Positions 1 through 51,091 of a DNA stretch of 51,091 nt are shown piece after piece. Position 1 is the first letter of the stretch. Each line of letters opens with the position of its first letter. The notes under the pieces are model-generated. The model was not told the DNA's origin. It saw only the letters and a program-made list of their open reading frames with translations, and made no database searches. The stretch is taken from positions 1 through 51,091 of the forward strand of contig JAHFCE010000015.1 in the NCBI GenBank assembly GCA_023249675.1, read 5' to 3'. Both the position numbers and the translations under genes were made by a program. The DNA comes from Elusimicrobiota bacterium (GTDB lineage Bacteria; Elusimicrobiota; Elusimicrobia; UBA1565; UBA9628).

Positions 1-933
1 CTCGGCGATGCCGCCGCGCGCGCCGCCGGCGCGCCGGGCCTGACTGTGTCCCGCGCGCGGGGCGCGTTTTTACTCGCCCGCCGCGCGGCCGCCGCGCATG
101 AGGCGCTGACCGGCGAGGCCGGGGCCGTCTCGCGTGTCGATTCACTCTCCGCCGAGTTCGAGGCCGGAATCAAGCGCGCCATGCTGTCCCCCGCCGACCG
201 GCTCACCTCCGGGCTTGAGACGAGCGTCTCGGGTGACGGCGGCCTGCGCCACTGGGCGTCGCGCTATGCGGCTGACGCCCGCGAGCGGGGCGCAACGGCA
301 TTCGGGACAGTCCGCGGCCCGAGCCCCATTGTGGTGCTTGGCGGCGGCCCAGCCGAACGCGCGGCGGCGACGCTTGCGGCGGCCTCGAAGGGAATGTCGT
401 ACACCGTTTTTGGCGACGCGCTGTGGGCGTCGGGCTTCGGCGTTTACGGCGCTGTGACGCTCTCGGCCGACTTGCGCTCGACGGAGAACGGCGGCTCGAT
501 CGCGCTTGAGATGGAGCGCGGCGATGAGACGCTCGCGTCCTCTCTCGATCAGCTCGGCTTCTCGGTGACGCGCTCGGGCGGCGGCCTGCGCGCGACGCTC
601 GACGTACAGACGATGTCCGCCGACGCGCGGGAAATGACGGAACTTGCCGCGAACGCGCAAGCTCTGGTCTTGGGCGCGCCGTTTAAGTCCGCGGCGACAT
701 CAGCGGGACTCGAACGCCTGCTCGCGGATATGAGGCATAGGCCGCAGGCCGCGGCTCGAATCGCGGTCTCGCTTGACGGTTCCTCGCGCTTGCTGCGCGC
801 GAAGACCGTGGGCTGGGTCGGCGACGACGAAGTCGTCGAGATCCGCTCCCCGGGCGCGCGCGTGATCGCCCTGCGCGATTCCGCGACCGGCCTGGCGAAG
901 TTTGCCCGCCTCGAACCCCTGCGCGCGCGATGA
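1..933 (+). CDS. Unknown protein, 5' end cut by window edge
   Basis: The frame is open from base 1, so the gene very probably starts upstream; a GTG at 46 is only the first start candidate inside the window. About 310 residues are visible, rich in Ala and Arg. I recognise no domain. A glycine-rich segment (VVLGGGPAERAA) near visible residue 110 is followed by mixed alpha/beta sequence. The stop TGA (931-933) overlaps the ATG of the next gene as ATGA, so the two genes are translationally coupled and probably work together. The neighbour is an exported PEP-synthase-like protein, which is the only hint to role. Confidence 0.7.
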   Translation, partial: LGDAAARAAGAPGLTVSRARGAFLLARRAAAAHEALTGEAGAVSRVDSLSAEFEAGIKRAMLSPADRLTSGLETSVSGDGGLRHWASRYAADARERGATAFGTVRGPSPIVVLGGGPAERAAATLAAASKGMSYTVFGDALWASGFGVYGAVTLSADLRSTENGGSIALEMERGDETLASSLDQLGFSVTRSGGGLRATLDVQTMSADAREMTELAANAQALVLGAPFKSAATSAGLERLLADMRHRPQAAARIAVSLDGSSRLLRAKTVGWVGDDEVVEIRSPGARVIALRDSATGLAKFARLEPLRAR

Positions 934-2576
934 GCCGGCCGGCTTTACTGTTCCTCTTGCTCCTCCCGGCTTTGTCTGCGCGCGCCGAGCCGATATCCGG
1001 CTCTTTTCGGGGGCTGACGTTGAGCCTCGGGGCCGGGCGCTCCGTGTGCGCGAGGGTCACATTCGACCGGCGCGTCGCCGAGGCGGGCGGGCGCGTGTTC
1101 GTTCTCGACGCGGCTCAAGAGAGCGACGAGCAGGCGATGCGCCTGTCCGAGGCCGTCATCGCGCGGCGAGGAGGACTCTCGAGTCGTGCGGGGAGCACGG
1201 CTCGCCGTCACGGCGTGCCCGCCGTGGCTCTTGGCCAGGGGCGTTGGGACGGGCGCGGGCCGGCGCTGTATCTTGAGGAGCCGCTCTACGGCGCTGCGCA
1301 AATCGCCTCGGGCTTCTCGTATCGTTCCGTGGTCGGTTTCAAAGAACGGGCGTTGCGCGAGGGCGACGCGGTGATCGTCGACGCGGCGAACGGGCGGGTG
1401 ATCCTTGTGCTTCCGGAGGAAGCGGAGGCGCGCTTAGCCGCCGCCGAGGCCGCGCGCGCCTACGATGGCCTGCGCGACGCGCAGGCGCTTGAGCAATGGC
1501 TCGCGCAGACGCAGGACGCGCGCCGGGGCGCGGCCCTGCTCGAGGAGTTGATCCCCCGCGCGGTCGTGGGTTCGATGTCCGCCGACGACCTGTCTCGCGT
1601 GCGCCGGGCGGCGGAGCTCTCGGTTCCGGCCTCCGCGCGCGCGGAGATGCGCCGCGCGGAGGCGCGGGCCTTTGCGCTTGCCGCGCGCGAGGCCAAGCGC
1701 CGCGCCGAGGATCGCGCGGAAGACGCCGCCGAGGCCCGCGGCGAGAAACCGGCCGATTTCGCCGCGGCCGCCGCAGCCGGGGGCGCCGACCGCCCGGAAG
1801 GCGTCGAGCTGCCGGAAAACGCTTGGGAACGCTTCGTTGAGAGCAACGACCTCGCGCAATGGCTGGAGCGCACGCTCGACGACGCTTCGCTGGGGCTGCG
1901 CCGCAAGTCCGAACGCATCCGGGAGAAGATCATGGCCGCCCGGCTCGACTCCTCCTCGCCCGCGGGTGCGGCTGCGCTCTCCGCCGCCGCTCGCGGGGGC
2001 CTTGTCATTGGAGAAGACGCGGCGCTCAAGGCCGTGGGTCCGGCCGAAGTTCTTGACCGAGTCAAGCAAGTTTGGGCGGCGTCCTGGACGCCCGGTCCGC
2101 TCGGCGCGCGGCAGCGCGCGGGACGCGGGCTCGCCTACGGCGGGCGCGTGCGCGTTGAGACAATGACCACGGCCGACGTGTCCGGCGTGGCGTTCTCCCG
2201 GGACCCCGGCTCCGGACGGCGCGAGCGCGTGTTCGTTGAGGTGGCACCCGGCTCGCTTGAGAGGATTCTTGCCGGCGACGTCGAGACGTCTTCCTATTTT
2301 CTCGACCGGCGCACGGGCCGCGAGGCGGCGCCGCGCTCGGGCCCCGCCGCGGCCGCGCTGTCCGCCGAACGCTTGGCACGGGTCGCGCGCCTGGCGCGCG
2401 CTCTTGACTCATGGAAGGACGCGGGTATTGAGGTCGCGTTCTCCTTTTCCGGCGGGCGCCTGATCGCGCATTACGCGCGCGCCCTTGAGTCTCCGCGCCC
2501 GGTTCTTCCCCTCGACGACCCGTTTGCGCCGCGGCCCGACGCTCAGTTTTTGAACATCAAGCCCGTCGCGCGCTGA
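930..2576 (+). CDS. Exported PEP-synthase-like protein, rearranged and without catalytic His
   Basis: 548 aa. Residues 1-19 form a clear signal peptide (MSRPALLFLLLLPALSARA). Residues about 50-175 resemble the swivelling PEP-utilising domain of PEP synthase/PPDK: the segment GGLSSRAGSTARRHGVPAV (81-99) aligns with the family pattern GG-x-TSHAAI-x-AR-x-x-GIPAV and is followed by a G-x-x-V-x-VD-x-x-x-G-x-V strand. The phospho-accepting His is Arg86 (codon CGT at 1185-1187). After a charged helical stretch (about 180-330), residues about 365-465 resemble the last part of the ATP-binding PPDK_N domain (VKQVWAASWTPG, ADVSGVAFSRDPGSG, a Tyr-x-x-Asp-Arg-x-x-Gly motif). In true PEP synthase PPDK_N comes first, so the order is swapped here. 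Secretion plus loss of His argues against phosphotransfer; a structural or binding role is inference. Coupled to the upstream gene by ATGA. Confidence 0.72.
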   Translation: MSRPALLFLLLLPALSARAEPISGSFRGLTLSLGAGRSVCARVTFDRRVAEAGGRVFVLDAAQESDEQAMRLSEAVIARRGGLSSRAGSTARRHGVPAVALGQGRWDGRGPALYLEEPLYGAAQIASGFSYRSVVGFKERALREGDAVIVDAANGRVILVLPEEAEARLAAAEAARAYDGLRDAQALEQWLAQTQDARRGAALLEELIPRAVVGSMSADDLSRVRRAAELSVPASARAEMRRAEARAFALAAREAKRRAEDRAEDAAEARGEKPADFAAAAAAGGADRPEGVELPENAWERFVESNDLAQWLERTLDDASLGLRRKSERIREKIMAARLDSSSPAGAAALSAAARGGLVIGEDAALKAVGPAEVLDRVKQVWAASWTPGPLGARQRAGRGLAYGGRVRVETMTTADVSGVAFSRDPGSGRRERVFVEVAPGSLERILAGDVETSSYFLDRRTGREAAPRSGPAAAALSAERLARVARLARALDSWKDAGIEVAFSFSGGRLIAHYARALESPRPVLPLDDPFAPRPDAQFLNIKPVAR

Positions 2577-2591
2577 TCCAGGAGCGCAGCT
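2573..2591. repeat. 19-bp direct repeat, copy 1 (flanks antitoxin cassette)
   Basis: CTGATCCAGGAGCGCAGCT, identical to 2877-2895. This copy contains the TGA stop of the PEP-synthase-like gene. Together the two copies bracket the antitoxin gene with a period of 304 bp. Confidence 0.9.
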
Positions 2592-2607
2592 TGAGTCCAG
2601 GCGACTT

Positions 2608-2844
2608 TCACCGACCCCAACGGGCGAAGGCAGAAGAGATTTCAGAATCTTTGGCAAACTTGCCGGCATCGGCCTGGCGCAGTCCCTCTTTGATATGCGC
2701 TGTTTGCCACTGATGGATCGCAAGATAGTTGCTGATTGCCTCATTGAGGACGTAGCTGCGGTCTCGATCGATGCCGGCCGCGATGGCGTCCAGAGCCTTT
2801 CTCTTTTGCGCGTCCATGCGAAAGGTGATCGTTCGCTTGTTCAT
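2608..2844 (-). CDS. Solo ribbon-helix-helix (CopG/ParD-type) antitoxin-like protein
   Basis: 78 aa, starting MNKRTITFRMDAQKRKALD: a short beta strand followed by two helices, as in CopG/MetJ-fold DNA-binding antitoxins; the C-terminal half (HIKEGLRQADAGKF) resembles the toxin-binding tail of ParD-like antitoxins. The frame stays open far upstream but the ATG at 2844 is chosen because a GGAG Shine-Dalgarno sits 9 nt before it (2854-2857) and homology begins there. A toxin (ParE/RelE) would be expected directly downstream, but only 31 bp separate this stop from the end of the convergent PEP-synthase-like gene, so no toxin is present. The gene lies between two copies of a 19-bp repeat. Confidence 0.82.
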   Translation of the reverse strand: MNKRTITFRMDAQKRKALDAIAAGIDRDRSYVLNEAISNYLAIHQWQTAHIKEGLRQADAGKFAKDSEISSAFARWGR

Positions 2845-2860
2845 GGGATTTGGCTCCAGC

Positions 2861-4303
2861 TTACGCCGTAGTGCGCCTGATCCAGGAGCGCAGCTCGGCG
2901 AGCTCGTCGGGGCCGAGGAAGCCCGAGACGAGCAGGCCGACCGGGTAGGCCGCGAGCAGCAGAAAACGCGCCGGCAGGCCGACGTTCGAGGCGGGCCACC
3001 ACAAAGCCGCGGTCCAGGCGGCCAGAATCGCAAGCCGCCTCCATTCGTAGGCAACCGGGCGCGAGGCGCGGCCAAGCGCCCACACCGCGGCCGCCATCGC
3101 CGCGTACGCGGCCAACGTGGCCCACGCCGCACCCATCATGCCGAGGCGCGGGATCAGAAGCCCGTTGAGGAGAATGTTGACGAGCGCGCCCGCCCACGTC
3201 GCGGCCGAGACCGCGCCGGTGCGCTTGTCGAGCATCAAAGGCGCGAGCATGACGAAGTACAGGCCGTTGAAGAGATACGCGAGCGTGACGATAGGCACGA
3301 CGGGCAGTCCGCTCCAAAACGAGGGATGAATGAGCGATCTGCCTGCGAACAGGGGCGCGGTGACGAGAGGCTCGATAAAGAAGACGATGGCGAGCAAGGC
3401 CCACGCGCCAAGCGCGCCGAAATAGGTGAGCACGCGGGCGACGATCGCGCCCGCGTCCGGCCGGTCGGCGCGCTCGAGAATAAACGGCTTCCAGGCCTGG
3501 TCGAACATTCCGACAAGCAGCATCATCCCGATGCCGAGCTTGTAGCAGGTGCCGTAGACGCCGGCCGCGGCGAGGCCCGCCGCCCTCGCGAGAATCGGCC
3601 GGTCGGCGACCTGCACGACCATCGAGCCCACGCCGGCGATGATGAGCGGCACGCCGAACGAGAGCATCTCCTTGAGGCGGGCCCGGCCGGGAGCGCTCAG
3701 ACGCGCGAGGATGACGGGTGCCAGCATCGCGAGGCTCGAGAGCGACGCGACGAGATTGGCCAGGAACACTCCGCGCAGACCGAGGTGCAGGACGCGCACG
3801 AACACGTAGGCGAGGACGAGGTTCATCGCGATGCCGACGAGCTTGATGCCCGCGTAGGCCCCGGCGCGGTGGGAGCCGCGCAGCTCCGCGTAGGGCAGGA
3901 GCATGGCCGCGTCGGCGGCGAGAATCCAGGCGCCGTAGCGGACGAGGACGGCCATCTCGGCCGGCAGTCCCACCGCGCGCGCCAGGGGTGCTGCGGCGAG
4001 GTGGATGAGCACCGAGGTTGTCAGCGCCGTGCCCACGACCATCAGGAAGGCGGAGGAGAACGCCGACTCGTCGGCCTTGCCGTCGCGGCGTCCGAGGCGC
4101 AGGTAGGCGGTGTCGAGGCCGAGACCGTACATCACGGTCAGGAAGGCGATATAGGCGTACAGCGCCTGCATCGCGCCGTTGTCGGTCGGCTCCAGCAGGT
4201 GAGAGTACAGCGGCGTGAGCAGAAAGCTCAGCATGCGTCCGAGGACGGTGGACAGGCCGTACACCGCCGTCTCGCGCGCGAGGCCGCGCAGCTCCCTGAG
4301 CAT
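2861..4303 (-). CDS. Wzx-type polysaccharide flippase (MOP superfamily)
   Basis: 480 aa integral inner-membrane protein with about 12-14 hydrophobic helices throughout. The N-terminus (ETAVYGLSTVLGRMLSFLLTPLYSHLLEPTDNG, segments around residues 11-43) is typical of the RfbX/Wzx and polysaccharide biosynthesis family: Arg-Ala/Met-x-x-x-Leu-x-Pro-Leu-Tyr-Ser. These proteins flip undecaprenyl-linked glycan units across the inner membrane. Transcribed divergently from the metallophosphoesterase, with 34 bp between starts; its own TAGGAT -10 lies 6 nt before ATG. The C-terminal seven codons overlap the 19-bp repeat, and the last residues (RRTTA) may have been altered by the cassette insertion downstream. 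No glycosyltransferase cluster is adjacent, so the substrate cannot be named. Confidence 0.85.
   Translation of the reverse strand: MLRELRGLARETAVYGLSTVLGRMLSFLLTPLYSHLLEPTDNGAMQALYAYIAFLTVMYGLGLDTAYLRLGRRDGKADESAFSSAFLMVVGTALTTSVLIHLAAAPLARAVGLPAEMAVLVRYGAWILAADAAMLLPYAELRGSHRAGAYAGIKLVGIAMNLVLAYVFVRVLHLGLRGVFLANLVASLSSLAMLAPVILARLSAPGRARLKEMLSFGVPLIIAGVGSMVVQVADRPILARAAGLAAAGVYGTCYKLGIGMMLLVGMFDQAWKPFILERADRPDAGAIVARVLTYFGALGAWALLAIVFFIEPLVTAPLFAGRSLIHPSFWSGLPVVPIVTLAYLFNGLYFVMLAPLMLDKRTGAVSAATWAGALVNILLNGLLIPRLGMMGAAWATLAAYAAMAAAVWALGRASRPVAYEWRRLAILAAWTAALWWPASNVGLPARFLLLAAYPVGLLVSGFLGPDELAELRSWIRRTTA
2877..2895. repeat. 19-bp direct repeat, copy 2 (3' end of flippase gene)
   Basis: Identical to 2573-2591. 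Read on the minus strand it encodes ELRSWIR near the C-terminus of the flippase, so copy 1 looks like a displaced duplicate of the flippase 3' end. Confidence 0.9.
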
Positions 4304-4309
4304 GGCGCC

Positions 4310-4315
4310 ATCCTA
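4310..4315 (-). promoter_or_regulatory. -10 hexamer TAGGAT of leaderless flippase gene
   Basis: TAGGAT on the minus strand, exactly 6 nt before the ATG at 4303, which puts the expected transcript start at or next to the A of the start codon. Confidence 0.65.
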
Positions 4316-4325
4316 TCAAAACCGT

Positions 4326-4331
4326 TATCCT
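4326..4331 (+). promoter_or_regulatory. -10 hexamer TATCCT of leaderless phosphoesterase gene
   Basis: TATCCT, 6 nt before ATG 4338. This supports 4338 over the upstream in-frame ATG at 4215, which lies inside the divergent flippase gene. Confidence 0.65.
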
Positions 4332-4337
4332 GTGGGT

Positions 4338-5261
4338 ATGGCCCTCGATCGCTTCCTGCCGGAACGCCTCGTGCTGATGGCCTCCCGCTTTCGCACCGAA
4401 CGCCAGCTGCGCCGCCTGTCGCGCCTGCCCGGCTCGGTGGGCGACGCGGTCTCCTTCGCCGTGCTCGGCGACGCGGAGCCGTCGCGCTTTTGGATCTACC
4501 GCAAGCTATTCAATCGCGAGGGCGTGTTTCACGATCAGATGCACGAGCTGCAGAAGATGCCGCTCGCTTTCACGGTCCAACTCGGGGACATGGTCAGCAA
4601 GGGCAACGTCTCGCACTACGAGACGTTCTTTAGAGGCCTGCGCCGCGTCTGGACGGGGCGGCCCTACCTCACCGTGATCGGCAATCACGACCGCTCGCGT
4701 CCGAACGGCAAGTCGCACTCGATCTTATATCGCGGCCTTTTCGGCAAGCCCAACTATTTCTTCGACCACGGCGGCGTGCGCTTCGTGGTCCTCGACTCGA
4801 GCGCCAAGCGCGTGAGCAAGACGCAGCTCAAATGGCTCAAACTCGCGCTCGACGTTTCCGGCCGCAAGATCGTATTCACGCACATGCCGCCGGTTCAGCT
4901 CGGCCTATGGGGCGGGGTCGGCGCCGTCCACGAGCTCGGCGGCTTTATCGGCGGCTCGCGCGAGTTTTCCGACATCGTCTCGGCGGCCGGGGTCAGCCGC
5001 GTCTATATGGGCCATGTCCACGCTTTCGGCGTGCAGGACCACGGCGGCGTGCGCTACGTGCTCACCGGGGGCGGCGGTTCCGCATTATTTCCCTCCGGCA
5101 ACAAGGACAGCTTCCACCATTACCTGACGGTCGAGGTCACGCCCGAGGGCATCCGCGACCGCGTGCACGCGCTCGACGGCAAGGTCTTCGAGATCCCCCA
5201 CGCGCTGGTGCTTCTGCCGACGCACGAGGAGAAGAAGCGCCGCTGGTGGGAGCTGGTCTAA
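4338..5261 (+). CDS. Calcineurin-like metallophosphoesterase
   Basis: 307 aa. The metal-binding motifs appear in order: GDAEPSR near residue 42 (first motif, Glu where many members have His), QLGDM near 80, GNHD near 116, THMPP near 180, and GHVHAFG near 230. This is the Ser/Thr-phosphatase-like two-metal fold that hydrolyses phosphomono- or diesters. No signal peptide; the first 30 residues are basic, so it is probably cytoplasmic or membrane-peripheral. Substrate is unknown. Start at 4338 chosen from the -10 position; the reading frame continues upstream only as antisense of the flippase. Confidence 0.85.
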   Translation: MALDRFLPERLVLMASRFRTERQLRRLSRLPGSVGDAVSFAVLGDAEPSRFWIYRKLFNREGVFHDQMHELQKMPLAFTVQLGDMVSKGNVSHYETFFRGLRRVWTGRPYLTVIGNHDRSRPNGKSHSILYRGLFGKPNYFFDHGGVRFVVLDSSAKRVSKTQLKWLKLALDVSGRKIVFTHMPPVQLGLWGGVGAVHELGGFIGGSREFSDIVSAAGVSRVYMGHVHAFGVQDHGGVRYVLTGGGGSALFPSGNKDSFHHYLTVEVTPEGIRDRVHALDGKVFEIPHALVLLPTHEEKKRRWWELV

Positions 5262-5267
5262 GGCGCG

Positions 5268-6152
5268 CTACTTCTTCTCGGGCAGGAAGTCGGAGATCGG
5301 CGCGTTCAAACGGCGTTCGGCGTCATCGGTGTCGTTCTTGATGAAGACGCTGTCGCGGTCGAATTGGGCGTATGTGTCCGGGCCGCCGAGCTTCATCACT
5401 TCGGCGGCGCGCGCCGCCACCGCGGCGCGCACCTGGGGATCGGCGTATGGAGACGCCGGACCCAGAAGTCCCTCGCTGTCGATCAACTGAAGGATCGCCG
5501 GAAGAATCGACGGTTGGAACGATTTCTTATCGAAGGTATCGAAGAAGACCATCGGGGCCGTCTGAAGAACCTCTGCCCATAGCCATGCTGAGTTGGGCAG
5601 ACGGATGCGCGGGTCAGCCTTGGCCGCGGCCGAGAGTATCTCGTCGGCGCGCAGACGCCAGTAGAACATGTCAGTGGGCGCGTAGCCGTGGCTGGCCGAC
5701 GGCCCAGTCCACAGGATCAGCTCCTTGCGGTCCGAAGACAGCTTGAAGCGCGCCAACGGTTCGTAAGACCCCTCAACGATCAGGCGACCCGCTGCGCAAA
5801 GAGACTTGTCCCAACCGGTGACGGGTGGATTTGTGCCTGCGGAGGTCCATCGTAGGTCCACCCGTGTCCAGATGTTGCCGTCGGTGTCCTTGATCTCGGA
5901 CGTGCGGATGTTCTGCGGGTCCTGGAGGGCTTTCTGCCGCCACGAGTCGCAGGCCCGCCATTGGTCCAAGGTCATCGCCTGCCAGGCCGAACGGTCGATC
6001 GACTCGATCGGGTCGGCCGGAGCGGCTGGCGCGCCGGCCGGCTCCGGCACGGAGGCCTGTTGGGCCTGGATTTGGGCAAAGTTCAAATACTGGAATGATT
6101 GAGCGGACGCGGTGAGCGCGCAAACGGGCAGCAAGGCGATTAAAATGTTCAT
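5268..6152 (-). CDS. Exported protein of unknown function
   Basis: 294 aa with a signal peptide (MNILIALLPVCALTASA) and a low-complexity Ala/Pro linker around residues 36-48. The rest is a soluble, Trp-rich domain (DQWRACDSWRQKAL, IWTRVDLRWTSAG, FYWRLRADEIL) with two Cys that could form a disulfide. I recognise no family. Monocistronic: its stop faces the phosphoesterase stop with 6 bp between, and a TAAAAT -10 is 6 nt before ATG. Likely periplasmic. Confidence 0.72.
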   Translation of the reverse strand: MNILIALLPVCALTASAQSFQYLNFAQIQAQQASVPEPAGAPAAPADPIESIDRSAWQAMTLDQWRACDSWRQKALQDPQNIRTSEIKDTDGNIWTRVDLRWTSAGTNPPVTGWDKSLCAAGRLIVEGSYEPLARFKLSSDRKELILWTGPSASHGYAPTDMFYWRLRADEILSAAAKADPRIRLPNSAWLWAEVLQTAPMVFFDTFDKKSFQPSILPAILQLIDSEGLLGPASPYADPQVRAAVAARAAEVMKLGGPDTYAQFDRDSVFIKNDTDDAERRLNAPISDFLPEKK

Positions 6153-6158
6153 GGTTCT

Positions 6159-6164
6159 ATTTTA
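6159..6164 (-). promoter_or_regulatory. -10 hexamer TAAAAT of leaderless exported-protein gene
   Basis: TAAAAT on the minus strand, 6 nt before ATG 6152. The remaining 100 bp up to 6264 hold no gene; AGGCC-TTC-GGCCT at 6189-6201 can form a short hairpin but has no T-run. Confidence 0.65.
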
Positions 6165-6264
6165 AGGGATCGCAGCCTTCGAGGATAGAGGCCTTCGGCC
6201 TAGGCCGGAGAAGGCAAAGGTCCTATCAGCGACTATGGCTATCCCCATCTGTCTCCCTCAAAAA

Positions 6265-7359
6265 TCACGAGGACTTATCCCCTGATCCGTCGCGCGACGG
6301 ATTGGGGGATAACTCGAGCGAAGCGAAGCGCCCGCGGCGCGTCCAGCCGGCGAGCTTGCGGGACTTCGGGTCTTCGACGAGCAGTAAATCGCTGTCGAGG
6401 TCGCACCAGGTGAAAAAGCCCGTGCCGAGGGCCAGGTGCACGCTCGCGGCGAGGCCGCGCGCGGTCTCGGCCATGCAGCCGATCATCAGTGGCAGTTTTG
6501 CCGCGCGCGCCACCGCCGCGATCTCAAGGCCGCGCGAGATCCCCGACTTGGCGAGCTTGATGTTGATGGCGGTCACCCCGGCCTCCATGGCCCGCATGGC
6601 GTCGGAGGGCGTCGCCACGCTTTCATCGGCGGCGACCGGCACGGGACAGCGCAAAGCGACGAACGCGAGCGCTCGGAGGTCGTCTTTCGGCGTCGGCTGC
6701 TCGAATAATTCCACGGGCGCGCCCGTCTTCAGGACCGTCTCGATGAACTTCAGCGCGGATGCCGGGGTGAACCCCTGGTTGCCGTCGAGCAGGAGCCGCG
6801 CTTTCGGCGCGGCCTCGCGCACGGCACGTACGCGCGCGAGGTCGTCGGCCAACCGGCCTGAGACCTTGATCTTAAGGATGCGAAAGCCCGCGGCGGCGGC
6901 CTCGGCCGCGGCGGCGCGTGTCAGCCCCGTGTCATTTGATCCCGAGATCGTGAGGTCGGTTTCGATCCGGCGCGACGCGCCGCCGAGCCAGCCCGCGAGA
7001 TTCGTGCCGGCTTCGGCCGCGAGCGCGGACAGCAGGGCGGCTTCGAAGGCGGCGACGGCGGGGCTTGCGGCCCCATGTCGTTTCCAGGCCTCATCGACGA
7101 GCGCGCGCCAGTCGCGGACGTCGCGGCCGCGCGCGCGGAGGGCCATTTTTTCGAGCGCTCCCCGCAGGACCGCCGGAGTCAGGCGCTTCTGCGCGATCGA
7201 GGTGGACGCCTCCCCGTAGCCCGATGCGCCGCCGCGAAGGCGAATGAAGAGGGCGGCATTCACGGTGCGGTCGCGCCGGCCCGAGGCGGTGATGAAGGGG
7301 CGCCTGAGCCTCAACTCGACCAGGGCGACGCGCGCGGAGGCGACGGCGGTTCGGAGCAC
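6265..7359 (-). CDS. Dipeptide epimerase (L-Ala-D/L-Glu epimerase type, enolase superfamily)
   Basis: 364 aa, GTG start. Enolase-superfamily residues are all present: Lys163-x-Lys165 (KIKVSG), metal ligands Asp192 (LDGNQG), Glu220 (FEQP) and Asp245 (AADES), and Lys268 (NIKLAKSG) opposite. The C-terminal CDLDSDLLL is typical of the dipeptide-epimerase branch, which converts L-Ala-D-Glu from murein turnover into L-Ala-L-Glu. Substrate could be another dipeptide. The -10 TATCGT lies 6 nt before the GTG. The last codons (LSPNPSRDGSGDKSS) are encoded by a 38-bp near-perfect palindrome, suggesting the C-terminus was extended or reshaped by that repeat. Confidence 0.85.
   Translation of the reverse strand: MLRTAVASARVALVELRLRRPFITASGRRDRTVNAALFIRLRGGASGYGEASTSIAQKRLTPAVLRGALEKMALRARGRDVRDWRALVDEAWKRHGAASPAVAAFEAALLSALAAEAGTNLAGWLGGASRRIETDLTISGSNDTGLTRAAAAEAAAAGFRILKIKVSGRLADDLARVRAVREAAPKARLLLDGNQGFTPASALKFIETVLKTGAPVELFEQPTPKDDLRALAFVALRCPVPVAADESVATPSDAMRAMEAGVTAINIKLAKSGISRGLEIAAVARAAKLPLMIGCMAETARGLAASVHLALGTGFFTWCDLDSDLLLVEDPKSRKLAGWTRRGRFASLELSPNPSRDGSGDKSS
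6275..6312. repeat. 38-bp near-perfect palindrome with TTATCC/GGATAA ends
   Basis: Arms 6275-6293 and 6294-6312 match at 17 of 19 positions with no loop. The outer ends read TTATCCCC and GGGGATAA. It lies inside the last codons of the epimerase gene; no T-run follows, so it is not a textbook terminator. Confidence 0.85.
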
Positions 7360-7365
7360 CGAACG

Positions 7366-7371
7366 ACGATA
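7366..7371 (-). promoter_or_regulatory. -10 hexamer TATCGT of leaderless epimerase gene
   Basis: TATCGT on the minus strand, 6 nt before GTG 7359. Confidence 0.55.
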
Positions 7372-7381
7372 GCAAAATGGC

Positions 7382-7387
7382 TATAAT
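7382..7387 (+). promoter_or_regulatory. -10 hexamer TATAAT of leaderless exported-protein gene
   Basis: Perfect TATAAT, 7 nt before ATG 7395. It sits downstream of the alternative ATG at 7377, which would therefore not be on the transcript. Confidence 0.7.
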
Positions 7388-7394
7388 TGCGGCG

Positions 7395-8435
7395 ATGATG
7401 ACCCTATTGATGTCTCTCCTGCTCACGGCCGCGCCCGCGCGCGCCCAATCCACCGCGACCTTGCGCGGCCTGGACGTTTACCGTTCGAGGGCGTTGACGC
7501 CTGAGAAGGCGCGCGCGCTGTTTGGCGAGCGCCTCAACCAGATCGTCTCGCTGCGCAACCAGCGCCGGCCCATCTCGCTTGAGAAGGCCGAGGCCCTGCG
7601 CAAGGAGCTCGAGCGGGAGGCGGCCAAGATCCCCGGCATTGCCGACGCCCGGCTTGTGATTTCCGAGTACTTCACCTCCGTCGACCACGCGCTGTACGTC
7701 ACGTTCGACATCGTCGATGAGGCCGACCGCGGACGTCTTGCGTTTTCGCCCGTGCCGAAGAAGACCGCGGCCGATCCCGGAGGCCTGCTCGCCGCTTGGA
7801 AGGCCTACTATGAGCTCGGTTCGATGTTGTCTCGGCGCGGGCAGATGCCGGTCGATCGCCCCGACTGTCCCGGCTTCTACTGTTTGTGGGGCGGGGCGAC
7901 GCCCGAGCTCGACGCCCTGCAGAAGCAATTCGTCGCGGGCGCGGCGGCCAAGGAGCGCGAGCTCAGGATGGTGTTGGCGCACGAGGCGGACGCCGACAAG
8001 CGCGCGGCCGCGGTGTTCGTGCTGAGCTACGGCGCGCGCGGCGAGAAGGTCGTCGAGGCGAGCCTCGCCGCCCTGAAGGATCCGTCATCCACCGTCCGCG
8101 GCGCGGGCCTCCAAATACTGGCCGACATTATTAACCATCGCAAGGACCTGCGCGTGGACGGGGATGCGATCATTCCTCTTCTCGATGACCCGAGCGCTTC
8201 CGTGCGCGGCAAGACCCTTGGCCTCCTGGTGCCGATGGTTGATGAGCCGGCGCAACGTAAGAAGATTCTCGCGGCAGCACCCCGCCTTATCGACATCCTC
8301 AAGCTGGCGGAGCCCGGCAGCCACGATCTGGCTTTCACTGTGCTCGGCCAGCTCTCGCAGAAGAGCTTCGACCGGCGCGATTACGCGAGTTGGGAGAAGT
8401 GGGTCGTGGAGAACACCGAGGGCTTCAGACGGTAA
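7395..8435 (+). CDS. Exported protein with HEAT-like repeats, unknown function
   Basis: 346 aa from ATG 7395 (7377 is in frame but upstream of the predicted transcript start). Signal peptide MMTLLMSLLLTAAPARA. The N-terminal half has a small alpha/beta region (ISEYFTSVDHALYVTFDIVDE, residues about 90-112). The C-terminal half (about 185-330) contains tandem helical repeats of HEAT/armadillo character, such as AVFVLSYGARGEKVVEASLA and VRGKTLGLLVPMVDEP. Such repeats usually act as protein-binding scaffolds; the partner is unknown. Its stop faces the protease stop with 3 bp between. Confidence 0.75.
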   Translation: MMTLLMSLLLTAAPARAQSTATLRGLDVYRSRALTPEKARALFGERLNQIVSLRNQRRPISLEKAEALRKELEREAAKIPGIADARLVISEYFTSVDHALYVTFDIVDEADRGRLAFSPVPKKTAADPGGLLAAWKAYYELGSMLSRRGQMPVDRPDCPGFYCLWGGATPELDALQKQFVAGAAAKERELRMVLAHEADADKRAAAVFVLSYGARGEKVVEASLAALKDPSSTVRGAGLQILADIINHRKDLRVDGDAIIPLLDDPSASVRGKTLGLLVPMVDEPAQRKKILAAAPRLIDILKLAEPGSHDLAFTVLGQLSQKSFDRRDYASWEKWVVENTEGFRR

Positions 8436-8438
8436 GCG

Positions 8439-9398
8439 TCAGCGGCGGCGCGACTCGATCTCGCGGCGCATCTCGCCTTCCAGGTCGTCCATCTCCTTCA
8501 TCTCAGCCTCGAGAATGTCGTCGATCCGGTAAGGGACTTGGGGTGTGAGGACCACGGGCTTGGTCTTCGGCGCGGGCGGCAAGGCAACTGGGGCCTTGGG
8601 CGCCTCGACAGCGGCGGGAGCTGTTTCAGCGGCGGGCGCTGCGGCGGCGGGCGCGGCGGCTGCCGCGGGAGCGGCCGGAGCGCTCTCCCCCCCGATCCAG
8701 CGGCTGGCGACAGAGGATTTCACGGAAAAATTGACGCTCGTGATCGTGAGGCCGTCGGCGGCCTTGCGGGCCATCGAGGTGTTCACGCCGATGATGGAGC
8801 CCGAGCGGTCGATGAGCGGGCCACCGGAATTTCCGCGGTTGATGCTCGCGTCGGTCTGGAAGGCGTCCTTGCCCGCCACGCCGCCGAGGTCCGCGATCAC
8901 GGTGCTGACCACGCCCTGAGTGAGCGTCCACAGGCCGCCCTGTTCCGGGTGGCCGATCGCGACGACGGGGTCGCCGGGTGCAACGGCCGAGTCATCGCCG
9001 AGAGCGAGCGGGCCCGCCTTGAGCTTGGTCTCCGGTTCGAGAATCGCGAGGTCGAGGGCGCGGTCAAAGCGCGCGACTTTCGCGGCGACGGGGCCCCGCA
9101 GATCGCGCTTCGCGTCGCCGGTGACGTGCTCGGGCTTCAGATAAACGCGCACGGCCCAGAAGGGACGGCCGGTCTTGTCGTTGATGACCACATGGGCGTT
9201 GGTGAGGACGCGGCCGCCCTCGATCACGCTGTCGGTGCCGAGCTCGCCCGCGCCTTCTTTCTCGGCCGCGAGAATCAGCACCACGGAGGGCGAGGCGCGC
9301 TGGTAGATCTCTTTAGCGGACAGCGTCTTGACGACGGGCGCCTCGGCCGCGGAGGCGGAGAGGACCATGGCGACGGCGAAAAGAAGAGGGTTGATCAT
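8439..9398 (-). CDS. Periplasmic trypsin-like serine protease (DegP/HtrA-like, no PDZ)
   Basis: 319 aa. Signal peptide (residues 1-19), then a trypsin-like domain with the triad His69 (LTNAHVV), Asp116 (DLAIL) and Ser191 (GNSGGPL). HtrA proteases degrade or refold damaged envelope proteins. Instead of PDZ domains the C-terminus carries an Ala/Pro-rich linker (about 233-285) and a charged amphipathic helix (ILEAEMKEMDDLEGEMRREIESRRR region). The proline-rich tail may tether the protein. The -10 TATTCT is 6 nt before ATG; the tRNA-Arg gene lies just upstream on the same strand. Confidence 0.88.
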   Translation of the reverse strand: MINPLLFAVAMVLSASAAEAPVVKTLSAKEIYQRASPSVVLILAAEKEGAGELGTDSVIEGGRVLTNAHVVINDKTGRPFWAVRVYLKPEHVTGDAKRDLRGPVAAKVARFDRALDLAILEPETKLKAGPLALGDDSAVAPGDPVVAIGHPEQGGLWTLTQGVVSTVIADLGGVAGKDAFQTDASINRGNSGGPLIDRSGSIIGVNTSMARKAADGLTITSVNFSVKSSVASRWIGGESAPAAPAAAAAPAAAAPAAETAPAAVEAPKAPVALPPAPKTKPVVLTPQVPYRIDDILEAEMKEMDDLEGEMRREIESRRR

Positions 9399-9404
9399 GC
9401 CCCG

Positions 9405-9410
9405 AGAATA
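9405..9410 (-). promoter_or_regulatory. -10 hexamer TATTCT of leaderless protease gene
   Basis: TATTCT on the minus strand, 6 nt before ATG 9398. A seven-T run (minus strand, 9413-9419) directly upstream follows the tRNA and may end its transcript. Confidence 0.55.
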
Positions 9411-9419
9411 TCAAAAAAA

Positions 9420-9491
9420 TGTCCCCTCCAGGAATCGAACCTGGATTGCCTGCTTAGAAGGCAGGAGCTCTATCCATTGAGCTAAGGGGAC
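9420..9491 (-). tRNA. tRNA-Arg (anticodon UCU), CCA not encoded
   Basis: Full cloverleaf of 72 nt on the minus strand: acceptor GTCCCCT/AGGGGAC, D-stem GCTC/GAGC, anticodon stem CCTGC/GCAGG with loop CTTCTAA (anticodon TCT, reads AGA/AGG), T-stem CCAGG/CCTGG with loop TTCGATT, discriminator A. The next bases are TTTTTTTGA, so CCA must be added after transcription. A perfect TATAAT (9500-9505) ends 8 nt before the 5' end. Confidence 0.95.
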
Positions 9492-9499
9492 GCAGCTGA

Positions 9500-9511
9500 A
9501 TTATATATGAT
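9500..9511. promoter_or_regulatory. Back-to-back -10 hexamers: tRNA-Arg (minus) and symporter (plus)
   Basis: Minus strand 9505-9500 reads TATAAT (8 nt before the tRNA 5' end); plus strand 9506-9511 reads TATGAT (6 nt before ATG 9518). The two divergent -10 elements abut, so the promoters should compete. Confidence 0.6.
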
Positions 9512-9517
9512 GAGGCT

Positions 9518-10759
9518 ATGCGAAAAACGGGGCTGACCGGACGCATCGTCCTCGGCCTCGTCGCCGGCCTGCCCGTCGGCCTCTACCTCGGCGCCGATGC
9601 GGCGATTCTCGGCGAGATCGGCAAGGTCGTCATCCAGGCGATCAAGCTCGCCGCCGCCCCGCTTTTGATGTTCACCATCATCGGGGCCGTCTTGACCACC
9701 TCGGTCGGGGCGAAGGACGGCGCGCGCATGAGCTTCTTCTGCGCGGTGAACGCCGTGATCGCGCTGGCGATCGGGCTGCTGCTCTCGAACCTCTTGAAGC
9801 CGGGTCTGCATCTCGCGGCGGCGGCTGGATACGGCGCAAACGGCGAGGCCGCGCTTGCGGCCGCGGTGGGAAACAAGATCGGCCTCGCGTCTTTCCTTGG
9901 GAACTTCGTCCCGCCGAGCCTGGTCCAGCCGTTTGCCGATAACGCGATTTTCCCCCTTGTCGTGATGTCCCTGGCGCTGGGCCTGGCTCTGCGCAAGCTC
10001 AAGGATCAGGGCGAGAGTGTCGAGAGCATCGGCAAAGGAGTCGCGGTCCTGCGCCGGGCGATGGAGATTTTGCTCTCTTGGATCATCCAAGCAGCGCCCC
10101 TTGCCGTGTTTGGCGTGGTCGCGAGCTCGATTGGCAAGTACGGCCTCTCCCCCTTGAAGGGCCTTGCCGCCTATGTCTGCGTCGGCCTCCTGGGCTTGAT
10201 CCTGCATCCGCTGATCGTGTACCAGGGCTGGCTCGTCGCGTACGTGCGCCTGCCGCTGGGCCGCTTCTGGCGCGAGGCGCGCGAGCCCGTGATCTACGCA
10301 GCCGGCGCCAACTCAAGCCTCGCCACCTTGCCGCTCACGCTGAAGGCTCTCGACAACCTCGGCGTGTCGAAGACGGCCTCGACGCTCGGCGCCTGTGTCG
10401 GCACGAACCTCAACAACGACGGCATTATTCTTTATGAGGCGATGGCCGTGCTGTTCGTGGCCCAGGCCCACGGCCTGCACCTGAGCTTCGCCCAGCAACT
10501 GTCGGCCGCGTTTTCATGCCTTATCGCGGCGATGGGTATCGCGGGCGTGCCCGAAGCGGGCTTTATCTCGCTGTCGCTCGTGCTCGGCACGGTGGGCCTG
10601 CCCGTCGAGCTCCTGCCCTTGCTTCTGACCGTCGACTGGATATTGGCCCGCGCGCGCTCGGTCGTCAACGTGCTCGGCGACATGATGATTTCGATTCTGA
10701 TCGATCGCGCCGCGGGACGGCGTTTCACTGAGCGCGCGGCTGTTTCCGGAAACAGTTAG
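9518..10759 (+). CDS. Dicarboxylate/amino acid:cation symporter (DAACS family)
   Basis: 413 aa integral inner-membrane protein. It shows the DAACS signatures: the Ser-rich re-entrant loop (GANSSLATLPLTL near residue 268), GTNLNNDG (near 295), a GIAGVPEAG hairpin (near 345) and the last helix D-x-x-x-x-x-x-R-x-x-x-NV-x-GD (near 370-392), which binds substrate carboxylates. GltP/DctA relatives import glutamate, aspartate or C4-dicarboxylates with Na+ or H+; which one is not clear here. The last codons (VSGNS) are encoded by the 16-bp palindrome at 10740-10755. Confidence 0.92.
   Translation: MRKTGLTGRIVLGLVAGLPVGLYLGADAAILGEIGKVVIQAIKLAAAPLLMFTIIGAVLTTSVGAKDGARMSFFCAVNAVIALAIGLLLSNLLKPGLHLAAAAGYGANGEAALAAAVGNKIGLASFLGNFVPPSLVQPFADNAIFPLVVMSLALGLALRKLKDQGESVESIGKGVAVLRRAMEILLSWIIQAAPLAVFGVVASSIGKYGLSPLKGLAAYVCVGLLGLILHPLIVYQGWLVAYVRLPLGRFWREAREPVIYAAGANSSLATLPLTLKALDNLGVSKTASTLGACVGTNLNNDGIILYEAMAVLFVAQAHGLHLSFAQQLSAAFSCLIAAMGIAGVPEAGFISLSLVLGTVGLPVELLPLLLTVDWILARARSVVNVLGDMMISILIDRAAGRRFTERAAVSGNS
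10740..10755. repeat. 16-bp palindrome CTGTTTCCGGAAACAG, copy 1
   Basis: Perfect palindrome followed by TT, overlapping the 3' end of the symporter gene and lying between convergent genes. An identical copy with the same TT is at 25533-25548; a degenerate relative is at 38981-38999. No T-run follows. Confidence 0.85.
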
Positions 10760-10770
10760 GGCTGCGGTCT

Positions 10771-12294
10771 TTACCAGTTGGCCTGCTTGTAGTCCTTCAG
10801 GAACTTGCCGGAGACGTGCGCGCCGGTGTTGAGGCCGACAAACCAGGGATCGAGGATGCGGGCGGCGCCGTCGACGACGTCGAGCGGCGGCTGGAAATCG
10901 TGCACGGCCTGCTTGCGCAACGAGTGCACGACGGGATCCTCATCGGTGACCCAGCCGGTGTCGACGGCGTTCATCCAGATGCCGTCGTTGACGTAGTCGC
11001 GCGCGGAGGTCAAGGTCATCATGTTGAGCGCGGCCTTGGCCATATTCGTGTGAGGGTGCTTGTCGGTTTTCGTCCCGCGCGAGAAGATGCCCTCCATCGC
11101 GCTGACGTTGACGATGTGGTTGTCGCCGGCGGCGCGGCGGAGCATGAGAGGCTTGAGCTTCGAGGCGAGGATGAAGGGCGCGACCGCGTTGATCAGGATC
11201 ACCTCGAGCAGCTCGGGCGTGGGCACCTCGGCCAAGGTCATGCGCCAGGTGTTCATCGCGCGCAGGTCGACCTGTTGGAGGTCGGCGTCGAGCGAGCCCT
11301 TGGGAAATATGTCTTTGGCCGTGATCTTGTCGTCGTAGACCATCCGGACCTGGGATAAGCGCGCGGATTCGCGCAAGCCGAGGCCGACGGCCCCGCCCTC
11401 CCAGGAGGTCAGCGCGCGCTGATTCGTCGCGGGTTCTTGGCGGCCGAGGGCGGCGGCGACTTCGTAATGTCCGGCCAGAACGTTTTTTTCCGCCTGCGAG
11501 AGTTCCGACCACGGCAGGGCTTCGTATGGCAGAAGATGCTCGTAAAACGCGACGGGACGCCGGACGGTCTGCGCGGCGTTATTGATGAGAGCATCGAGGC
11601 GATCTTCGGTTTGCGTCAGGTAGCGGCAGAAAATTTCGACGCTGGGCGAATGGCGCAGGTCGAGGCCGTACACGCGTAGGCGCTCGCCCCAGTCCTTGAA
11701 GTCGGGTTCGGCGGCGAAGCGCTTGGCTCCGTCGTGCGGGAAGCGGGTCGAGACGATGACGCGAGCGCCCGCGCGCAGCATCTTGAGCGCGGCGTGGTAG
11801 CCGATCTTCAGACGCGCGCCGGTGATGTAGGCGGTGCGGCCGCGCAGGTCGGCGGTCTGGAAGCGCTTGGCGTAGTTGAACTCGGCGCAGTCTGGGCACA
11901 TGTTGTCGTAGAAGTGGTGCAGGCGCGTGAAGTCCTGCTTGCAGACGTAGCAGCCCTGGGGCCGCGAGAGGTGGCGGACAGGCGTTTCGGGGGCGGGAAG
12001 CGCGGGCAGGGGCGCTGTGAACACCGGGGCCAGACGGGCAGCGCGGATGCCGGAGGCGGCGCGCGCGGCGCGGTCGGCCAGGACGGCGGCGAGTTTGGCT
12101 TCCTGGCGTTCAAGCCGGGAGATTCGGGAGCGTTGAAGGCGGGTGGGACGGGCGAGGCGTCCGGCCGCCTTCATCAAGCGGATGCGCTCGTCCTCGCTGA
12201 GGTCGCGGATGAGCTCCGGGTTCGAGACGACGCTTTCCAGTATCGCGAGGCTGCTTCGGATTTCTTCGAGTTTATCGACGGAGGGGCCGCTCAC
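10771..12294 (-). CDS. Zinc-ribbon SDR oxidoreductase with atypical active site
   Basis: 507 aa, GTG start. Residues 1-110 are helical and Arg/Ala-rich, then a zinc ribbon (Cys115, Cys118, Cys133, Cys136: CYVCKQ...MCPDC). From about 150 a Rossmann SDR domain follows: TGARLKIG (159-166) for the dinucleotide and INNAAQ (237-242). A large insertion of about 125 residues separates this from HIVNVSAMEG (Ser398) and TNMAKAALNM. The usual catalytic Tyr of Y-x-x-x-K is Thr416 (Lys420 is kept). SDR domains use NAD(P)H; with Tyr missing, activity is uncertain. The -10 TACAAT is 6 nt before GTG, and the RDD gene lies just upstream of it in the same orientation. Confidence 0.82.
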   Translation of the reverse strand: MSGPSVDKLEEIRSSLAILESVVSNPELIRDLSEDERIRLMKAAGRLARPTRLQRSRISRLERQEAKLAAVLADRAARAASGIRAARLAPVFTAPLPALPAPETPVRHLSRPQGCYVCKQDFTRLHHFYDNMCPDCAEFNYAKRFQTADLRGRTAYITGARLKIGYHAALKMLRAGARVIVSTRFPHDGAKRFAAEPDFKDWGERLRVYGLDLRHSPSVEIFCRYLTQTEDRLDALINNAAQTVRRPVAFYEHLLPYEALPWSELSQAEKNVLAGHYEVAAALGRQEPATNQRALTSWEGGAVGLGLRESARLSQVRMVYDDKITAKDIFPKGSLDADLQQVDLRAMNTWRMTLAEVPTPELLEVILINAVAPFILASKLKPLMLRRAAGDNHIVNVSAMEGIFSRGTKTDKHPHTNMAKAALNMMTLTSARDYVNDGIWMNAVDTGWVTDEDPVVHSLRKQAVHDFQPPLDVVDGAARILDPWFVGLNTGAHVSGKFLKDYKQANW

Positions 12295-12298
12295 CCCC

Positions 12299-12709
12299 TC
12301 ATTGTACCACGTCGGACGAGGCTTGGATCACCAGGGTGCCGGCGATCATGTCGTGGAGGCAGCGGCGGTCCTTGCGGAAGATGAAAAGACTGTCCACCAA
12401 GAAGTAGCCGGGAATGAGGCTGAGCAGGCCGTTCAGGAAGCCGCGTTTGAGCACGTTGACGACGAAGCCGCCGTTTTGGAGCGTGTCTTTCAGCACGATG
12501 CGAATGCCCAGCAGCTTCTTTCCGAGCGTCTGGCCCTGTTTGCTGACCAGGACGAGCTGGACGACGAGCAGGGCCAGCGAGACGATCACGCCCAGCAAGC
12601 GCAGCGGCTCCGGAGCGGCTTCGAGCGTGGCGAGGATGTACGGCAGGCCGACGATCAGGCCGTCGGCGAGGACGGCAAAAAACCTTTGTTTGCGGGTGGC
12701 GAGTTCCAT
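12299..12709 (-). CDS. RDD-family membrane protein
   Basis: 136 aa with the RDD pattern: basic N-terminus with Arg (MELATRKQRFFAVLADGLIVG, residues 1-21), a transmembrane segment, the GQTLGKKLLGIRIV motif (about 59-72), and Asp in a late helix (GYFLVDSLFIFRKDRRCLHDMIAGTLV region). Three to four membrane helices in the inner membrane. RDD proteins are often transporters or accessory proteins, with no specific function evident here. The stop lies 4 bp before the SDR start, suggesting co-transcription as well. Confidence 0.85.
   Translation of the reverse strand: MELATRKQRFFAVLADGLIVGLPYILATLEAAPEPLRLLGVIVSLALLVVQLVLVSKQGQTLGKKLLGIRIVLKDTLQNGGFVVNVLKRGFLNGLLSLIPGYFLVDSLFIFRKDRRCLHDMIAGTLVIQASSDVVQ
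12301..12306 (-). promoter_or_regulatory. -10 hexamer TACAAT of leaderless SDR gene
   Basis: TACAAT on the minus strand, 6 nt before GTG 12294. It overlaps the last codons of the upstream RDD gene, so the SDR can be transcribed on its own. Confidence 0.6.
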
Positions 12710-12715
12710 GGGTCG

Positions 12716-12721
12716 AGTATA
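12716..12721 (-). promoter_or_regulatory. -10 hexamer TATACT of leaderless RDD gene
   Basis: TATACT on the minus strand, 6 nt before ATG 12709. Confidence 0.65.
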
Positions 12722-12727
12722 ACAGGT

Positions 12728-13111
12728 CTAGGCTTTTTCCGCTATGGGCGGATGGTGGATGAACTGGAGGCTGTTGCCGTCGGGGTCCTTCGCGTAAAAG
12801 GAGCGCGCGCCGTCGCGGTGAGTCTTGGGCGCCTTGACGGCAAAGGACTTCAGGTGTTCGTACCAGGCGTCCACATCAGCTGCTTTTTTGAGGAGGATGC
12901 CGAAATGGTCGAGGCGAGTCTCTTTGCCGGGCGTTCCCCTGTGCAGGGCCAGATTGTCCTGACCGTTCATGGTCAAATAGAGGTTATCCGCGTCAGGACG
13001 CCACTCCACTTGGTAGCCCAAAACCCCGCAATAAAAGGTCTCGCTCTTGGCGAGGTCGCTCACGAACAGCGCGATGTGCCGGATACCGAGTGTCGACGGA
13101 GGGAGCCCCAT
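12728..13111 (-). CDS. VOC-superfamily (glyoxalase/dioxygenase-fold) protein
   Basis: 127 aa from ATG 13111. Two beta-alpha-beta-beta-beta repeats: GIRHIALFVSDLAKSETFY (His as first metal ligand), LDHFGILLKKAADVDAWY (second His) and a C-terminal FYAKDPDGNSLQFIHHP with the Glu position replaced by Gln. The usual metal ligands of glyoxalase I/fosfomycin-resistance relatives are His, His/Gln and Glu, so metal binding may differ. Start 13111 rather than 13138 because TATCAT lies 6 nt before it and because 13138 would overlap the divergent ispG start. Substrate unknown. Confidence 0.82.
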   Translation of the reverse strand: MGLPPSTLGIRHIALFVSDLAKSETFYCGVLGYQVEWRPDADNLYLTMNGQDNLALHRGTPGKETRLDHFGILLKKAADVDAWYEHLKSFAVKAPKTHRDGARSFYAKDPDGNSLQFIHHPPIAEKA

Positions 13112-13117
13112 GGAGAA

Positions 13118-13127
13118 ATGATACAAT
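13118..13127. promoter_or_regulatory. Overlapping divergent -10 hexamers (VOC minus, ispG plus)
   Basis: Minus strand 13123-13118 reads TATCAT, 6 nt before ATG 13111. Plus strand 13122-13127 reads TACAAT, 9 nt before ispG ATG 13137, which would give at most a 2-3 nt leader. The two hexamers share two bases. Confidence 0.55.
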
Positions 13128-13136
13128 TTCCCTTTC

Positions 13137-15110
<1,974 letters not shown>

Positions 15111-15122
15111 GGCTCCTCGCGC

Positions 15123-16274
15123 TCAGAACCAGTATTGCGCGGTCAGCACGGCTTGGTTGGGCTGGCGCCCGTATTCTCCGAGCTTGTCGCCGCCGAAGCG
15201 CCGCCAGGCCGCGGTGAGCCAGAGGTCCGGCACGGCGTTCCACGACAGGCTCGGATAGGCGAGCGTGGAGCCGTCGTCGGCGTTGACGATCGCGGCCGCC
15301 TCGAGCTTGACCAAGGTGTGCAGGTCTTTTGAGAAGGTGGCGCCCGCGTAGTTTTGCGCGACGCCCGGCTCCCGTCCCGCGCGCAGGGCCGCGAAGTCGT
15401 AGCGCAGGGGATCCGTCCGGCCGTTGCCCGCGTGATAGAGTTCGAAGACGAAAGCCGCGTCCTTGAGCCAGGTCCAGTTCGTGTCGGAGGCGAAGTTATA
15501 GTCGTACCCGACGCCGGCTTTCCAGTACGGCGTGCGGTACTCGGGATTGAACCAGGCGATTTCGGCGTGTGCGGTTCCTTGGAGAAGCGCGCCGGCGAAG
15601 TCTCCGCCCAGGACGAAAGACGCCGTCGAGCCTGGAATTTTCCCGCCCATCAAGGATCCATCCCAGCCTTCCCAGTTGGCGCGCGCGCGCGCGAGCAAGG
15701 AGTGGTCCACCCAGACATCGCCGGGCGCCCAGGCGAGTTCCGCCTGGCCGAGCGCGCCGACTCCGGCGCGCGCATACAGCGCGTCCACCCCGCGGCGCTC
15801 GTCGCGTTCGACGGATGTCGGATCGTAGGGATTGAGGACGTCGGTCGGGTTCCAGAGCTTGCCGGTGCCCCAGGCGATGCGCTGGCGCCCGGCGCGCACG
15901 ACGCCGAAGTCCCCCTCCAGGCCGACCCAGGCGCGGTAGGCGCCGTGGCCCCAGCCGTTGGACGTGCCGGTCGAGATCGTCTGCTCCATGTCGAGCCAGG
16001 GCTTGGGCGGCTCGTAGCCGAAGAGGCGGAACTCTGTGGTACGGAAGTAGGAGCCCGCCGCGACCTGCTGGTCGTAGTCCGCGTGCGCCTTGAACGCGGA
16101 GTGATCGGCGTCAAGCGAGAGCCTCGCTCGGGCAGTGTTGAGATTATAGGCGCGGCCGTCGAGCGCCGAGTGCGAGTACTGCCAGAAGTCCTTGAGATAG
16201 CCGCCGGCCTTCACGCCGGCCGAGGCCGGCGCCGCCAGCAGCAGAAGACTAGATGCGATCAGGGCGGACTTCAT
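15123..16274 (-). CDS. Outer-membrane beta-barrel protein of Lol-like export operon
   Basis: 383 aa. Signal peptide MKSALIASSLLLLAAPASA, then alternating hydrophobic/polar strands with many aromatic residues and a C-terminal QYWF, ending in Phe as outer-membrane barrels do. Strand-like segments include YLKDFWQYSHSALD, AYRAWVGLEGDFGVVRAGRQRIAWGTG and YDYNFASDTNWTWL. Similar in style to porin/DUF1302-like proteins; pore specificity unknown. The start overlaps the ATPase gene by 26 nt, so it is the last gene of a four-gene operon with LolA-like protein, permease and ATPase, and likely receives or exports the same cargo. Confidence 0.78.
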   Translation of the reverse strand: MKSALIASSLLLLAAPASAGVKAGGYLKDFWQYSHSALDGRAYNLNTARARLSLDADHSAFKAHADYDQQVAAGSYFRTTEFRLFGYEPPKPWLDMEQTISTGTSNGWGHGAYRAWVGLEGDFGVVRAGRQRIAWGTGKLWNPTDVLNPYDPTSVERDERRGVDALYARAGVGALGQAELAWAPGDVWVDHSLLARARANWEGWDGSLMGGKIPGSTASFVLGGDFAGALLQGTAHAEIAWFNPEYRTPYWKAGVGYDYNFASDTNWTWLKDAAFVFELYHAGNGRTDPLRYDFAALRAGREPGVAQNYAGATFSKDLHTLVKLEAAAIVNADDGSTLAYPSLSWNAVPDLWLTAAWRRFGGDKLGEYGRQPNQAVLTAQYWF

Positions 16275-16962
16275 CCGCTGTGAGCTCCCCGTCCTGGAGG
16301 CGCACGACGCGCCGGGCGCGTTCGAGCACGGCGGAGTCGTGGCTGGAAAAAAGAAAAGTGATGCCGTGCTCCTTATTGAGTTCTTCCATGAGGTCCAAGA
16401 GATGCCCTCCCGTCTTCGAGTCGAGGTTCGCGGTCGGCTCGTCGGCGAGCACGAGCGAAGGACGGTGCACGATCGCCCGGGCGACCGCCACGCGCTGCTG
16501 TTGGCCGCCGGACAGAAGGTCGGGCCGCCGCGCTCCAAAATGTTCGAGTCCGACCAGGCGCAGCGCGTCCAGCGCCAGCCTGCGGCGTTCGCCGGGTTCG
16601 ACGTCCTGAAGCACGAGCGGGTACTCGACGTTCTCGGCGGCGGTCAGCACGGGTATGAGATTGTAAGACTGGAACACGAAGCCCAGGGAGCGCAGGCGGA
16701 AATCGGACAGCGAGTCGACGCTGAGGCCGGAGACGACCCGCCCTTCGTAGCTCACCGTGCCTTTCGTCGGCTGGTCGAGCGTTCCGATCAGGTTGAGCAA
16801 GGTCGACTTGCCCGAGCCGGAGGGTCCGGCCAAAGCGGTGAACTCTCCGCGCGCGATCGAGAGGTCCACGCCCTTGAGCGCGGCGACCTTGGAGCCGGCG
16901 GCATATATTTTTTCAACGCCGGCGGTCTCGACGAGAGGCGGCGCGTGCGGGGGCTTAGACAT
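16249..16962 (-). CDS. ABC transporter ATP-binding protein (LolD/MacB type)
   Basis: 237 aa. Walker A GPSGSGKST (about 46-54), Q-loop FQSYN, signature LSGGQQQRVAVARA (about 149-162), Walker B LVLADEP and switch His in SSHDSA. This is the LolD/FtsE/MacB subfamily that powers mechanotransmission-type FtsX permeases. The gene overlaps the permease stop by 8 nt and the barrel gene start by 26 nt. With the partner permease it probably extracts a lipid or lipoprotein from the inner membrane. Confidence 0.93.
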   Translation of the reverse strand: MSKPPHAPPLVETAGVEKIYAAGSKVAALKGVDLSIARGEFTALAGPSGSGKSTLLNLIGTLDQPTKGTVSYEGRVVSGLSVDSLSDFRLRSLGFVFQSYNLIPVLTAAENVEYPLVLQDVEPGERRRLALDALRLVGLEHFGARRPDLLSGGQQQRVAVARAIVHRPSLVLADEPTANLDSKTGGHLLDLMEELNKEHGITFLFSSHDSAVLERARRVVRLQDGELTADEVRPDRI

Positions 16963-18169
16963 GGCGCAGGGCCTCCGAGGGCTTCAGGCGCCCGGCGCGC
17001 AGCGCCGGAGGCAAAGTGGCGAGCAAGGTGACGAGAAAGACCGTCGCGCAGGCGAAGGAGTGCATCCCCCATGAGGGGCGCAGGAAGATCACCGAGGGGA
17101 AAGGCATGAAGTACTTGAAGGCGTCTCCCACGGGCAGCGCGAGCCCGCAGCGGCCGAAGTGGCCAATCAGCGCTGAGCCGACGGCCAAGCCGAAGGCGGT
17201 GCCGACAAGTCCGAGCAAGGCCGACTCGACGATGAGCAGGCGCACGATCCATCTCGGACGCGCGCCCATGGCCATCAGCACGCCGAATTCGCGCACGCGC
17301 TCAAAGAGGCTCATGAGCTGGGTATTGAGGATGCCAAGCGCGACGATGATGAACACGACGATGAGCACGATGGTCAGCAGGCCGTCCTGGAAGGCCTGGA
17401 TGCCGATGATCTCCTTGTCGATTTTTTTCCAGGACATGGCCCCGATGTTTCCAGGGCCGAGCTTCGCGTCCAAGTCAGCGGCCGCGGCGTCGGCCTGTTC
17501 GATGTTCTTGAGCCTGGCGGCGAGTTCGTTCGCCTGCCCGGGTCGGCCGAGCAATTCCTGCATGGCCGAGAGCGGAATCCAGACCATCTGGCCGTCGAAT
17601 GATTCGGAACCGGTCTCATGGATGCCGACGAGACGAAAGGCCTCCGCGCCCATCGAGCCGTCCGCGGCCTGCGCCATCAGCACGACCTTCTCGCCCACGC
17701 GGACATCGAGTCGGCCGGCGATTTTGCGCCCCATGACGATGCCCTTCGTGCCGGGCTCGAGGTACCTGCCTTCCTTCAAATAGCTCGCCATGTTGGTGAT
17801 CAGGCGCTCCTTGTCGGGCTCCACGGCGCAGATGAGAGCGCCAAGCGACATATTCGCAGAGGAGACGAGGCCGGTGAGATGGATGCGCCGTCCCCAGACG
17901 AGAACGCGCGGGTCGGCGGCGAGGAGCGAGGCGGCGGGCTCCGGGTCCGTCATGAACTTGTCGGGGAATTTAAGCTCGTCCACGTCGCGGCGTTCGATGC
18001 GCACGTGGCCGGTGAAGGAGCCGGTCGCCTTCTCGATGAGCTGGAACTGAAGCGAGCGCATCATGCTTTGGCCGAACATGATCGCCGCGAGGCCAAATCC
18101 CATCGCCGCCACGTTGATCAGGCTGCGGCGTCGGTTGCGCCAGACGTTGCGCCAGGCGAGGCGCAGCAC
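16955..18169 (-). CDS. FtsX-family ABC permease (LolC/LolE-like)
   Basis: 404 aa from a GTG at 18169, chosen because AGGGA lies about 7 nt before it and homology begins at LRLAWRNVWRNRRRSLINVAAM; the frame upstream lies inside the LolA-like gene. One N-terminal membrane helix, a large periplasmic MacB_PCD-like domain (about 40-260), then three C-terminal helices (LIVVFIIVALGILNTQLMSLFERVREFGVLMAMGARP is the FtsX core) and a final GRLKPSEALRHV. Works with the ATPase downstream. The domain layout matches exporters that pass cargo to a periplasmic carrier rather than pump through a channel. Confidence 0.9.
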   Translation of the reverse strand: MLRLAWRNVWRNRRRSLINVAAMGFGLAAIMFGQSMMRSLQFQLIEKATGSFTGHVRIERRDVDELKFPDKFMTDPEPAASLLAADPRVLVWGRRIHLTGLVSSANMSLGALICAVEPDKERLITNMASYLKEGRYLEPGTKGIVMGRKIAGRLDVRVGEKVVLMAQAADGSMGAEAFRLVGIHETGSESFDGQMVWIPLSAMQELLGRPGQANELAARLKNIEQADAAAADLDAKLGPGNIGAMSWKKIDKEIIGIQAFQDGLLTIVLIVVFIIVALGILNTQLMSLFERVREFGVLMAMGARPRWIVRLLIVESALLGLVGTAFGLAVGSALIGHFGRCGLALPVGDAFKYFMPFPSVIFLRPSWGMHSFACATVFLVTLLATLPPALRAGRLKPSEALRHV

Positions 18170-18170
18170 G

Positions 18171-18929
18171 TTAAATCCCTGCCTTCTGCAGGCGCTGGTA
18201 GCTGAAGAACTCCTCGCCAAGCGGAATGTCGAACTCGAGCTCCTGGTAATGGAGAATCGTGCGCTGTCCCTTTTTCTTCGTGGGCACGCACTCCAGTCGC
18301 GCGGGCACGCGGCGGCCGCTCATGACCTTGACATCGGAGAGCGTGATCGTGCGGATCAGCTCGCCGCGCTCGGAGTAGTCGAGCTCATTGAGGGGTATGA
18401 CCGACTGGTCGTCATCGTAAAGAGCGACGTCGGTGAGCACCTTTCCCCAGACGACGGGGGCATCGGGTTTCGGGGTCGCCTCGATGTGGTAGACCGTGCG
18501 GCCCTCCTCTTTTGTCGTCTTGAGGAGTTTATGCGTGTAGTCCTTGACGATCGAGTCGGCCTTGACGATGTCCTCATAGGTGAAGTCCGAGCCCTGCCAA
18601 GCCGAGTGCATCATCGTGGGCGGAATCTTGATGACGCGCTCCACCCTCGGGAGCCAGACCCACATTTCGGTTCGGCGGCGCAGCGTGGTATTTCCTCTTT
18701 CCTTGGCGGGCGAGAGGATGTTGATGAAGGCGAAGTTGCGGTCCTTATTCCAACCCTCGATCGTCAGCGAACGCTTCCATTCCGGCGTTTCGATCGTCAT
18801 GATGAGGCGGGCGTGGCTTGAATCGCCGCGCAGGGCTTTATTCGCCTTGTCCACGAGGTCGTGGACAACATTGGGCTCGGAGGCGGAGGCGGGAGCGGAG
18901 AGAAGCAATAGGCAAAGAAGAGCCGTCAT
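18171..18929 (-). CDS. LolA-like outer-membrane lipoprotein-sorting protein
   Basis: 252 aa. Signal peptide MTALLCLLLLSAPASA, then a LolA/LolB-fold domain with the signature of the COG2834/LolA_like group: MWVWLPRVERVIKIPPTMMHSAWQGSDFTYEDIV (spanning about 93-126) and LDYSERGELIRTI. Proteins of this fold carry lipid-anchored cargo through the periplasm in a hydrophobic cup. First gene of the operon; permease GTG starts 1 nt after its stop. -10 TAGAAT lies 6 nt before ATG, back to back with the divergent GH57 promoter. This is probably not the housekeeping LolA but the carrier of a dedicated four-gene system. Confidence 0.88.
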   Translation of the reverse strand: MTALLCLLLLSAPASASEPNVVHDLVDKANKALRGDSSHARLIMTIETPEWKRSLTIEGWNKDRNFAFINILSPAKERGNTTLRRRTEMWVWLPRVERVIKIPPTMMHSAWQGSDFTYEDIVKADSIVKDYTHKLLKTTKEEGRTVYHIEATPKPDAPVVWGKVLTDVALYDDDQSVIPLNELDYSERGELIRTITLSDVKVMSGRRVPARLECVPTKKKGQRTILHYQELEFDIPLGEEFFSYQRLQKAGI

Positions 18930-18935
18930 GGCCGC

Positions 18936-18948
18936 ATTCTAGTAAAAT
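18936..18948. promoter_or_regulatory. Adjacent divergent -10 hexamers (LolA-like minus, GH57 plus)
   Basis: Minus strand 18941-18936 reads TAGAAT, 6 nt before ATG 18929. Plus strand 18943-18948 reads TAAAAT, 7 nt before ATG 18956. Only 26 bp separate the two start codons. Confidence 0.65.
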
Positions 18949-18955
18949 AAGCGCA

Positions 18956-20683
18956 ATGAAGCGTTTCGTCTGTGTGCACGGACATTTCTACCAACCGCCG
19001 CGGGAGAATCCGTGGACCGGCGCGGTGGAGCGTCAGCCTTCGGCGGGACGCGATCACGACTGGAACGCGCGCATCGCGCGCGAGTGCTACGTCCCCAACG
19101 GCGAAGCCCGCGTTGTCGACGGCGACGGCCGCCTCAGCGATGTCGTCGACAATTACGCTTGGATCTCGTTCAACTTCGGTCCGACCTTGCTCTCCTGGCT
19201 CGAGAAGTCTAATCCGAGGGCCTACGCGCGGCTGCTTGCGGCCGATAAGGAGAGCGCTGCGCGTCTCGACGGTCACGGCAACGCGTTGGCGCAGGCCTAC
19301 CACCACTCGATCCTTCCGCTGGCCTCGGCGCGCGACCGCCGGACCGAGATCCGCTGGGGGTTGGCGGACTTCCGCGCGCGTTTTGGCCGCGAGGCCGAGG
19401 GTTTGTGGCTGCCCGAGTGCGGCGCCGATGACGCCACGCTCGCCGCCGTCGCGGCCGAGGGCGTCAAGTTCGTGATTCTCGAGCCGCATCAGGCCGACGC
19501 GGTCCGCCCGATCTCCGGGGGCGCCTGGAAGAGCGCTCCCGATGCCCTGCGCCCCGGCATGCCCTATCAGTGGAGCGACGGTCGGCGCACGCTGGCCGTG
19601 TTCTTTTACGACGCTCCGCTGTCGCGCGCGATCGCTTTCGAGCGCGCGATGAGCGACAGCCGCTCATTTGCGGCGCGCGTGGCCAAGAGCTTGCCGCCGA
19701 TCGCCGAGGACGGCTTGGTCCTGCTGGCCACCGACGGGGAGTCGTACGGCCATCATGAGCCTTTCGCGGAGATGGGCCTCGCGCATTTCTTGCGCTACGC
19801 CTTGCCCGCCCAAGGTGTCGAGGTCGTCAACCTCGGTTGGTGGCTGGCCAAGCATCCGCCGCGCCATGAGGTCCGCCTGCGCGCGGGAGGCACGTCCTGG
19901 AGCTGTCCTCATGGCGTCGAGCGCTGGCGCTCGGCGTGCGGCTGCGGCGCCGTGGAGGGTTCGAGCCTCGCGTGGCGCGCGCCGCTGCGCGCAGCGCTCG
20001 AAAAGCTGCGCGACCGCTTCGACGCGCTCTACAAAAAGGAATCCGCGCGTTTATTGCCCGATCCCTGGGCCGCGCGCGACGCCTACGTCCGCGTCGTGCT
20101 CGACCGCTCCAAGGCAAACGTCGCGCGTTTTCTATCCCGGCACGCGCCGGCGGCCAAGGGCGAGGCGGCGCGTGCGCGCGCGCTGAGCCTCCTCGAGCTG
20201 CAGCGCCACTCGCTGATGATGTTCACGAGCTGCGGTTGGTTCTTCGATCAGCTTTCGCGCCTGGAGCCGGTCCAGGTCTTGCTCTACGCGGCGCGCGCCC
20301 TCGAGATCGCGCGCGCCTTTGGCGCGGACTATGAGGCCGAGTTCGTTTCGAATCTCGACGACGCGACCGACGTGTGGGCGCGTCACGTCCAGCCGGCGAT
20401 CCTCGCGCCCGGTCACGTCGCGGCGCACGACGCCGTGCCGCTGTCCCCGGGACGTGAGGAGGATCTTGCGCGCGATGTCGAACGCCAGCTCGCCCGCCTC
20501 GAGGACGGCTCGTCCGATGAGGCTGTTCAGGAGCTTGTGGAGATCGTGGAGGCCGCCGACGCCGCGGGCTCTGTCGACTGGCGCCCGGAGGCGCAGGTTC
20601 GGGTCTTTCGCTGGCTCAAATCGAAGAAGACGGCCACGCCGGCGGCACGGCGTTTGGGCGAGCTGTTCGGGATCAAGTTTTAG
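18956..20683 (+). CDS. GH57/DUF3536 glycoside-hydrolase-like protein
   Basis: 575 aa. The N-terminus HGHFYQPPRENPWTG (about 9-23) is the hallmark of the DUF3536 branch of GH57 amylase-like proteins. The nucleophile motif WLPECG and the acid motif LATDGESYGHHEPF are present, followed by a CSCPHGVERW-type segment and the all-helical DUF3536 region (MMFTSCGWFFDQLSRLEPVQVLLYAARALE). GH57 enzymes act on alpha-1,4/1,6-glucans; no signal peptide, so probably cytoplasmic glycogen or maltodextrin metabolism. Start at 18956 fits the -10; in-frame sequence upstream is antisense to the LolA-like gene. Confidence 0.9.
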   Translation: MKRFVCVHGHFYQPPRENPWTGAVERQPSAGRDHDWNARIARECYVPNGEARVVDGDGRLSDVVDNYAWISFNFGPTLLSWLEKSNPRAYARLLAADKESAARLDGHGNALAQAYHHSILPLASARDRRTEIRWGLADFRARFGREAEGLWLPECGADDATLAAVAAEGVKFVILEPHQADAVRPISGGAWKSAPDALRPGMPYQWSDGRRTLAVFFYDAPLSRAIAFERAMSDSRSFAARVAKSLPPIAEDGLVLLATDGESYGHHEPFAEMGLAHFLRYALPAQGVEVVNLGWWLAKHPPRHEVRLRAGGTSWSCPHGVERWRSACGCGAVEGSSLAWRAPLRAALEKLRDRFDALYKKESARLLPDPWAARDAYVRVVLDRSKANVARFLSRHAPAAKGEAARARALSLLELQRHSLMMFTSCGWFFDQLSRLEPVQVLLYAARALEIARAFGADYEAEFVSNLDDATDVWARHVQPAILAPGHVAAHDAVPLSPGREEDLARDVERQLARLEDGSSDEAVQELVEIVEAADAAGSVDWRPEAQVRVFRWLKSKKTATPAARRLGELFGIKF

Positions 20684-20684
20684 T

Positions 20685-21665
20685 TCAGCGGGCGGGAAGC
20701 GCGCGCATTTCCTCGCGCGCGTAATGCAGAAGGGCGGGAGCGAGGAGCACGCCGGTCACGCCCATCGTCGCCTCGCCCACGATGAGCCCGAGCAAGGTCA
20801 TCCACATCGGGGTGTCGATGGAGCCTCCGAGAATTCGGCTGTTGAGCAGGTAGCCGAGTTTGTGGACGATGACCAAGTAGACGAGGCCGATGATCGCCAG
20901 CTGTTCCGACACGATCAGGCCCGACGCCACGATGAAGATGTTGCTCACCACGTTGCCGATGATCGGCACCATGCCGCAGACGAAGGTGGTCAGCGTGAGG
21001 AACGTCTTGAAGTGAAAGCCCATCGCGTGCAGGAAGATCGTGGTCAGTAAGGTGTTCAGCGTCGAGATCAGCACCTGGGCCCCGACGACGCGCTCGAAGC
21101 TGCGCATGAACAGAGCCACGCGCGCGTTGATCTCATGGCGCAGGGAGTCGTACAGGTGCCCGCCGTGCTCGGTTGCGGCGGGGGTGAGGAAGCGCAGCGT
21201 CGCGATGAACATGGCGATGAACACCTGGAAGGCGCCGCGGGTCAGCAGGCCGCTGGTCTTGCTGACGGACGACGAATGTTCCCTCGCCGCCGCCACGACG
21301 ATGTCGCGCAGCTCGCGGGCGTTATCGGCGGGGAAGTCGAAGCCGTAGCGTTCGGCGAAGGCGCCGAGCCTCGGCAGTACGGTGTCGAGCAGGATAGGCA
21401 GGCGGACGAGGCCGACGCGCAGGAACTGGATAAAGATCCAGCCGAGCGCGGCTGATGTGACCGCGAAAACGGCGACCGCGGCCCAGCGCGCGCTCGCGGG
21501 CGGCGCGCCCGCGCCGCGCAGGCGGCGGTCCGTGACATCGAGGATCATGTAGGACACGAGTCCCGCGAGGAGGCACGGGCCGAGATCGAAGCGAGAGACC
21601 GCGATCAGGGCGAGCGGGAAGAGCGCGTAGGACGCCCGGCGCGAACCGGAGAGAGCGTGACTCAT
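20685..21665 (-). CDS. AI-2E-family transporter-like membrane protein
   Basis: 326 aa with about eight membrane helices. C-terminal features fit the AI-2E (TqsA/YdiK) family: FVCGMVPIIGNVVSNIFIVASGL, the IIGLVYLVIVHKLGYLLNSRILGGSIDTPMW segment and a late VGEATMGVTGVLLAPALL. Members export small molecules or act as Na+/H+ antiporters; the name reflects one member, not a demonstrated AI-2 role. The start codon follows the stop of the exported unknown gene by 3 nt, so the two are co-transcribed. Confidence 0.85.
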   Translation of the reverse strand: MSHALSGSRRASYALFPLALIAVSRFDLGPCLLAGLVSYMILDVTDRRLRGAGAPPASARWAAVAVFAVTSAALGWIFIQFLRVGLVRLPILLDTVLPRLGAFAERYGFDFPADNARELRDIVVAAAREHSSSVSKTSGLLTRGAFQVFIAMFIATLRFLTPAATEHGGHLYDSLRHEINARVALFMRSFERVVGAQVLISTLNTLLTTIFLHAMGFHFKTFLTLTTFVCGMVPIIGNVVSNIFIVASGLIVSEQLAIIGLVYLVIVHKLGYLLNSRILGGSIDTPMWMTLLGLIVGEATMGVTGVLLAPALLHYAREEMRALPAR

Positions 21666-21668
21666 GCG

Positions 21669-22262
21669 TCAGCCATTGGGGAACATCAAGGCGACCGCCG
21701 CGCCCAGAACGCCCAGGCCCTCGGGCGACATCCGCTCGGGATCGAAGCGTCCGCTTAGCCGGGCGTAAGAGGGTCGTATCCGGGCCTCGAGGCGCGAGCC
21801 GTCGCGGCCGATGACCTCATAGCCGTGCGGTCCGCTGCCGCGCTGGAGCGTCAACGCAAGAGGCTTTCCGCCCGCTTGGCCCTCCAAGATGAAGCCTTCT
21901 CCGGAGCGGACGACGCGCGCGGAAAGAGTCCTTGAGACGAAGAGGTAGCCGGAGGGCGGCTGTGTTTGATCGAGGGGCCGCGCTTCGAAAGCCAGGGCGC
22001 TTCCTGCCCGGCCGTTGAACTTCACGATTCCATTGGCGGCGGGGCGGCCCATCAGGCGTATCCCCAATCCGGGGTCAAGCACGTCAAACCACACGCCTCC
22101 TGGAAGAGAGCTCGCGCTTAGGCGGACTTCGGAGGCCGACGGTTTCAGCAACGCGAGGGCTTGACTCCAGACCTCGGGGGCTGCGACGGCGGGCGTCACG
22201 AGCGCGGACATCGCGCGCAGAGGCAGGGCCGCTAGACATCCGGCGACGAGGATCCGATTCAC
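21669..22262 (-). CDS. Exported protein of unknown function
   Basis: 197 aa, GTG start, with a signal peptide-like N-terminus (MNRILVAGCLAALPLRAMSA). The rest looks like beta-strand-rich sequence (VRLSASSLPGGVWFDVLD, GIRLMGRPAANGIVKFNG, KPLALTLQRGSGPHGYEVIG). No family recognised. Likely -10 TAGGTT at 22270-22275 (minus), 7 nt before GTG. First gene of a two-gene unit with the AI-2E-like transporter. Confidence 0.68.
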   Translation of the reverse strand: MNRILVAGCLAALPLRAMSALVTPAVAAPEVWSQALALLKPSASEVRLSASSLPGGVWFDVLDPGLGIRLMGRPAANGIVKFNGRAGSALAFEARPLDQTQPPSGYLFVSRTLSARVVRSGEGFILEGQAGGKPLALTLQRGSGPHGYEVIGRDGSRLEARIRPSYARLSGRFDPERMSPEGLGVLGAAVALMFPNG

Positions 22263-22269
22263 GGCCCTT

Positions 22270-22275
22270 AACCTA
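22270..22275 (-). promoter_or_regulatory. Probable -10 hexamer TAGGTT
   Basis: TAGGTT on the minus strand, 7 nt before GTG 22262; a weaker match than the others. The rest of 22276-22371 holds no gene; CGATC-CGTA-GATCG near 22348 can form a small hairpin. Confidence 0.4.
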
Positions 22276-22371
22276 TCATTTTCCGCTCAGACATTCATGT
22301 AATGGATCAAAGTCCCCCCGGCTTGCGCCTGCGTTGATCTATTCTCGATCCGTAGATCGGCTGAGCGAATA

Positions 22372-23250
22372 TTATACGAACATCGCCAGGAAGGCGTTGA
22401 AGCGGCGGGCGGCGTCGGCCAGGAGGCCGTGGAGCTGCAGGGGCTCGGCGTAGATTTCAACGGGGTGGAGCATGTCTGCCGGCGCGATCGGGATCGTGAA
22501 GCAGAACGTGGAGCCGCTGCCCTGCCAGCTCTCGGCCCAGATGCGGCCTCCATGGAGCTCGACCATCGCGCGCGCGAGCGTCAGGCCCAGGCCCGTGCCT
22601 TGCCCCTGGCGCTGTTGGGGGCCGCCCGCCTGCTCGAATAGGCCGAAGATATTCTCCAGATCCTCGGAGGCGATGCCGCAGCCCGTGTCCTTCACTTTAA
22701 AGAGCAAGGTGCCGGCGTGCTTGTACGTGCCCTGGCAGACCGTGATGGTCACGAGGCCTCGGGCCGGCGTGAACTTGATTGCGTTTGAGAGCAGGTTCAT
22801 CAAGACCTGTACGACGCGGCGGTCCTCGGCCAGGCAGCGCGGCAGGAGCGGGGAGCAGTCCTTGATGATCCTGACACCCTTGGCGGTGGCCGTGGCGCGC
22901 AACGCGTCGGCGGCGTCGTCGACCAAGGTGCGGGCGTCGCAGGGTTCCTTGGCGATCGCGAGTTTGCCGGCCGCGATCTTGGAGTAATCCATGATGTCGT
23001 TGACCAGGCCCTCGAGGCGCATCGTATTGCGAATCGCCAAGGACAGTATCTGCTTCTCACTGGCTTGGAGGCGGCCTCCCATCTGTTCGGAGAGGATTTC
23101 AAGGCCGAGGCGGATCGAGGTGACCGGCGCGCGCAACTCGTGGGTGAGGTAGGCGGCCTGGACCTTGGGTTCGGGGCCGCGGACGGCCGCGGGGGTCGCG
23201 GCCTCGCGGAGCACCAGATCTTCCCACTGCGCCTGCTGTGTCGTGTCCAT
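22372..23250 (-). CDS. Soluble sensor histidine kinase without partner regulator
   Basis: 292 aa. The H-box LTHELRAPVTSIRLG (His near residue 37) begins a HisKA domain; the HATPase domain follows with the N-box NLLSNAIKFTP, G1 DTGCGI, F-box and G2 GTGLGLTLA. Only about 30 residues precede HisKA and there is no membrane segment, PAS or GAF domain, so the signal input is not visible; it may be a cytoplasmic partner of another sensor. The 60 residues after G2 (IPIAPADMLHPVEIY...) are extra. No response regulator is adjacent; instead the gene diverges from an ECF sigma operon. TATCCT lies 6 nt before ATG. Confidence 0.9.
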   Translation of the reverse strand: MDTTQQAQWEDLVLREAATPAAVRGPEPKVQAAYLTHELRAPVTSIRLGLEILSEQMGGRLQASEKQILSLAIRNTMRLEGLVNDIMDYSKIAAGKLAIAKEPCDARTLVDDAADALRATATAKGVRIIKDCSPLLPRCLAEDRRVVQVLMNLLSNAIKFTPARGLVTITVCQGTYKHAGTLLFKVKDTGCGIASEDLENIFGLFEQAGGPQQRQGQGTGLGLTLARAMVELHGGRIWAESWQGSGSTFCFTIPIAPADMLHPVEIYAEPLQLHGLLADAARRFNAFLAMFV

Positions 23251-23256
23251 GACCGG

Positions 23257-23262
23257 AGGATA
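23257..23262 (-). promoter_or_regulatory. -10 hexamer TATCCT of leaderless histidine kinase gene
   Basis: TATCCT on the minus strand, 6 nt before ATG 23250. Confidence 0.6.
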
Positions 23263-23288
23263 TCTCCGCTCTGTTACAGCGGTATTAC

Positions 23289-23328
23289 GGGGGTCAAGTG
23301 ACTTTTGGTATGCAACTTTTTGACCCCC
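23289..23328. promoter_or_regulatory. Inverted repeat GGGGGTCAA-N22-TTGACCCCC between divergent genes
   Basis: Perfect 9-bp arms at 23289-23297 and 23320-23328, in the gap between the kinase and the ECF sigma gene. The right arm starts with TTGACC, a possible -35, 19 nt upstream of TAGAAT. Looks like an operator for a dimeric regulator or paired sites for one protein. Confidence 0.6.
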
Positions 23329-23335
23329 TCAAACG

Positions 23336-23350
23336 TATAGTAGGTAGAAT
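23336..23350 (+). promoter_or_regulatory. Two tandem -10 hexamers before the ECF sigma gene
   Basis: TATAGT (23336-23341) is 7 nt before ATG 23349; TAGAAT (23345-23350) is 7 nt before ATG 23358. Either could give a leaderless transcript. Confidence 0.5.
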
Positions 23351-23357
23351 GGCTGCA

Positions 23358-23888
23358 ATGGACTGGGAAGCGATGATCGACGCGAACGCCAATAAGGCCT
23401 ATTGCTTCGCCATGGGATTGTGCGGCAACGAAGAAGAAGCCAAAGAGCTCGTCCAGGAGGCCTTCACCAAGGCTATGGACCGCATCGGCAGCCACGATCA
23501 GGCCCTGCCTTTTGAAGCCTGGTTTTTGACCATTTTGAAGAACCTTTACTTCGATGGGGCGCGGAAATATGAGAAGCGCTACGGTCAGTCGCTGGATATG
23601 CCCATCGATGCCGCTGGATTGAGCGTGGCGGACGGGGTCGCCGATGGCCGGGAGATGTCGCTTCTGGACCGCCTGGAGCGTGAGGAAAACTCGAAGCTGG
23701 TGCGGCGCGCGATGCGGGCGCTGACGCCGGACGCGCGGGCGGTTCTGTTGATGATCGATTTGGAAGGGCTCGGCTATGAACAAGCGGCCGCGGTGATGGG
23801 CTGCCCGTTGAACACCCTGCGCTCGCGCATCGTTCGCGCGCGCCTGGCGCTGAAAGAACGGCTGCTGGCCCTGGAGGTTGTCGTATGA
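23358..23888 (+). CDS. ECF-type RNA polymerase sigma factor
   Basis: 176 aa from ATG 23358 (23349 is the alternative, adding three residues). Region 2: ANKAYCFAMGLCGNEEEAKELVQEAFTKAM with the aromatic ILKNLYFDGARKYEKR. Region 4: LRRALTPDARAVLLMIDLEGLGYEQAAAVMGCPLNTLRSRIVRARLALKERL, the helix-turn-helix for the -35 (segments at about 117-167). ECF factors direct envelope-stress or extracytoplasmic regulons. The next two genes, overlapping or coupled, look like its membrane anti-sigma and an RseB-like periplasmic regulator. Confidence 0.93.
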   Translation: MDWEAMIDANANKAYCFAMGLCGNEEEAKELVQEAFTKAMDRIGSHDQALPFEAWFLTILKNLYFDGARKYEKRYGQSLDMPIDAAGLSVADGVADGREMSLLDRLEREENSKLVRRAMRALTPDARAVLLMIDLEGLGYEQAAAVMGCPLNTLRSRIVRARLALKERLLALEVVV

Positions 23889-24229
23889 ATGAAAATGAAG
23901 ACGCCCGCTTGGCTAAAGCCGCGATGAAGTCCCTGCTCGTCTGCGCTCCGGAAAGCCTGACGGCCGACCTCAAGCGTCTTGCCCGCAACCGGAAGCCGTC
24001 CCACTCGATTTGGGATGGCTTGCGCGAGGCCCTCGCGGGCGGCGCGTGGGCGTACGGCGCGGGCGCGGCGTTTGCCGCGGCCGCGATCGGGATCTTCATT
24101 CTGCGCGCGGTTCCTGAGCGCGAGGCCGCGACGGGCGTCGTGCAGCGGCCGGCGCGCATCGCAGCGGCGCCGCAGGCGCTGCAGGATCTTTGGTCGGACG
24201 ATGACGGAGAAGACAATGACGAGATTTAA
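23885..24229 (+). CDS. Probable membrane anti-sigma factor
   Basis: 114 aa, ATGA-coupled to the sigma gene. A short cytoplasmic N-terminal region (about 1-50, with LAKAAMKSLLVCAPESLTADLKRLAR) is followed by one membrane helix (GAGAAFAAAAIGIFILRAV, about 58-76) and an acidic C-terminal tail. No zinc-binding H-x-x-x-C-x-x-C motif is seen. Position, size and topology fit an RseA-like anti-sigma that holds the sigma at the membrane; the family is not recognisable by sequence alone. The stop overlaps the next gene by 14 nt. Confidence 0.7.
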   Translation: MNENEDARLAKAAMKSLLVCAPESLTADLKRLARNRKPSHSIWDGLREALAGGAWAYGAGAAFAAAAIGIFILRAVPEREAATGVVQRPARIAAAPQALQDLWSDDDGEDNDEI

Positions 24230-24947
24230 GCTGGCTGCCCTGCTCGCGCTGACGGCCGTTCCCTTGCAGGCCAAGCCGCGCGCGCCGCGTCCCGGGGCCG
24301 ATGAACTTCTGCTCAAGACGTTGGCGGGCCCTGCGACCGGCTACGCGGCCGTGGAGCGCGTGCAGGTGTTTCGGAGCGGCCGGAAGCCGAAGGCTCTGAA
24401 GGTCAACGTCGTCGGCCTGCCCGGCGGACGCCGGCGCCTTGAGGTGCCGGGAAAAAAGAAAACCCCCGCCTTGGTCCAGGTGCGCGACGCGAGTCAATAC
24501 GAGGCTCCCGCGCTCGGCCTCGCCCGGCTCCATTCGATCTATGAGCTGGCGGTGTCCACAGGCGGCGTGGTCGCCAAACGCAAGACGTGGAAGATCTCGC
24601 TTCGCCTTAAAACCGGGGCGTTGCGCCGCGCGCTTTGGGTTGACCGCGACAGCGGCCTTCTGATGAAGCGCGAGACCTACCGTCCCGATGGGACCTTGGC
24701 GCGGCGGGAGCGCATCGTGAAGCTGGAGCTTCCCGCCGCTATCGATCCGGCGTCGTTGCAGACCCCCCCGGTCGCCGGCCCCTGGATGCCGGAGGGTTTC
24801 GTGTTCACGGGCGAGAGCGGAGGGGCGCGTCATTACTCGAACGGCCTGGAGAGCTACGAGCTCGCGCGCGTCGGCGGGAAGTTCGCGGTGTCGGGAGACC
24901 TCGCCGAGGACGACGCGGCGCGCGTTCTTGAGTCGGCGGTGAAATGA
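24216..24947 (+). CDS. RseB/MucB-like periplasmic sigma-regulator (LolA-fold)
   Basis: 243 aa from ATG 24216 (24201 also possible). Signal peptide MTRFKLAALLALTAVPLQA. The mature part follows RseB/MucB layout: YAAVERVQVFRSGRKPKALKVNV, a late RRALWVDRDSGLLMKRETYRPDGTLARRERIV (about 148-180), and ALPEGF-like WMPEGFVFTGES. RseB binds RseA-type anti-sigma and lipids or LPS and protects the anti-sigma from proteolysis, which supports the anti-sigma call upstream. ATGA-coupled to radC. Confidence 0.8.
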   Translation: MTRFKLAALLALTAVPLQAKPRAPRPGADELLLKTLAGPATGYAAVERVQVFRSGRKPKALKVNVVGLPGGRRRLEVPGKKKTPALVQVRDASQYEAPALGLARLHSIYELAVSTGGVVAKRKTWKISLRLKTGALRRALWVDRDSGLLMKRETYRPDGTLARRERIVKLELPAAIDPASLQTPPVAGPWMPEGFVFTGESGGARHYSNGLESYELARVGGKFAVSGDLAEDDAARVLESAVK

Positions 24948-25519
24948 CTTTCTTGGACCCGGAGCGTCCGCGAGAAAAGCTGGCGCGCCGCGGTCCGGAA
25001 GCCCTCACCGACACCGAGCTGGTGGCCGTGATCTTGGGCGTGAATGCGGAGCGCGCGGAGTCCATCGTCAAGGAGTGCTCTGGGCGCGGTCGCGAGGCCG
25101 CTTTGGAGGAGTACGCGAAGCGCCGCCGTTCTTTCGACCCGCGCCCGGTCGTAGACGGCGCGCGCGCGGCCGCGGGCCTCGTTCCGGCCGACGTCCGCTG
25201 CGCGCGCAAGGAGCATTTCCTCGTTCTGTGCCTGAACGCCCGCCGCCAGCTCCTGCGCGTCGAGACGGTCTCGGTCGGCACGTTGTCGGCAAGCCTCGTG
25301 CACCCGCGCGAGGTGTTCTCCCCCGCGATTTCCAACAGCGCGGCCGCCGTCGTCGCCGTCCACAATCACCCCTCGGGCGATTCCTCGCCCTCGGCCGAGG
25401 ACCGGGAAGCGACTCGCCGCCTGCAGCGCGCGGGCGAGCTGCTGGGCATTCCGCTGGCCGATCACGTGATCGTCTCGGAGTCGTCGTTCTTCAGTTTTAG
25501 AGAGAGTGGTCTTTTATAG
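24944..25519 (+). CDS. radC: RadC-family JAB1/MPN protein
   Basis: 191 aa. The C-terminal JAMM domain is complete: REVFSPAISNSAAAVVAVHNHPSGDSSPSAED with His-x-His...Asp (near 140-155), ending in DHVIVSESSFFSFRESGLL, typical of RadC. The N-terminal PREKLARRGPEALTDTELVAVILG matches, but the helix-hairpin-helix part is short, giving 191 rather than about 225 residues. RadC is often linked to DNA repair or recombination, but its enzymatic role is unclear. Overlaps the RseB-like gene by 4 nt, so it belongs to the sigma operon, an unusual neighbour. Confidence 0.9.
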   Translation: MTFLDPERPREKLARRGPEALTDTELVAVILGVNAERAESIVKECSGRGREAALEEYAKRRRSFDPRPVVDGARAAAGLVPADVRCARKEHFLVLCLNARRQLLRVETVSVGTLSASLVHPREVFSPAISNSAAAVVAVHNHPSGDSSPSAEDREATRRLQRAGELLGIPLADHVIVSESSFFSFRESGLL

Positions 25520-25532
25520 GAGTTCGAATCTA

Positions 25533-25548
25533 CTGTTTCCGGAAACAG
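25533..25548. repeat. 16-bp palindrome CTGTTTCCGGAAACAG, copy 2
   Basis: Identical to 10740-10755 including the following TT. It lies 14 bp after the radC stop, in the gap before the next gene. No T-run. Confidence 0.85.
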
Positions 25549-25602
25549 TTTGACTGCGGGTACATAACGAGTGATTATCGGCAGTGAGAGGCCGCTAAGA
25601 GC

Positions 25603-25608
25603 TAAAAT
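25603..25608 (+). promoter_or_regulatory. -10 hexamer TAAAAT of leaderless membrane-protein gene
   Basis: TAAAAT, 6 nt before ATG 25615. Confidence 0.65.
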
Positions 25609-25614
25609 CCATCC

Positions 25615-26157
25615 ATGCTTTCCGTGCTGATGCTCTTCCTCATTCCGGTCGGCGGCGGCATCCCGGCCGGCGTGCTGCTTGCGCGCACCAACGGCCTCGC
25701 CTGGCCGGTGACCGCTGGGCTCTACCTGATTTCGGATGTGATCCTGGCTTTCGCGTTCGAGCCCATCCTCCGTCTTCTTGTCGCGTTAGGCCGCAAGCTT
25801 CCTCTCCTCGCCCGTGTCGCCGCCGCGATGAAGGTCATGATGGACCGGACCGCGGCGCATTACGGAGGCGTGGGCGCGGGGCCTTTCACGCTCGTCATGA
25901 TCGCCTTCGGCGTCGATCCCATGACCGGGCGCGCCGCGGCGATGGCGGCCGGGCACGGCTTTGTCGCGGGTTGGGCGATCGCGATTGCGGGCGACATGCT
26001 CTACTACGCCGTCATCGCGCTCACGACCTTGCGTCTGAACGCCTACTTCAAGGATCCGAACACGACGATGCTGATCGTTCTGGGCGCGATGATCGTCGTG
26101 CCCATTTTGGTGCGTCGTTTGAAGTCAGCCTACTTCCACAAGCGTCCGGTTTGGTAA
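25615..26157 (+). CDS. Integral membrane protein of unknown function
   Basis: 180 aa with about five hydrophobic helices (MLSVLMLFLIPVGGGIPAGVLL, PVTAGLYLISDVILAFAF, GPFTLVMIAFGVDPMTGRA, GFVAGWAIAIAGDMLYYAVIALTTL, TMLIVLGAMIVVPILV). Glycine-rich GGGIPAG and AAGHGFVAGWAIAIAGD segments hint at a transporter, but I recognise no named family. Single gene; the next gene has its own -10 within this gene's last codons. Confidence 0.75.
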   Translation: MLSVLMLFLIPVGGGIPAGVLLARTNGLAWPVTAGLYLISDVILAFAFEPILRLLVALGRKLPLLARVAAAMKVMMDRTAAHYGGVGAGPFTLVMIAFGVDPMTGRAAAMAAGHGFVAGWAIAIAGDMLYYAVIALTTLRLNAYFKDPNTTMLIVLGAMIVVPILVRRLKSAYFHKRPVW

Positions 26158-26160
26158 AAT
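26155..26160 (+). promoter_or_regulatory. -10 hexamer TAAAAT before the nuclease gene
   Basis: TAAAAT, 9 nt before GTG 26170, overlapping the stop of the upstream gene; would give a 2-3 nt leader. Confidence 0.45.
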
Positions 26161-26169
26161 AGGCGGCGC

Positions 26170-27321
26170 GTGAAGCTTCCCCGCCCCCTGTCGCACTCGT
26201 CGATCTCGCTCTACAACGAGTGCCCGCAGAAGTATAGGTTCAAGTACGTCGACAAGATCCCGGAGAAGCCCAGGCACTTCTTCTCCTTCGGGCAGAGCGT
26301 GCATTTGGCGCTCGAATATTTTTATGGGCCGGTCTTAACGCCGCAGGCGCCTCGGGCCCCGAGCCTCGAGGACTTGCTCAAGCACTACCGCGAGATCTGG
26401 GTCAAGCCCGGCTACCGCGATGAAAACCAGGAGGCCGAATATTTCGAAGAGGGCCGCCAAATCCTGACGCGCTTCCACGACAAGCACGCGAAGTCCTTTC
26501 ATGTGCCGTTCTCGGTCGAGTACAACTTCAATTTCGAGCACGAGGGCGTGCCCCTCACCGGCAAGGTCGATCGCATCGACAAGCTGCCCGATGGGCGTCT
26601 GTCGATTCTCGACTACAAGACCGGCAAGAAGCTCGCGGCCGGCCGCCTCGACGTCGACGCCCAGCTCACGATGTATCAGTTCGCGTGCGAGAGCCAGCTT
26701 GGCGCCGAGGTGGGCGAGCTGATTTTCTACCACCTGCCCACGCTCAAGGAACACCGTACCGTGCGCCGCGACAAGCCGCTCGTCAAGGAACTGACCACGC
26801 GCATCGTCGCGACCGCCGAAGGGATCGCCCAGGACCGCTTTGATCCCAAGCCCACCGAGAACGCCTGCCGTTGGTGCGACTACAAGCCGATCTGCCCGAT
26901 CTACAAGGACCAGTACGCGGGCAGGCTGCCCGTCGCCGCGAAGGCCGCGGGCGAGCCGGCGCTCGCAGCACTCGTGGATCGATACGGCGACGCGCTCGCC
27001 AAGATCGAAGCGGCTAAGGCCGAGGCCGATGCCGTTTCCAAGGAACTCGCTGCGGCGCTCAAAAATAAAAATTATGTCCGCGCTTTTGGCGAACGCTTCG
27101 AGGTCTCGGCGGCTCCCGCCGTGAAGTGGGAGTTCGCGGACAAGAAAAAGGTCCTCGACATGCTGAAGAAGGCCGGCGTGTACGAGAAGGTCTTGGCGCC
27201 TTCGGCGCCGCTCGTCCACAAATTGGTCGAAGATCCAACCACGGACGCGGATCTCCGCGCGCGCCTGACCGAGATCGGCGAGCGTGTCGAGACGACGGAC
27301 CTGAAGCTCAAGGGCTTATGA
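26170..27321 (+). CDS. PD-(D/E)XK nuclease-family protein (RecB/Cas4-like)
   Basis: 383 aa, GTG start. The N-terminus LSHSSISLYNECPQKYRFKYV (about 7-27, first cluster Cys), the nuclease core LTGKVDRIDKL...LSILDYKTGKK (Asp and Asp-x-Lys, about 133-155) and the C-terminal ACRWCDYKPICPIY (three Cys, about 236-250) match PF12705-type RecB-like nucleases with a [4Fe-4S] cluster. Residues about 270-300 form a coiled coil, followed by a unique 80-residue tail. No cas genes nearby, so DNA repair is more likely than CRISPR adaptation. Its TGA overlaps the ATG of the kinase gene. Confidence 0.85.
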   Translation: MKLPRPLSHSSISLYNECPQKYRFKYVDKIPEKPRHFFSFGQSVHLALEYFYGPVLTPQAPRAPSLEDLLKHYREIWVKPGYRDENQEAEYFEEGRQILTRFHDKHAKSFHVPFSVEYNFNFEHEGVPLTGKVDRIDKLPDGRLSILDYKTGKKLAAGRLDVDAQLTMYQFACESQLGAEVGELIFYHLPTLKEHRTVRRDKPLVKELTTRIVATAEGIAQDRFDPKPTENACRWCDYKPICPIYKDQYAGRLPVAAKAAGEPALAALVDRYGDALAKIEAAKAEADAVSKELAAALKNKNYVRAFGERFEVSAAPAVKWEFADKKKVLDMLKKAGVYEKVLAPSAPLVHKLVEDPTTDADLRARLTEIGERVETTDLKLKGL

Positions 27322-28796
27322 AGACCCGAGACCTCCTCCTCGCGCTCGACCAGGGCTCCTCCTCCTCGCGCGCCGTCCTCTTCGATCTGAAGGGCGGGGT
27401 CGTGGCGATCGCACAGCGTCCGGTGCGCACCAGGCGCCCGAAAGCGGGCTGGGCCGAGCACGATCCGCTCGAGCTTGCCCGGAGCCTCGAATCCTCTCTC
27501 GACGCGGTTCTCTTAAAGCTCGGCCCGCGAGATCGAGTGCTGGCCGCCGGCCTCGCGGTTCAGCGCTCGACGATCGTGTTCTGCGAGCGCGGAACTTTCA
27601 AGCCCGTCGCCCCCGCCCCGAGCTGGATGGACGGCCGCGCCGCCGAGTTGGTTGTGCCCTTGCAGGAGCGCCAAGGCGAAGTTCACGGCCTTTCGGGTTT
27701 GTACGCGACCCCCTACTATTCCGCCCCGAAAATCCGCTGGTTCCTCGATCGCGAGCCCGCAGTCCGCGCGCTGGCCGACGCGGGCCGCCTGCTGTGCGCG
27801 CCGGTCTCCACCTTCATCGCCGCGCGCTTGACCCGGGGAGCCGTCGTCGCCGCCGATCCGACCTGCGCTCAGCGCACCTTGTTGATGAACCTCGAGACGG
27901 CGGCCTGGGACCCGGGCCTGCTCGCCTTGTTCGGGCTGAGCGTCGATTTTCTTCCCTCCATCCGCCCCTCGGCTGGCGACTGGGGCGTCATCGAGCGCAA
28001 AGGCCGTAAGATTCCCTTGCTGGCGACCGTCGGCGATCAGCAGTCGGCCGCGATCGGCCTGGGCGCTTCCCGGGAAGGCTCCGCCGTCGCGAATTACGGC
28101 ACGGGCGCGTTCCTGCTCCGCCACACCGGTTCTCGTCCTGCGCGTGCGCCCGGCCTTCTCGTCTCGGCGGCCGCGACGGTGGGCGCTTCGCGCGGCTACT
28201 ACCTCGAGGGCACGGTCCACGCCGCGGGGACCTCGTTTGAGTGGCTGAAGGACAATCTGGGCCTGATGAAGGACTCGCGGGCCATCGACGCCGCGTTTCG
28301 CCAGTCCCGGCGCCGAGTCCTCATGCTGCCCGCGATCGGCGGCCTCGGCGCCCCTCGGTGGGACTACAAGACCAAGACGGCTTTCTTCGGGCTCGACTCG
28401 CAGACAATCCATCATGATTTGGTCCGAGCCACGGCCGAGGGCCTTTGTCTGCTGCTCGCCGACGCCGCGGCGGTGATGGCGGCGGCCGGCTCTCCGGTAA
28501 CGCGCGCGCGCGTGGCGGGCGGACTCTCCCGGTCCGATGCGATGATGTCTTTCCAAGCGGACGCACTGGGTGCCACGCTCGAGCGCCGCAAGGAGGTCGA
28601 GGCGACCGCTTTGGGTGCTGCGATCTTAGCCGCGAAGGCGGCGGGCCTGCCCGATCCAGAGAGGATGGCCGACGCGAAGGTCGAGAAGACCTTTCTCCCT
28701 AAGTCCAACGACAACGCGCGCGCCAAAAGACGCGCGGAGTGGACGGCGTTCGTCGAGTCGACTCAGCGCCTGAGCCGCGAGATCAGCCTGTCGTAG
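27318..28796 (+). CDS. FGGY carbohydrate kinase, glycerol-kinase-like
   Basis: 492 aa from ATG 27318 (frame open upstream but overlapping the nuclease). GlpK-like motifs: LALDQGSSSSRAVLFD (phosphate 1), GWAEHDPLEL, VAADPTCAQRTLLMNLETAAWDPGLL, VGDQQSAAIGLG, ANYGTGAFLL, GGLGAPRWD and VAGGLSRSDAMM. It would phosphorylate glycerol or a related polyol to the 3-phosphate in the cytoplasm. An OPA-family organophosphate antiporter is 11 kb away, but no glpF or glpD is present. Its 3' end overlaps the convergent HAD gene by 34 nt. Confidence 0.83.
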   Translation: MKTRDLLLALDQGSSSSRAVLFDLKGGVVAIAQRPVRTRRPKAGWAEHDPLELARSLESSLDAVLLKLGPRDRVLAAGLAVQRSTIVFCERGTFKPVAPAPSWMDGRAAELVVPLQERQGEVHGLSGLYATPYYSAPKIRWFLDREPAVRALADAGRLLCAPVSTFIAARLTRGAVVAADPTCAQRTLLMNLETAAWDPGLLALFGLSVDFLPSIRPSAGDWGVIERKGRKIPLLATVGDQQSAAIGLGASREGSAVANYGTGAFLLRHTGSRPARAPGLLVSAAATVGASRGYYLEGTVHAAGTSFEWLKDNLGLMKDSRAIDAAFRQSRRRVLMLPAIGGLGAPRWDYKTKTAFFGLDSQTIHHDLVRATAEGLCLLLADAAAVMAAAGSPVTRARVAGGLSRSDAMMSFQADALGATLERRKEVEATALGAAILAAKAAGLPDPERMADAKVEKTFLPKSNDNARAKRRAEWTAFVESTQRLSREISLS

Positions 28797-29419
28797 TCGA
28801 GACCGGCGAAGCTGCCCAGCTCGAAGTCGGCGGTGGACAGGTCCTGGCCTTCGTTGTGCGCGGTCCTGTAGGCCGCGACCTTCATGCCCGCGCGCTTGGC
28901 GGCGAGCAGGCCGATCGCGGAATCCTCGATCGCCAGGCACTCGCCGGGCGGCAGGTTCAGGCGGGACGCGGCCTCGAGATAGACGTCGGGCAAGGGCTTG
29001 GTCTTTCCCCCCACGTCGTCGGCGGACACGATCGTGTCGAGCAGGGGCGACAGCTCGAAGCGGTCCACGACGAGCTTGATCCAGCGCTCGGGCGAGGAGG
29101 AGGCGATCGCGGTGCGCACGCCCTTGTGCTTGAGGTGGCGGGCGAGATCGAGAAAGCCCTCGGAGCAGTCCACTCGGTCCTGGTAGACCTTGCGGGCGGA
29201 GACATCGCAGTGGTCGAGGAACTCGACCTTGCCCATTGGCAGGTCGAACTCTTCGACGAGGAAGCGGTGCAGGTCCGACACGCCCAAGCCGGTGATGCGG
29301 TCGTTATCGGCTTCGGTCCAGCCGGGCACGGTCGCGCGGAAAAAATCGGCTTCGACCTCCTTCCAGCGCGCCTCGCTGTCGACGACCACGCCGTCCATGT
29401 CGAAGATGACGGCTTTCAT
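28763..29419 (-). CDS. HAD-superfamily phosphatase (beta-phosphoglucomutase-like)
   Basis: 218 aa. Motif I FDMDGVVVDSE (Asp7 nucleophile, Asp9 acid), helical cap, motif II TAIASSSPER, motif III Lys in GKTKPLPDVY, motif IV IEDSAIGLLAAKRAGM. The subgroup includes phosphoglycolate phosphatase, sugar-phosphatases and beta-phosphoglucomutase; substrate not deducible. ATG overlaps the TGA of the ABC exporter gene, making it the last gene of the aminotransferase/ABC operon. Confidence 0.9.
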   Translation of the reverse strand: MKAVIFDMDGVVVDSEARWKEVEADFFRATVPGWTEADNDRITGLGVSDLHRFLVEEFDLPMGKVEFLDHCDVSARKVYQDRVDCSEGFLDLARHLKHKGVRTAIASSSPERWIKLVVDRFELSPLLDTIVSADDVGGKTKPLPDVYLEAASRLNLPPGECLAIEDSAIGLLAAKRAGMKVAAYRTAHNEGQDLSTADFELGSFAGLDYDRLISRLRR

Positions 29420-31167
29420 CAGGTCTCGGGGGCCTCGAGCTGCTGGTAGCGGGTGAGCGTGGCGTAAACGCCGTTCTGGGCGAGCAGTTCCAAGTGCGTG
29501 CCGGCTTCTTCGACGCGGCCGCGGCGCATCACGACGATGCGGTCGGCCTTCTGCACGGTGGACAGGCGGTGGGCGATCATGACGACGGTGCGGCCCGGAT
29601 AGAGGCGCTCCATCGCGTTCTGCACGGCGCGCTCGCTGGCGGCGTCGAGGTTCGAGGTCGCCTCATCGAGGATCAGGAGCTTGGGATCTTTGAGCACCGC
29701 GCGCGCGATCGCCAGGCGCTGGCGCTGGCCGCCGGAGAGGCGCGCGCCGCGGTCGCCGAGCGGCGTGTCGAGGCCTTGGGGCATCGCGCCGACAAACTGC
29801 GCGGCGTCGGCAACCTCGAGGGCTTTCTGCACGTCGGCCCGGGTCGCACCCTCGCGGCCGATTGCGACGTTGCCGAACACGGTGTCGTTGAAGAGGATCG
29901 TTTCTTGGGAGACCAGGCCCAGGCGCGCGCGCAGTTCGTGCGTGGACATCTCGCGCAGGTCGACGCCGTCGATGGTGATGCGTCCCTCGGTCGGGTCGAA
30001 AAGACGCAGAAGCAAGTGAACGAACGTCGTCTTGCCGGAGCCGGACGGGCCGGCCAGGGCCAAGACCTCGCCGGGCTTGATAGTCAAGGACACGTTTTTA
30101 AGCGCCCAGGTCTCACGGGAGGGATAACGGAAGGAGACGTTCTCAAAGACCACGCCCTTGGTGAGCGCGGGAAACGGCAACGGATGGGGCGGCTCAACGA
30201 CGGACGGATTTTCATCCAGTATCGAGAAGATCCGCTCGGCCGCGGCCAAACCTAATTGCAAGGTCGAGTTCATCTGCGCCAGGTTCTTGATCGGCCCGTA
30301 CGCCATGAAAAAGGAGCCCAGGAAGACCGCGAACTGCGAGGCCGTCATCGTGCCGGCGCCGATGGCGCGGCCGCCGAGCCAGACGATCGCGGCCATGATC
30401 AGCGAGCCGAGGAACTCCATCAGCGGCCCCGACAGCGCGGTTGCGCGGAAGTAGCGCATCATCTGATGAAAGAACTCGTCGTTCTCGACGCGGAACTTGG
30501 CGATGGCGCCCTTTTCGTAGTTGAATGACTTCACGACGAGCATTCCTTGGAGGCTTTCCTGGAAGCGGTGGTAAATCCCCCCCATCACTTCCTGGCCGCG
30601 GCGGCCGGCGGAGCGCAGCTTGCGGCCGAGCACGCCCAGCACGCCGCCCGCCATGGGAATGGCGATCAAGGCGACTAACGCGAACTTCGCGTTAGTCGCG
30701 ATCATGACGCCCAAAACGACGACGATCGTGAGAGAATCGCGAATGGCGTACAGCGGCACGAACTGCAGCGCCGATTGCAATGCGTTCATGTCGTTGGTGA
30801 GCTTGGCCAAGACTTCTCCGGCCTTGGACTTCCAGAAGAAATCCATGGAGAGAGCATGAAGATGCGTGAACAGGTCTTCCCGGATCTCCTGCGTGATCTT
30901 CTGGCCGAGCCAACTCATGAGGTAGCTTTGCGTGTACTGGAAGATCAGCTTGAGAAAGAAGATCGCCGGTATTAAAGCGGCTACGTTGCGGAGCTGATTT
31001 GGATTGGAATCGACGAACAGGCTGTTCGTGACCGGCCCGAGGACTTTGACGAGCGCGCCGTTGAGCGCGGCCACGACGACCATGACGCCCGTGGCCTGGA
31101 TCAGGCGGACGCGATGCGGCTTGACGTAGGTCAGCAGTCGCCGCAGCGAGCGCCGGTCGGTGTTCAC
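29419..31167 (-). CDS. MsbA-type ABC exporter (fused TMD-NBD)
   Basis: 582 aa, GTG start overlapping the aminotransferase TGA. Six membrane helices (about 20-310), then the ATPase: Walker A GPSGSGKT, Q-loop VSQETILFND, signature LSGGQRQRLAIARA, Walker B LLILDEATS, switch MIAHRLST. A full-length homodimeric exporter of the MsbA/lipid-A or multidrug type (ABCB). A core-lipid A flippase role fits a diderm host but is not proven. Internal-membrane location. Confidence 0.9.
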   Translation of the reverse strand: MNTDRRSLRRLLTYVKPHRVRLIQATGVMVVVAALNGALVKVLGPVTNSLFVDSNPNQLRNVAALIPAIFFLKLIFQYTQSYLMSWLGQKITQEIREDLFTHLHALSMDFFWKSKAGEVLAKLTNDMNALQSALQFVPLYAIRDSLTIVVVLGVMIATNAKFALVALIAIPMAGGVLGVLGRKLRSAGRRGQEVMGGIYHRFQESLQGMLVVKSFNYEKGAIAKFRVENDEFFHQMMRYFRATALSGPLMEFLGSLIMAAIVWLGGRAIGAGTMTASQFAVFLGSFFMAYGPIKNLAQMNSTLQLGLAAAERIFSILDENPSVVEPPHPLPFPALTKGVVFENVSFRYPSRETWALKNVSLTIKPGEVLALAGPSGSGKTTFVHLLLRLFDPTEGRITIDGVDLREMSTHELRARLGLVSQETILFNDTVFGNVAIGREGATRADVQKALEVADAAQFVGAMPQGLDTPLGDRGARLSGGQRQRLAIARAVLKDPKLLILDEATSNLDAASERAVQNAMERLYPGRTVVMIAHRLSTVQKADRIVVMRRGRVEEAGTHLELLAQNGVYATLTRYQQLEAPET

Positions 31168-32348
31168 TGCGAGGCGACCGCCGACAGCTTGGGCAGGGCC
31201 GTTCTCATCGCCGCGATGGCCTTTTCGATATTCGCGACGGAATTCGCGTAGGAGAAACGAAGGTAGCCCTCGCCCAACGCTCCGAACGACGTGCCGGGAA
31301 GACAGGCGACCCCCGCTTCGGACAGCAGGGCGTCGGCCAAGGCCTTCGAGGTCAAACCGGTGCCTTTGATGTTTGGAAAAACGTAAAACGCCGCTTTCGG
31401 GGTCTTGCAGGTGATTCCGGGCAGAGAGTTCAGGCCTTGGACGATCACGTCGCGGCGCTTCTTGAACTCCTGGACCATGGCGGTCACGCAGTCCTGCGGG
31501 CCGTTCAACGCCGCGATCGCGGCGATTTGCGAGAACGACGAGACGCAGGAGTGGTCATTGGTCGACAATTTCGCGATCGCGTCGATCAGCCACTTGGGTC
31601 CGACGCCGTAGCCCAGGCGCCAGCCGGTCATGGCCCACGTCTTGGAGAAGCCGTCGAGCAGGATCGTTCTTTTCTTCATGTCCGGCGCCGACAGCGGCGA
31701 GAGATGCTGGCCTTCGTACACGATGCGCGAGTAGATTTCGTCGGACAGGAGCATCGCATCGGGGAATTTCGCGAGCGCTTGGAGCACGCGCTCCATGGTC
31801 TGGGGCGACATCACGCCGCCGGTCGGGTTGGCGGGCGAGTTCAGGATGACGAGCTTGGTCTTGGACGTGAGAAGCCGCTCGAACTCCGCGGTATCGAAAT
31901 CCCACTCGAGGTTTTCTTGTACCGGCAGAGGCACGGGCTTGCCTCCCGCGTAGCTGATCATGGACTCGTAGATCGGGAAGCCGGGGTTCGGGTAGATGAC
32001 CTCATCGCCCGGCTCGATCAAGGCGAGAATTGTGAAGAAGATGATCGGCTTGCCGCCGGGGACGATGACCGTCTCTTCGGGATTGTAGGAGACGCCGCGA
32101 GTCTTGGAGACGTGCTCGGCGATGGCCGCTCGGGTCTCGGGCAGGCCGGCCGACGGCCCGTAATGGGTGAAGCCCGCGTCGAGGGCTTTTTTGGCCGCGT
32201 CGCGGATATGGGCAGGGGTGTCGAAATCGGGCTCGCCGATCTCGAGATGGACGATCTCTCGGCCCTGAGCTTCAAGGGCGCGGGCGCGGGCGAGGACTTC
32301 AAAGGCGGTTTCCGTTCCGAGCCGGGAAAAGCTGCGTGCCAGCCGCAT
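31164..32348 (-). CDS. Class I/II PLP aminotransferase (AspC-like)
   Basis: 394 aa from ATG 32348, chosen for the TAAAAT 7 nt before it and because the upstream frame is antisense to the thioesterase. Fold-type I motifs: HLEIGEPDFDTP, THYGPSAGLPETRAAI, NPGFPIYESMI, ILNSPANPTGGVMS, LLSDEIYSRIVYEG and the PLP lysine in DGFSKTWAMTGWRLGYG; FSYANSVANIEKAI at the end with the substrate-binding Arg just before (LRFSYA). Amino-acid specificity (aspartate, alanine or other) cannot be read. First gene of the operon with the ABC exporter and HAD genes. Confidence 0.9.
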   Translation of the reverse strand: MRLARSFSRLGTETAFEVLARARALEAQGREIVHLEIGEPDFDTPAHIRDAAKKALDAGFTHYGPSAGLPETRAAIAEHVSKTRGVSYNPEETVIVPGGKPIIFFTILALIEPGDEVIYPNPGFPIYESMISYAGGKPVPLPVQENLEWDFDTAEFERLLTSKTKLVILNSPANPTGGVMSPQTMERVLQALAKFPDAMLLSDEIYSRIVYEGQHLSPLSAPDMKKRTILLDGFSKTWAMTGWRLGYGVGPKWLIDAIAKLSTNDHSCVSSFSQIAAIAALNGPQDCVTAMVQEFKKRRDVIVQGLNSLPGITCKTPKAAFYVFPNIKGTGLTSKALADALLSEAGVACLPGTSFGALGEGYLRFSYANSVANIEKAIAAMRTALPKLSAVASQ

Positions 32349-32355
32349 ATGTGGG

Positions 32356-32361
32356 ATTTTA
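32356..32361 (-). promoter_or_regulatory. -10 hexamer TAAAAT of leaderless aminotransferase gene
   Basis: TAAAAT on the minus strand, 7 nt before ATG 32348, in the 19-bp gap after the thioesterase stop. Confidence 0.55.
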
Positions 32362-32367
32362 GCTTTT

Positions 32368-32856
32368 TTAAGCCGCCCGGCCCAGGATGCGGCGCTGGGC
32401 GGCGTCGCCCAGAACCATGAAGCGGCCATCGGCATACGCGTAGACGAGATTGTCCGGGCCGCTGAGCGTGCCCTCGAGAGTGACCAGGCGGTGGCGTTCG
32501 CCGATCAGGCGCGTCTCCACGAGCATGGTGGCCCCCAGCGGCACACCCTTGCGAAACTCCGTGGTCAGGCGCGCGGTCATCACGGGACGGCCGGCGAGCC
32601 AGGCGGCGGCACCCAGCGCCTCATCGAGAGCCGTCAGGATCGCCCCGCCGTGGACGAGTCCGGGCGCGCCCTCCGAGAGGGAGCCGAACCGCGCGGTCGC
32701 CACCAGCGAGCCGTCGCGGCGGCGGAAATACTGGAGGACGATGCGCCCCTCGGTGCCGGTCATGCCCGTGAAGGCCCCCCGCGCGGCGGCGAACGGAAAC
32801 GGTTGGACGGCCTCCCAGCCGGGGAGGGGCCAAGGCGCTGCGGGTGTCTTGCTCAT
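32368..32856 (-). CDS. PaaI-like hotdog thioesterase
   Basis: 162 aa. Hotdog-fold signature HGGAILTALDEALGAAAWL (about 69-87; the HGG..x..D/E motif) and the following TARLTTEFRKGVPLGATMLVETRLI match PaaI/4HBT acyl-CoA thioesterases. PaaI releases stalled CoA esters, for example in phenylacetate degradation. It diverges from the aldehyde dehydrogenase operon that contains crotonases and a PaaA-like gene, which fits a role with the same pathway. TAAACT lies 6 nt before ATG. Confidence 0.86.
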   Translation of the reverse strand: MSKTPAAPWPLPGWEAVQPFPFAAARGAFTGMTGTEGRIVLQYFRRRDGSLVATARFGSLSEGAPGLVHGGAILTALDEALGAAAWLAGRPVMTARLTTEFRKGVPLGATMLVETRLIGERHRLVTLEGTLSGPDNLVYAYADGRFMVLGDAAQRRILGRAA

Positions 32857-32862
32857 GGCGGC

Positions 32863-32868
32863 AGTTTA
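32863..32868 (-). promoter_or_regulatory. -10 hexamer TAAACT of leaderless thioesterase gene
   Basis: TAAACT on the minus strand, 6 nt before ATG 32856. Confidence 0.55.
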
Positions 32869-32887
32869 GGACATTTGTGCACCTGCA

Positions 32888-32905
32888 ACTATCCTCAAGG
32901 ATAGT
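32888..32905. promoter_or_regulatory. Palindromic operator-like site ACTATCC-TCAA-GGATAGT
   Basis: Perfect 7-bp arms with a 4-nt centre, 12 bp upstream of the promoter of the acyl-CoA operon and in the divergent gap with the thioesterase gene. TATCCTC also recurs at 32922 and 32941. Likely a regulator site. Confidence 0.6.
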
Positions 32906-32917
32906 CAGCGCCGAGAT

Positions 32918-32946
32918 TTGCTATCCTCCTCCAAGCGAATTATCCT
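32918..32946 (+). promoter_or_regulatory. Promoter of the acyl-CoA operon (leadered)
   Basis: TTGCTA (32918-32923), 17-bp spacer, TATCCT (32941-32946). Transcription would start near 32953, and GGAG (32957-32960) stands 8 nt before ATG 32969. Unlike most genes here it has a Shine-Dalgarno leader. Confidence 0.6.
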
Positions 32947-32968
32947 CATTCTCGACGGAGATCGAGCC

Positions 32969-34477
32969 ATGGCCACGACCGCTGCTTTGCCCGACGTTCA
33001 CCCTCTCCTGAAGGATTTTCTCGGCCGCAGGGTCCACACGCTCTTGATCGACGGCCGTCCGGTCGAGGCCGCGTCCGGCAAGACCTTCGCGACGTTGAAC
33101 CCCGCCACCGGTGAGACGCTCGGTGTTGTCTGCGAGGCCGACGGCGCCGACGTCGACCGCGCCGTCGCGGCCGCGAGAGCGGCCCTTGAGGGCCCCTGGT
33201 CGAAGATGTCTCCCGCCGAGCGCGAGAAGGTCCTGCACAAGGCCGCCGATCTGCTCGAAGCCCGGGCCGAGGCTTTCGCCCAGCTCGAGACGCTCGATAA
33301 CGGCAAGCCGATTCGCGAGGCGAAAAACGGCGATTTGCCGCTGGCGATCGGCCTGCTCCGCTATTTCGGCGGCTGGCCGACGAAGATCCACGGGGAAACG
33401 ACTCCCGTTTCCGTGCCGTACTTTCCGGGCGCGAAGTTTCTCCACTACACCGTCCGTGAACCTGTGGGCGTGGTGGGCGCTATCATTCCCTGGAATTTTC
33501 CCCTGTTGATGGCGGTGGAGCGTCTCGCGCCGGCCCTGGCTTGCGGCAACGCGGTTGTGCTGAAACCGGCCGAGCAAACGCCGTTGAGCGCTCTTTGGCT
33601 GGGAGAACTCTTGCTGGAGGCCGGCGTTCCCGCGGGCGTGGTCAACGTCGTCCCTGGATATGGTCCCACCGCCGGCGCCGCGATCGCCCGTCATGGCCAG
33701 ATCGACAAGGTGACCTTCACCGGTTCGACCGAGGTCGGCCGCGAGGTGGTGAAGGCCTCGGCCGGGAATATGAAGCGCATATCTATGGAGCTCGGCGGCA
33801 AGTCTCCGAACATCGTGTTCGCCGACGCCGATCTCGAGGCCGCCGCCAAGGGCATTTTCATGGGCATCTTCTACAACCAGGGCCAGTGCTGCTCGGCGGG
33901 TTCCCGGGTCTTCATCGAGCGTCCCGCCTACGACAAGATGGTGTCCGCGCTCGCCGAGCGCGCCAAGACAGTGAAGCAAGGTAATCCGTTGGATCCTAAG
34001 ACGCACATGGGCCCGCTCGTCTCGGCCGAGCAGCGCGACCGCGTTCTTGCTTACATCGAGTCCGGGAAAAAAGAAGGCGCCCAGTTGTTGTCCGGAGGTG
34101 CGGCCGCCGCGGGGCCGGGTTACTTCATTCAGCCCACGGTGTTCGGCGGCGTCAAGGACGAGATGAAGATTTCCCGCGAGGAGATTTTTGGACCGGTCGT
34201 CGCGGTCATGCCGTTTGACACGATCGACGAGGTCATGGCGCGCGCGAACTCATCCGATTACGGCCTCGTCGCCGCCGTTTGGACCAAGGACGTGAAAAAG
34301 GCCCATCAGGCCGCCGCGAAGCTCAAGGCCGGCACGGTCTGGATCAACTGCTACCATTTCGTGGACGCGGCCGCGCCCTGGGGCGGCGTGAAGCAAAGCG
34401 GCTACGGCCGCGAGAAAGGGCAGTACGCGCTCGAGAACTACACGTCGCTCAAGTCCGTCTGGGTGGACCTGAACTGA
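32969..34477 (+). CDS. NAD(P)-dependent aldehyde dehydrogenase
   Basis: 502 aa from ATG 32969, selected by GGAG 8 nt upstream over the in-frame 32918. ALDH motifs: IIPWNFPLLMA, FTGSTEVGREV (cofactor), MELGGKSPNIVFADADLEAAA (catalytic Glu), FYNQGQCCSAGSRVFIER (catalytic Cys), EEIFGPVVAVMPF. It oxidises an aldehyde to the acid in the cytoplasm. Close in type to class 1/2 and phenylacetaldehyde dehydrogenases; substrate unknown. First gene of an operon with two crotonases, a PaaA-like oxygenase and a 3-hydroxyacyl-CoA dehydrogenase. Confidence 0.93.
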   Translation: MATTAALPDVHPLLKDFLGRRVHTLLIDGRPVEAASGKTFATLNPATGETLGVVCEADGADVDRAVAAARAALEGPWSKMSPAEREKVLHKAADLLEARAEAFAQLETLDNGKPIREAKNGDLPLAIGLLRYFGGWPTKIHGETTPVSVPYFPGAKFLHYTVREPVGVVGAIIPWNFPLLMAVERLAPALACGNAVVLKPAEQTPLSALWLGELLLEAGVPAGVVNVVPGYGPTAGAAIARHGQIDKVTFTGSTEVGREVVKASAGNMKRISMELGGKSPNIVFADADLEAAAKGIFMGIFYNQGQCCSAGSRVFIERPAYDKMVSALAERAKTVKQGNPLDPKTHMGPLVSAEQRDRVLAYIESGKKEGAQLLSGGAAAAGPGYFIQPTVFGGVKDEMKISREEIFGPVVAVMPFDTIDEVMARANSSDYGLVAAVWTKDVKKAHQAAAKLKAGTVWINCYHFVDAAAPWGGVKQSGYGREKGQYALENYTSLKSVWVDLN

Positions 34478-34478
34478 C

Positions 34479-35258
34479 ATGGCGCAGGAAGTCCTCGTTG
34501 AGACCGATGGCTCTGTCGGCATCGTGACGATCGACCGTCCTCAGGCGCTGAATGCCTTGTCGCTGCGGGTGATGGAGGACGTGACCGCGGCGTTGGGCGG
34601 CTTCGACCTGAACCCGGCGATACACGCCATGGTCCTGGCCGGTTCGCCGCGCGCTTTCGCGGCGGGCGCCGATATCGCTGACATGAAGTCGATCTCGGGC
34701 GCCCCGGCCGCGGACAAGGCCCTGGCTCATCACCTGTCTCATTGGGACGCGATTGGGCTGTTGAAGAAGCCGGTCATCGCCGCCGTCTCCGGCTTCGCTC
34801 TCGGCGGCGGCTGCGAGCTGGCGATGGCCTGCGACATGATCGTGGCCTCGGAAACCAGTTTCTTCGGTCAACCGGAAGTTCTCATCGGCGTGATGGCTGG
34901 CGCCGGCGGCACTCAGAGATTGACCAAGATCGTCGGCAAGGCTTTGTCGATGGAAATGCACTTGACGGGCCGCCGACTGACCGCGCGCGAGGCGTTGGCG
35001 TTGGGTGTGGTCAACCGCGTCGTGCCGATCGAATCGTATCTGTCCGAGGCGAAAAAGCTGGCGCATCAAATCGCCGCTCAACCGCCTCTCGCGGTGCAGG
35101 CGGCGAAAGCGTCCGTCCGTCATGCGCTCGATTCGTCGCTGTCGGAAGGTCTGCTCTTTGAGCGCCAGTCTTTTTTTCGTTTATTCGACACCCAGGACCA
35201 AAAAGAAGGCATGAAGGCCTTCTTTGAGAAACGCAAACCCATTTGGACCGGACAATAA
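34479..35258 (+). CDS. Enoyl-CoA hydratase (crotonase family, PaaF-like)
   Basis: 259 aa, starting 1 nt after the ALDH stop. Oxyanion-hole segments AFAAGADIADM and VSGFALGGGCELAMACD; both catalytic glutamates are present (GGGCE and FGQPEVLIG), followed by AGAGGTQRLTKIVGK. Hydrates trans-2-enoyl-CoA in beta-oxidation or an aromatic-ring-derived pathway. A 145-bp gap carrying a repeat element separates it from the next crotonase. Confidence 0.92.
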   Translation: MAQEVLVETDGSVGIVTIDRPQALNALSLRVMEDVTAALGGFDLNPAIHAMVLAGSPRAFAAGADIADMKSISGAPAADKALAHHLSHWDAIGLLKKPVIAAVSGFALGGGCELAMACDMIVASETSFFGQPEVLIGVMAGAGGTQRLTKIVGKALSMEMHLTGRRLTAREALALGVVNRVVPIESYLSEAKKLAHQIAAQPPLAVQAAKASVRHALDSSLSEGLLFERQSFFRLFDTQDQKEGMKAFFEKRKPIWTGQ

Positions 35259-35274
35259 ACATGCTTGCCCTGAG

Positions 35275-35377
35275 TTATCCACACACTGGGCCCAGGACGA
35301 GTTGGCGCCGCCTTGGTTTGAACTTGCAGCGGTGCGAGTCGAAATTGCAGCTTGGTACGTACCAAGTTTGTGGATAA
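35275..35377. repeat. Intergenic element A: inverted DnaA boxes plus 16-bp palindrome
   Basis: TTATCCACA at 35275-35283 and its inverse TGTGGATAA at 35369-35377 bound the element; CTTGGTACGTACCAAG (perfect palindrome) is at 35351-35366, 2 bp from the right box. Read on the minus strand from the right box, the box, the 2-bp spacer and CTTGGTACG are identical to element B (45682-45701). The element opens a 145-bp gap in an otherwise tightly packed operon. Confidence 0.8.
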
Positions 35378-35403
35378 CCAACGTAAACGCATATGAACGC
35401 ACA

Positions 35404-36210
35404 ATGACTCGCGGGATTACCGCGCCAGAACTTCTCGTGGAGCTGACAGAGGGCGTCTTGACCCTCACGCTCAATCGCCCCGAGGTGCTCAACGCTCTCA
35501 CGCTGGGCATGATGCAGGGCATCGCCGAGGCCCTCAAAAAGGCGTCCACGGACAAGGCCGTCAAGGTCGTCATCCTCACGGGCGCCGGCCGCGCCTTCTG
35601 CGCGGGCGCCGACCTGGGTGATCTCAAGAAGCGGCAAAGCGTCAAGGCCTTCTCTCTGGGCGACGAGCTTCGCGATCATTTCAATCCGCTGGTCGCTCAA
35701 ATCCGGAAGCTGGAGAAGCCGGTCATCGGCGCGATCAACGGCCTGGCGGCGGGGGCCGGGGCCAGCATAGTCCTCGCGACGGACCTGAAGATCTGCGCTG
35801 AGAAAACGACGTTTTTGAACGCATTTGCGCGCGTCGGCCTGGTTCCCGACTCGGGCATGACCTACTTGCTGCCCCGCTTCCTCGGTTATTCGAAGGCTTT
35901 GGAGCATATGTGGCTCGCGAAGCCGGTCACGGCGGAGCAGGCGCTTGCGTGCGGCCTCGTCAACAAGGTCGTGCCCGCTGAGTCCGTCCTCGCGGAGGCC
36001 CGGGCGCTGGCCGCCGAGCTCGTGAAAATGCCGCCGCTCTCGATCGCGCTCACCAAGCGCGCCGTCAATCGATCCTTGGAGGCGGTGTCTCTCGATGAGC
36101 AGATGGAGTATGAGGCCCGGCTCCAGGAAATCCTCGGCCGAACGCAAGATCATGCCGAAGGCGTGAGCGCCTTTCTCGAGAAGCGCTCGGCGCAGTTCAA
36201 AGGAGAGTGA
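35404..36210 (+). CDS. Enoyl-CoA hydratase/isomerase (PaaG-like)
   Basis: 268 aa from ATG 35404 (the open frame upstream runs through the repeat element). Crotonase motifs AFCAGADLGDLK and INGLAAGAGASIVLATD; the AFARVGLVPDSGMTYLLPRFLGYSKALEH segment is typical of PaaG, which isomerises ring-1,2-epoxyphenylacetyl-CoA to the oxepin or shifts double bonds. The classical second Glu is replaced by Asp in LVPDSG, as in PaaG. Followed 1 nt later by the PaaA-like gene. Confidence 0.88.
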   Translation: MTRGITAPELLVELTEGVLTLTLNRPEVLNALTLGMMQGIAEALKKASTDKAVKVVILTGAGRAFCAGADLGDLKKRQSVKAFSLGDELRDHFNPLVAQIRKLEKPVIGAINGLAAGAGASIVLATDLKICAEKTTFLNAFARVGLVPDSGMTYLLPRFLGYSKALEHMWLAKPVTAEQALACGLVNKVVPAESVLAEARALAAELVKMPPLSIALTKRAVNRSLEAVSLDEQMEYEARLQEILGRTQDHAEGVSAFLEKRSAQFKGE

Positions 36211-36211
36211 C

Positions 36212-37039
36212 ATGAGCCTCGAACCCAACCGCATCCGCGAAGAGAAGCTTCTCGCCAAGATCAACGCAGGCGGCAAGATCGAGACGCTCGAAGAGATGAG
36301 CGACGAGTATCGCGAGCACCTCACCAATCTGATGTCCATGCAGGCCGACTCCGAGCTCGCCGGGGCGTTCGGCTACGTGCCGTGGATCCAAAAGTCTCCC
36401 GACATCAAGGAGACATTACAAGTTGCTCAAATCGTGAAGGATGAGGTCCGTCACGCACGGGTGATGTATCGTTTGCTGGAGGGTATGGGCGTAGACGTAG
36501 ACGAGTACTATAAAACACATAATTTTTCGCTTCGCGTCAATGCCGACGACATCGGGACCCTGCGCGCCGCCGATGACAAGCGCGTCAACATCTTCTACTA
36601 CCCGATCGACACGTGGTACGACTTCATCATGTTCAACTTCTGCATGGACCGGGGCGCGGGCCACCAGCTCGAGGACTCCCTCGATTGCTCGTACAAGCCC
36701 TGGTGCGACGGGATGGAGGGCATCTTCAAAGAAGAGGAGATGCACATGGCGCACGGCGACCAGTGGGCGAAGAGGCTGTCCGAGGGCGCGCAGACGCACG
36801 ACGAGCTCCAGGCGGCGTTTGACAAATGGTATCCGCGCACGATGAACATCTTCGGCCGGGCCCATTCGCCCAAGAACGCGATCTACCGGAAGTATGGGTT
36901 GAAAAAGCGCGACAACGATGAGGTCCGCCAGGCCTTTGCCGCCGACATCAAGGACAAGGCCGCGAAGTTTGGTCTGCGGGTCCCCGCCTGGACGCCGGTC
37001 GCGTCCAAGATGTCCGAAGAGCCGTTCATCCCGGGCTGA
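36212..37039 (+). CDS. PaaA-like diiron oxygenase subunit (phenylacetyl-CoA epoxidase family)
   Basis: 275 aa. Ferritin-like four-helix diiron protein: SELAGAFGYVPWIQKSPD (Glu48), VKDEVRHA (Glu78, His81), QLEDSL (Glu154) and EEEMHMAHG (Glu175, His178), matching PaaA, the catalytic subunit of the 1,2-phenylacetyl-CoA epoxidase. PaaA normally works with PaaC, PaaB and the reductase PaaE; none of these is in the window. GGAG lies before its ATG. Neighbouring PaaF/PaaG/PaaH-like genes suggest it acts on a CoA ester, but the ring substrate is an inference. Confidence 0.87.
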   Translation: MSLEPNRIREEKLLAKINAGGKIETLEEMSDEYREHLTNLMSMQADSELAGAFGYVPWIQKSPDIKETLQVAQIVKDEVRHARVMYRLLEGMGVDVDEYYKTHNFSLRVNADDIGTLRAADDKRVNIFYYPIDTWYDFIMFNFCMDRGAGHQLEDSLDCSYKPWCDGMEGIFKEEEMHMAHGDQWAKRLSEGAQTHDELQAAFDKWYPRTMNIFGRAHSPKNAIYRKYGLKKRDNDEVRQAFAADIKDKAAKFGLRVPAWTPVASKMSEEPFIPG

Positions 37040-37041
37040 CC

Positions 37042-37698
37042 ATGGGTCTCCTCGTTGAGGTGCGCGACCGTGCGCTGAAGCGGCCCTGGCTGCTGCTCGC
37101 TCCATTGCTGGGGCTTCTCGGTCAGAATCTGATCTCCCTGCTGCCTCCCGGGGCCGTGGCGCTGAAGATCCTGCTCGCAGCGCTGATGACCGCCGCGGTG
37201 ACCACGTTCTTCGCCGAGCTGTGGCTCGGCGACGGCAAGAGCGTCGATCCGGGCCGGTTCGTGGAAACCGGGACCGTGTTCCTCCTGCCCTATCCGCTGC
37301 TGCTCCTGTTCGGGGGCGTGACCGCGCCCTTGGTTTACTGGATTCTGCGCGCGGACGTGCCCCAGGCCGCGTCGCTGGGAGCGCTGTATCTCATCATCGC
37401 CGCGGGCAAGCTCGCGGCTTTCGCCGCGGGCGCGCTGTCTGCGATCGCGGCCGTCCGGCGGCGCGAGTCGGCCGGCGCGTTCGGGGCTTTGCGGCTGGGC
37501 GTTCGCACGTTGTGGGCGAACCGCGGCTTCTTCTGCTTTGCGCTCATCGGATTTTGGGTATTTCAGGAGGCGTGCGCGTTCCTCGCGCGCTCCTTGGCGC
37601 CGGGCCTGCTCCCGGGCTTTGTCACCACGGCGATTCCGCTCATCGGGTGCGTCGCGCTGCCGATCGAGGCCTGGCGTTCCGGACGACTGACGCGATGA
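37042..37698 (+). CDS. Integral membrane protein of unknown function in acyl-CoA operon
   Basis: 218 aa with about six hydrophobic segments (LLLAPLLGLLGQNLISLL, LKILLAALMTAAVTTFF, FLLPYPLLLLFGG, GALYLIIAAGKLAAFAAGAL, GFFCFALIGFWVFQEAC, LPGFVTTAIPLIGCVALPI). No signature recognised; possibly a DUF-type permease-like protein. It starts 2 nt after the PaaA-like stop and overlaps the next ATG, so it is made with the oxygenase; substrate entry or membrane anchoring are only guesses. Confidence 0.8.
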   Translation: MGLLVEVRDRALKRPWLLLAPLLGLLGQNLISLLPPGAVALKILLAALMTAAVTTFFAELWLGDGKSVDPGRFVETGTVFLLPYPLLLLFGGVTAPLVYWILRADVPQAASLGALYLIIAAGKLAAFAAGALSAIAAVRRRESAGAFGALRLGVRTLWANRGFFCFALIGFWVFQEACAFLARSLAPGLLPGFVTTAIPLIGCVALPIEAWRSGRLTR

Positions 37699-38777
37699 TC
37701 CAGCGCGTGGCGGTTGTCGGTGCGGGCACGATGGGTGTCGGCATCGCGCAGTTATGCGCGCAATCCGGCTTCTCGGTGAAGGTCCACGATCCGGAACCGG
37801 CGGCGTTGGCGGCTTTGCCGGCCAAACTTAGACAATCACTCGACTCGGCCGTGCTCAAGGGGCGGCTGTCCACGCAGCAGGCCGAACGCGCGTTCCACGG
37901 CGTGTCGGGTGTTTCCGAGCTGGGCGACCTCGCCGGAGCGGACCTCGTGATCGAGGCCGCGCCCGAGATCTTGACGCTGAAGCAGGATCTTTTCGAGAAG
38001 CTGTCGGAGATCTGCCCCGAGGGCCTGCTTGCCACGAACACCTCGTCTTTGTCGGTGGCCGCGATCATGAAGCGGGCGCGCTCTCCGGAGCGGACCTTGG
38101 GGGTGCATTTCTTCAACCCCCCCGTCGCGATGAAGCTCGTCGAGATGATCCGTACCGACGCGACGCATCCGGACGCTTTCCGGGCCGCGTGGGACTTCGT
38201 GTTGACGGGCCTGCGCCGCACGCCGGTCGATGTCAAAGATGTCCCGGGATTCATCGTCAACCGCGTGATGCGGCCTTACTACGTGACGGCCCAACGGCTC
38301 GCCAACTCGAGAACGAGCTGCGCCGCCGTTGACGAGAGCTGCCGGAGCGTCGGCGGCGTGCCCATGGGTCCTTTCGAATTGATGGATTTGATCGGGTTGG
38401 ACACGAACCTGGCCATTACGAAGGCCATTTATGAGGCGCTGGGACGACCGGAACGATTGACTCCGCCGACGCTTCAGCAGACGCTCGTGGACAAGGGAAT
38501 GATCGGCCGAAAATCCGGGAAGGGCTTCTATCTCTACGCGGACGGAAAAAAGATAGGCGAAAATCCAGAAGCGACTGCGGCCTTGTCGCAGGGAGCGGCA
38601 TCACCGGCACAAGACATTTGGAGCAACCTTCTTGGAGCCGTTGTCTCAGAAGCAGAATGTCTTGTTTCCGAGGGCACGGCGGGAGCCCCGGACATCGACA
38701 CCGCCGTTAAGCTGGCCATGAACTTCCCCAAAGGACCTTTCGAATGGCGAAAAGAAAACACGGCGGTCAAGCCGTAA
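37695..38777 (+). CDS. 3-hydroxyacyl-CoA dehydrogenase (PaaH/FadB2-like)
   Basis: 360 aa from ATG 37695 (ATGA overlap with the membrane-protein gene). Rossmann motif VAVVGAGTMGVGIAQLCAQSG (GxGxxG), ATNTSSLSVAAI and LGVHFFNPPVAMKLVEMI (catalytic His), DVPGFIVNRVM with the C-terminal GPFELMDLIGLDTNLAI. Oxidises 3-hydroxyacyl-CoA to 3-ketoacyl-CoA with NAD+. Longer than the 280-residue short form because of a second C-terminal domain repeat (about 300-360). A thiolase for the next step is not in the window. Confidence 0.92.
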   Translation: MIQRVAVVGAGTMGVGIAQLCAQSGFSVKVHDPEPAALAALPAKLRQSLDSAVLKGRLSTQQAERAFHGVSGVSELGDLAGADLVIEAAPEILTLKQDLFEKLSEICPEGLLATNTSSLSVAAIMKRARSPERTLGVHFFNPPVAMKLVEMIRTDATHPDAFRAAWDFVLTGLRRTPVDVKDVPGFIVNRVMRPYYVTAQRLANSRTSCAAVDESCRSVGGVPMGPFELMDLIGLDTNLAITKAIYEALGRPERLTPPTLQQTLVDKGMIGRKSGKGFYLYADGKKIGENPEATAALSQGAASPAQDIWSNLLGAVVSEAECLVSEGTAGAPDIDTAVKLAMNFPKGPFEWRKENTAVKP

Positions 38778-38968
38778 AAAAGCGGCTTCCCACCCTTCTC
38801 GATCTTCTGAAGAAGGACCAGGCGCGCGTGATGAAAGTGCTGCACAAGCACGGCGTCTATTTCGACGCCGGCACCTACATCACGCTTCTCGCCACGCTCG
38901 ACAAGGTCGCCGCGTACCACGCCGTTCCGAACAAGAAAAAGTTCTTCGCGGACCTGCTCGGCCGCTGA
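38744..38968 (+). CDS. Small basic protein of unknown function
   Basis: 74 aa, beginning 34 nt inside the 3-hydroxyacyl-CoA dehydrogenase gene in another frame and continuing past its stop. Starts MAKRKHGGQAVKKRLPTLLDLLKKDQ; helical, Lys-rich, with VMKVLHKHGVYFDAGTY and a C-terminal KKKFFADLLGR. No family recognised. Without this gene the 219-bp gap to 38997 would be empty, and the codon pattern stays coding-like after 38777. A later start at 38831 is possible. Confidence 0.5.
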   Translation: MAKRKHGGQAVKKRLPTLLDLLKKDQARVMKVLHKHGVYFDAGTYITLLATLDKVAAYHAVPNKKKFFADLLGR

Positions 38969-38980
38969 CGCGCGCGTCGG

Positions 38981-38999
38981 CTGTTTCGGAAAACCGTCA
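38981..38999. repeat. Degenerate relative of the 16-bp palindrome
   Basis: CTGTTTCGGAAAACCGTCAG-type sequence (38981-39000) resembles CTGTTTCCGGAAACAG with insertions; it lies between convergent genes like copies 1 and 2. Low-confidence family member. Confidence 0.35.
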
Positions 39000-39704
39000 G
39001 CGCTGAAAGTCTTTGATGCGGAAAACGGAGGGGTGCGGCGCCACGGGCTTGCCCGAATGCTTCGTCTCAAGCAGGAAATGGCGGCCTTTCGGAAAGCGCT
39101 CGACGAAGAGGTTCACATGCGCGGGCTCGTTTTCAAAGGAGCCGACGACCGTCCCCATCTCCGCGAGCCGGTGCAGGGCCTCGTTCTTGAAGGCGAAGTC
39201 GGGCGCGTCGAAGCGCGGCTTGAGGATGAGGGTCGCTGCCTTGCCGTCGGGGTCCGGGAAGCCGTGGCGCAACAGCGACGCCTCCGTGCCTTCCCGCATG
39301 CCCTCGTCCCGGCCGGTCATGTAAAAGGACCGTCCCCCCCGTGCGATGACCTCGCCTGCGAACTCGGGGCCGCCGGGGATGATCGAATCCTCAAGCAGGT
39401 AGGGATTTTTGAAGAAACGGGCGAACCAGAAGTCGCGCAGGTCCTTCGCCAGTTTTTCCTCGAGGCCGGCGTCCTTGGCCGTGTCGGCGATCGCGTAGCG
39501 CAGTTGTTCGCGCGCGATCGCGCGCAGGAGACCGGCGGCGCGGGCGTTTTGAGTCTCGATTGCGGCCGCGAACTCGGCCAGTATGCGCAGGTGGCGGTCG
39601 GCCGTGGAGAACAAGGTGTCATCGAGGTCGAAGACGACGATCGCGTTCGGCTGCGCCGAAACGTCTTGCAGAAGCGCGTCGAGCAGGGCTTTCTGGGAGC
39701 TCAC
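38997..39704 (-). CDS. HAD-superfamily hydrolase
   Basis: 235 aa from a GTG at 39704 that overlaps the TGA of the transporter gene (GTGA). Motif I IVVFDLDDTLFST (two Asp), motif II FYMTGRDEGMREGT, Lys in LKPRF, motif IV region GSFENEPAHVNLF with Glu for Asp. Possibly a phosphatase of the acid-phosphatase/5'-nucleotidase-like branch; no signal peptide. Coupled to the organophosphate antiporter, so it may act on the imported phosphate ester. This is inference. Confidence 0.8.
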   Translation of the reverse strand: MSSQKALLDALLQDVSAQPNAIVVFDLDDTLFSTADRHLRILAEFAAAIETQNARAAGLLRAIAREQLRYAIADTAKDAGLEEKLAKDLRDFWFARFFKNPYLLEDSIIPGGPEFAGEVIARGGRSFYMTGRDEGMREGTEASLLRHGFPDPDGKAATLILKPRFDAPDFAFKNEALHRLAEMGTVVGSFENEPAHVNLFVERFPKGRHFLLETKHSGKPVAPHPSVFRIKDFQR

Positions 39705-41032
39705 GCCTTGAGGACGACTTTCGTGTTTTTGGGCGTCGCGTTCCAGAGCGTGGTCATCAGGATCGCGCCGAGCGCGGAGAAGGGCATGATCATGTAGGTC
39801 CATACCCCCCAGCCGTGCGTGTCGAGGATGCTGCCGAGGAAGAGGCCGGTCAGGCCCGAGGCGACGTACTGGACGCCGTCGAGCAGGCCGGTGACGGTGG
39901 CCGCGGCCTTGGTGCCGCCGAAGTCCATCGACGCGGTCCCCGACAGCATGCCGTGCACGCCGAAGATCCACAGACACGAGAAGCCGATGAGGAAGGAGGC
40001 GACCGCCGGGTCCTTGGTCTGCCCGAGGGCGAACAGCGAGGCGATCTGTCCAAGGTAGAAAATAAAGGCGACGGGCGGGCGACGGCTCTGGAAGACGCGG
40101 TCCGAGAGATAGCCGCACATCAGGCCGCCGCAGATGCCGCCGATCGTGATGCCGGCGGTGGCCATCGTGAACAGCGATGTCCCGTGTTTGACGCCGTGCA
40201 CCTCCTTAAGAAACGGCACGAACCACAGCAGCAAGCCCTGGCGCACGAAGCCGGTGCAGAACTCGGCGGCGGTGAGCGTGAGGATGATCTTGTTCTTGAA
40301 GACGTGGGTGATCAAGTAGGCCAGGTCGATGGGCTTGTCTTTGTCCGCATGTTGGCTTGTGGCGTCGCCGGTGTCGAAGTCGGCGTGGCCGGCGTTCTTG
40401 GGGGTGTCGGCGATCATGAAGTAGTCGACGAGGAACATCGTCGCCACGGCGGCCGATGGAATGAGGAACACCATATACCAGCTCATGGAGGACAGGATCC
40501 AGCCGCCGACGGTCATGGCCAGGAAATAGCCGGAGCTGATCATGATGCCGAAGATGCCGCCGAACACGCCGCGCTCGCGCACATGAAACCACGTTGAATT
40601 GACCTTCACGACCGACAGCGCGCCGAAAGATTGGAAGTACTGGTTGACGGCGTACAGCAAAGACATGCCGACGACGATTTTTGTTTGCCATCCGTTCAGG
40701 AAAAGAAGGCCGATGACGAGGTTCATGACCGCCGTGCCTGCGGCGGCGATAAGGATCGCGCGCCGCCCGCCGAAGCGGTCGGTGAGCGGGCCGTTGAACA
40801 TCACGGCGAGCGCGTAAGTCCAGAAGCCCGCGGTCGCGATCGTCCCGAACTGCGCCTTGCTCAGGGCGAATCGCGTCATGATTTCGGTCGACGCCACGTT
40901 GAGGTTGTAGCGGCCCATGTAGAAGGTCGCGTAGGTCAGGCCGAGCGGGAACCAGTTGAGGAACCGGCGGCGGCGGTACAGGGCCGAATGGACGGGTGCG
41001 GCGCCGGCGGTCATAGCGGTGGAGGAGCTCAT
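39701..41032 (-). CDS. OPA-family organophosphate:phosphate antiporter (GlpT/UhpT-like MFS)
   Basis: 443 aa, twelve membrane helices. OPA signature FYMGRYNLNVASTEIM near residue 38 (contains the conserved Arg), GPLTDRFGGRRAILIAA loop, FSVQSFGA-like QYFQSFGALSVVKVNSTWFHVRERGVFGGIFG, and GYLSDRVF. The family exchanges glycerol-3-phosphate, hexose-phosphates or phosphoglycerates against phosphate. Which one is unclear; a glycerol-kinase-like gene lies in the same window. TAGAAT is 6 nt before ATG. Confidence 0.9.
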   Translation of the reverse strand: MSSSTAMTAGAAPVHSALYRRRRFLNWFPLGLTYATFYMGRYNLNVASTEIMTRFALSKAQFGTIATAGFWTYALAVMFNGPLTDRFGGRRAILIAAAGTAVMNLVIGLLFLNGWQTKIVVGMSLLYAVNQYFQSFGALSVVKVNSTWFHVRERGVFGGIFGIMISSGYFLAMTVGGWILSSMSWYMVFLIPSAAVATMFLVDYFMIADTPKNAGHADFDTGDATSQHADKDKPIDLAYLITHVFKNKIILTLTAAEFCTGFVRQGLLLWFVPFLKEVHGVKHGTSLFTMATAGITIGGICGGLMCGYLSDRVFQSRRPPVAFIFYLGQIASLFALGQTKDPAVASFLIGFSCLWIFGVHGMLSGTASMDFGGTKAAATVTGLLDGVQYVASGLTGLFLGSILDTHGWGVWTYMIMPFSALGAILMTTLWNATPKNTKVVLKA

Positions 41033-41038
41033 GGGGGT

Positions 41039-41044
41039 ATTCTA
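41039..41044 (-). promoter_or_regulatory. -10 hexamer TAGAAT of leaderless antiporter gene
   Basis: TAGAAT on the minus strand, 6 nt before ATG 41032, and just after the stop of the phospholipase D gene upstream. Confidence 0.65.
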
Positions 41045-41049
41045 CCCGC

Positions 41050-42231
41050 TTAACGGCGGGGCTTGGAATAGGTCCTTTGTACCTCGAGTGGATTCGTGTA
41101 CGGCGAGTTCCAGAGATGGGCGTGCATCGTCGCCACGCGCGCGGCGAGCGCTTCGTCCTTCACCACGATTTCGAGGTTGCGGGAGCTGTCGAGGTAGCCC
41201 CCGGCCCAGTTGCTCGTGCCGATCCAGACGGTTTTCCCATCTGCGGTCATGTATTTCGAGTGGGCCGTGCGCGCGAACGGGATGGTTCCCTGTTTAGCTT
41301 CAGGCACGGTGATGATGCGGACCTCGATGCCGGGAATCATCGCGAGGCTCTTGAGGTGGACGACGGACTGCGCGTCCGTGTTCCAATGGGAGACGAGGAG
41401 CTTGACCGCAACGCCGCGTACGGCGGCGTCGCGCAGGGCGTTGTCGATCGGAGGATAGAAATGCCTGGGCCGCGAATAAGTCGTGGGGTTGTAGTCGAGG
41501 AGTTGAATGGCGATGTTTAATTTGGCCTCGCTGATGAGCTTGACCAGTTCCGATTCCGAGTCCCCGACTCCGTTGGGATTTCTTCTCCAAGGGCTGGCGA
41601 CCAGATAGGCCCGGGCCGTGCGGTCAGCGCTCGGGTCTTTCTGCTCGTCCAGTTTGAGGCCGCTTTGATCATCGGTCAGCGCCCAGTCGTGAGTGAAGAC
41701 CTTTTGGACGTTGGAGACGACCGTCGCGTCGGCGATTCTCAGTCCCAACTCGTGGATATGCTTGAGCGACCTCCAGTCGAAGTTCTGGCTGCCGACATAG
41801 GCTTGCGTGGAGTCCACGATGAAGAATTTGGCGTGGATGATGCCGTCGCCGTTGACCTGAGACCACTCTAAAACGCGCAGGTCCAGGTCCGGGATGGATT
41901 TGAGCCGGGCGATGCCGTCAAGCGAGTTCTTCTCGAACTTCTTTTCGAGGATGACGCGGATCTTCACGCCGCGTTTGGCGGCCCGCTCGAGGGCTTGAAG
42001 CGATGCTTCGAGGGGTTCGCCGGTAGAGGGCGTCACGTAGAACTGCTCGATGTCGATCGTCTTCTTGGCTGCGTCGAACATCGCGGGCCAGACGTCCGAG
42101 GCTTGGCGCAGGTTTTTTTCCTCGAGGGACGTCTCGATTGGATAAGAGTAAACAAGCTCAAAGCCGGGTACGGAGAACTCGGCTCGAGCGGGGGCCGCCA
42201 ACAGAAGCAGAAAAGTCGAGAGTCGGGTCAT
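41050..42231 (-). CDS. Exported phospholipase D-family protein (two HKD motifs)
   Basis: 393 aa. Signal peptide MTRLSTFLLLLAAPARA. Two complete HKD motifs: His133-x-Lys135...Asp140 (IIHAKFFIVDSTQAYVGSQNF) and His324-x-Lys326...Asp331 (AHSKYMTADGKTVWIGTSN), the paired halves of the PLD active site. PLDs cleave or transfer phosphodiester head groups; this one would act in the periplasm or on the outer surface, and resembles PLD3/4-like or cardiolipin-synthase-like proteins. It is the last gene of the lipoate/2-oxoacid dehydrogenase operon (ATGA overlap with lipB), an odd partner. Confidence 0.9.
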   Translation of the reverse strand: MTRLSTFLLLLAAPARAEFSVPGFELVYSYPIETSLEEKNLRQASDVWPAMFDAAKKTIDIEQFYVTPSTGEPLEASLQALERAAKRGVKIRVILEKKFEKNSLDGIARLKSIPDLDLRVLEWSQVNGDGIIHAKFFIVDSTQAYVGSQNFDWRSLKHIHELGLRIADATVVSNVQKVFTHDWALTDDQSGLKLDEQKDPSADRTARAYLVASPWRRNPNGVGDSESELVKLISEAKLNIAIQLLDYNPTTYSRPRHFYPPIDNALRDAAVRGVAVKLLVSHWNTDAQSVVHLKSLAMIPGIEVRIITVPEAKQGTIPFARTAHSKYMTADGKTVWIGTSNWAGGYLDSSRNLEIVVKDEALAARVATMHAHLWNSPYTNPLEVQRTYSKPRR

Positions 42232-42860
42232 GAGTTCTCCACAGTGCGGTTGGTCGTGCGGCCGAAGTAGTGAAGCATGGCCTGGCCCACGGCCCTCGTC
42301 ACGGCGGCTTCATCCACGCTGGCGCCGAGCAGTTGCGCCATCGAGGTCATGACCTCGCTCTCGAGCTTGCACGGGTGGATGAGTTGGAAGGGTGCTAGCG
42401 TGTTGTTCATGTTCAGCGCGAAGCCGTGGTAGGCGACGCCGCTGCGCACCGCGACGCCGATGGAGGCCAGCTTCTTGCGGCCGACCCAGAGCCCGGTGAA
42501 GCCCTTGACCGTCGTCGCGCGCACGCCGAACGGGGCGATCGCTTCGATCAGGACCGCCTCAAGAGCCGAGAGGTAGGAGCGCGCCTTGAGGCCGAGGCCG
42601 GGCAGGTGGAAAACCGGGTAACCGACGAGCTGGCCGAGGCCATGCCAGGTGAGGTCGCCGCCGCGCTCGATCGTGTGGACGGGGTCGGGCAGGGCCCGAG
42701 GCACGTTTTGCTTGCTCGAGCGGCCGATCGTGTAGACGGGGCGGTGCTGGCAGAGGAGGAGCGTGTCCGGGATATTCCCCGCGCTCCGCTCGAAGACGAG
42801 CTTGCGCTGGAGATCCCAGACCTCTGTGTAGTCCTTGAGGCCCAGATCGCGGACGATCAT
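42228..42860 (-). CDS. lipB: Octanoyl-[acyl-carrier-protein]:protein N-octanoyltransferase
   Basis: 210 aa. Motifs RGGDLTWHGLGQLVGYPVF (66-84), KLASIGVAVRSGVAYHGFALN with Lys130, and Cys164 in LIHPCK: the Cys-Lys dyad of LipB that moves octanoate from ACP to lipoyl domains. Its targets, the E2 protein and LipA, are encoded upstream in the same operon. 3 bp after the lpd stop. Confidence 0.94.
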   Translation of the reverse strand: MIVRDLGLKDYTEVWDLQRKLVFERSAGNIPDTLLLCQHRPVYTIGRSSKQNVPRALPDPVHTIERGGDLTWHGLGQLVGYPVFHLPGLGLKARSYLSALEAVLIEAIAPFGVRATTVKGFTGLWVGRKKLASIGVAVRSGVAYHGFALNMNNTLAPFQLIHPCKLESEVMTSMAQLLGASVDEAAVTRAVGQAMLHYFGRTTNRTVENS

Positions 42861-42863
42861 CGT

Positions 42864-44279
42864 TTAGGAGAAAACGGGGGCCTCGCGCTTGACCTGCAGC
42901 ATGTGCACGGGATGGCCGAGCGCGACCTCGCAGGCTTCCGCGAACGTCTCGGTCAAGGTGGGGTGCGGGTGGATGGTCTGGGCGACCTGCTCGAGGGTGA
43001 CGCCGACCGAGACCGCGAGGCAGGCTTCCCCCACGAGGTCAGACGCATTCGCGCCCACGAACCCAGCGCCCAAGAGGCGGTGCGTCGCCTTGTCGGCGAC
43101 GACCTTGCAGAAGCCATCGGTCTCGCGCACGGCCATGGCGCGCCCGGAGGCCGCAAACGGGAACTTGCCGGTGATGGTGGAGAATCCTGCGGCCTTGGCC
43201 TCCGCATCGGTCATGCCGACCCAGGAGATCTCGGGGTCGGTGAATACGGCCCAGGGCACTTGGCCGCGATTTTCCAGAGGCAGTCCCGCGAGGGACTGCG
43301 CGGCGAGAATGCCCTCGCGGCTCGCCTTATGGGCTAGATAGGGCTGGCCGACGACGTCGCCGATCGCGTAGATGCCGTCCACGGAGGAGAGCATTTCGGT
43401 GTCGACGACGATATGTCCGCGCTTGTCGAGCTCGACGCCGATCTTTTCGAGGCCGAGGCCTTGAGAGCGCGGCGCGCGGCCGACGGCCAGAAGGATTTTA
43501 TCGCAGACGATCTTCTTGGCGCCTTCGGGAGTTTCAACGGCGAGTTCGAGCCTCTTCCCCTTTTTAGCCCAAGATTTCGCCTTCGAGGACAGCAGGACCT
43601 CGACGCCGAGCTTGGCAAGATTGCGCGAGACGGGCAGGACCATATCTTTTTCGATCACGGGCAAAAGAGAATCGGTGAACTCGACGACCGTGACGGTCGT
43701 GCCCAATTTCGCGAAGAAGGTGCCGATTTCAAGGCCGATCACGCCGCCGCCGACGACGACAAGGGCCTGAGGCGGGGTTTTGAGGTCGAGGGCTTCCTTC
43801 GAACCCAGGATATCCTTGCCATCGATGGTGAAGCCGGGGATGGACACGATCTCGGAGCCGGTCGCGATGATCGCGTGCGTAAAATCGATCGTCTCGGCGC
43901 CGCCGTCCGTCTTCGTGACGACGGCGGTGCGGGACGTCGTGAACTGGGCCGAGCCGGAGATGTGCTCGCCCTTGTTGCCCTTGATCAGGACGCCGATGTT
44001 TTTGACGAAGCCCCCGACCATCTGGTCCTTCCAGGCCACGACCTTGCTCCAGTCGAGCTGGTGCTGAGGATCATCGCAGCCGGCTTTCTTGGACTTATGG
44101 GCGTGGCCCGCCGCGGCGATGAGCGCCTTCGACGGGATGCAGCCGTAGTTGAGGCACTCGCCGCCGAGCTTGTCACGGTCCACGAGGAGGACCTTCTTGC
44201 CGAGTTGGCCGGCCTTGATGGCGGCGACATAGCCGCCGGGGCCGCCGCCGATGATGAGCACGTCGGTTTTGATCGCCAT
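42864..44279 (-). CDS. lpdA: Dihydrolipoyl dehydrogenase (E3)
   Basis: 471 aa. FAD site IIGGGPGGYVAAIKAGQLG, redox disulfide GGECLNYGCIPSKALI, NAD site VVGGGVIGLEIGTFFAKLG, AIGDVVGQPYLAHKA and the C-terminal catalytic IHPHPTLTETFAEA (His-x-x-x-x-Glu). Re-oxidises dihydrolipoamide on the E2 lipoyl domain. Located 10 bp after the E2 gene. Confidence 0.96.
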   Translation of the reverse strand: MAIKTDVLIIGGGPGGYVAAIKAGQLGKKVLLVDRDKLGGECLNYGCIPSKALIAAAGHAHKSKKAGCDDPQHQLDWSKVVAWKDQMVGGFVKNIGVLIKGNKGEHISGSAQFTTSRTAVVTKTDGGAETIDFTHAIIATGSEIVSIPGFTIDGKDILGSKEALDLKTPPQALVVVGGGVIGLEIGTFFAKLGTTVTVVEFTDSLLPVIEKDMVLPVSRNLAKLGVEVLLSSKAKSWAKKGKRLELAVETPEGAKKIVCDKILLAVGRAPRSQGLGLEKIGVELDKRGHIVVDTEMLSSVDGIYAIGDVVGQPYLAHKASREGILAAQSLAGLPLENRGQVPWAVFTDPEISWVGMTDAEAKAAGFSTITGKFPFAASGRAMAVRETDGFCKVVADKATHRLLGAGFVGANASDLVGEACLAVSVGVTLEQVAQTIHPHPTLTETFAEACEVALGHPVHMLQVKREAPVFS

Positions 44280-44289
44280 GTTCGCCTCG

Positions 44290-45663
44290 TTAGAGAAGGG
44301 TTTGCGGGTTTTCGAGATGCTTGATGATCGTGTTCAGGAAGCTCGCCGCATCGGCGCCGTCGACCAGGCGGTGATCGAAGGAGAGCGCGAGGTTCATCAT
44401 GTCCCGCGCGACGATCTTGCCCTCGCGCACAACGGGCCGCTGGGCGAGCTTCATGAGGCCCAGGATGGCGGCCTCGGGGTGGTTGACGATCGGCGTGGCG
44501 AACAGGCCTCCGATCGGGCCGATGTTCGTGATCGTGAAGGTGCCGTCCTGGAGGGAGGGCACGTCGATCGTGTTGGCGCGGACCTTGCCCGCGAGCGCGG
44601 CCACTTCCGCGGCGAGCGCCCAGAGGTCTTTGTCCTGCGCGCTCTTGATGTTCGGCACGACGAGGCCCTGCGGAGCGGCGACGGCCACGCCGATGTTCTT
44701 GCGGCTTTTGACCACGATCTCCCCCGCCGCCTCATCGAGGGAGGAATTGAACATCGGGAACTCGGAGAGCGCTTTCACGAGCGCGCGGATGATGAAGGGC
44801 AGAAAGGTGAGCTTGACGCCTTTTTTGGCGGCTTGGGGCTTGAGCTTTTCGCGCAAGGCCAGAACGGCGGTCATGTCGCACTCATCCATGTGGGTGACAT
44901 GGGCGACGGTGCGGCGCGACTGCTGCATTTTTTCGGCGATCTTGCGGCGAATGCCGGTGAACGGCACGGTGGTGTCTCCGGTCTGTCGGGCCACCGAGAC
45001 GAGCGCGTACGAGGATGTGGATGCGGACGTGAGTGCCGGACTTGCCGTTCGCGCCGAAGGCGCCACGGCGCGCACATCCGTTTCCGAGATCCGGCCCCCG
45101 GGGCCGCTGCCGGCGATGCGCGACAAATTGACGCCGAGCGCTGACGCCAGGGCTTTGACGGCGGAAGTCGCGTTCGCGCCGGAGTTGTCGAACGCGGAGC
45201 CGCCGGCTTTGACAGAAGAGAGGTCGGAGGCGAGAACGCGGCCTTGCGGGCCGCTGCCTTGCACCTGGCCGATGTCGATCTTCTTGTCTTTGGCCATTTG
45301 GCGGACCATGGGCGTGGCGAGAACCTCGTTGGCGGTTTGAGGCGGCCGCGCGGCGGCGGGGCGCTCCTGGACGATGGCCCGGGAAGTTTTTTCGGCCTTC
45401 GCTTGGACGGCCGCGCCGCCGGCGATGTCGATGGAGACCAGCGGAGCATGGACTTTTATTTTTTCGCCGGGCTTCCCGTGCAGCTTCACGATCTTGCCGG
45501 CTTTCGGCGAGGGAATCTCGACCTCCGCCTTGTCGGTCAAGACCGCGGCCAACGGCTGATGCTCGGCGACCGCGTCGCCGACCTTCACGAACCACTTCAC
45601 GATCTCGCCTTCGACGAGACCTTCACCGATGTCCGGCAATTTGAATTCGTAGTTCATTGTCAT
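44290..45663 (-). CDS. 2-oxoacid dehydrogenase E2 (dihydrolipoyl acyltransferase) with two E3/E1-binding domains
   Basis: 457 aa. One lipoyl domain (about 5-80, lipoyl Lys45 in LTDKAEVEIPSP), an Ala/Pro linker, then two peripheral-subunit-binding-like domains: about 115-150 (LATPMVRQMAKDKKIDIGQVQGSG...GRVLASDL) and about 166-202 (VKALASALGVNLSRIAGSGPGGRISETDV). The catalytic core is about 230-457 with the active-site SFDHRLVDGADAASF. A second ATG lies at 45657. E2 proteins normally carry one binding domain. Acyl specificity (acetyl or branched-chain) is unclear. Element B occupies the gap upstream. Confidence 0.93.
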   Translation of the reverse strand: MTMNYEFKLPDIGEGLVEGEIVKWFVKVGDAVAEHQPLAAVLTDKAEVEIPSPKAGKIVKLHGKPGEKIKVHAPLVSIDIAGGAAVQAKAEKTSRAIVQERPAAARPPQTANEVLATPMVRQMAKDKKIDIGQVQGSGPQGRVLASDLSSVKAGGSAFDNSGANATSAVKALASALGVNLSRIAGSGPGGRISETDVRAVAPSARTASPALTSASTSSYALVSVARQTGDTTVPFTGIRRKIAEKMQQSRRTVAHVTHMDECDMTAVLALREKLKPQAAKKGVKLTFLPFIIRALVKALSEFPMFNSSLDEAAGEIVVKSRKNIGVAVAAPQGLVVPNIKSAQDKDLWALAAEVAALAGKVRANTIDVPSLQDGTFTITNIGPIGGLFATPIVNHPEAAILGLMKLAQRPVVREGKIVARDMMNLALSFDHRLVDGADAASFLNTIIKHLENPQTLL

Positions 45664-45681
45664 CGCTCTTTTTGGGAAAGG

Positions 45682-45747
45682 TTATCCACAAACTTGGTAC
45701 GCGCCAAGTTGCTCCCCGCGTTTCAACGTTGAAGTATTGGGGATAAC
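45682..45747. repeat. Intergenic element B: DnaA box plus CTTGGTAC palindrome
   Basis: TTATCCACA at 45682-45690, CTTGGTACGCGCCAAG at 45693-45708 and an inverted GGGGATAAC end near 45739-45747. Box, spacer and palindrome start are identical to element A in the opposite orientation. The element fills the 104-bp gap between the E1-beta stop and the E2 start in an operon whose other gaps are 10 bp or less. Confidence 0.75.
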
Positions 45748-45767
45748 TTGTCGTCTGTGTGTGCGCA

Positions 45768-46775
45768 TCAGAAGCTCAAGGTTTTGCGCGCGGCCATCAC
45801 GACACGGTCCGCGTCGGGGATGTAGTACTGCTCGAGGCGAAACAGCGGCATGCGGATGTCCCAGCCGCCGACGCGCGCGACGGGGGCCAGGAGCTTGAGC
45901 AGGCCGCGCTCGGCGATGAGGGCGGAGAGCTCGGCCGCCCAGGAGCCGGTGTTGGGCGCCTCGTGGGCGATGACGCAGCGGCCGGTCTTGCCGACGGAGG
46001 CCAGCACCGCGTCGAGGTCGAGCGGAGACAAAGTCCGCAGGTCGAGGATCTCGACCGAGGCGCCGTCCTCCTTCTCGAGGCGCTCGGCGGCCTTTTCGCA
46101 GGTCACGGTCATCGCGCCCCAGGTCAGGAACGTGATGTCTTTTCCCTCTTTGACGACGCGCGCCTTGCCGATCTCGATGGTGTAGTGGCCCGCGGGCACT
46201 TCGCCCTTCGCCGAACGGTACAGGAGTTTCGGCTCGAAGAAGACGACCGGATCAGGCGACTCGATCGCGGCGAGCAGGAGGCCCTTCGCGTCGTGGGGTG
46301 TTGAGGGGATGACGACCGTGATGCCCGGCGTGTGGCAGACATAGGCCTCGGGGCTCTCCGAATGATGCTCCGGAGCGTGGATCAAGCCGCCGTGCGGGAC
46401 GCGCAAAACCAGAGGCACGGACAGCTTGCCGCGCGAGCGCGAGCGGATGCGGCCGAGGTGGCAGACCAGCTGGTCGAACACCGCGGGCATGAAGCCGTCG
46501 AACTGGATCTCGGCGATCGGGCGCATGCCCGATATCGCGAGCCCGATGGCCGAGCCCATGATGCCGATCTCGGCGAGCGGAGTGTCGACGACGCGGTCGT
46601 CGCCGTACTTCTTCCACAGACCCTCGGTGGCGCGAAACACGCCGCCGTTGCGGCCCACGTCCTCGCCCAAGATCATGACGCGTTTGTCTCGGCTCAAGGC
46701 CATGTCGAGAGCCTCGTTGACGGCCTGCACGAGGTTGAGGACGCGCGTGGCGGCGGGTTTTGTCGCCGTCTTCAC
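45768..46775 (-). CDS. 2-oxoacid dehydrogenase E1 component, beta subunit
   Basis: 335 aa, GTG start overlapping the E1-alpha TGA (GTGA). Motifs LNLVQAVNEALDMALSRDKRVMILGEDVGRNGGVFRATEGL, PLAEIGIMGSAIGLAISGMRPIAEIQF, and the C-terminal LTWGAMTVTCEKAAERL...EILDLRTLSPLD typical of PDH/BCKDH beta subunits, which complete the thiamine-diphosphate site of the alpha subunit. Acts with E1-alpha in decarboxylation of a 2-oxoacid. Confidence 0.94.
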   Translation of the reverse strand: MKTATKPAATRVLNLVQAVNEALDMALSRDKRVMILGEDVGRNGGVFRATEGLWKKYGDDRVVDTPLAEIGIMGSAIGLAISGMRPIAEIQFDGFMPAVFDQLVCHLGRIRSRSRGKLSVPLVLRVPHGGLIHAPEHHSESPEAYVCHTPGITVVIPSTPHDAKGLLLAAIESPDPVVFFEPKLLYRSAKGEVPAGHYTIEIGKARVVKEGKDITFLTWGAMTVTCEKAAERLEKEDGASVEILDLRTLSPLDLDAVLASVGKTGRCVIAHEAPNTGSWAAELSALIAERGLLKLLAPVARVGGWDIRMPLFRLEQYYIPDADRVVMAARKTLSF

Positions 46776-47899
46776 GGGAACCTTCCTTCGGCGGGCGGCA
46801 GTTCCATAAGAATCTGAGCTCCGCCCTTGAACTGAAGAAGCTTCTCAAGTTCCGCGCGCTGTTCGATCAGATGCCACGGTGCCGTGGCATAATTATCGGC
46901 GAACATATTTAATGGATTTGGGGCCGGGAACTCTTCGTAGGCCTTTACCTCCTGGTTGATCCAAGCGTCCGTGGCGGTCTGAAGAGTTCCCTCTTTTTTG
47001 TCGTTCCAAAGTTTTTTTGCCGTCAAAAACTTCTTAAAGCGCGAAATCGGATCGCGCTTCTTCCACCTTTGGACCTCTTTGTCCTCGCGGTAGCGCGAGG
47101 CGTCATCGGCGGTCGTGTGATGCCCCATGCGGTAGGTTTCGCATTCGATCACCGTGGCGCCCTCGCCCTTGCGCGCGCGTGCGACCGCCTCGACAGTCGC
47201 CGCGTAGACGGCGAGTGCGTCGTTGCCGTCCACCTGGAGGCCGCGCACGCCGTAGCCCCAGGCTTTCTGCGCCAAGGTCTGCGAGGCGGCCTGGCGCGAT
47301 CGCGGCACCGAGATCGCCCAGCCGTTGTTCTCGATGACGTAGATCGCGGGAAGCTTAAACTGACCGGCGAAGGTCAGGGCCTCGTGGAGGTCGCCCTTCG
47401 AGGAGGTGCCGTCGCCGCAGTAAGTGAGGGCCACGCCGCCCTTGCCTTTGAGCTTCTGGCCCCAGGCGAGGCCCGCGACCTGGGTCAGGTGCGTGCCGAC
47501 CGGGATCGAGAAGATCATGTCGTTGTTGCCTTCGGGAAAGCGGGTGCCGCGGTCGTCGCCGGCCCAGTACAGGAGGCCGTAGCGCATCTGCATGCCGCGC
47601 GCGAAGTACACGCCGCCGCCGCGGTAGGTGGGCACGACCCAGTCGGAGGGGCGCAGCGCCAAAGGCGGGATGCATTGCGTGGCTTCTTGACCCGTGATCA
47701 TGGGATACGTTCCAAGGCGTCCGGAACGTTGGAGCAAGATAGCCCGTTCGTCGAATCGGCGGATCTGAAACATCAAACGGTACATTTCGATTAAAAGTTT
47801 ATCCGAGACCTTCGGCATCAGAGATTGATCGACGGCGCCGTCGATCCCAAGGATTTCGAGACGCTGAATGTCGAGGGAAGCGACAGTTTTAAGAGGCAT
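46772..47899 (-). CDS. 2-oxoacid dehydrogenase E1 component, alpha subunit
   Basis: 375 aa. MYRLMFQIRRFDERAILLQRSGRLGTYPMITGQEA (about 33-70), thiamine-diphosphate motif GDGTSSKGDLHEALTFAGQFKLPAIYVIENNGWAISVP and the phosphorylation-loop-like GHHTTADDASRYR. Resembles pyruvate dehydrogenase (Bacillus type) as well as branched-chain dehydrogenase; which 2-oxoacid is used cannot be fixed. The start lies 11 nt inside the lipA gene. Confidence 0.94.
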   Translation of the reverse strand: MPLKTVASLDIQRLEILGIDGAVDQSLMPKVSDKLLIEMYRLMFQIRRFDERAILLQRSGRLGTYPMITGQEATQCIPPLALRPSDWVVPTYRGGGVYFARGMQMRYGLLYWAGDDRGTRFPEGNNDMIFSIPVGTHLTQVAGLAWGQKLKGKGGVALTYCGDGTSSKGDLHEALTFAGQFKLPAIYVIENNGWAISVPRSRQAASQTLAQKAWGYGVRGLQVDGNDALAVYAATVEAVARARKGEGATVIECETYRMGHHTTADDASRYREDKEVQRWKKRDPISRFKKFLTAKKLWNDKKEGTLQTATDAWINQEVKAYEEFPAPNPLNMFADNYATAPWHLIEQRAELEKLLQFKGGAQILMELPPAEGRFP

Positions 47900-48791
47900 G
47901 GGCGTCCAAATGTCCCTTCATAAAAAGCTCGGCCGCGCGATAGGAAGATCGAACAAAGGGTCCAGAGGCGACATAATGAAAGCCGTGCTCTCGCGCGATC
48001 TCGCCATATCTTTTGAATTCGTCAGGGTGAATAAATTGTTCGACTCGGAGGTGGTGGCGCGACCCCGAGGGCCTCAGATATTGCCCAAGCGTCAATATCT
48101 GCACCCCAACCGACCGGAGGTCTTTAAAGCTCTGAACAAGTTCCCCTTCGGTCTCTCCGAGACCTAACATTAAAGATGTTTTGGTCGGGGACTGAGGGCG
48201 ATGGGCTGTGGCATGGGCTAAAACGTCAAGCGATTGTCGGTAACTTGCTTTCGCGTCGCGAACGGAGGAGGTCAAGCGTTCCACGCACTCGACGTTGTGG
48301 GCCACGACGTCGGGACCGGCGTCGAGAACACGCTTCAACAGTTTCACATCCCCGCGAAAGTCCTGAAGAAGCATCTCGAGCTTCATGTCGGGGCAAACGG
48401 ATTTGATCTCGCGGATACACGCGGCCAGATGCGCCGCGCCTTGGTCGGGCAGATCATCGCGGCAGACCGTGGTGAGCACGGCGTACTCGACCGCCATTTC
48501 TTTCAAGGTCAACGCCAATTTGACCGGCTCGTCCAGGTCCGGCAGCGGCGGCTTCGCCGCAGTGCCGACGGAGCAAAAACGGCAGCCGCGGGTGCAGGTA
48601 GCACCCATGACCATGAACGTCGCCGTTCCCCCGCCCCAGCACTCGGCCAGGTTGGGACAGCGGGCTTCCTCGCAAACGGTCGAGAGTCCCCGCGAGCGTG
48701 AGGCCGTTTTTATGCGCGCGACGACAGGGCCGGTCGGAAGCTTGACCTTCAGCCAGGGCGGCAGGCTCTGGCGCACCGCAGTCCGGGGCAT
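47889..48791 (-). CDS. lipA: Lipoyl synthase (radical SAM)
   Basis: 300 aa. Auxiliary cluster Cys40, Cys45, Cys51 (STVCEEARCPNLAEC) and radical-SAM cluster Cys66-x-x-x-Cys70-x-x-Cys73 (CTRGCRFC); the C-terminal RSSY (VRSSYRA) completes the LipA set. Inserts two sulfurs into octanoyl groups placed by LipB. Starts 2 nt after the trxB stop. Confidence 0.97.
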   Translation of the reverse strand: MPRTAVRQSLPPWLKVKLPTGPVVARIKTASRSRGLSTVCEEARCPNLAECWGGGTATFMVMGATCTRGCRFCSVGTAAKPPLPDLDEPVKLALTLKEMAVEYAVLTTVCRDDLPDQGAAHLAACIREIKSVCPDMKLEMLLQDFRGDVKLLKRVLDAGPDVVAHNVECVERLTSSVRDAKASYRQSLDVLAHATAHRPQSPTKTSLMLGLGETEGELVQSFKDLRSVGVQILTLGQYLRPSGSRHHLRVEQFIHPDEFKRYGEIAREHGFHYVASGPFVRSSYRAAELFMKGHLDAHAS

Positions 48792-48793
48792 GG

Positions 48794-49726
48794 TCAGTGC
48801 GTGCCCTGATCGGCGAGCCAGCGCTCGGCCTCGAGCGCCGCCTTGCAGCCCATGCCCGCGGCGGTGACGGCCTGGCGGTAGCGGTGGTCCATGACGTCGC
48901 CCGCGGCGAAGACGCCGGGCACGGAGGTGCGCGTGCGGTCATCGGCGATCACGTACCCATTTTCATCGGTCTTCAGCTGGCCGCCGAGAAACGCGGTGGT
49001 CGGCGCGTGGCCGATGGCCATGAACACCCCGTCGCACTTGAGCGCGGTCACGGCGTTGGTCTTGAGGTTCTTGAGCTTGACGCCGTCGACATGGCCGTTG
49101 CCGGTGATCTCCTCGATGGCCGTGTCCCAGATGAACGATATCTTCGAATTTTTCTGAGCGCGTTCCTGCATGATCTTGGAGGCGCGCAGGACGCCGCGCC
49201 GGTGGACCACGACGACCTTGGAGGCGAACTTGGTGAGAAAAGTGGCTTCTTCCATGGCGGTATCGCCGCCGCCGACGACGACGACCGCTTTGTTCTTGAA
49301 AAAGAAGCCGTCGCAGGTGGCGCAGGCGGAGACGCCGTGGCCCATCAGACGCTTCTCGCTCTCGATACCGAGCCATTTCGCGTTGGCGCCGGTGGCGATG
49401 ATCAAAGCCTCGGCTGCTGCGGCCGTGCCCTCGGTCGTCTCCACGTGGAAGGGACGGCGGGAGAGGTCCACCGTGACGACGTATTCATTGATGATTTTCA
49501 CGCCCAGGCGCTCGACCTGCTTCTGCATGCGCTCCATGAGTTCGGGGCCCGAGATCGGCTCGGGAAAGCCTGGGAAGTTTTCGACGTCCGAGGTGATCAT
49601 GAGCTGTCCGCCCATGGAGACGCCGCCGAACACGAGGGGGTCCATGTTCGCGCGCGCGGCGTAGATGGCAGCCGTGTAGGCGGCGGCGCCGGAGCCGATG
49701 ATGACGATTTTCTTCGATTCGGACAT
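48794..49726 (-). CDS. trxB: Thioredoxin reductase
   Basis: 310 aa. FAD motif IIGSGAAAYTAAIYAARA (Ala where Gly-Pro-Ala is usual), active disulfide Cys135-Ala-Thr-Cys138 (CATCDG), NADPH motif VVGGGDTAMEEA, and late VFAAGDVMDHRYRQAVTAAGMG. Reduces thioredoxin with NADPH. First gene of the lipoate/2-oxoacid dehydrogenase operon; perfect TATAAT 6 nt before ATG. Confidence 0.94.
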   Translation of the reverse strand: MSESKKIVIIGSGAAAYTAAIYAARANMDPLVFGGVSMGGQLMITSDVENFPGFPEPISGPELMERMQKQVERLGVKIINEYVVTVDLSRRPFHVETTEGTAAAAEALIIATGANAKWLGIESEKRLMGHGVSACATCDGFFFKNKAVVVVGGGDTAMEEATFLTKFASKVVVVHRRGVLRASKIMQERAQKNSKISFIWDTAIEEITGNGHVDGVKLKNLKTNAVTALKCDGVFMAIGHAPTTAFLGGQLKTDENGYVIADDRTRTSVPGVFAAGDVMDHRYRQAVTAAGMGCKAALEAERWLADQGTH

Positions 49727-49732
49727 GAGCTG

Positions 49733-49738
49733 ATTATA
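49733..49738 (-). promoter_or_regulatory. -10 hexamer TATAAT of leaderless trxB operon
   Basis: Perfect TATAAT on the minus strand, 6 nt before ATG 49726. It is the only promoter seen upstream of the eight-gene trxB-PLD operon besides element B. Confidence 0.7.
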
Positions 49739-49766
49739 ACATGTCTCCCTCCGGGCCCCGCCTTGC

Positions 49767-49772
49767 TAGACT
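49767..49772 (+). promoter_or_regulatory. Possible -10 hexamer TAGACT before folB
   Basis: TAGACT, 8 nt before ATG 49781; spacing slightly longer than at other genes. Confidence 0.4.
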
Positions 49773-49780
49773 ATCCCTCG

Positions 49781-50140
49781 ATGGCCGATATGATTTGGCT
49801 CAAGGGCGTTCAATGCCGCTCCAAGATCGGGGTCCCCGCCTCCGAGCGCGCGCGCCGGCAGACTCTCCTCGTGGACGCGGGCCTTGAGGTCGACGCCCGT
49901 CCGGCCGCGGCGCGCGACGACTTCCGCCGTGCGGTCGACTACGGCGCCGTCGAGAAGCTCATCCGCGCCGAGTCCGAAGCCGGCGAGCGCTGCTTGATCG
50001 AGACCTTGGCCGAGCGCCTGGCCGCCGCGATTTTGCGGACCCAGCCGCTTGTCGCGGCCGCGACGATCCGCGTGCGCAAGACGCCGGCCGTCATGCCCAA
50101 GACCCGTGAAGTCGTCGTTGAGATTCGGAGGAGTCGATGA
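49781..50140 (+). CDS. folB: Dihydroneopterin aldolase
   Basis: 119 aa. Family pattern: LKGVQCRSKIGVPASERARRQTLLVDAGLEVD (Glu in the substrate pocket), AVDYGAVEKLIRAESEAGERCLIETLAERLAAAI, and IRVRKTPAVMP with the catalytic Lys. Cleaves or epimerises 7,8-dihydroneopterin in folate synthesis. ATGA overlap with the next gene, a pterin synthase-like protein. Confidence 0.87.
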   Translation: MADMIWLKGVQCRSKIGVPASERARRQTLLVDAGLEVDARPAAARDDFRRAVDYGAVEKLIRAESEAGERCLIETLAERLAAAILRTQPLVAAATIRVRKTPAVMPKTREVVVEIRRSR

Positions 50141-50730
50141 TCATTCGAAAACTGTATCGCTTCGAGGCCTCGCACATCGTGCGCAACTGCTCGTCCGACC
50201 GCTGCAAATATTCCGTGCACGGGCACAGCTTCCGCTGCGAGCTGCTGCTCACCGCCGACCGCCTCGATCGCGGCCAGATGGTCTATGACTTCGGCTTGCT
50301 CAAGGGCGGCGTGAAGGATTTTCTCGACGGCTTCGACCACGCCGCGCTGTTCTGGGACAGGGAAGCGCCCGGGTACGTCAAGGCGATGAAGGAGAACTCC
50401 AAGCGCTGGGTGTCGCTGCCCGTCTCGCCGACGGCCGAGCAGATTTCGCGCGTGATCTTCCTCGCGGTCTCGGCGATCCTTGAGAACACGGAGAAGGTCA
50501 ACGGCGACGACACCGCGCGCGTGCACTCCGTCATTCTGCATGAGACCGAGACCGGCTACGCGCAGTGCTTCCGCTCGGACGCGTACGACGCGGCCCTGGG
50601 AAAAATCGACCTCAAGAACGTCGTCTTCTCGGATGAGGTGAAGGCCGGGTGGTCGGACCCGGGGATGTGGGGCAAGCTCTTGAAAGGCGTCCGGTTTAAG
50701 AACCCGAAGATCGCGATGCAGATCGACTAG
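50137..50730 (+). CDS. 6-pyruvoyl-tetrahydropterin synthase/QueD-like protein
   Basis: 197 aa, longer than usual QueD (about 120-140) by an insertion around 75-95. Zinc ligands His13 (FEASH), His28 and His30 (HGHSF), catalytic Cys23, FDHAAL (His68) and HETETG (Glu136). Such enzymes make 6-carboxy-tetrahydropterin for queuosine or replace/bypass folate steps. Lying with FolB and a pteridine-reductase-like SDR, folate or tetrahydropterin synthesis is at least as likely as queuosine. Its TAG stop shares bases with the convergent gene's TAG (CTAG, 50727-50730). Confidence 0.88.
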   Translation: MIIRKLYRFEASHIVRNCSSDRCKYSVHGHSFRCELLLTADRLDRGQMVYDFGLLKGGVKDFLDGFDHAALFWDREAPGYVKAMKENSKRWVSLPVSPTAEQISRVIFLAVSAILENTEKVNGDDTARVHSVILHETETGYAQCFRSDAYDAALGKIDLKNVVFSDEVKAGWSDPGMWGKLLKGVRFKNPKIAMQID

Positions 50731-51091
50731 GCGATGAGGCGGCCGCCGTCGACCGTCAGCTCCGCGCCCGTCGAGTAGTCGGCGGATTCGGCCAGATACA
50801 GGCAGGCGCGCGCGACCGCTTCGGGGGTTCCCAGGCGCTTGAGCAAGGTCGCCTCCGCGATCTTGCTCTTCTCCCGTCCGCCCATGGATTGGGGCGCCAG
50901 CACGGGTCCCGGCAGGATCGCATTGACGCGCACCTCGGGCGCGAGTGATTTGGCGAGCAGCTGATTCGCGCACAGCAAGGCGGCCTTCGACGCGCAGTAC
51001 GGGCCGTAATCGGCGTAAGGGCGTCGTCCCGCCCAGTCCGCGATGTTGATGACGGCACCCTCCCCTGAGCGCTTGAGCCAAGGAGCGCAGG
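50727..51091 (-). CDS. Pteridine-reductase-like SDR (FolM type), 5' end outside the window
   Basis: About 121 C-terminal residues are visible; the frame is open to the window edge, so it continues beyond. The sequence reads GAVINIADWAGRRPYADYG, then PYCASKAALLCANQLLA with the YxxxK active site, RVNAILPGPVLAP, and a C-terminal TGAELTVDGGRLIA. The INIADW...RP...YCASKAAL pattern is typical of pteridine/dihydrofolate reductases of the SDR family. It faces folB and the pterin synthase. Confidence 0.78.
   Translation of the reverse strand, partial: CAPWLKRSGEGAVINIADWAGRRPYADYGPYCASKAALLCANQLLAKSLAPEVRVNAILPGPVLAPQSMGGREKSKIAEATLLKRLGTPEAVARACLYLAESADYSTGAELTVDGGRLIA

Follow-up and report, generated by a model that had tools for sequence, protein, structure and literature searches.

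The gene at positions 930-2576 of the window (the whole stretch of DNA analysed here, bases 1-51091 of a contig 68,766 b long) encodes P0002, which from its sequence is predicted to be an exported protein combining two dikinase domains, the phosphate carrier and the ATP binder, with the catalytic residues lost. Together with the product of the overlapping upstream gene, P0002 is with high confidence a dead, split paralogue of giant dikinases. For the locus as a whole the best explanation, which we consider reasonably probable, is that this split, dead exported pair serves as a scaffold or binding protein of the cell envelope. The source is a metagenome-assembled Elusimicrobiota genome, 2.6 Mb in size and 98.6% complete. 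The features are collected in Table 1, where the tRNA gene is the sole Rfam match in the window.

Table 1 Features of the P0002 locus and of the giant genes in the same genome.
Feature	Position	Strand	Basis or remark
Exported partner, C-terminal 310 aa	1..933	+	cut by contig start
ATGA stop/start overlap, partner/P0002	930..933	+	sequence reading
P0002, predicted exported pseudo-dikinase, 548 aa	930..2576	+	signal peptide, dead swivel, helical linker, dead ATP-grasp
Predicted Sec signal peptide, signal peptidase I type, residues 1-19 (MSRPALLFLLLLPALSARA)	930..986	+	sequence reading
Swivelling PEP-utiliser-like domain, residues ~23-160	996..1409	+	PF00391 match; PEP synthase/PPDK swivel alignment
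Arg86 codon, phosphohistidine position	1185..1187	+	swivel motif, ortholog comparison
Helical region, residues 161-285, motif AxRAYDGLRDAQALxxW	1410..1784	+	conserved block
Degenerate ATP-grasp (PPDK_N) domain, residues 286-520	1785..2489	+	Pfam, profile, Foldseek
Polysaccharide flippase (PF01943/PF13440), convergent, conserved downstream neighbour	2861..4303	-	Pfam
Calcineurin-like metallophosphoesterase (PF00149), a conserved neighbour with uncertain start	4320..5261	+	Pfam
Enolase-superfamily epimerase-like gene (PF13378), conserved neighbour	6265..7359	-	Pfam
tRNA gene	9420-9491	-	Rfam
3114-aa giant, predicted exported	L041:2744-12088, contig C28	+	intact swivel and ATP-grasp, five LMW-PTP
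2071-aa giant paralogue without LMW-PTP	L041 12085-18300, contig C28		overlaps 3114-aa ORF

The original prediction of an exported protein with PEP-utiliser-like and PPDK_N-like parts was confirmed by the signal-like N-terminus MSRPALLFLLLLPALSARA, with a predicted cleavage before EP and no lipobox, and by two Pfam domains above their cut-offs. In hmmscan, PF00391 matched residues 54-100 (E 1.3e-6, 28.3 bits against a cut-off of 23.1) and PF01326 (PPDK_N) matched residues 364-464 (E 1e-13, 51.7 bits against 27), both matches being significant and in the claimed order with the swivel before PPDK_N. Passing the gathering cut-offs of the PPDK_N and PEP-utiliser families indicates homology only, and the score of P0002 with the NCBIfam model for PEP synthase, TIGR01418 (56.9 bits), lies below the equivalog cut-off of 739.75. 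Hydrophobic N-termini are present in all two-gene orthologs with an intact start; signal peptides were assigned by eye.

The PPDK_N-like part was correctly recognised, but it is not the mere end fragment that had been proposed: an entire ATP-grasp domain is present, in degenerate form. When the P0002 family profile was compared with ATP-grasp structures it matched PEP synthase (E 1.3e-26) and RPH (E 1.5e-21). A Foldseek search with the predicted P0002 model placed rifampin phosphotransferase, HpeI and PEP synthase at the top, with E values of 1.7e-4 and weaker, and we use this ranking as supporting evidence only. The structure predictions used shallow alignments of 7 and 5 rows, which accounts for the low confidence of the models (mean pLDDT 45.7 for P0002 and 48.1 for the partner); moderate confidence is limited to the ATP-grasp lobe at the C-terminus and to some stretches of the helical regions. 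P0002 lacks approximately 50 aa of an alanine-rich helical linker present in the closest orthologs (window ~1735-1790, residues ~270-285). The contigs of several congeners (G003, G007, and G016) end within the P0002 ortholog, so an assembly collapse at the linker gap is possible.

Both active sites are lost, and the two-gene relatives compared share the loss. The swivel motif of P0002 reads GGLSSR86AGSTARRHGVPAV, with an arginine at the position of the phosphorylated histidine as originally read, and among the two-gene loci of 20 Elusimicrobiota genomes this position is R in 12, P in three, F in two, and L, V or A in the rest, with His in 0/20. The homolog survey thus gave no two-gene ortholog with this histidine, and none without a hydrophobic N-terminus where the start was intact. 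In the ATP-grasp domain of P0002 the VRSSAxxED loop is deleted, and GLGE and the equivalents of the catalytic Glu and Gln are gone. No aligned two-gene member has the VRSSAxxED..AFAGAxET loop, the GLGE segment or the QARP-motif Gln, and only a minority retain the DIEFA Glu. The VRSSAxxED ATP loop is deleted in the aligned fused members as well, one of which (G024) has retained the histidine (GGLLSHAALSARRH), suggesting that ATP binding was lost first.

Phosphate transfer by another route, in which Arg86 or His94 would carry the phosphate or a different protein would bind the ATP, is nevertheless conceivable on the grounds that Arg is the commonest residue at its site (12/20) and that His94 (ARRHGV) is present in 16/20 orthologs. 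Arg86 as a substitute phospho-carrier is rejected since the residue is not conserved (P, F, L, V or A elsewhere), and His94 as a shifted carrier is rejected since four orthologs have Q or R there and the ATP site is dead. In favour of such transfer, dikinases of two components are known in which the ATP-grasp forms a subunit of its own (HpeHI, PMC12167813); against it, none of the aligned members has the ATP loop.

The scarcity of ATP outside the cytoplasm also counts against such transfer, which we regard as scarcely credible. PEP synthase, with which P0002 shares homologous ATP-grasp and swivel domains, is a cytoplasmic enzyme with the order ATP-grasp, swivel and PEP/pyruvate barrel and with a catalytic histidine; P0002 has the reverse order, no barrel detectable by Pfam, and Arg86 in place of the histidine. 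The reversed layout had been flagged as odd, and relative to PEP synthase it is, but the order is not unprecedented and the swapped domains alone are not new: glucan water dikinases and the giants described below share it. In the glucan and phosphoglucan, water dikinases of plants and algae the PPDK_N domain is C-terminal (PMC11986951) and the phosphohistidine domain is essential (PMC12892837), the swivel preceding PPDK_N as residues 54-100 precede 364-464 in P0002. These are, however, active plastid enzymes carrying CBM45 or CBM20 and the essential His (PMC11986951, PMC12892837), whereas P0002 has neither the His nor a carbohydrate-binding module (none was found by Pfam in P0002 or the partner), and the coupled partner gene is found on the P0002 side only. 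Dikinase machinery on two polypeptides is shared with HpeHI, CreHI, and PpsAB, and HpeI is among the Foldseek matches. Those enzymes are active and His-bearing, and their cut separates an ATP-grasp subunit from one with the swivel and substrate domains (PMC12167813), unlike the present pair, where swivel and ATP-grasp lie on one chain and both are dead. Rifampin phosphotransferase, the best structural match of the predicted model and likewise homologous in ATP-grasp and swivel, is an active enzyme with the order ATP-grasp, drug-binding domain and swivel with His825 (PMC4844700).

Translational coupling of P0002 to the upstream gene, as originally claimed, is borne out by the ATGA overlap and by the conservation of the partner: the junction is a 4-bp overlap in 13 of the 14 relatives read from the window's family, and 1 bp in the remaining one. 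In the window the upstream gene is truncated by the contig start, with the last 310 aa only present; in relatives the full-length partner has approximately 775 aa, a signal peptide of its own and a low-complexity linker. A Pfam scan of the partner returned no family, only a sub-threshold match to an NAD(P) fold. The partner is conserved, and it is not unrelated to the giants: hhalign matches its C-terminal half with their pre-swivel segment (probability 98.6%, P 6e-16). Moreover, partner and pseudoenzyme form a single ORF in G024 (1249 aa) and G021 (1134 aa), and this homology and the two fusions together lead us to conclude that the two genes represent one ancestral chain. In the complete chromosome CP096137.1 (L040:5630-9720) neither gene of the pair is intact, each being interrupted into several frames, which may be due to sequencing indels or to real decay.

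An excess of very large proteins in Elusimicrobiota is already known (PMC11573180). The genome of the window carries two such giants on contig C28, as tandem ORFs of 3114 and 2071 aa with a 4-bp overlap. Both have signal-peptide-like N-termini and a swivel followed by ATP-grasp, with the GGGLLSH and ATP-grasp motifs intact, and the C-terminus of the 3114-aa protein is formed by five LMW tyrosine-phosphatase domains in tandem, with CX5RS loops. Four congeners encode proteins of 1742-1758 aa that share the swivel-first order and carry one LMW-PTP domain (3/4 scanned with Pfam). Elsewhere in the phylum open frames reach 12,027 aa with one or two swivel plus ATP-grasp modules, and in another Elusimicrobiota family (L113:615-15386 and L111, L112, L114, and L115) the predicted exported proteins exceed 4000 aa and contain two complete modules. 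A segment INIQDLHCHAE is conserved at the N-termini of L113 and L116-L118.

The giants resemble the pair in having a signal peptide and the order pre-swivel, swivel and ATP-grasp, all three parts being homologous, although the pair has them on two genes, G021 and G024 being the exceptions. They differ from it in being single chains that keep the histidine (27/27 swivel domains from 21 genomes) and all ATP-grasp motifs, and some carry one to five C-terminal LMW tyrosine-phosphatase domains. In the giant of G015 a segment similar to the helical motif follows the swivel. A tree of the shared domains separates the giants from the split and fused group with full support; the same tree does not resolve a single origin of the split.

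With two intact giants in the same genome and domains homologous between giants and pair, the pseudoenzyme could be an allosteric or decoy regulator of active giants, much as many pseudokinases regulate kinases. As a main role this is weakened by co-occurrence: in 15 of the 19 genomes that have the two-gene locus and are at least 90% complete no giant was detectable in sequence searches of these draft assemblies, showing that the pair does not depend on giants, and G002 and G012 have a giant with no match to the operon. We therefore find a regulatory function distinctly unlikely.

It is clear from the substitution rates that P0002 is under purifying selection. Its dN/dS is 0.26 against the G015 ortholog and 0.25 against that of G013, with values of 0.18-0.39 over the swivel, helical and ATP-grasp parts, and compared with G013 the swivel is the slowest-evolving large domain (dN/dS 0.18). 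Among the neighbours the flippase gave 0.15-0.16, the metallophosphoesterase 0.24 and the epimerase 0.25; the partner evolves faster than P0002, with a dN/dS of 0.47. A value around 0.25 means that the gene is maintained, dead domains included, and on this ground we reject the reading of P0002 as a pseudogene.

The relatives of the pair form a series of reductions. In a sister family (f2) the protein stops after the dead swivel, in some members after the helical motif, without ATP-grasp, and in one genus of that family the swivel is gone too, leaving only the partner part and a segment AYQGLKDAQALxxWW. Of all parts of the pseudoenzyme, the helical motif persists the most. At f2 loci L094, L095, L097, L098, and L099 the boundary between the genes falls nearer the start of the ancestral chain than it does in the family of the window, which implies either that the boundary has moved or that the split occurred more than once. 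Relatives without ATP-grasp or without both domains, together with the CP096137 copy in several frames (perhaps sequencing errors), would fit a decaying gene without present function. This is very improbable when P0002, at 0.25, equals two neighbouring enzyme genes (0.24-0.25), and when the open frame and the overlap have been retained over many genera.

The flippase adjoins the two-gene locus in most relatives, although the conserved neighbours may be adjacent by common descent alone. Given the lost chemistry, the selection on the sequence and the adjacent flippase in most relatives, we tentatively regard the pair as a scaffold or binding protein of the envelope that performs no catalysis, a role for which the signal peptides and the neighbours are our guide. 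A rival reading would make the pair a periplasmic or surface binder of a phosphorylated or sugar-like ligand, with the dead swivel docking on the acceptor-like domain of the partner. The partner domain does sit where an acceptor-binding domain of the giants could be expected, and the slow evolution of the swivel and the adjacent flippase and metallophosphoesterase genes fit as well, but the swivel has been lost in a genus that retains the partner and the helical motif, and we consider such ligand binding unlikely.

Returning to the scaffold or binding role, the pair and the giants would descend from a common ancestor with a partner-like domain, a swivel and an ATP-grasp in one chain. In the window's lineage this chain would have given way to two coupled genes, with loss of phosphotransfer. 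Both proteins would be exported by Sec and then probably joined into one complex, which would neither bind ATP in the standard way nor carry phosphate, and which may act in the cell envelope as a non-catalytic scaffold or binding protein, the essential parts presumably being the partner domains and the helical AYDGLRDAQALxxW segment. A wider picture, in which the giants are working exported dikinases, some with tyrosine-phosphatase domains in the same polypeptide, that drive phosphorylation and dephosphorylation beyond the cytoplasm, and in which the pair is a branch of that system without catalysis, trimmed more than once and re-used as an envelope complex, appears doubtful at present.

A scan of the genome collection with P0002 returned relatives from Elusimicrobiota only, and a plasmid search with the pre-swivel and swivel segment gave, outside the phylum, one short PPDK match only. 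Searches of open-access papers turned up no account of dikinase export in Elusimicrobiota, whether of active or of dead forms, and none of secreted PEP-synthase-like proteins. The known dikinases of this superfamily, that of PEP synthase, depend on ATP and reside in the cytoplasm or in plastids. A phylum with apparently exported giants with intact motifs, alongside a lineage that has been split, inactivated and trimmed and is still under selection, constitutes a natural series in which one may ask what dikinase domains do besides phosphotransfer, and it raises the question of what an ATP-dependent enzyme would do outside the cytoplasm.
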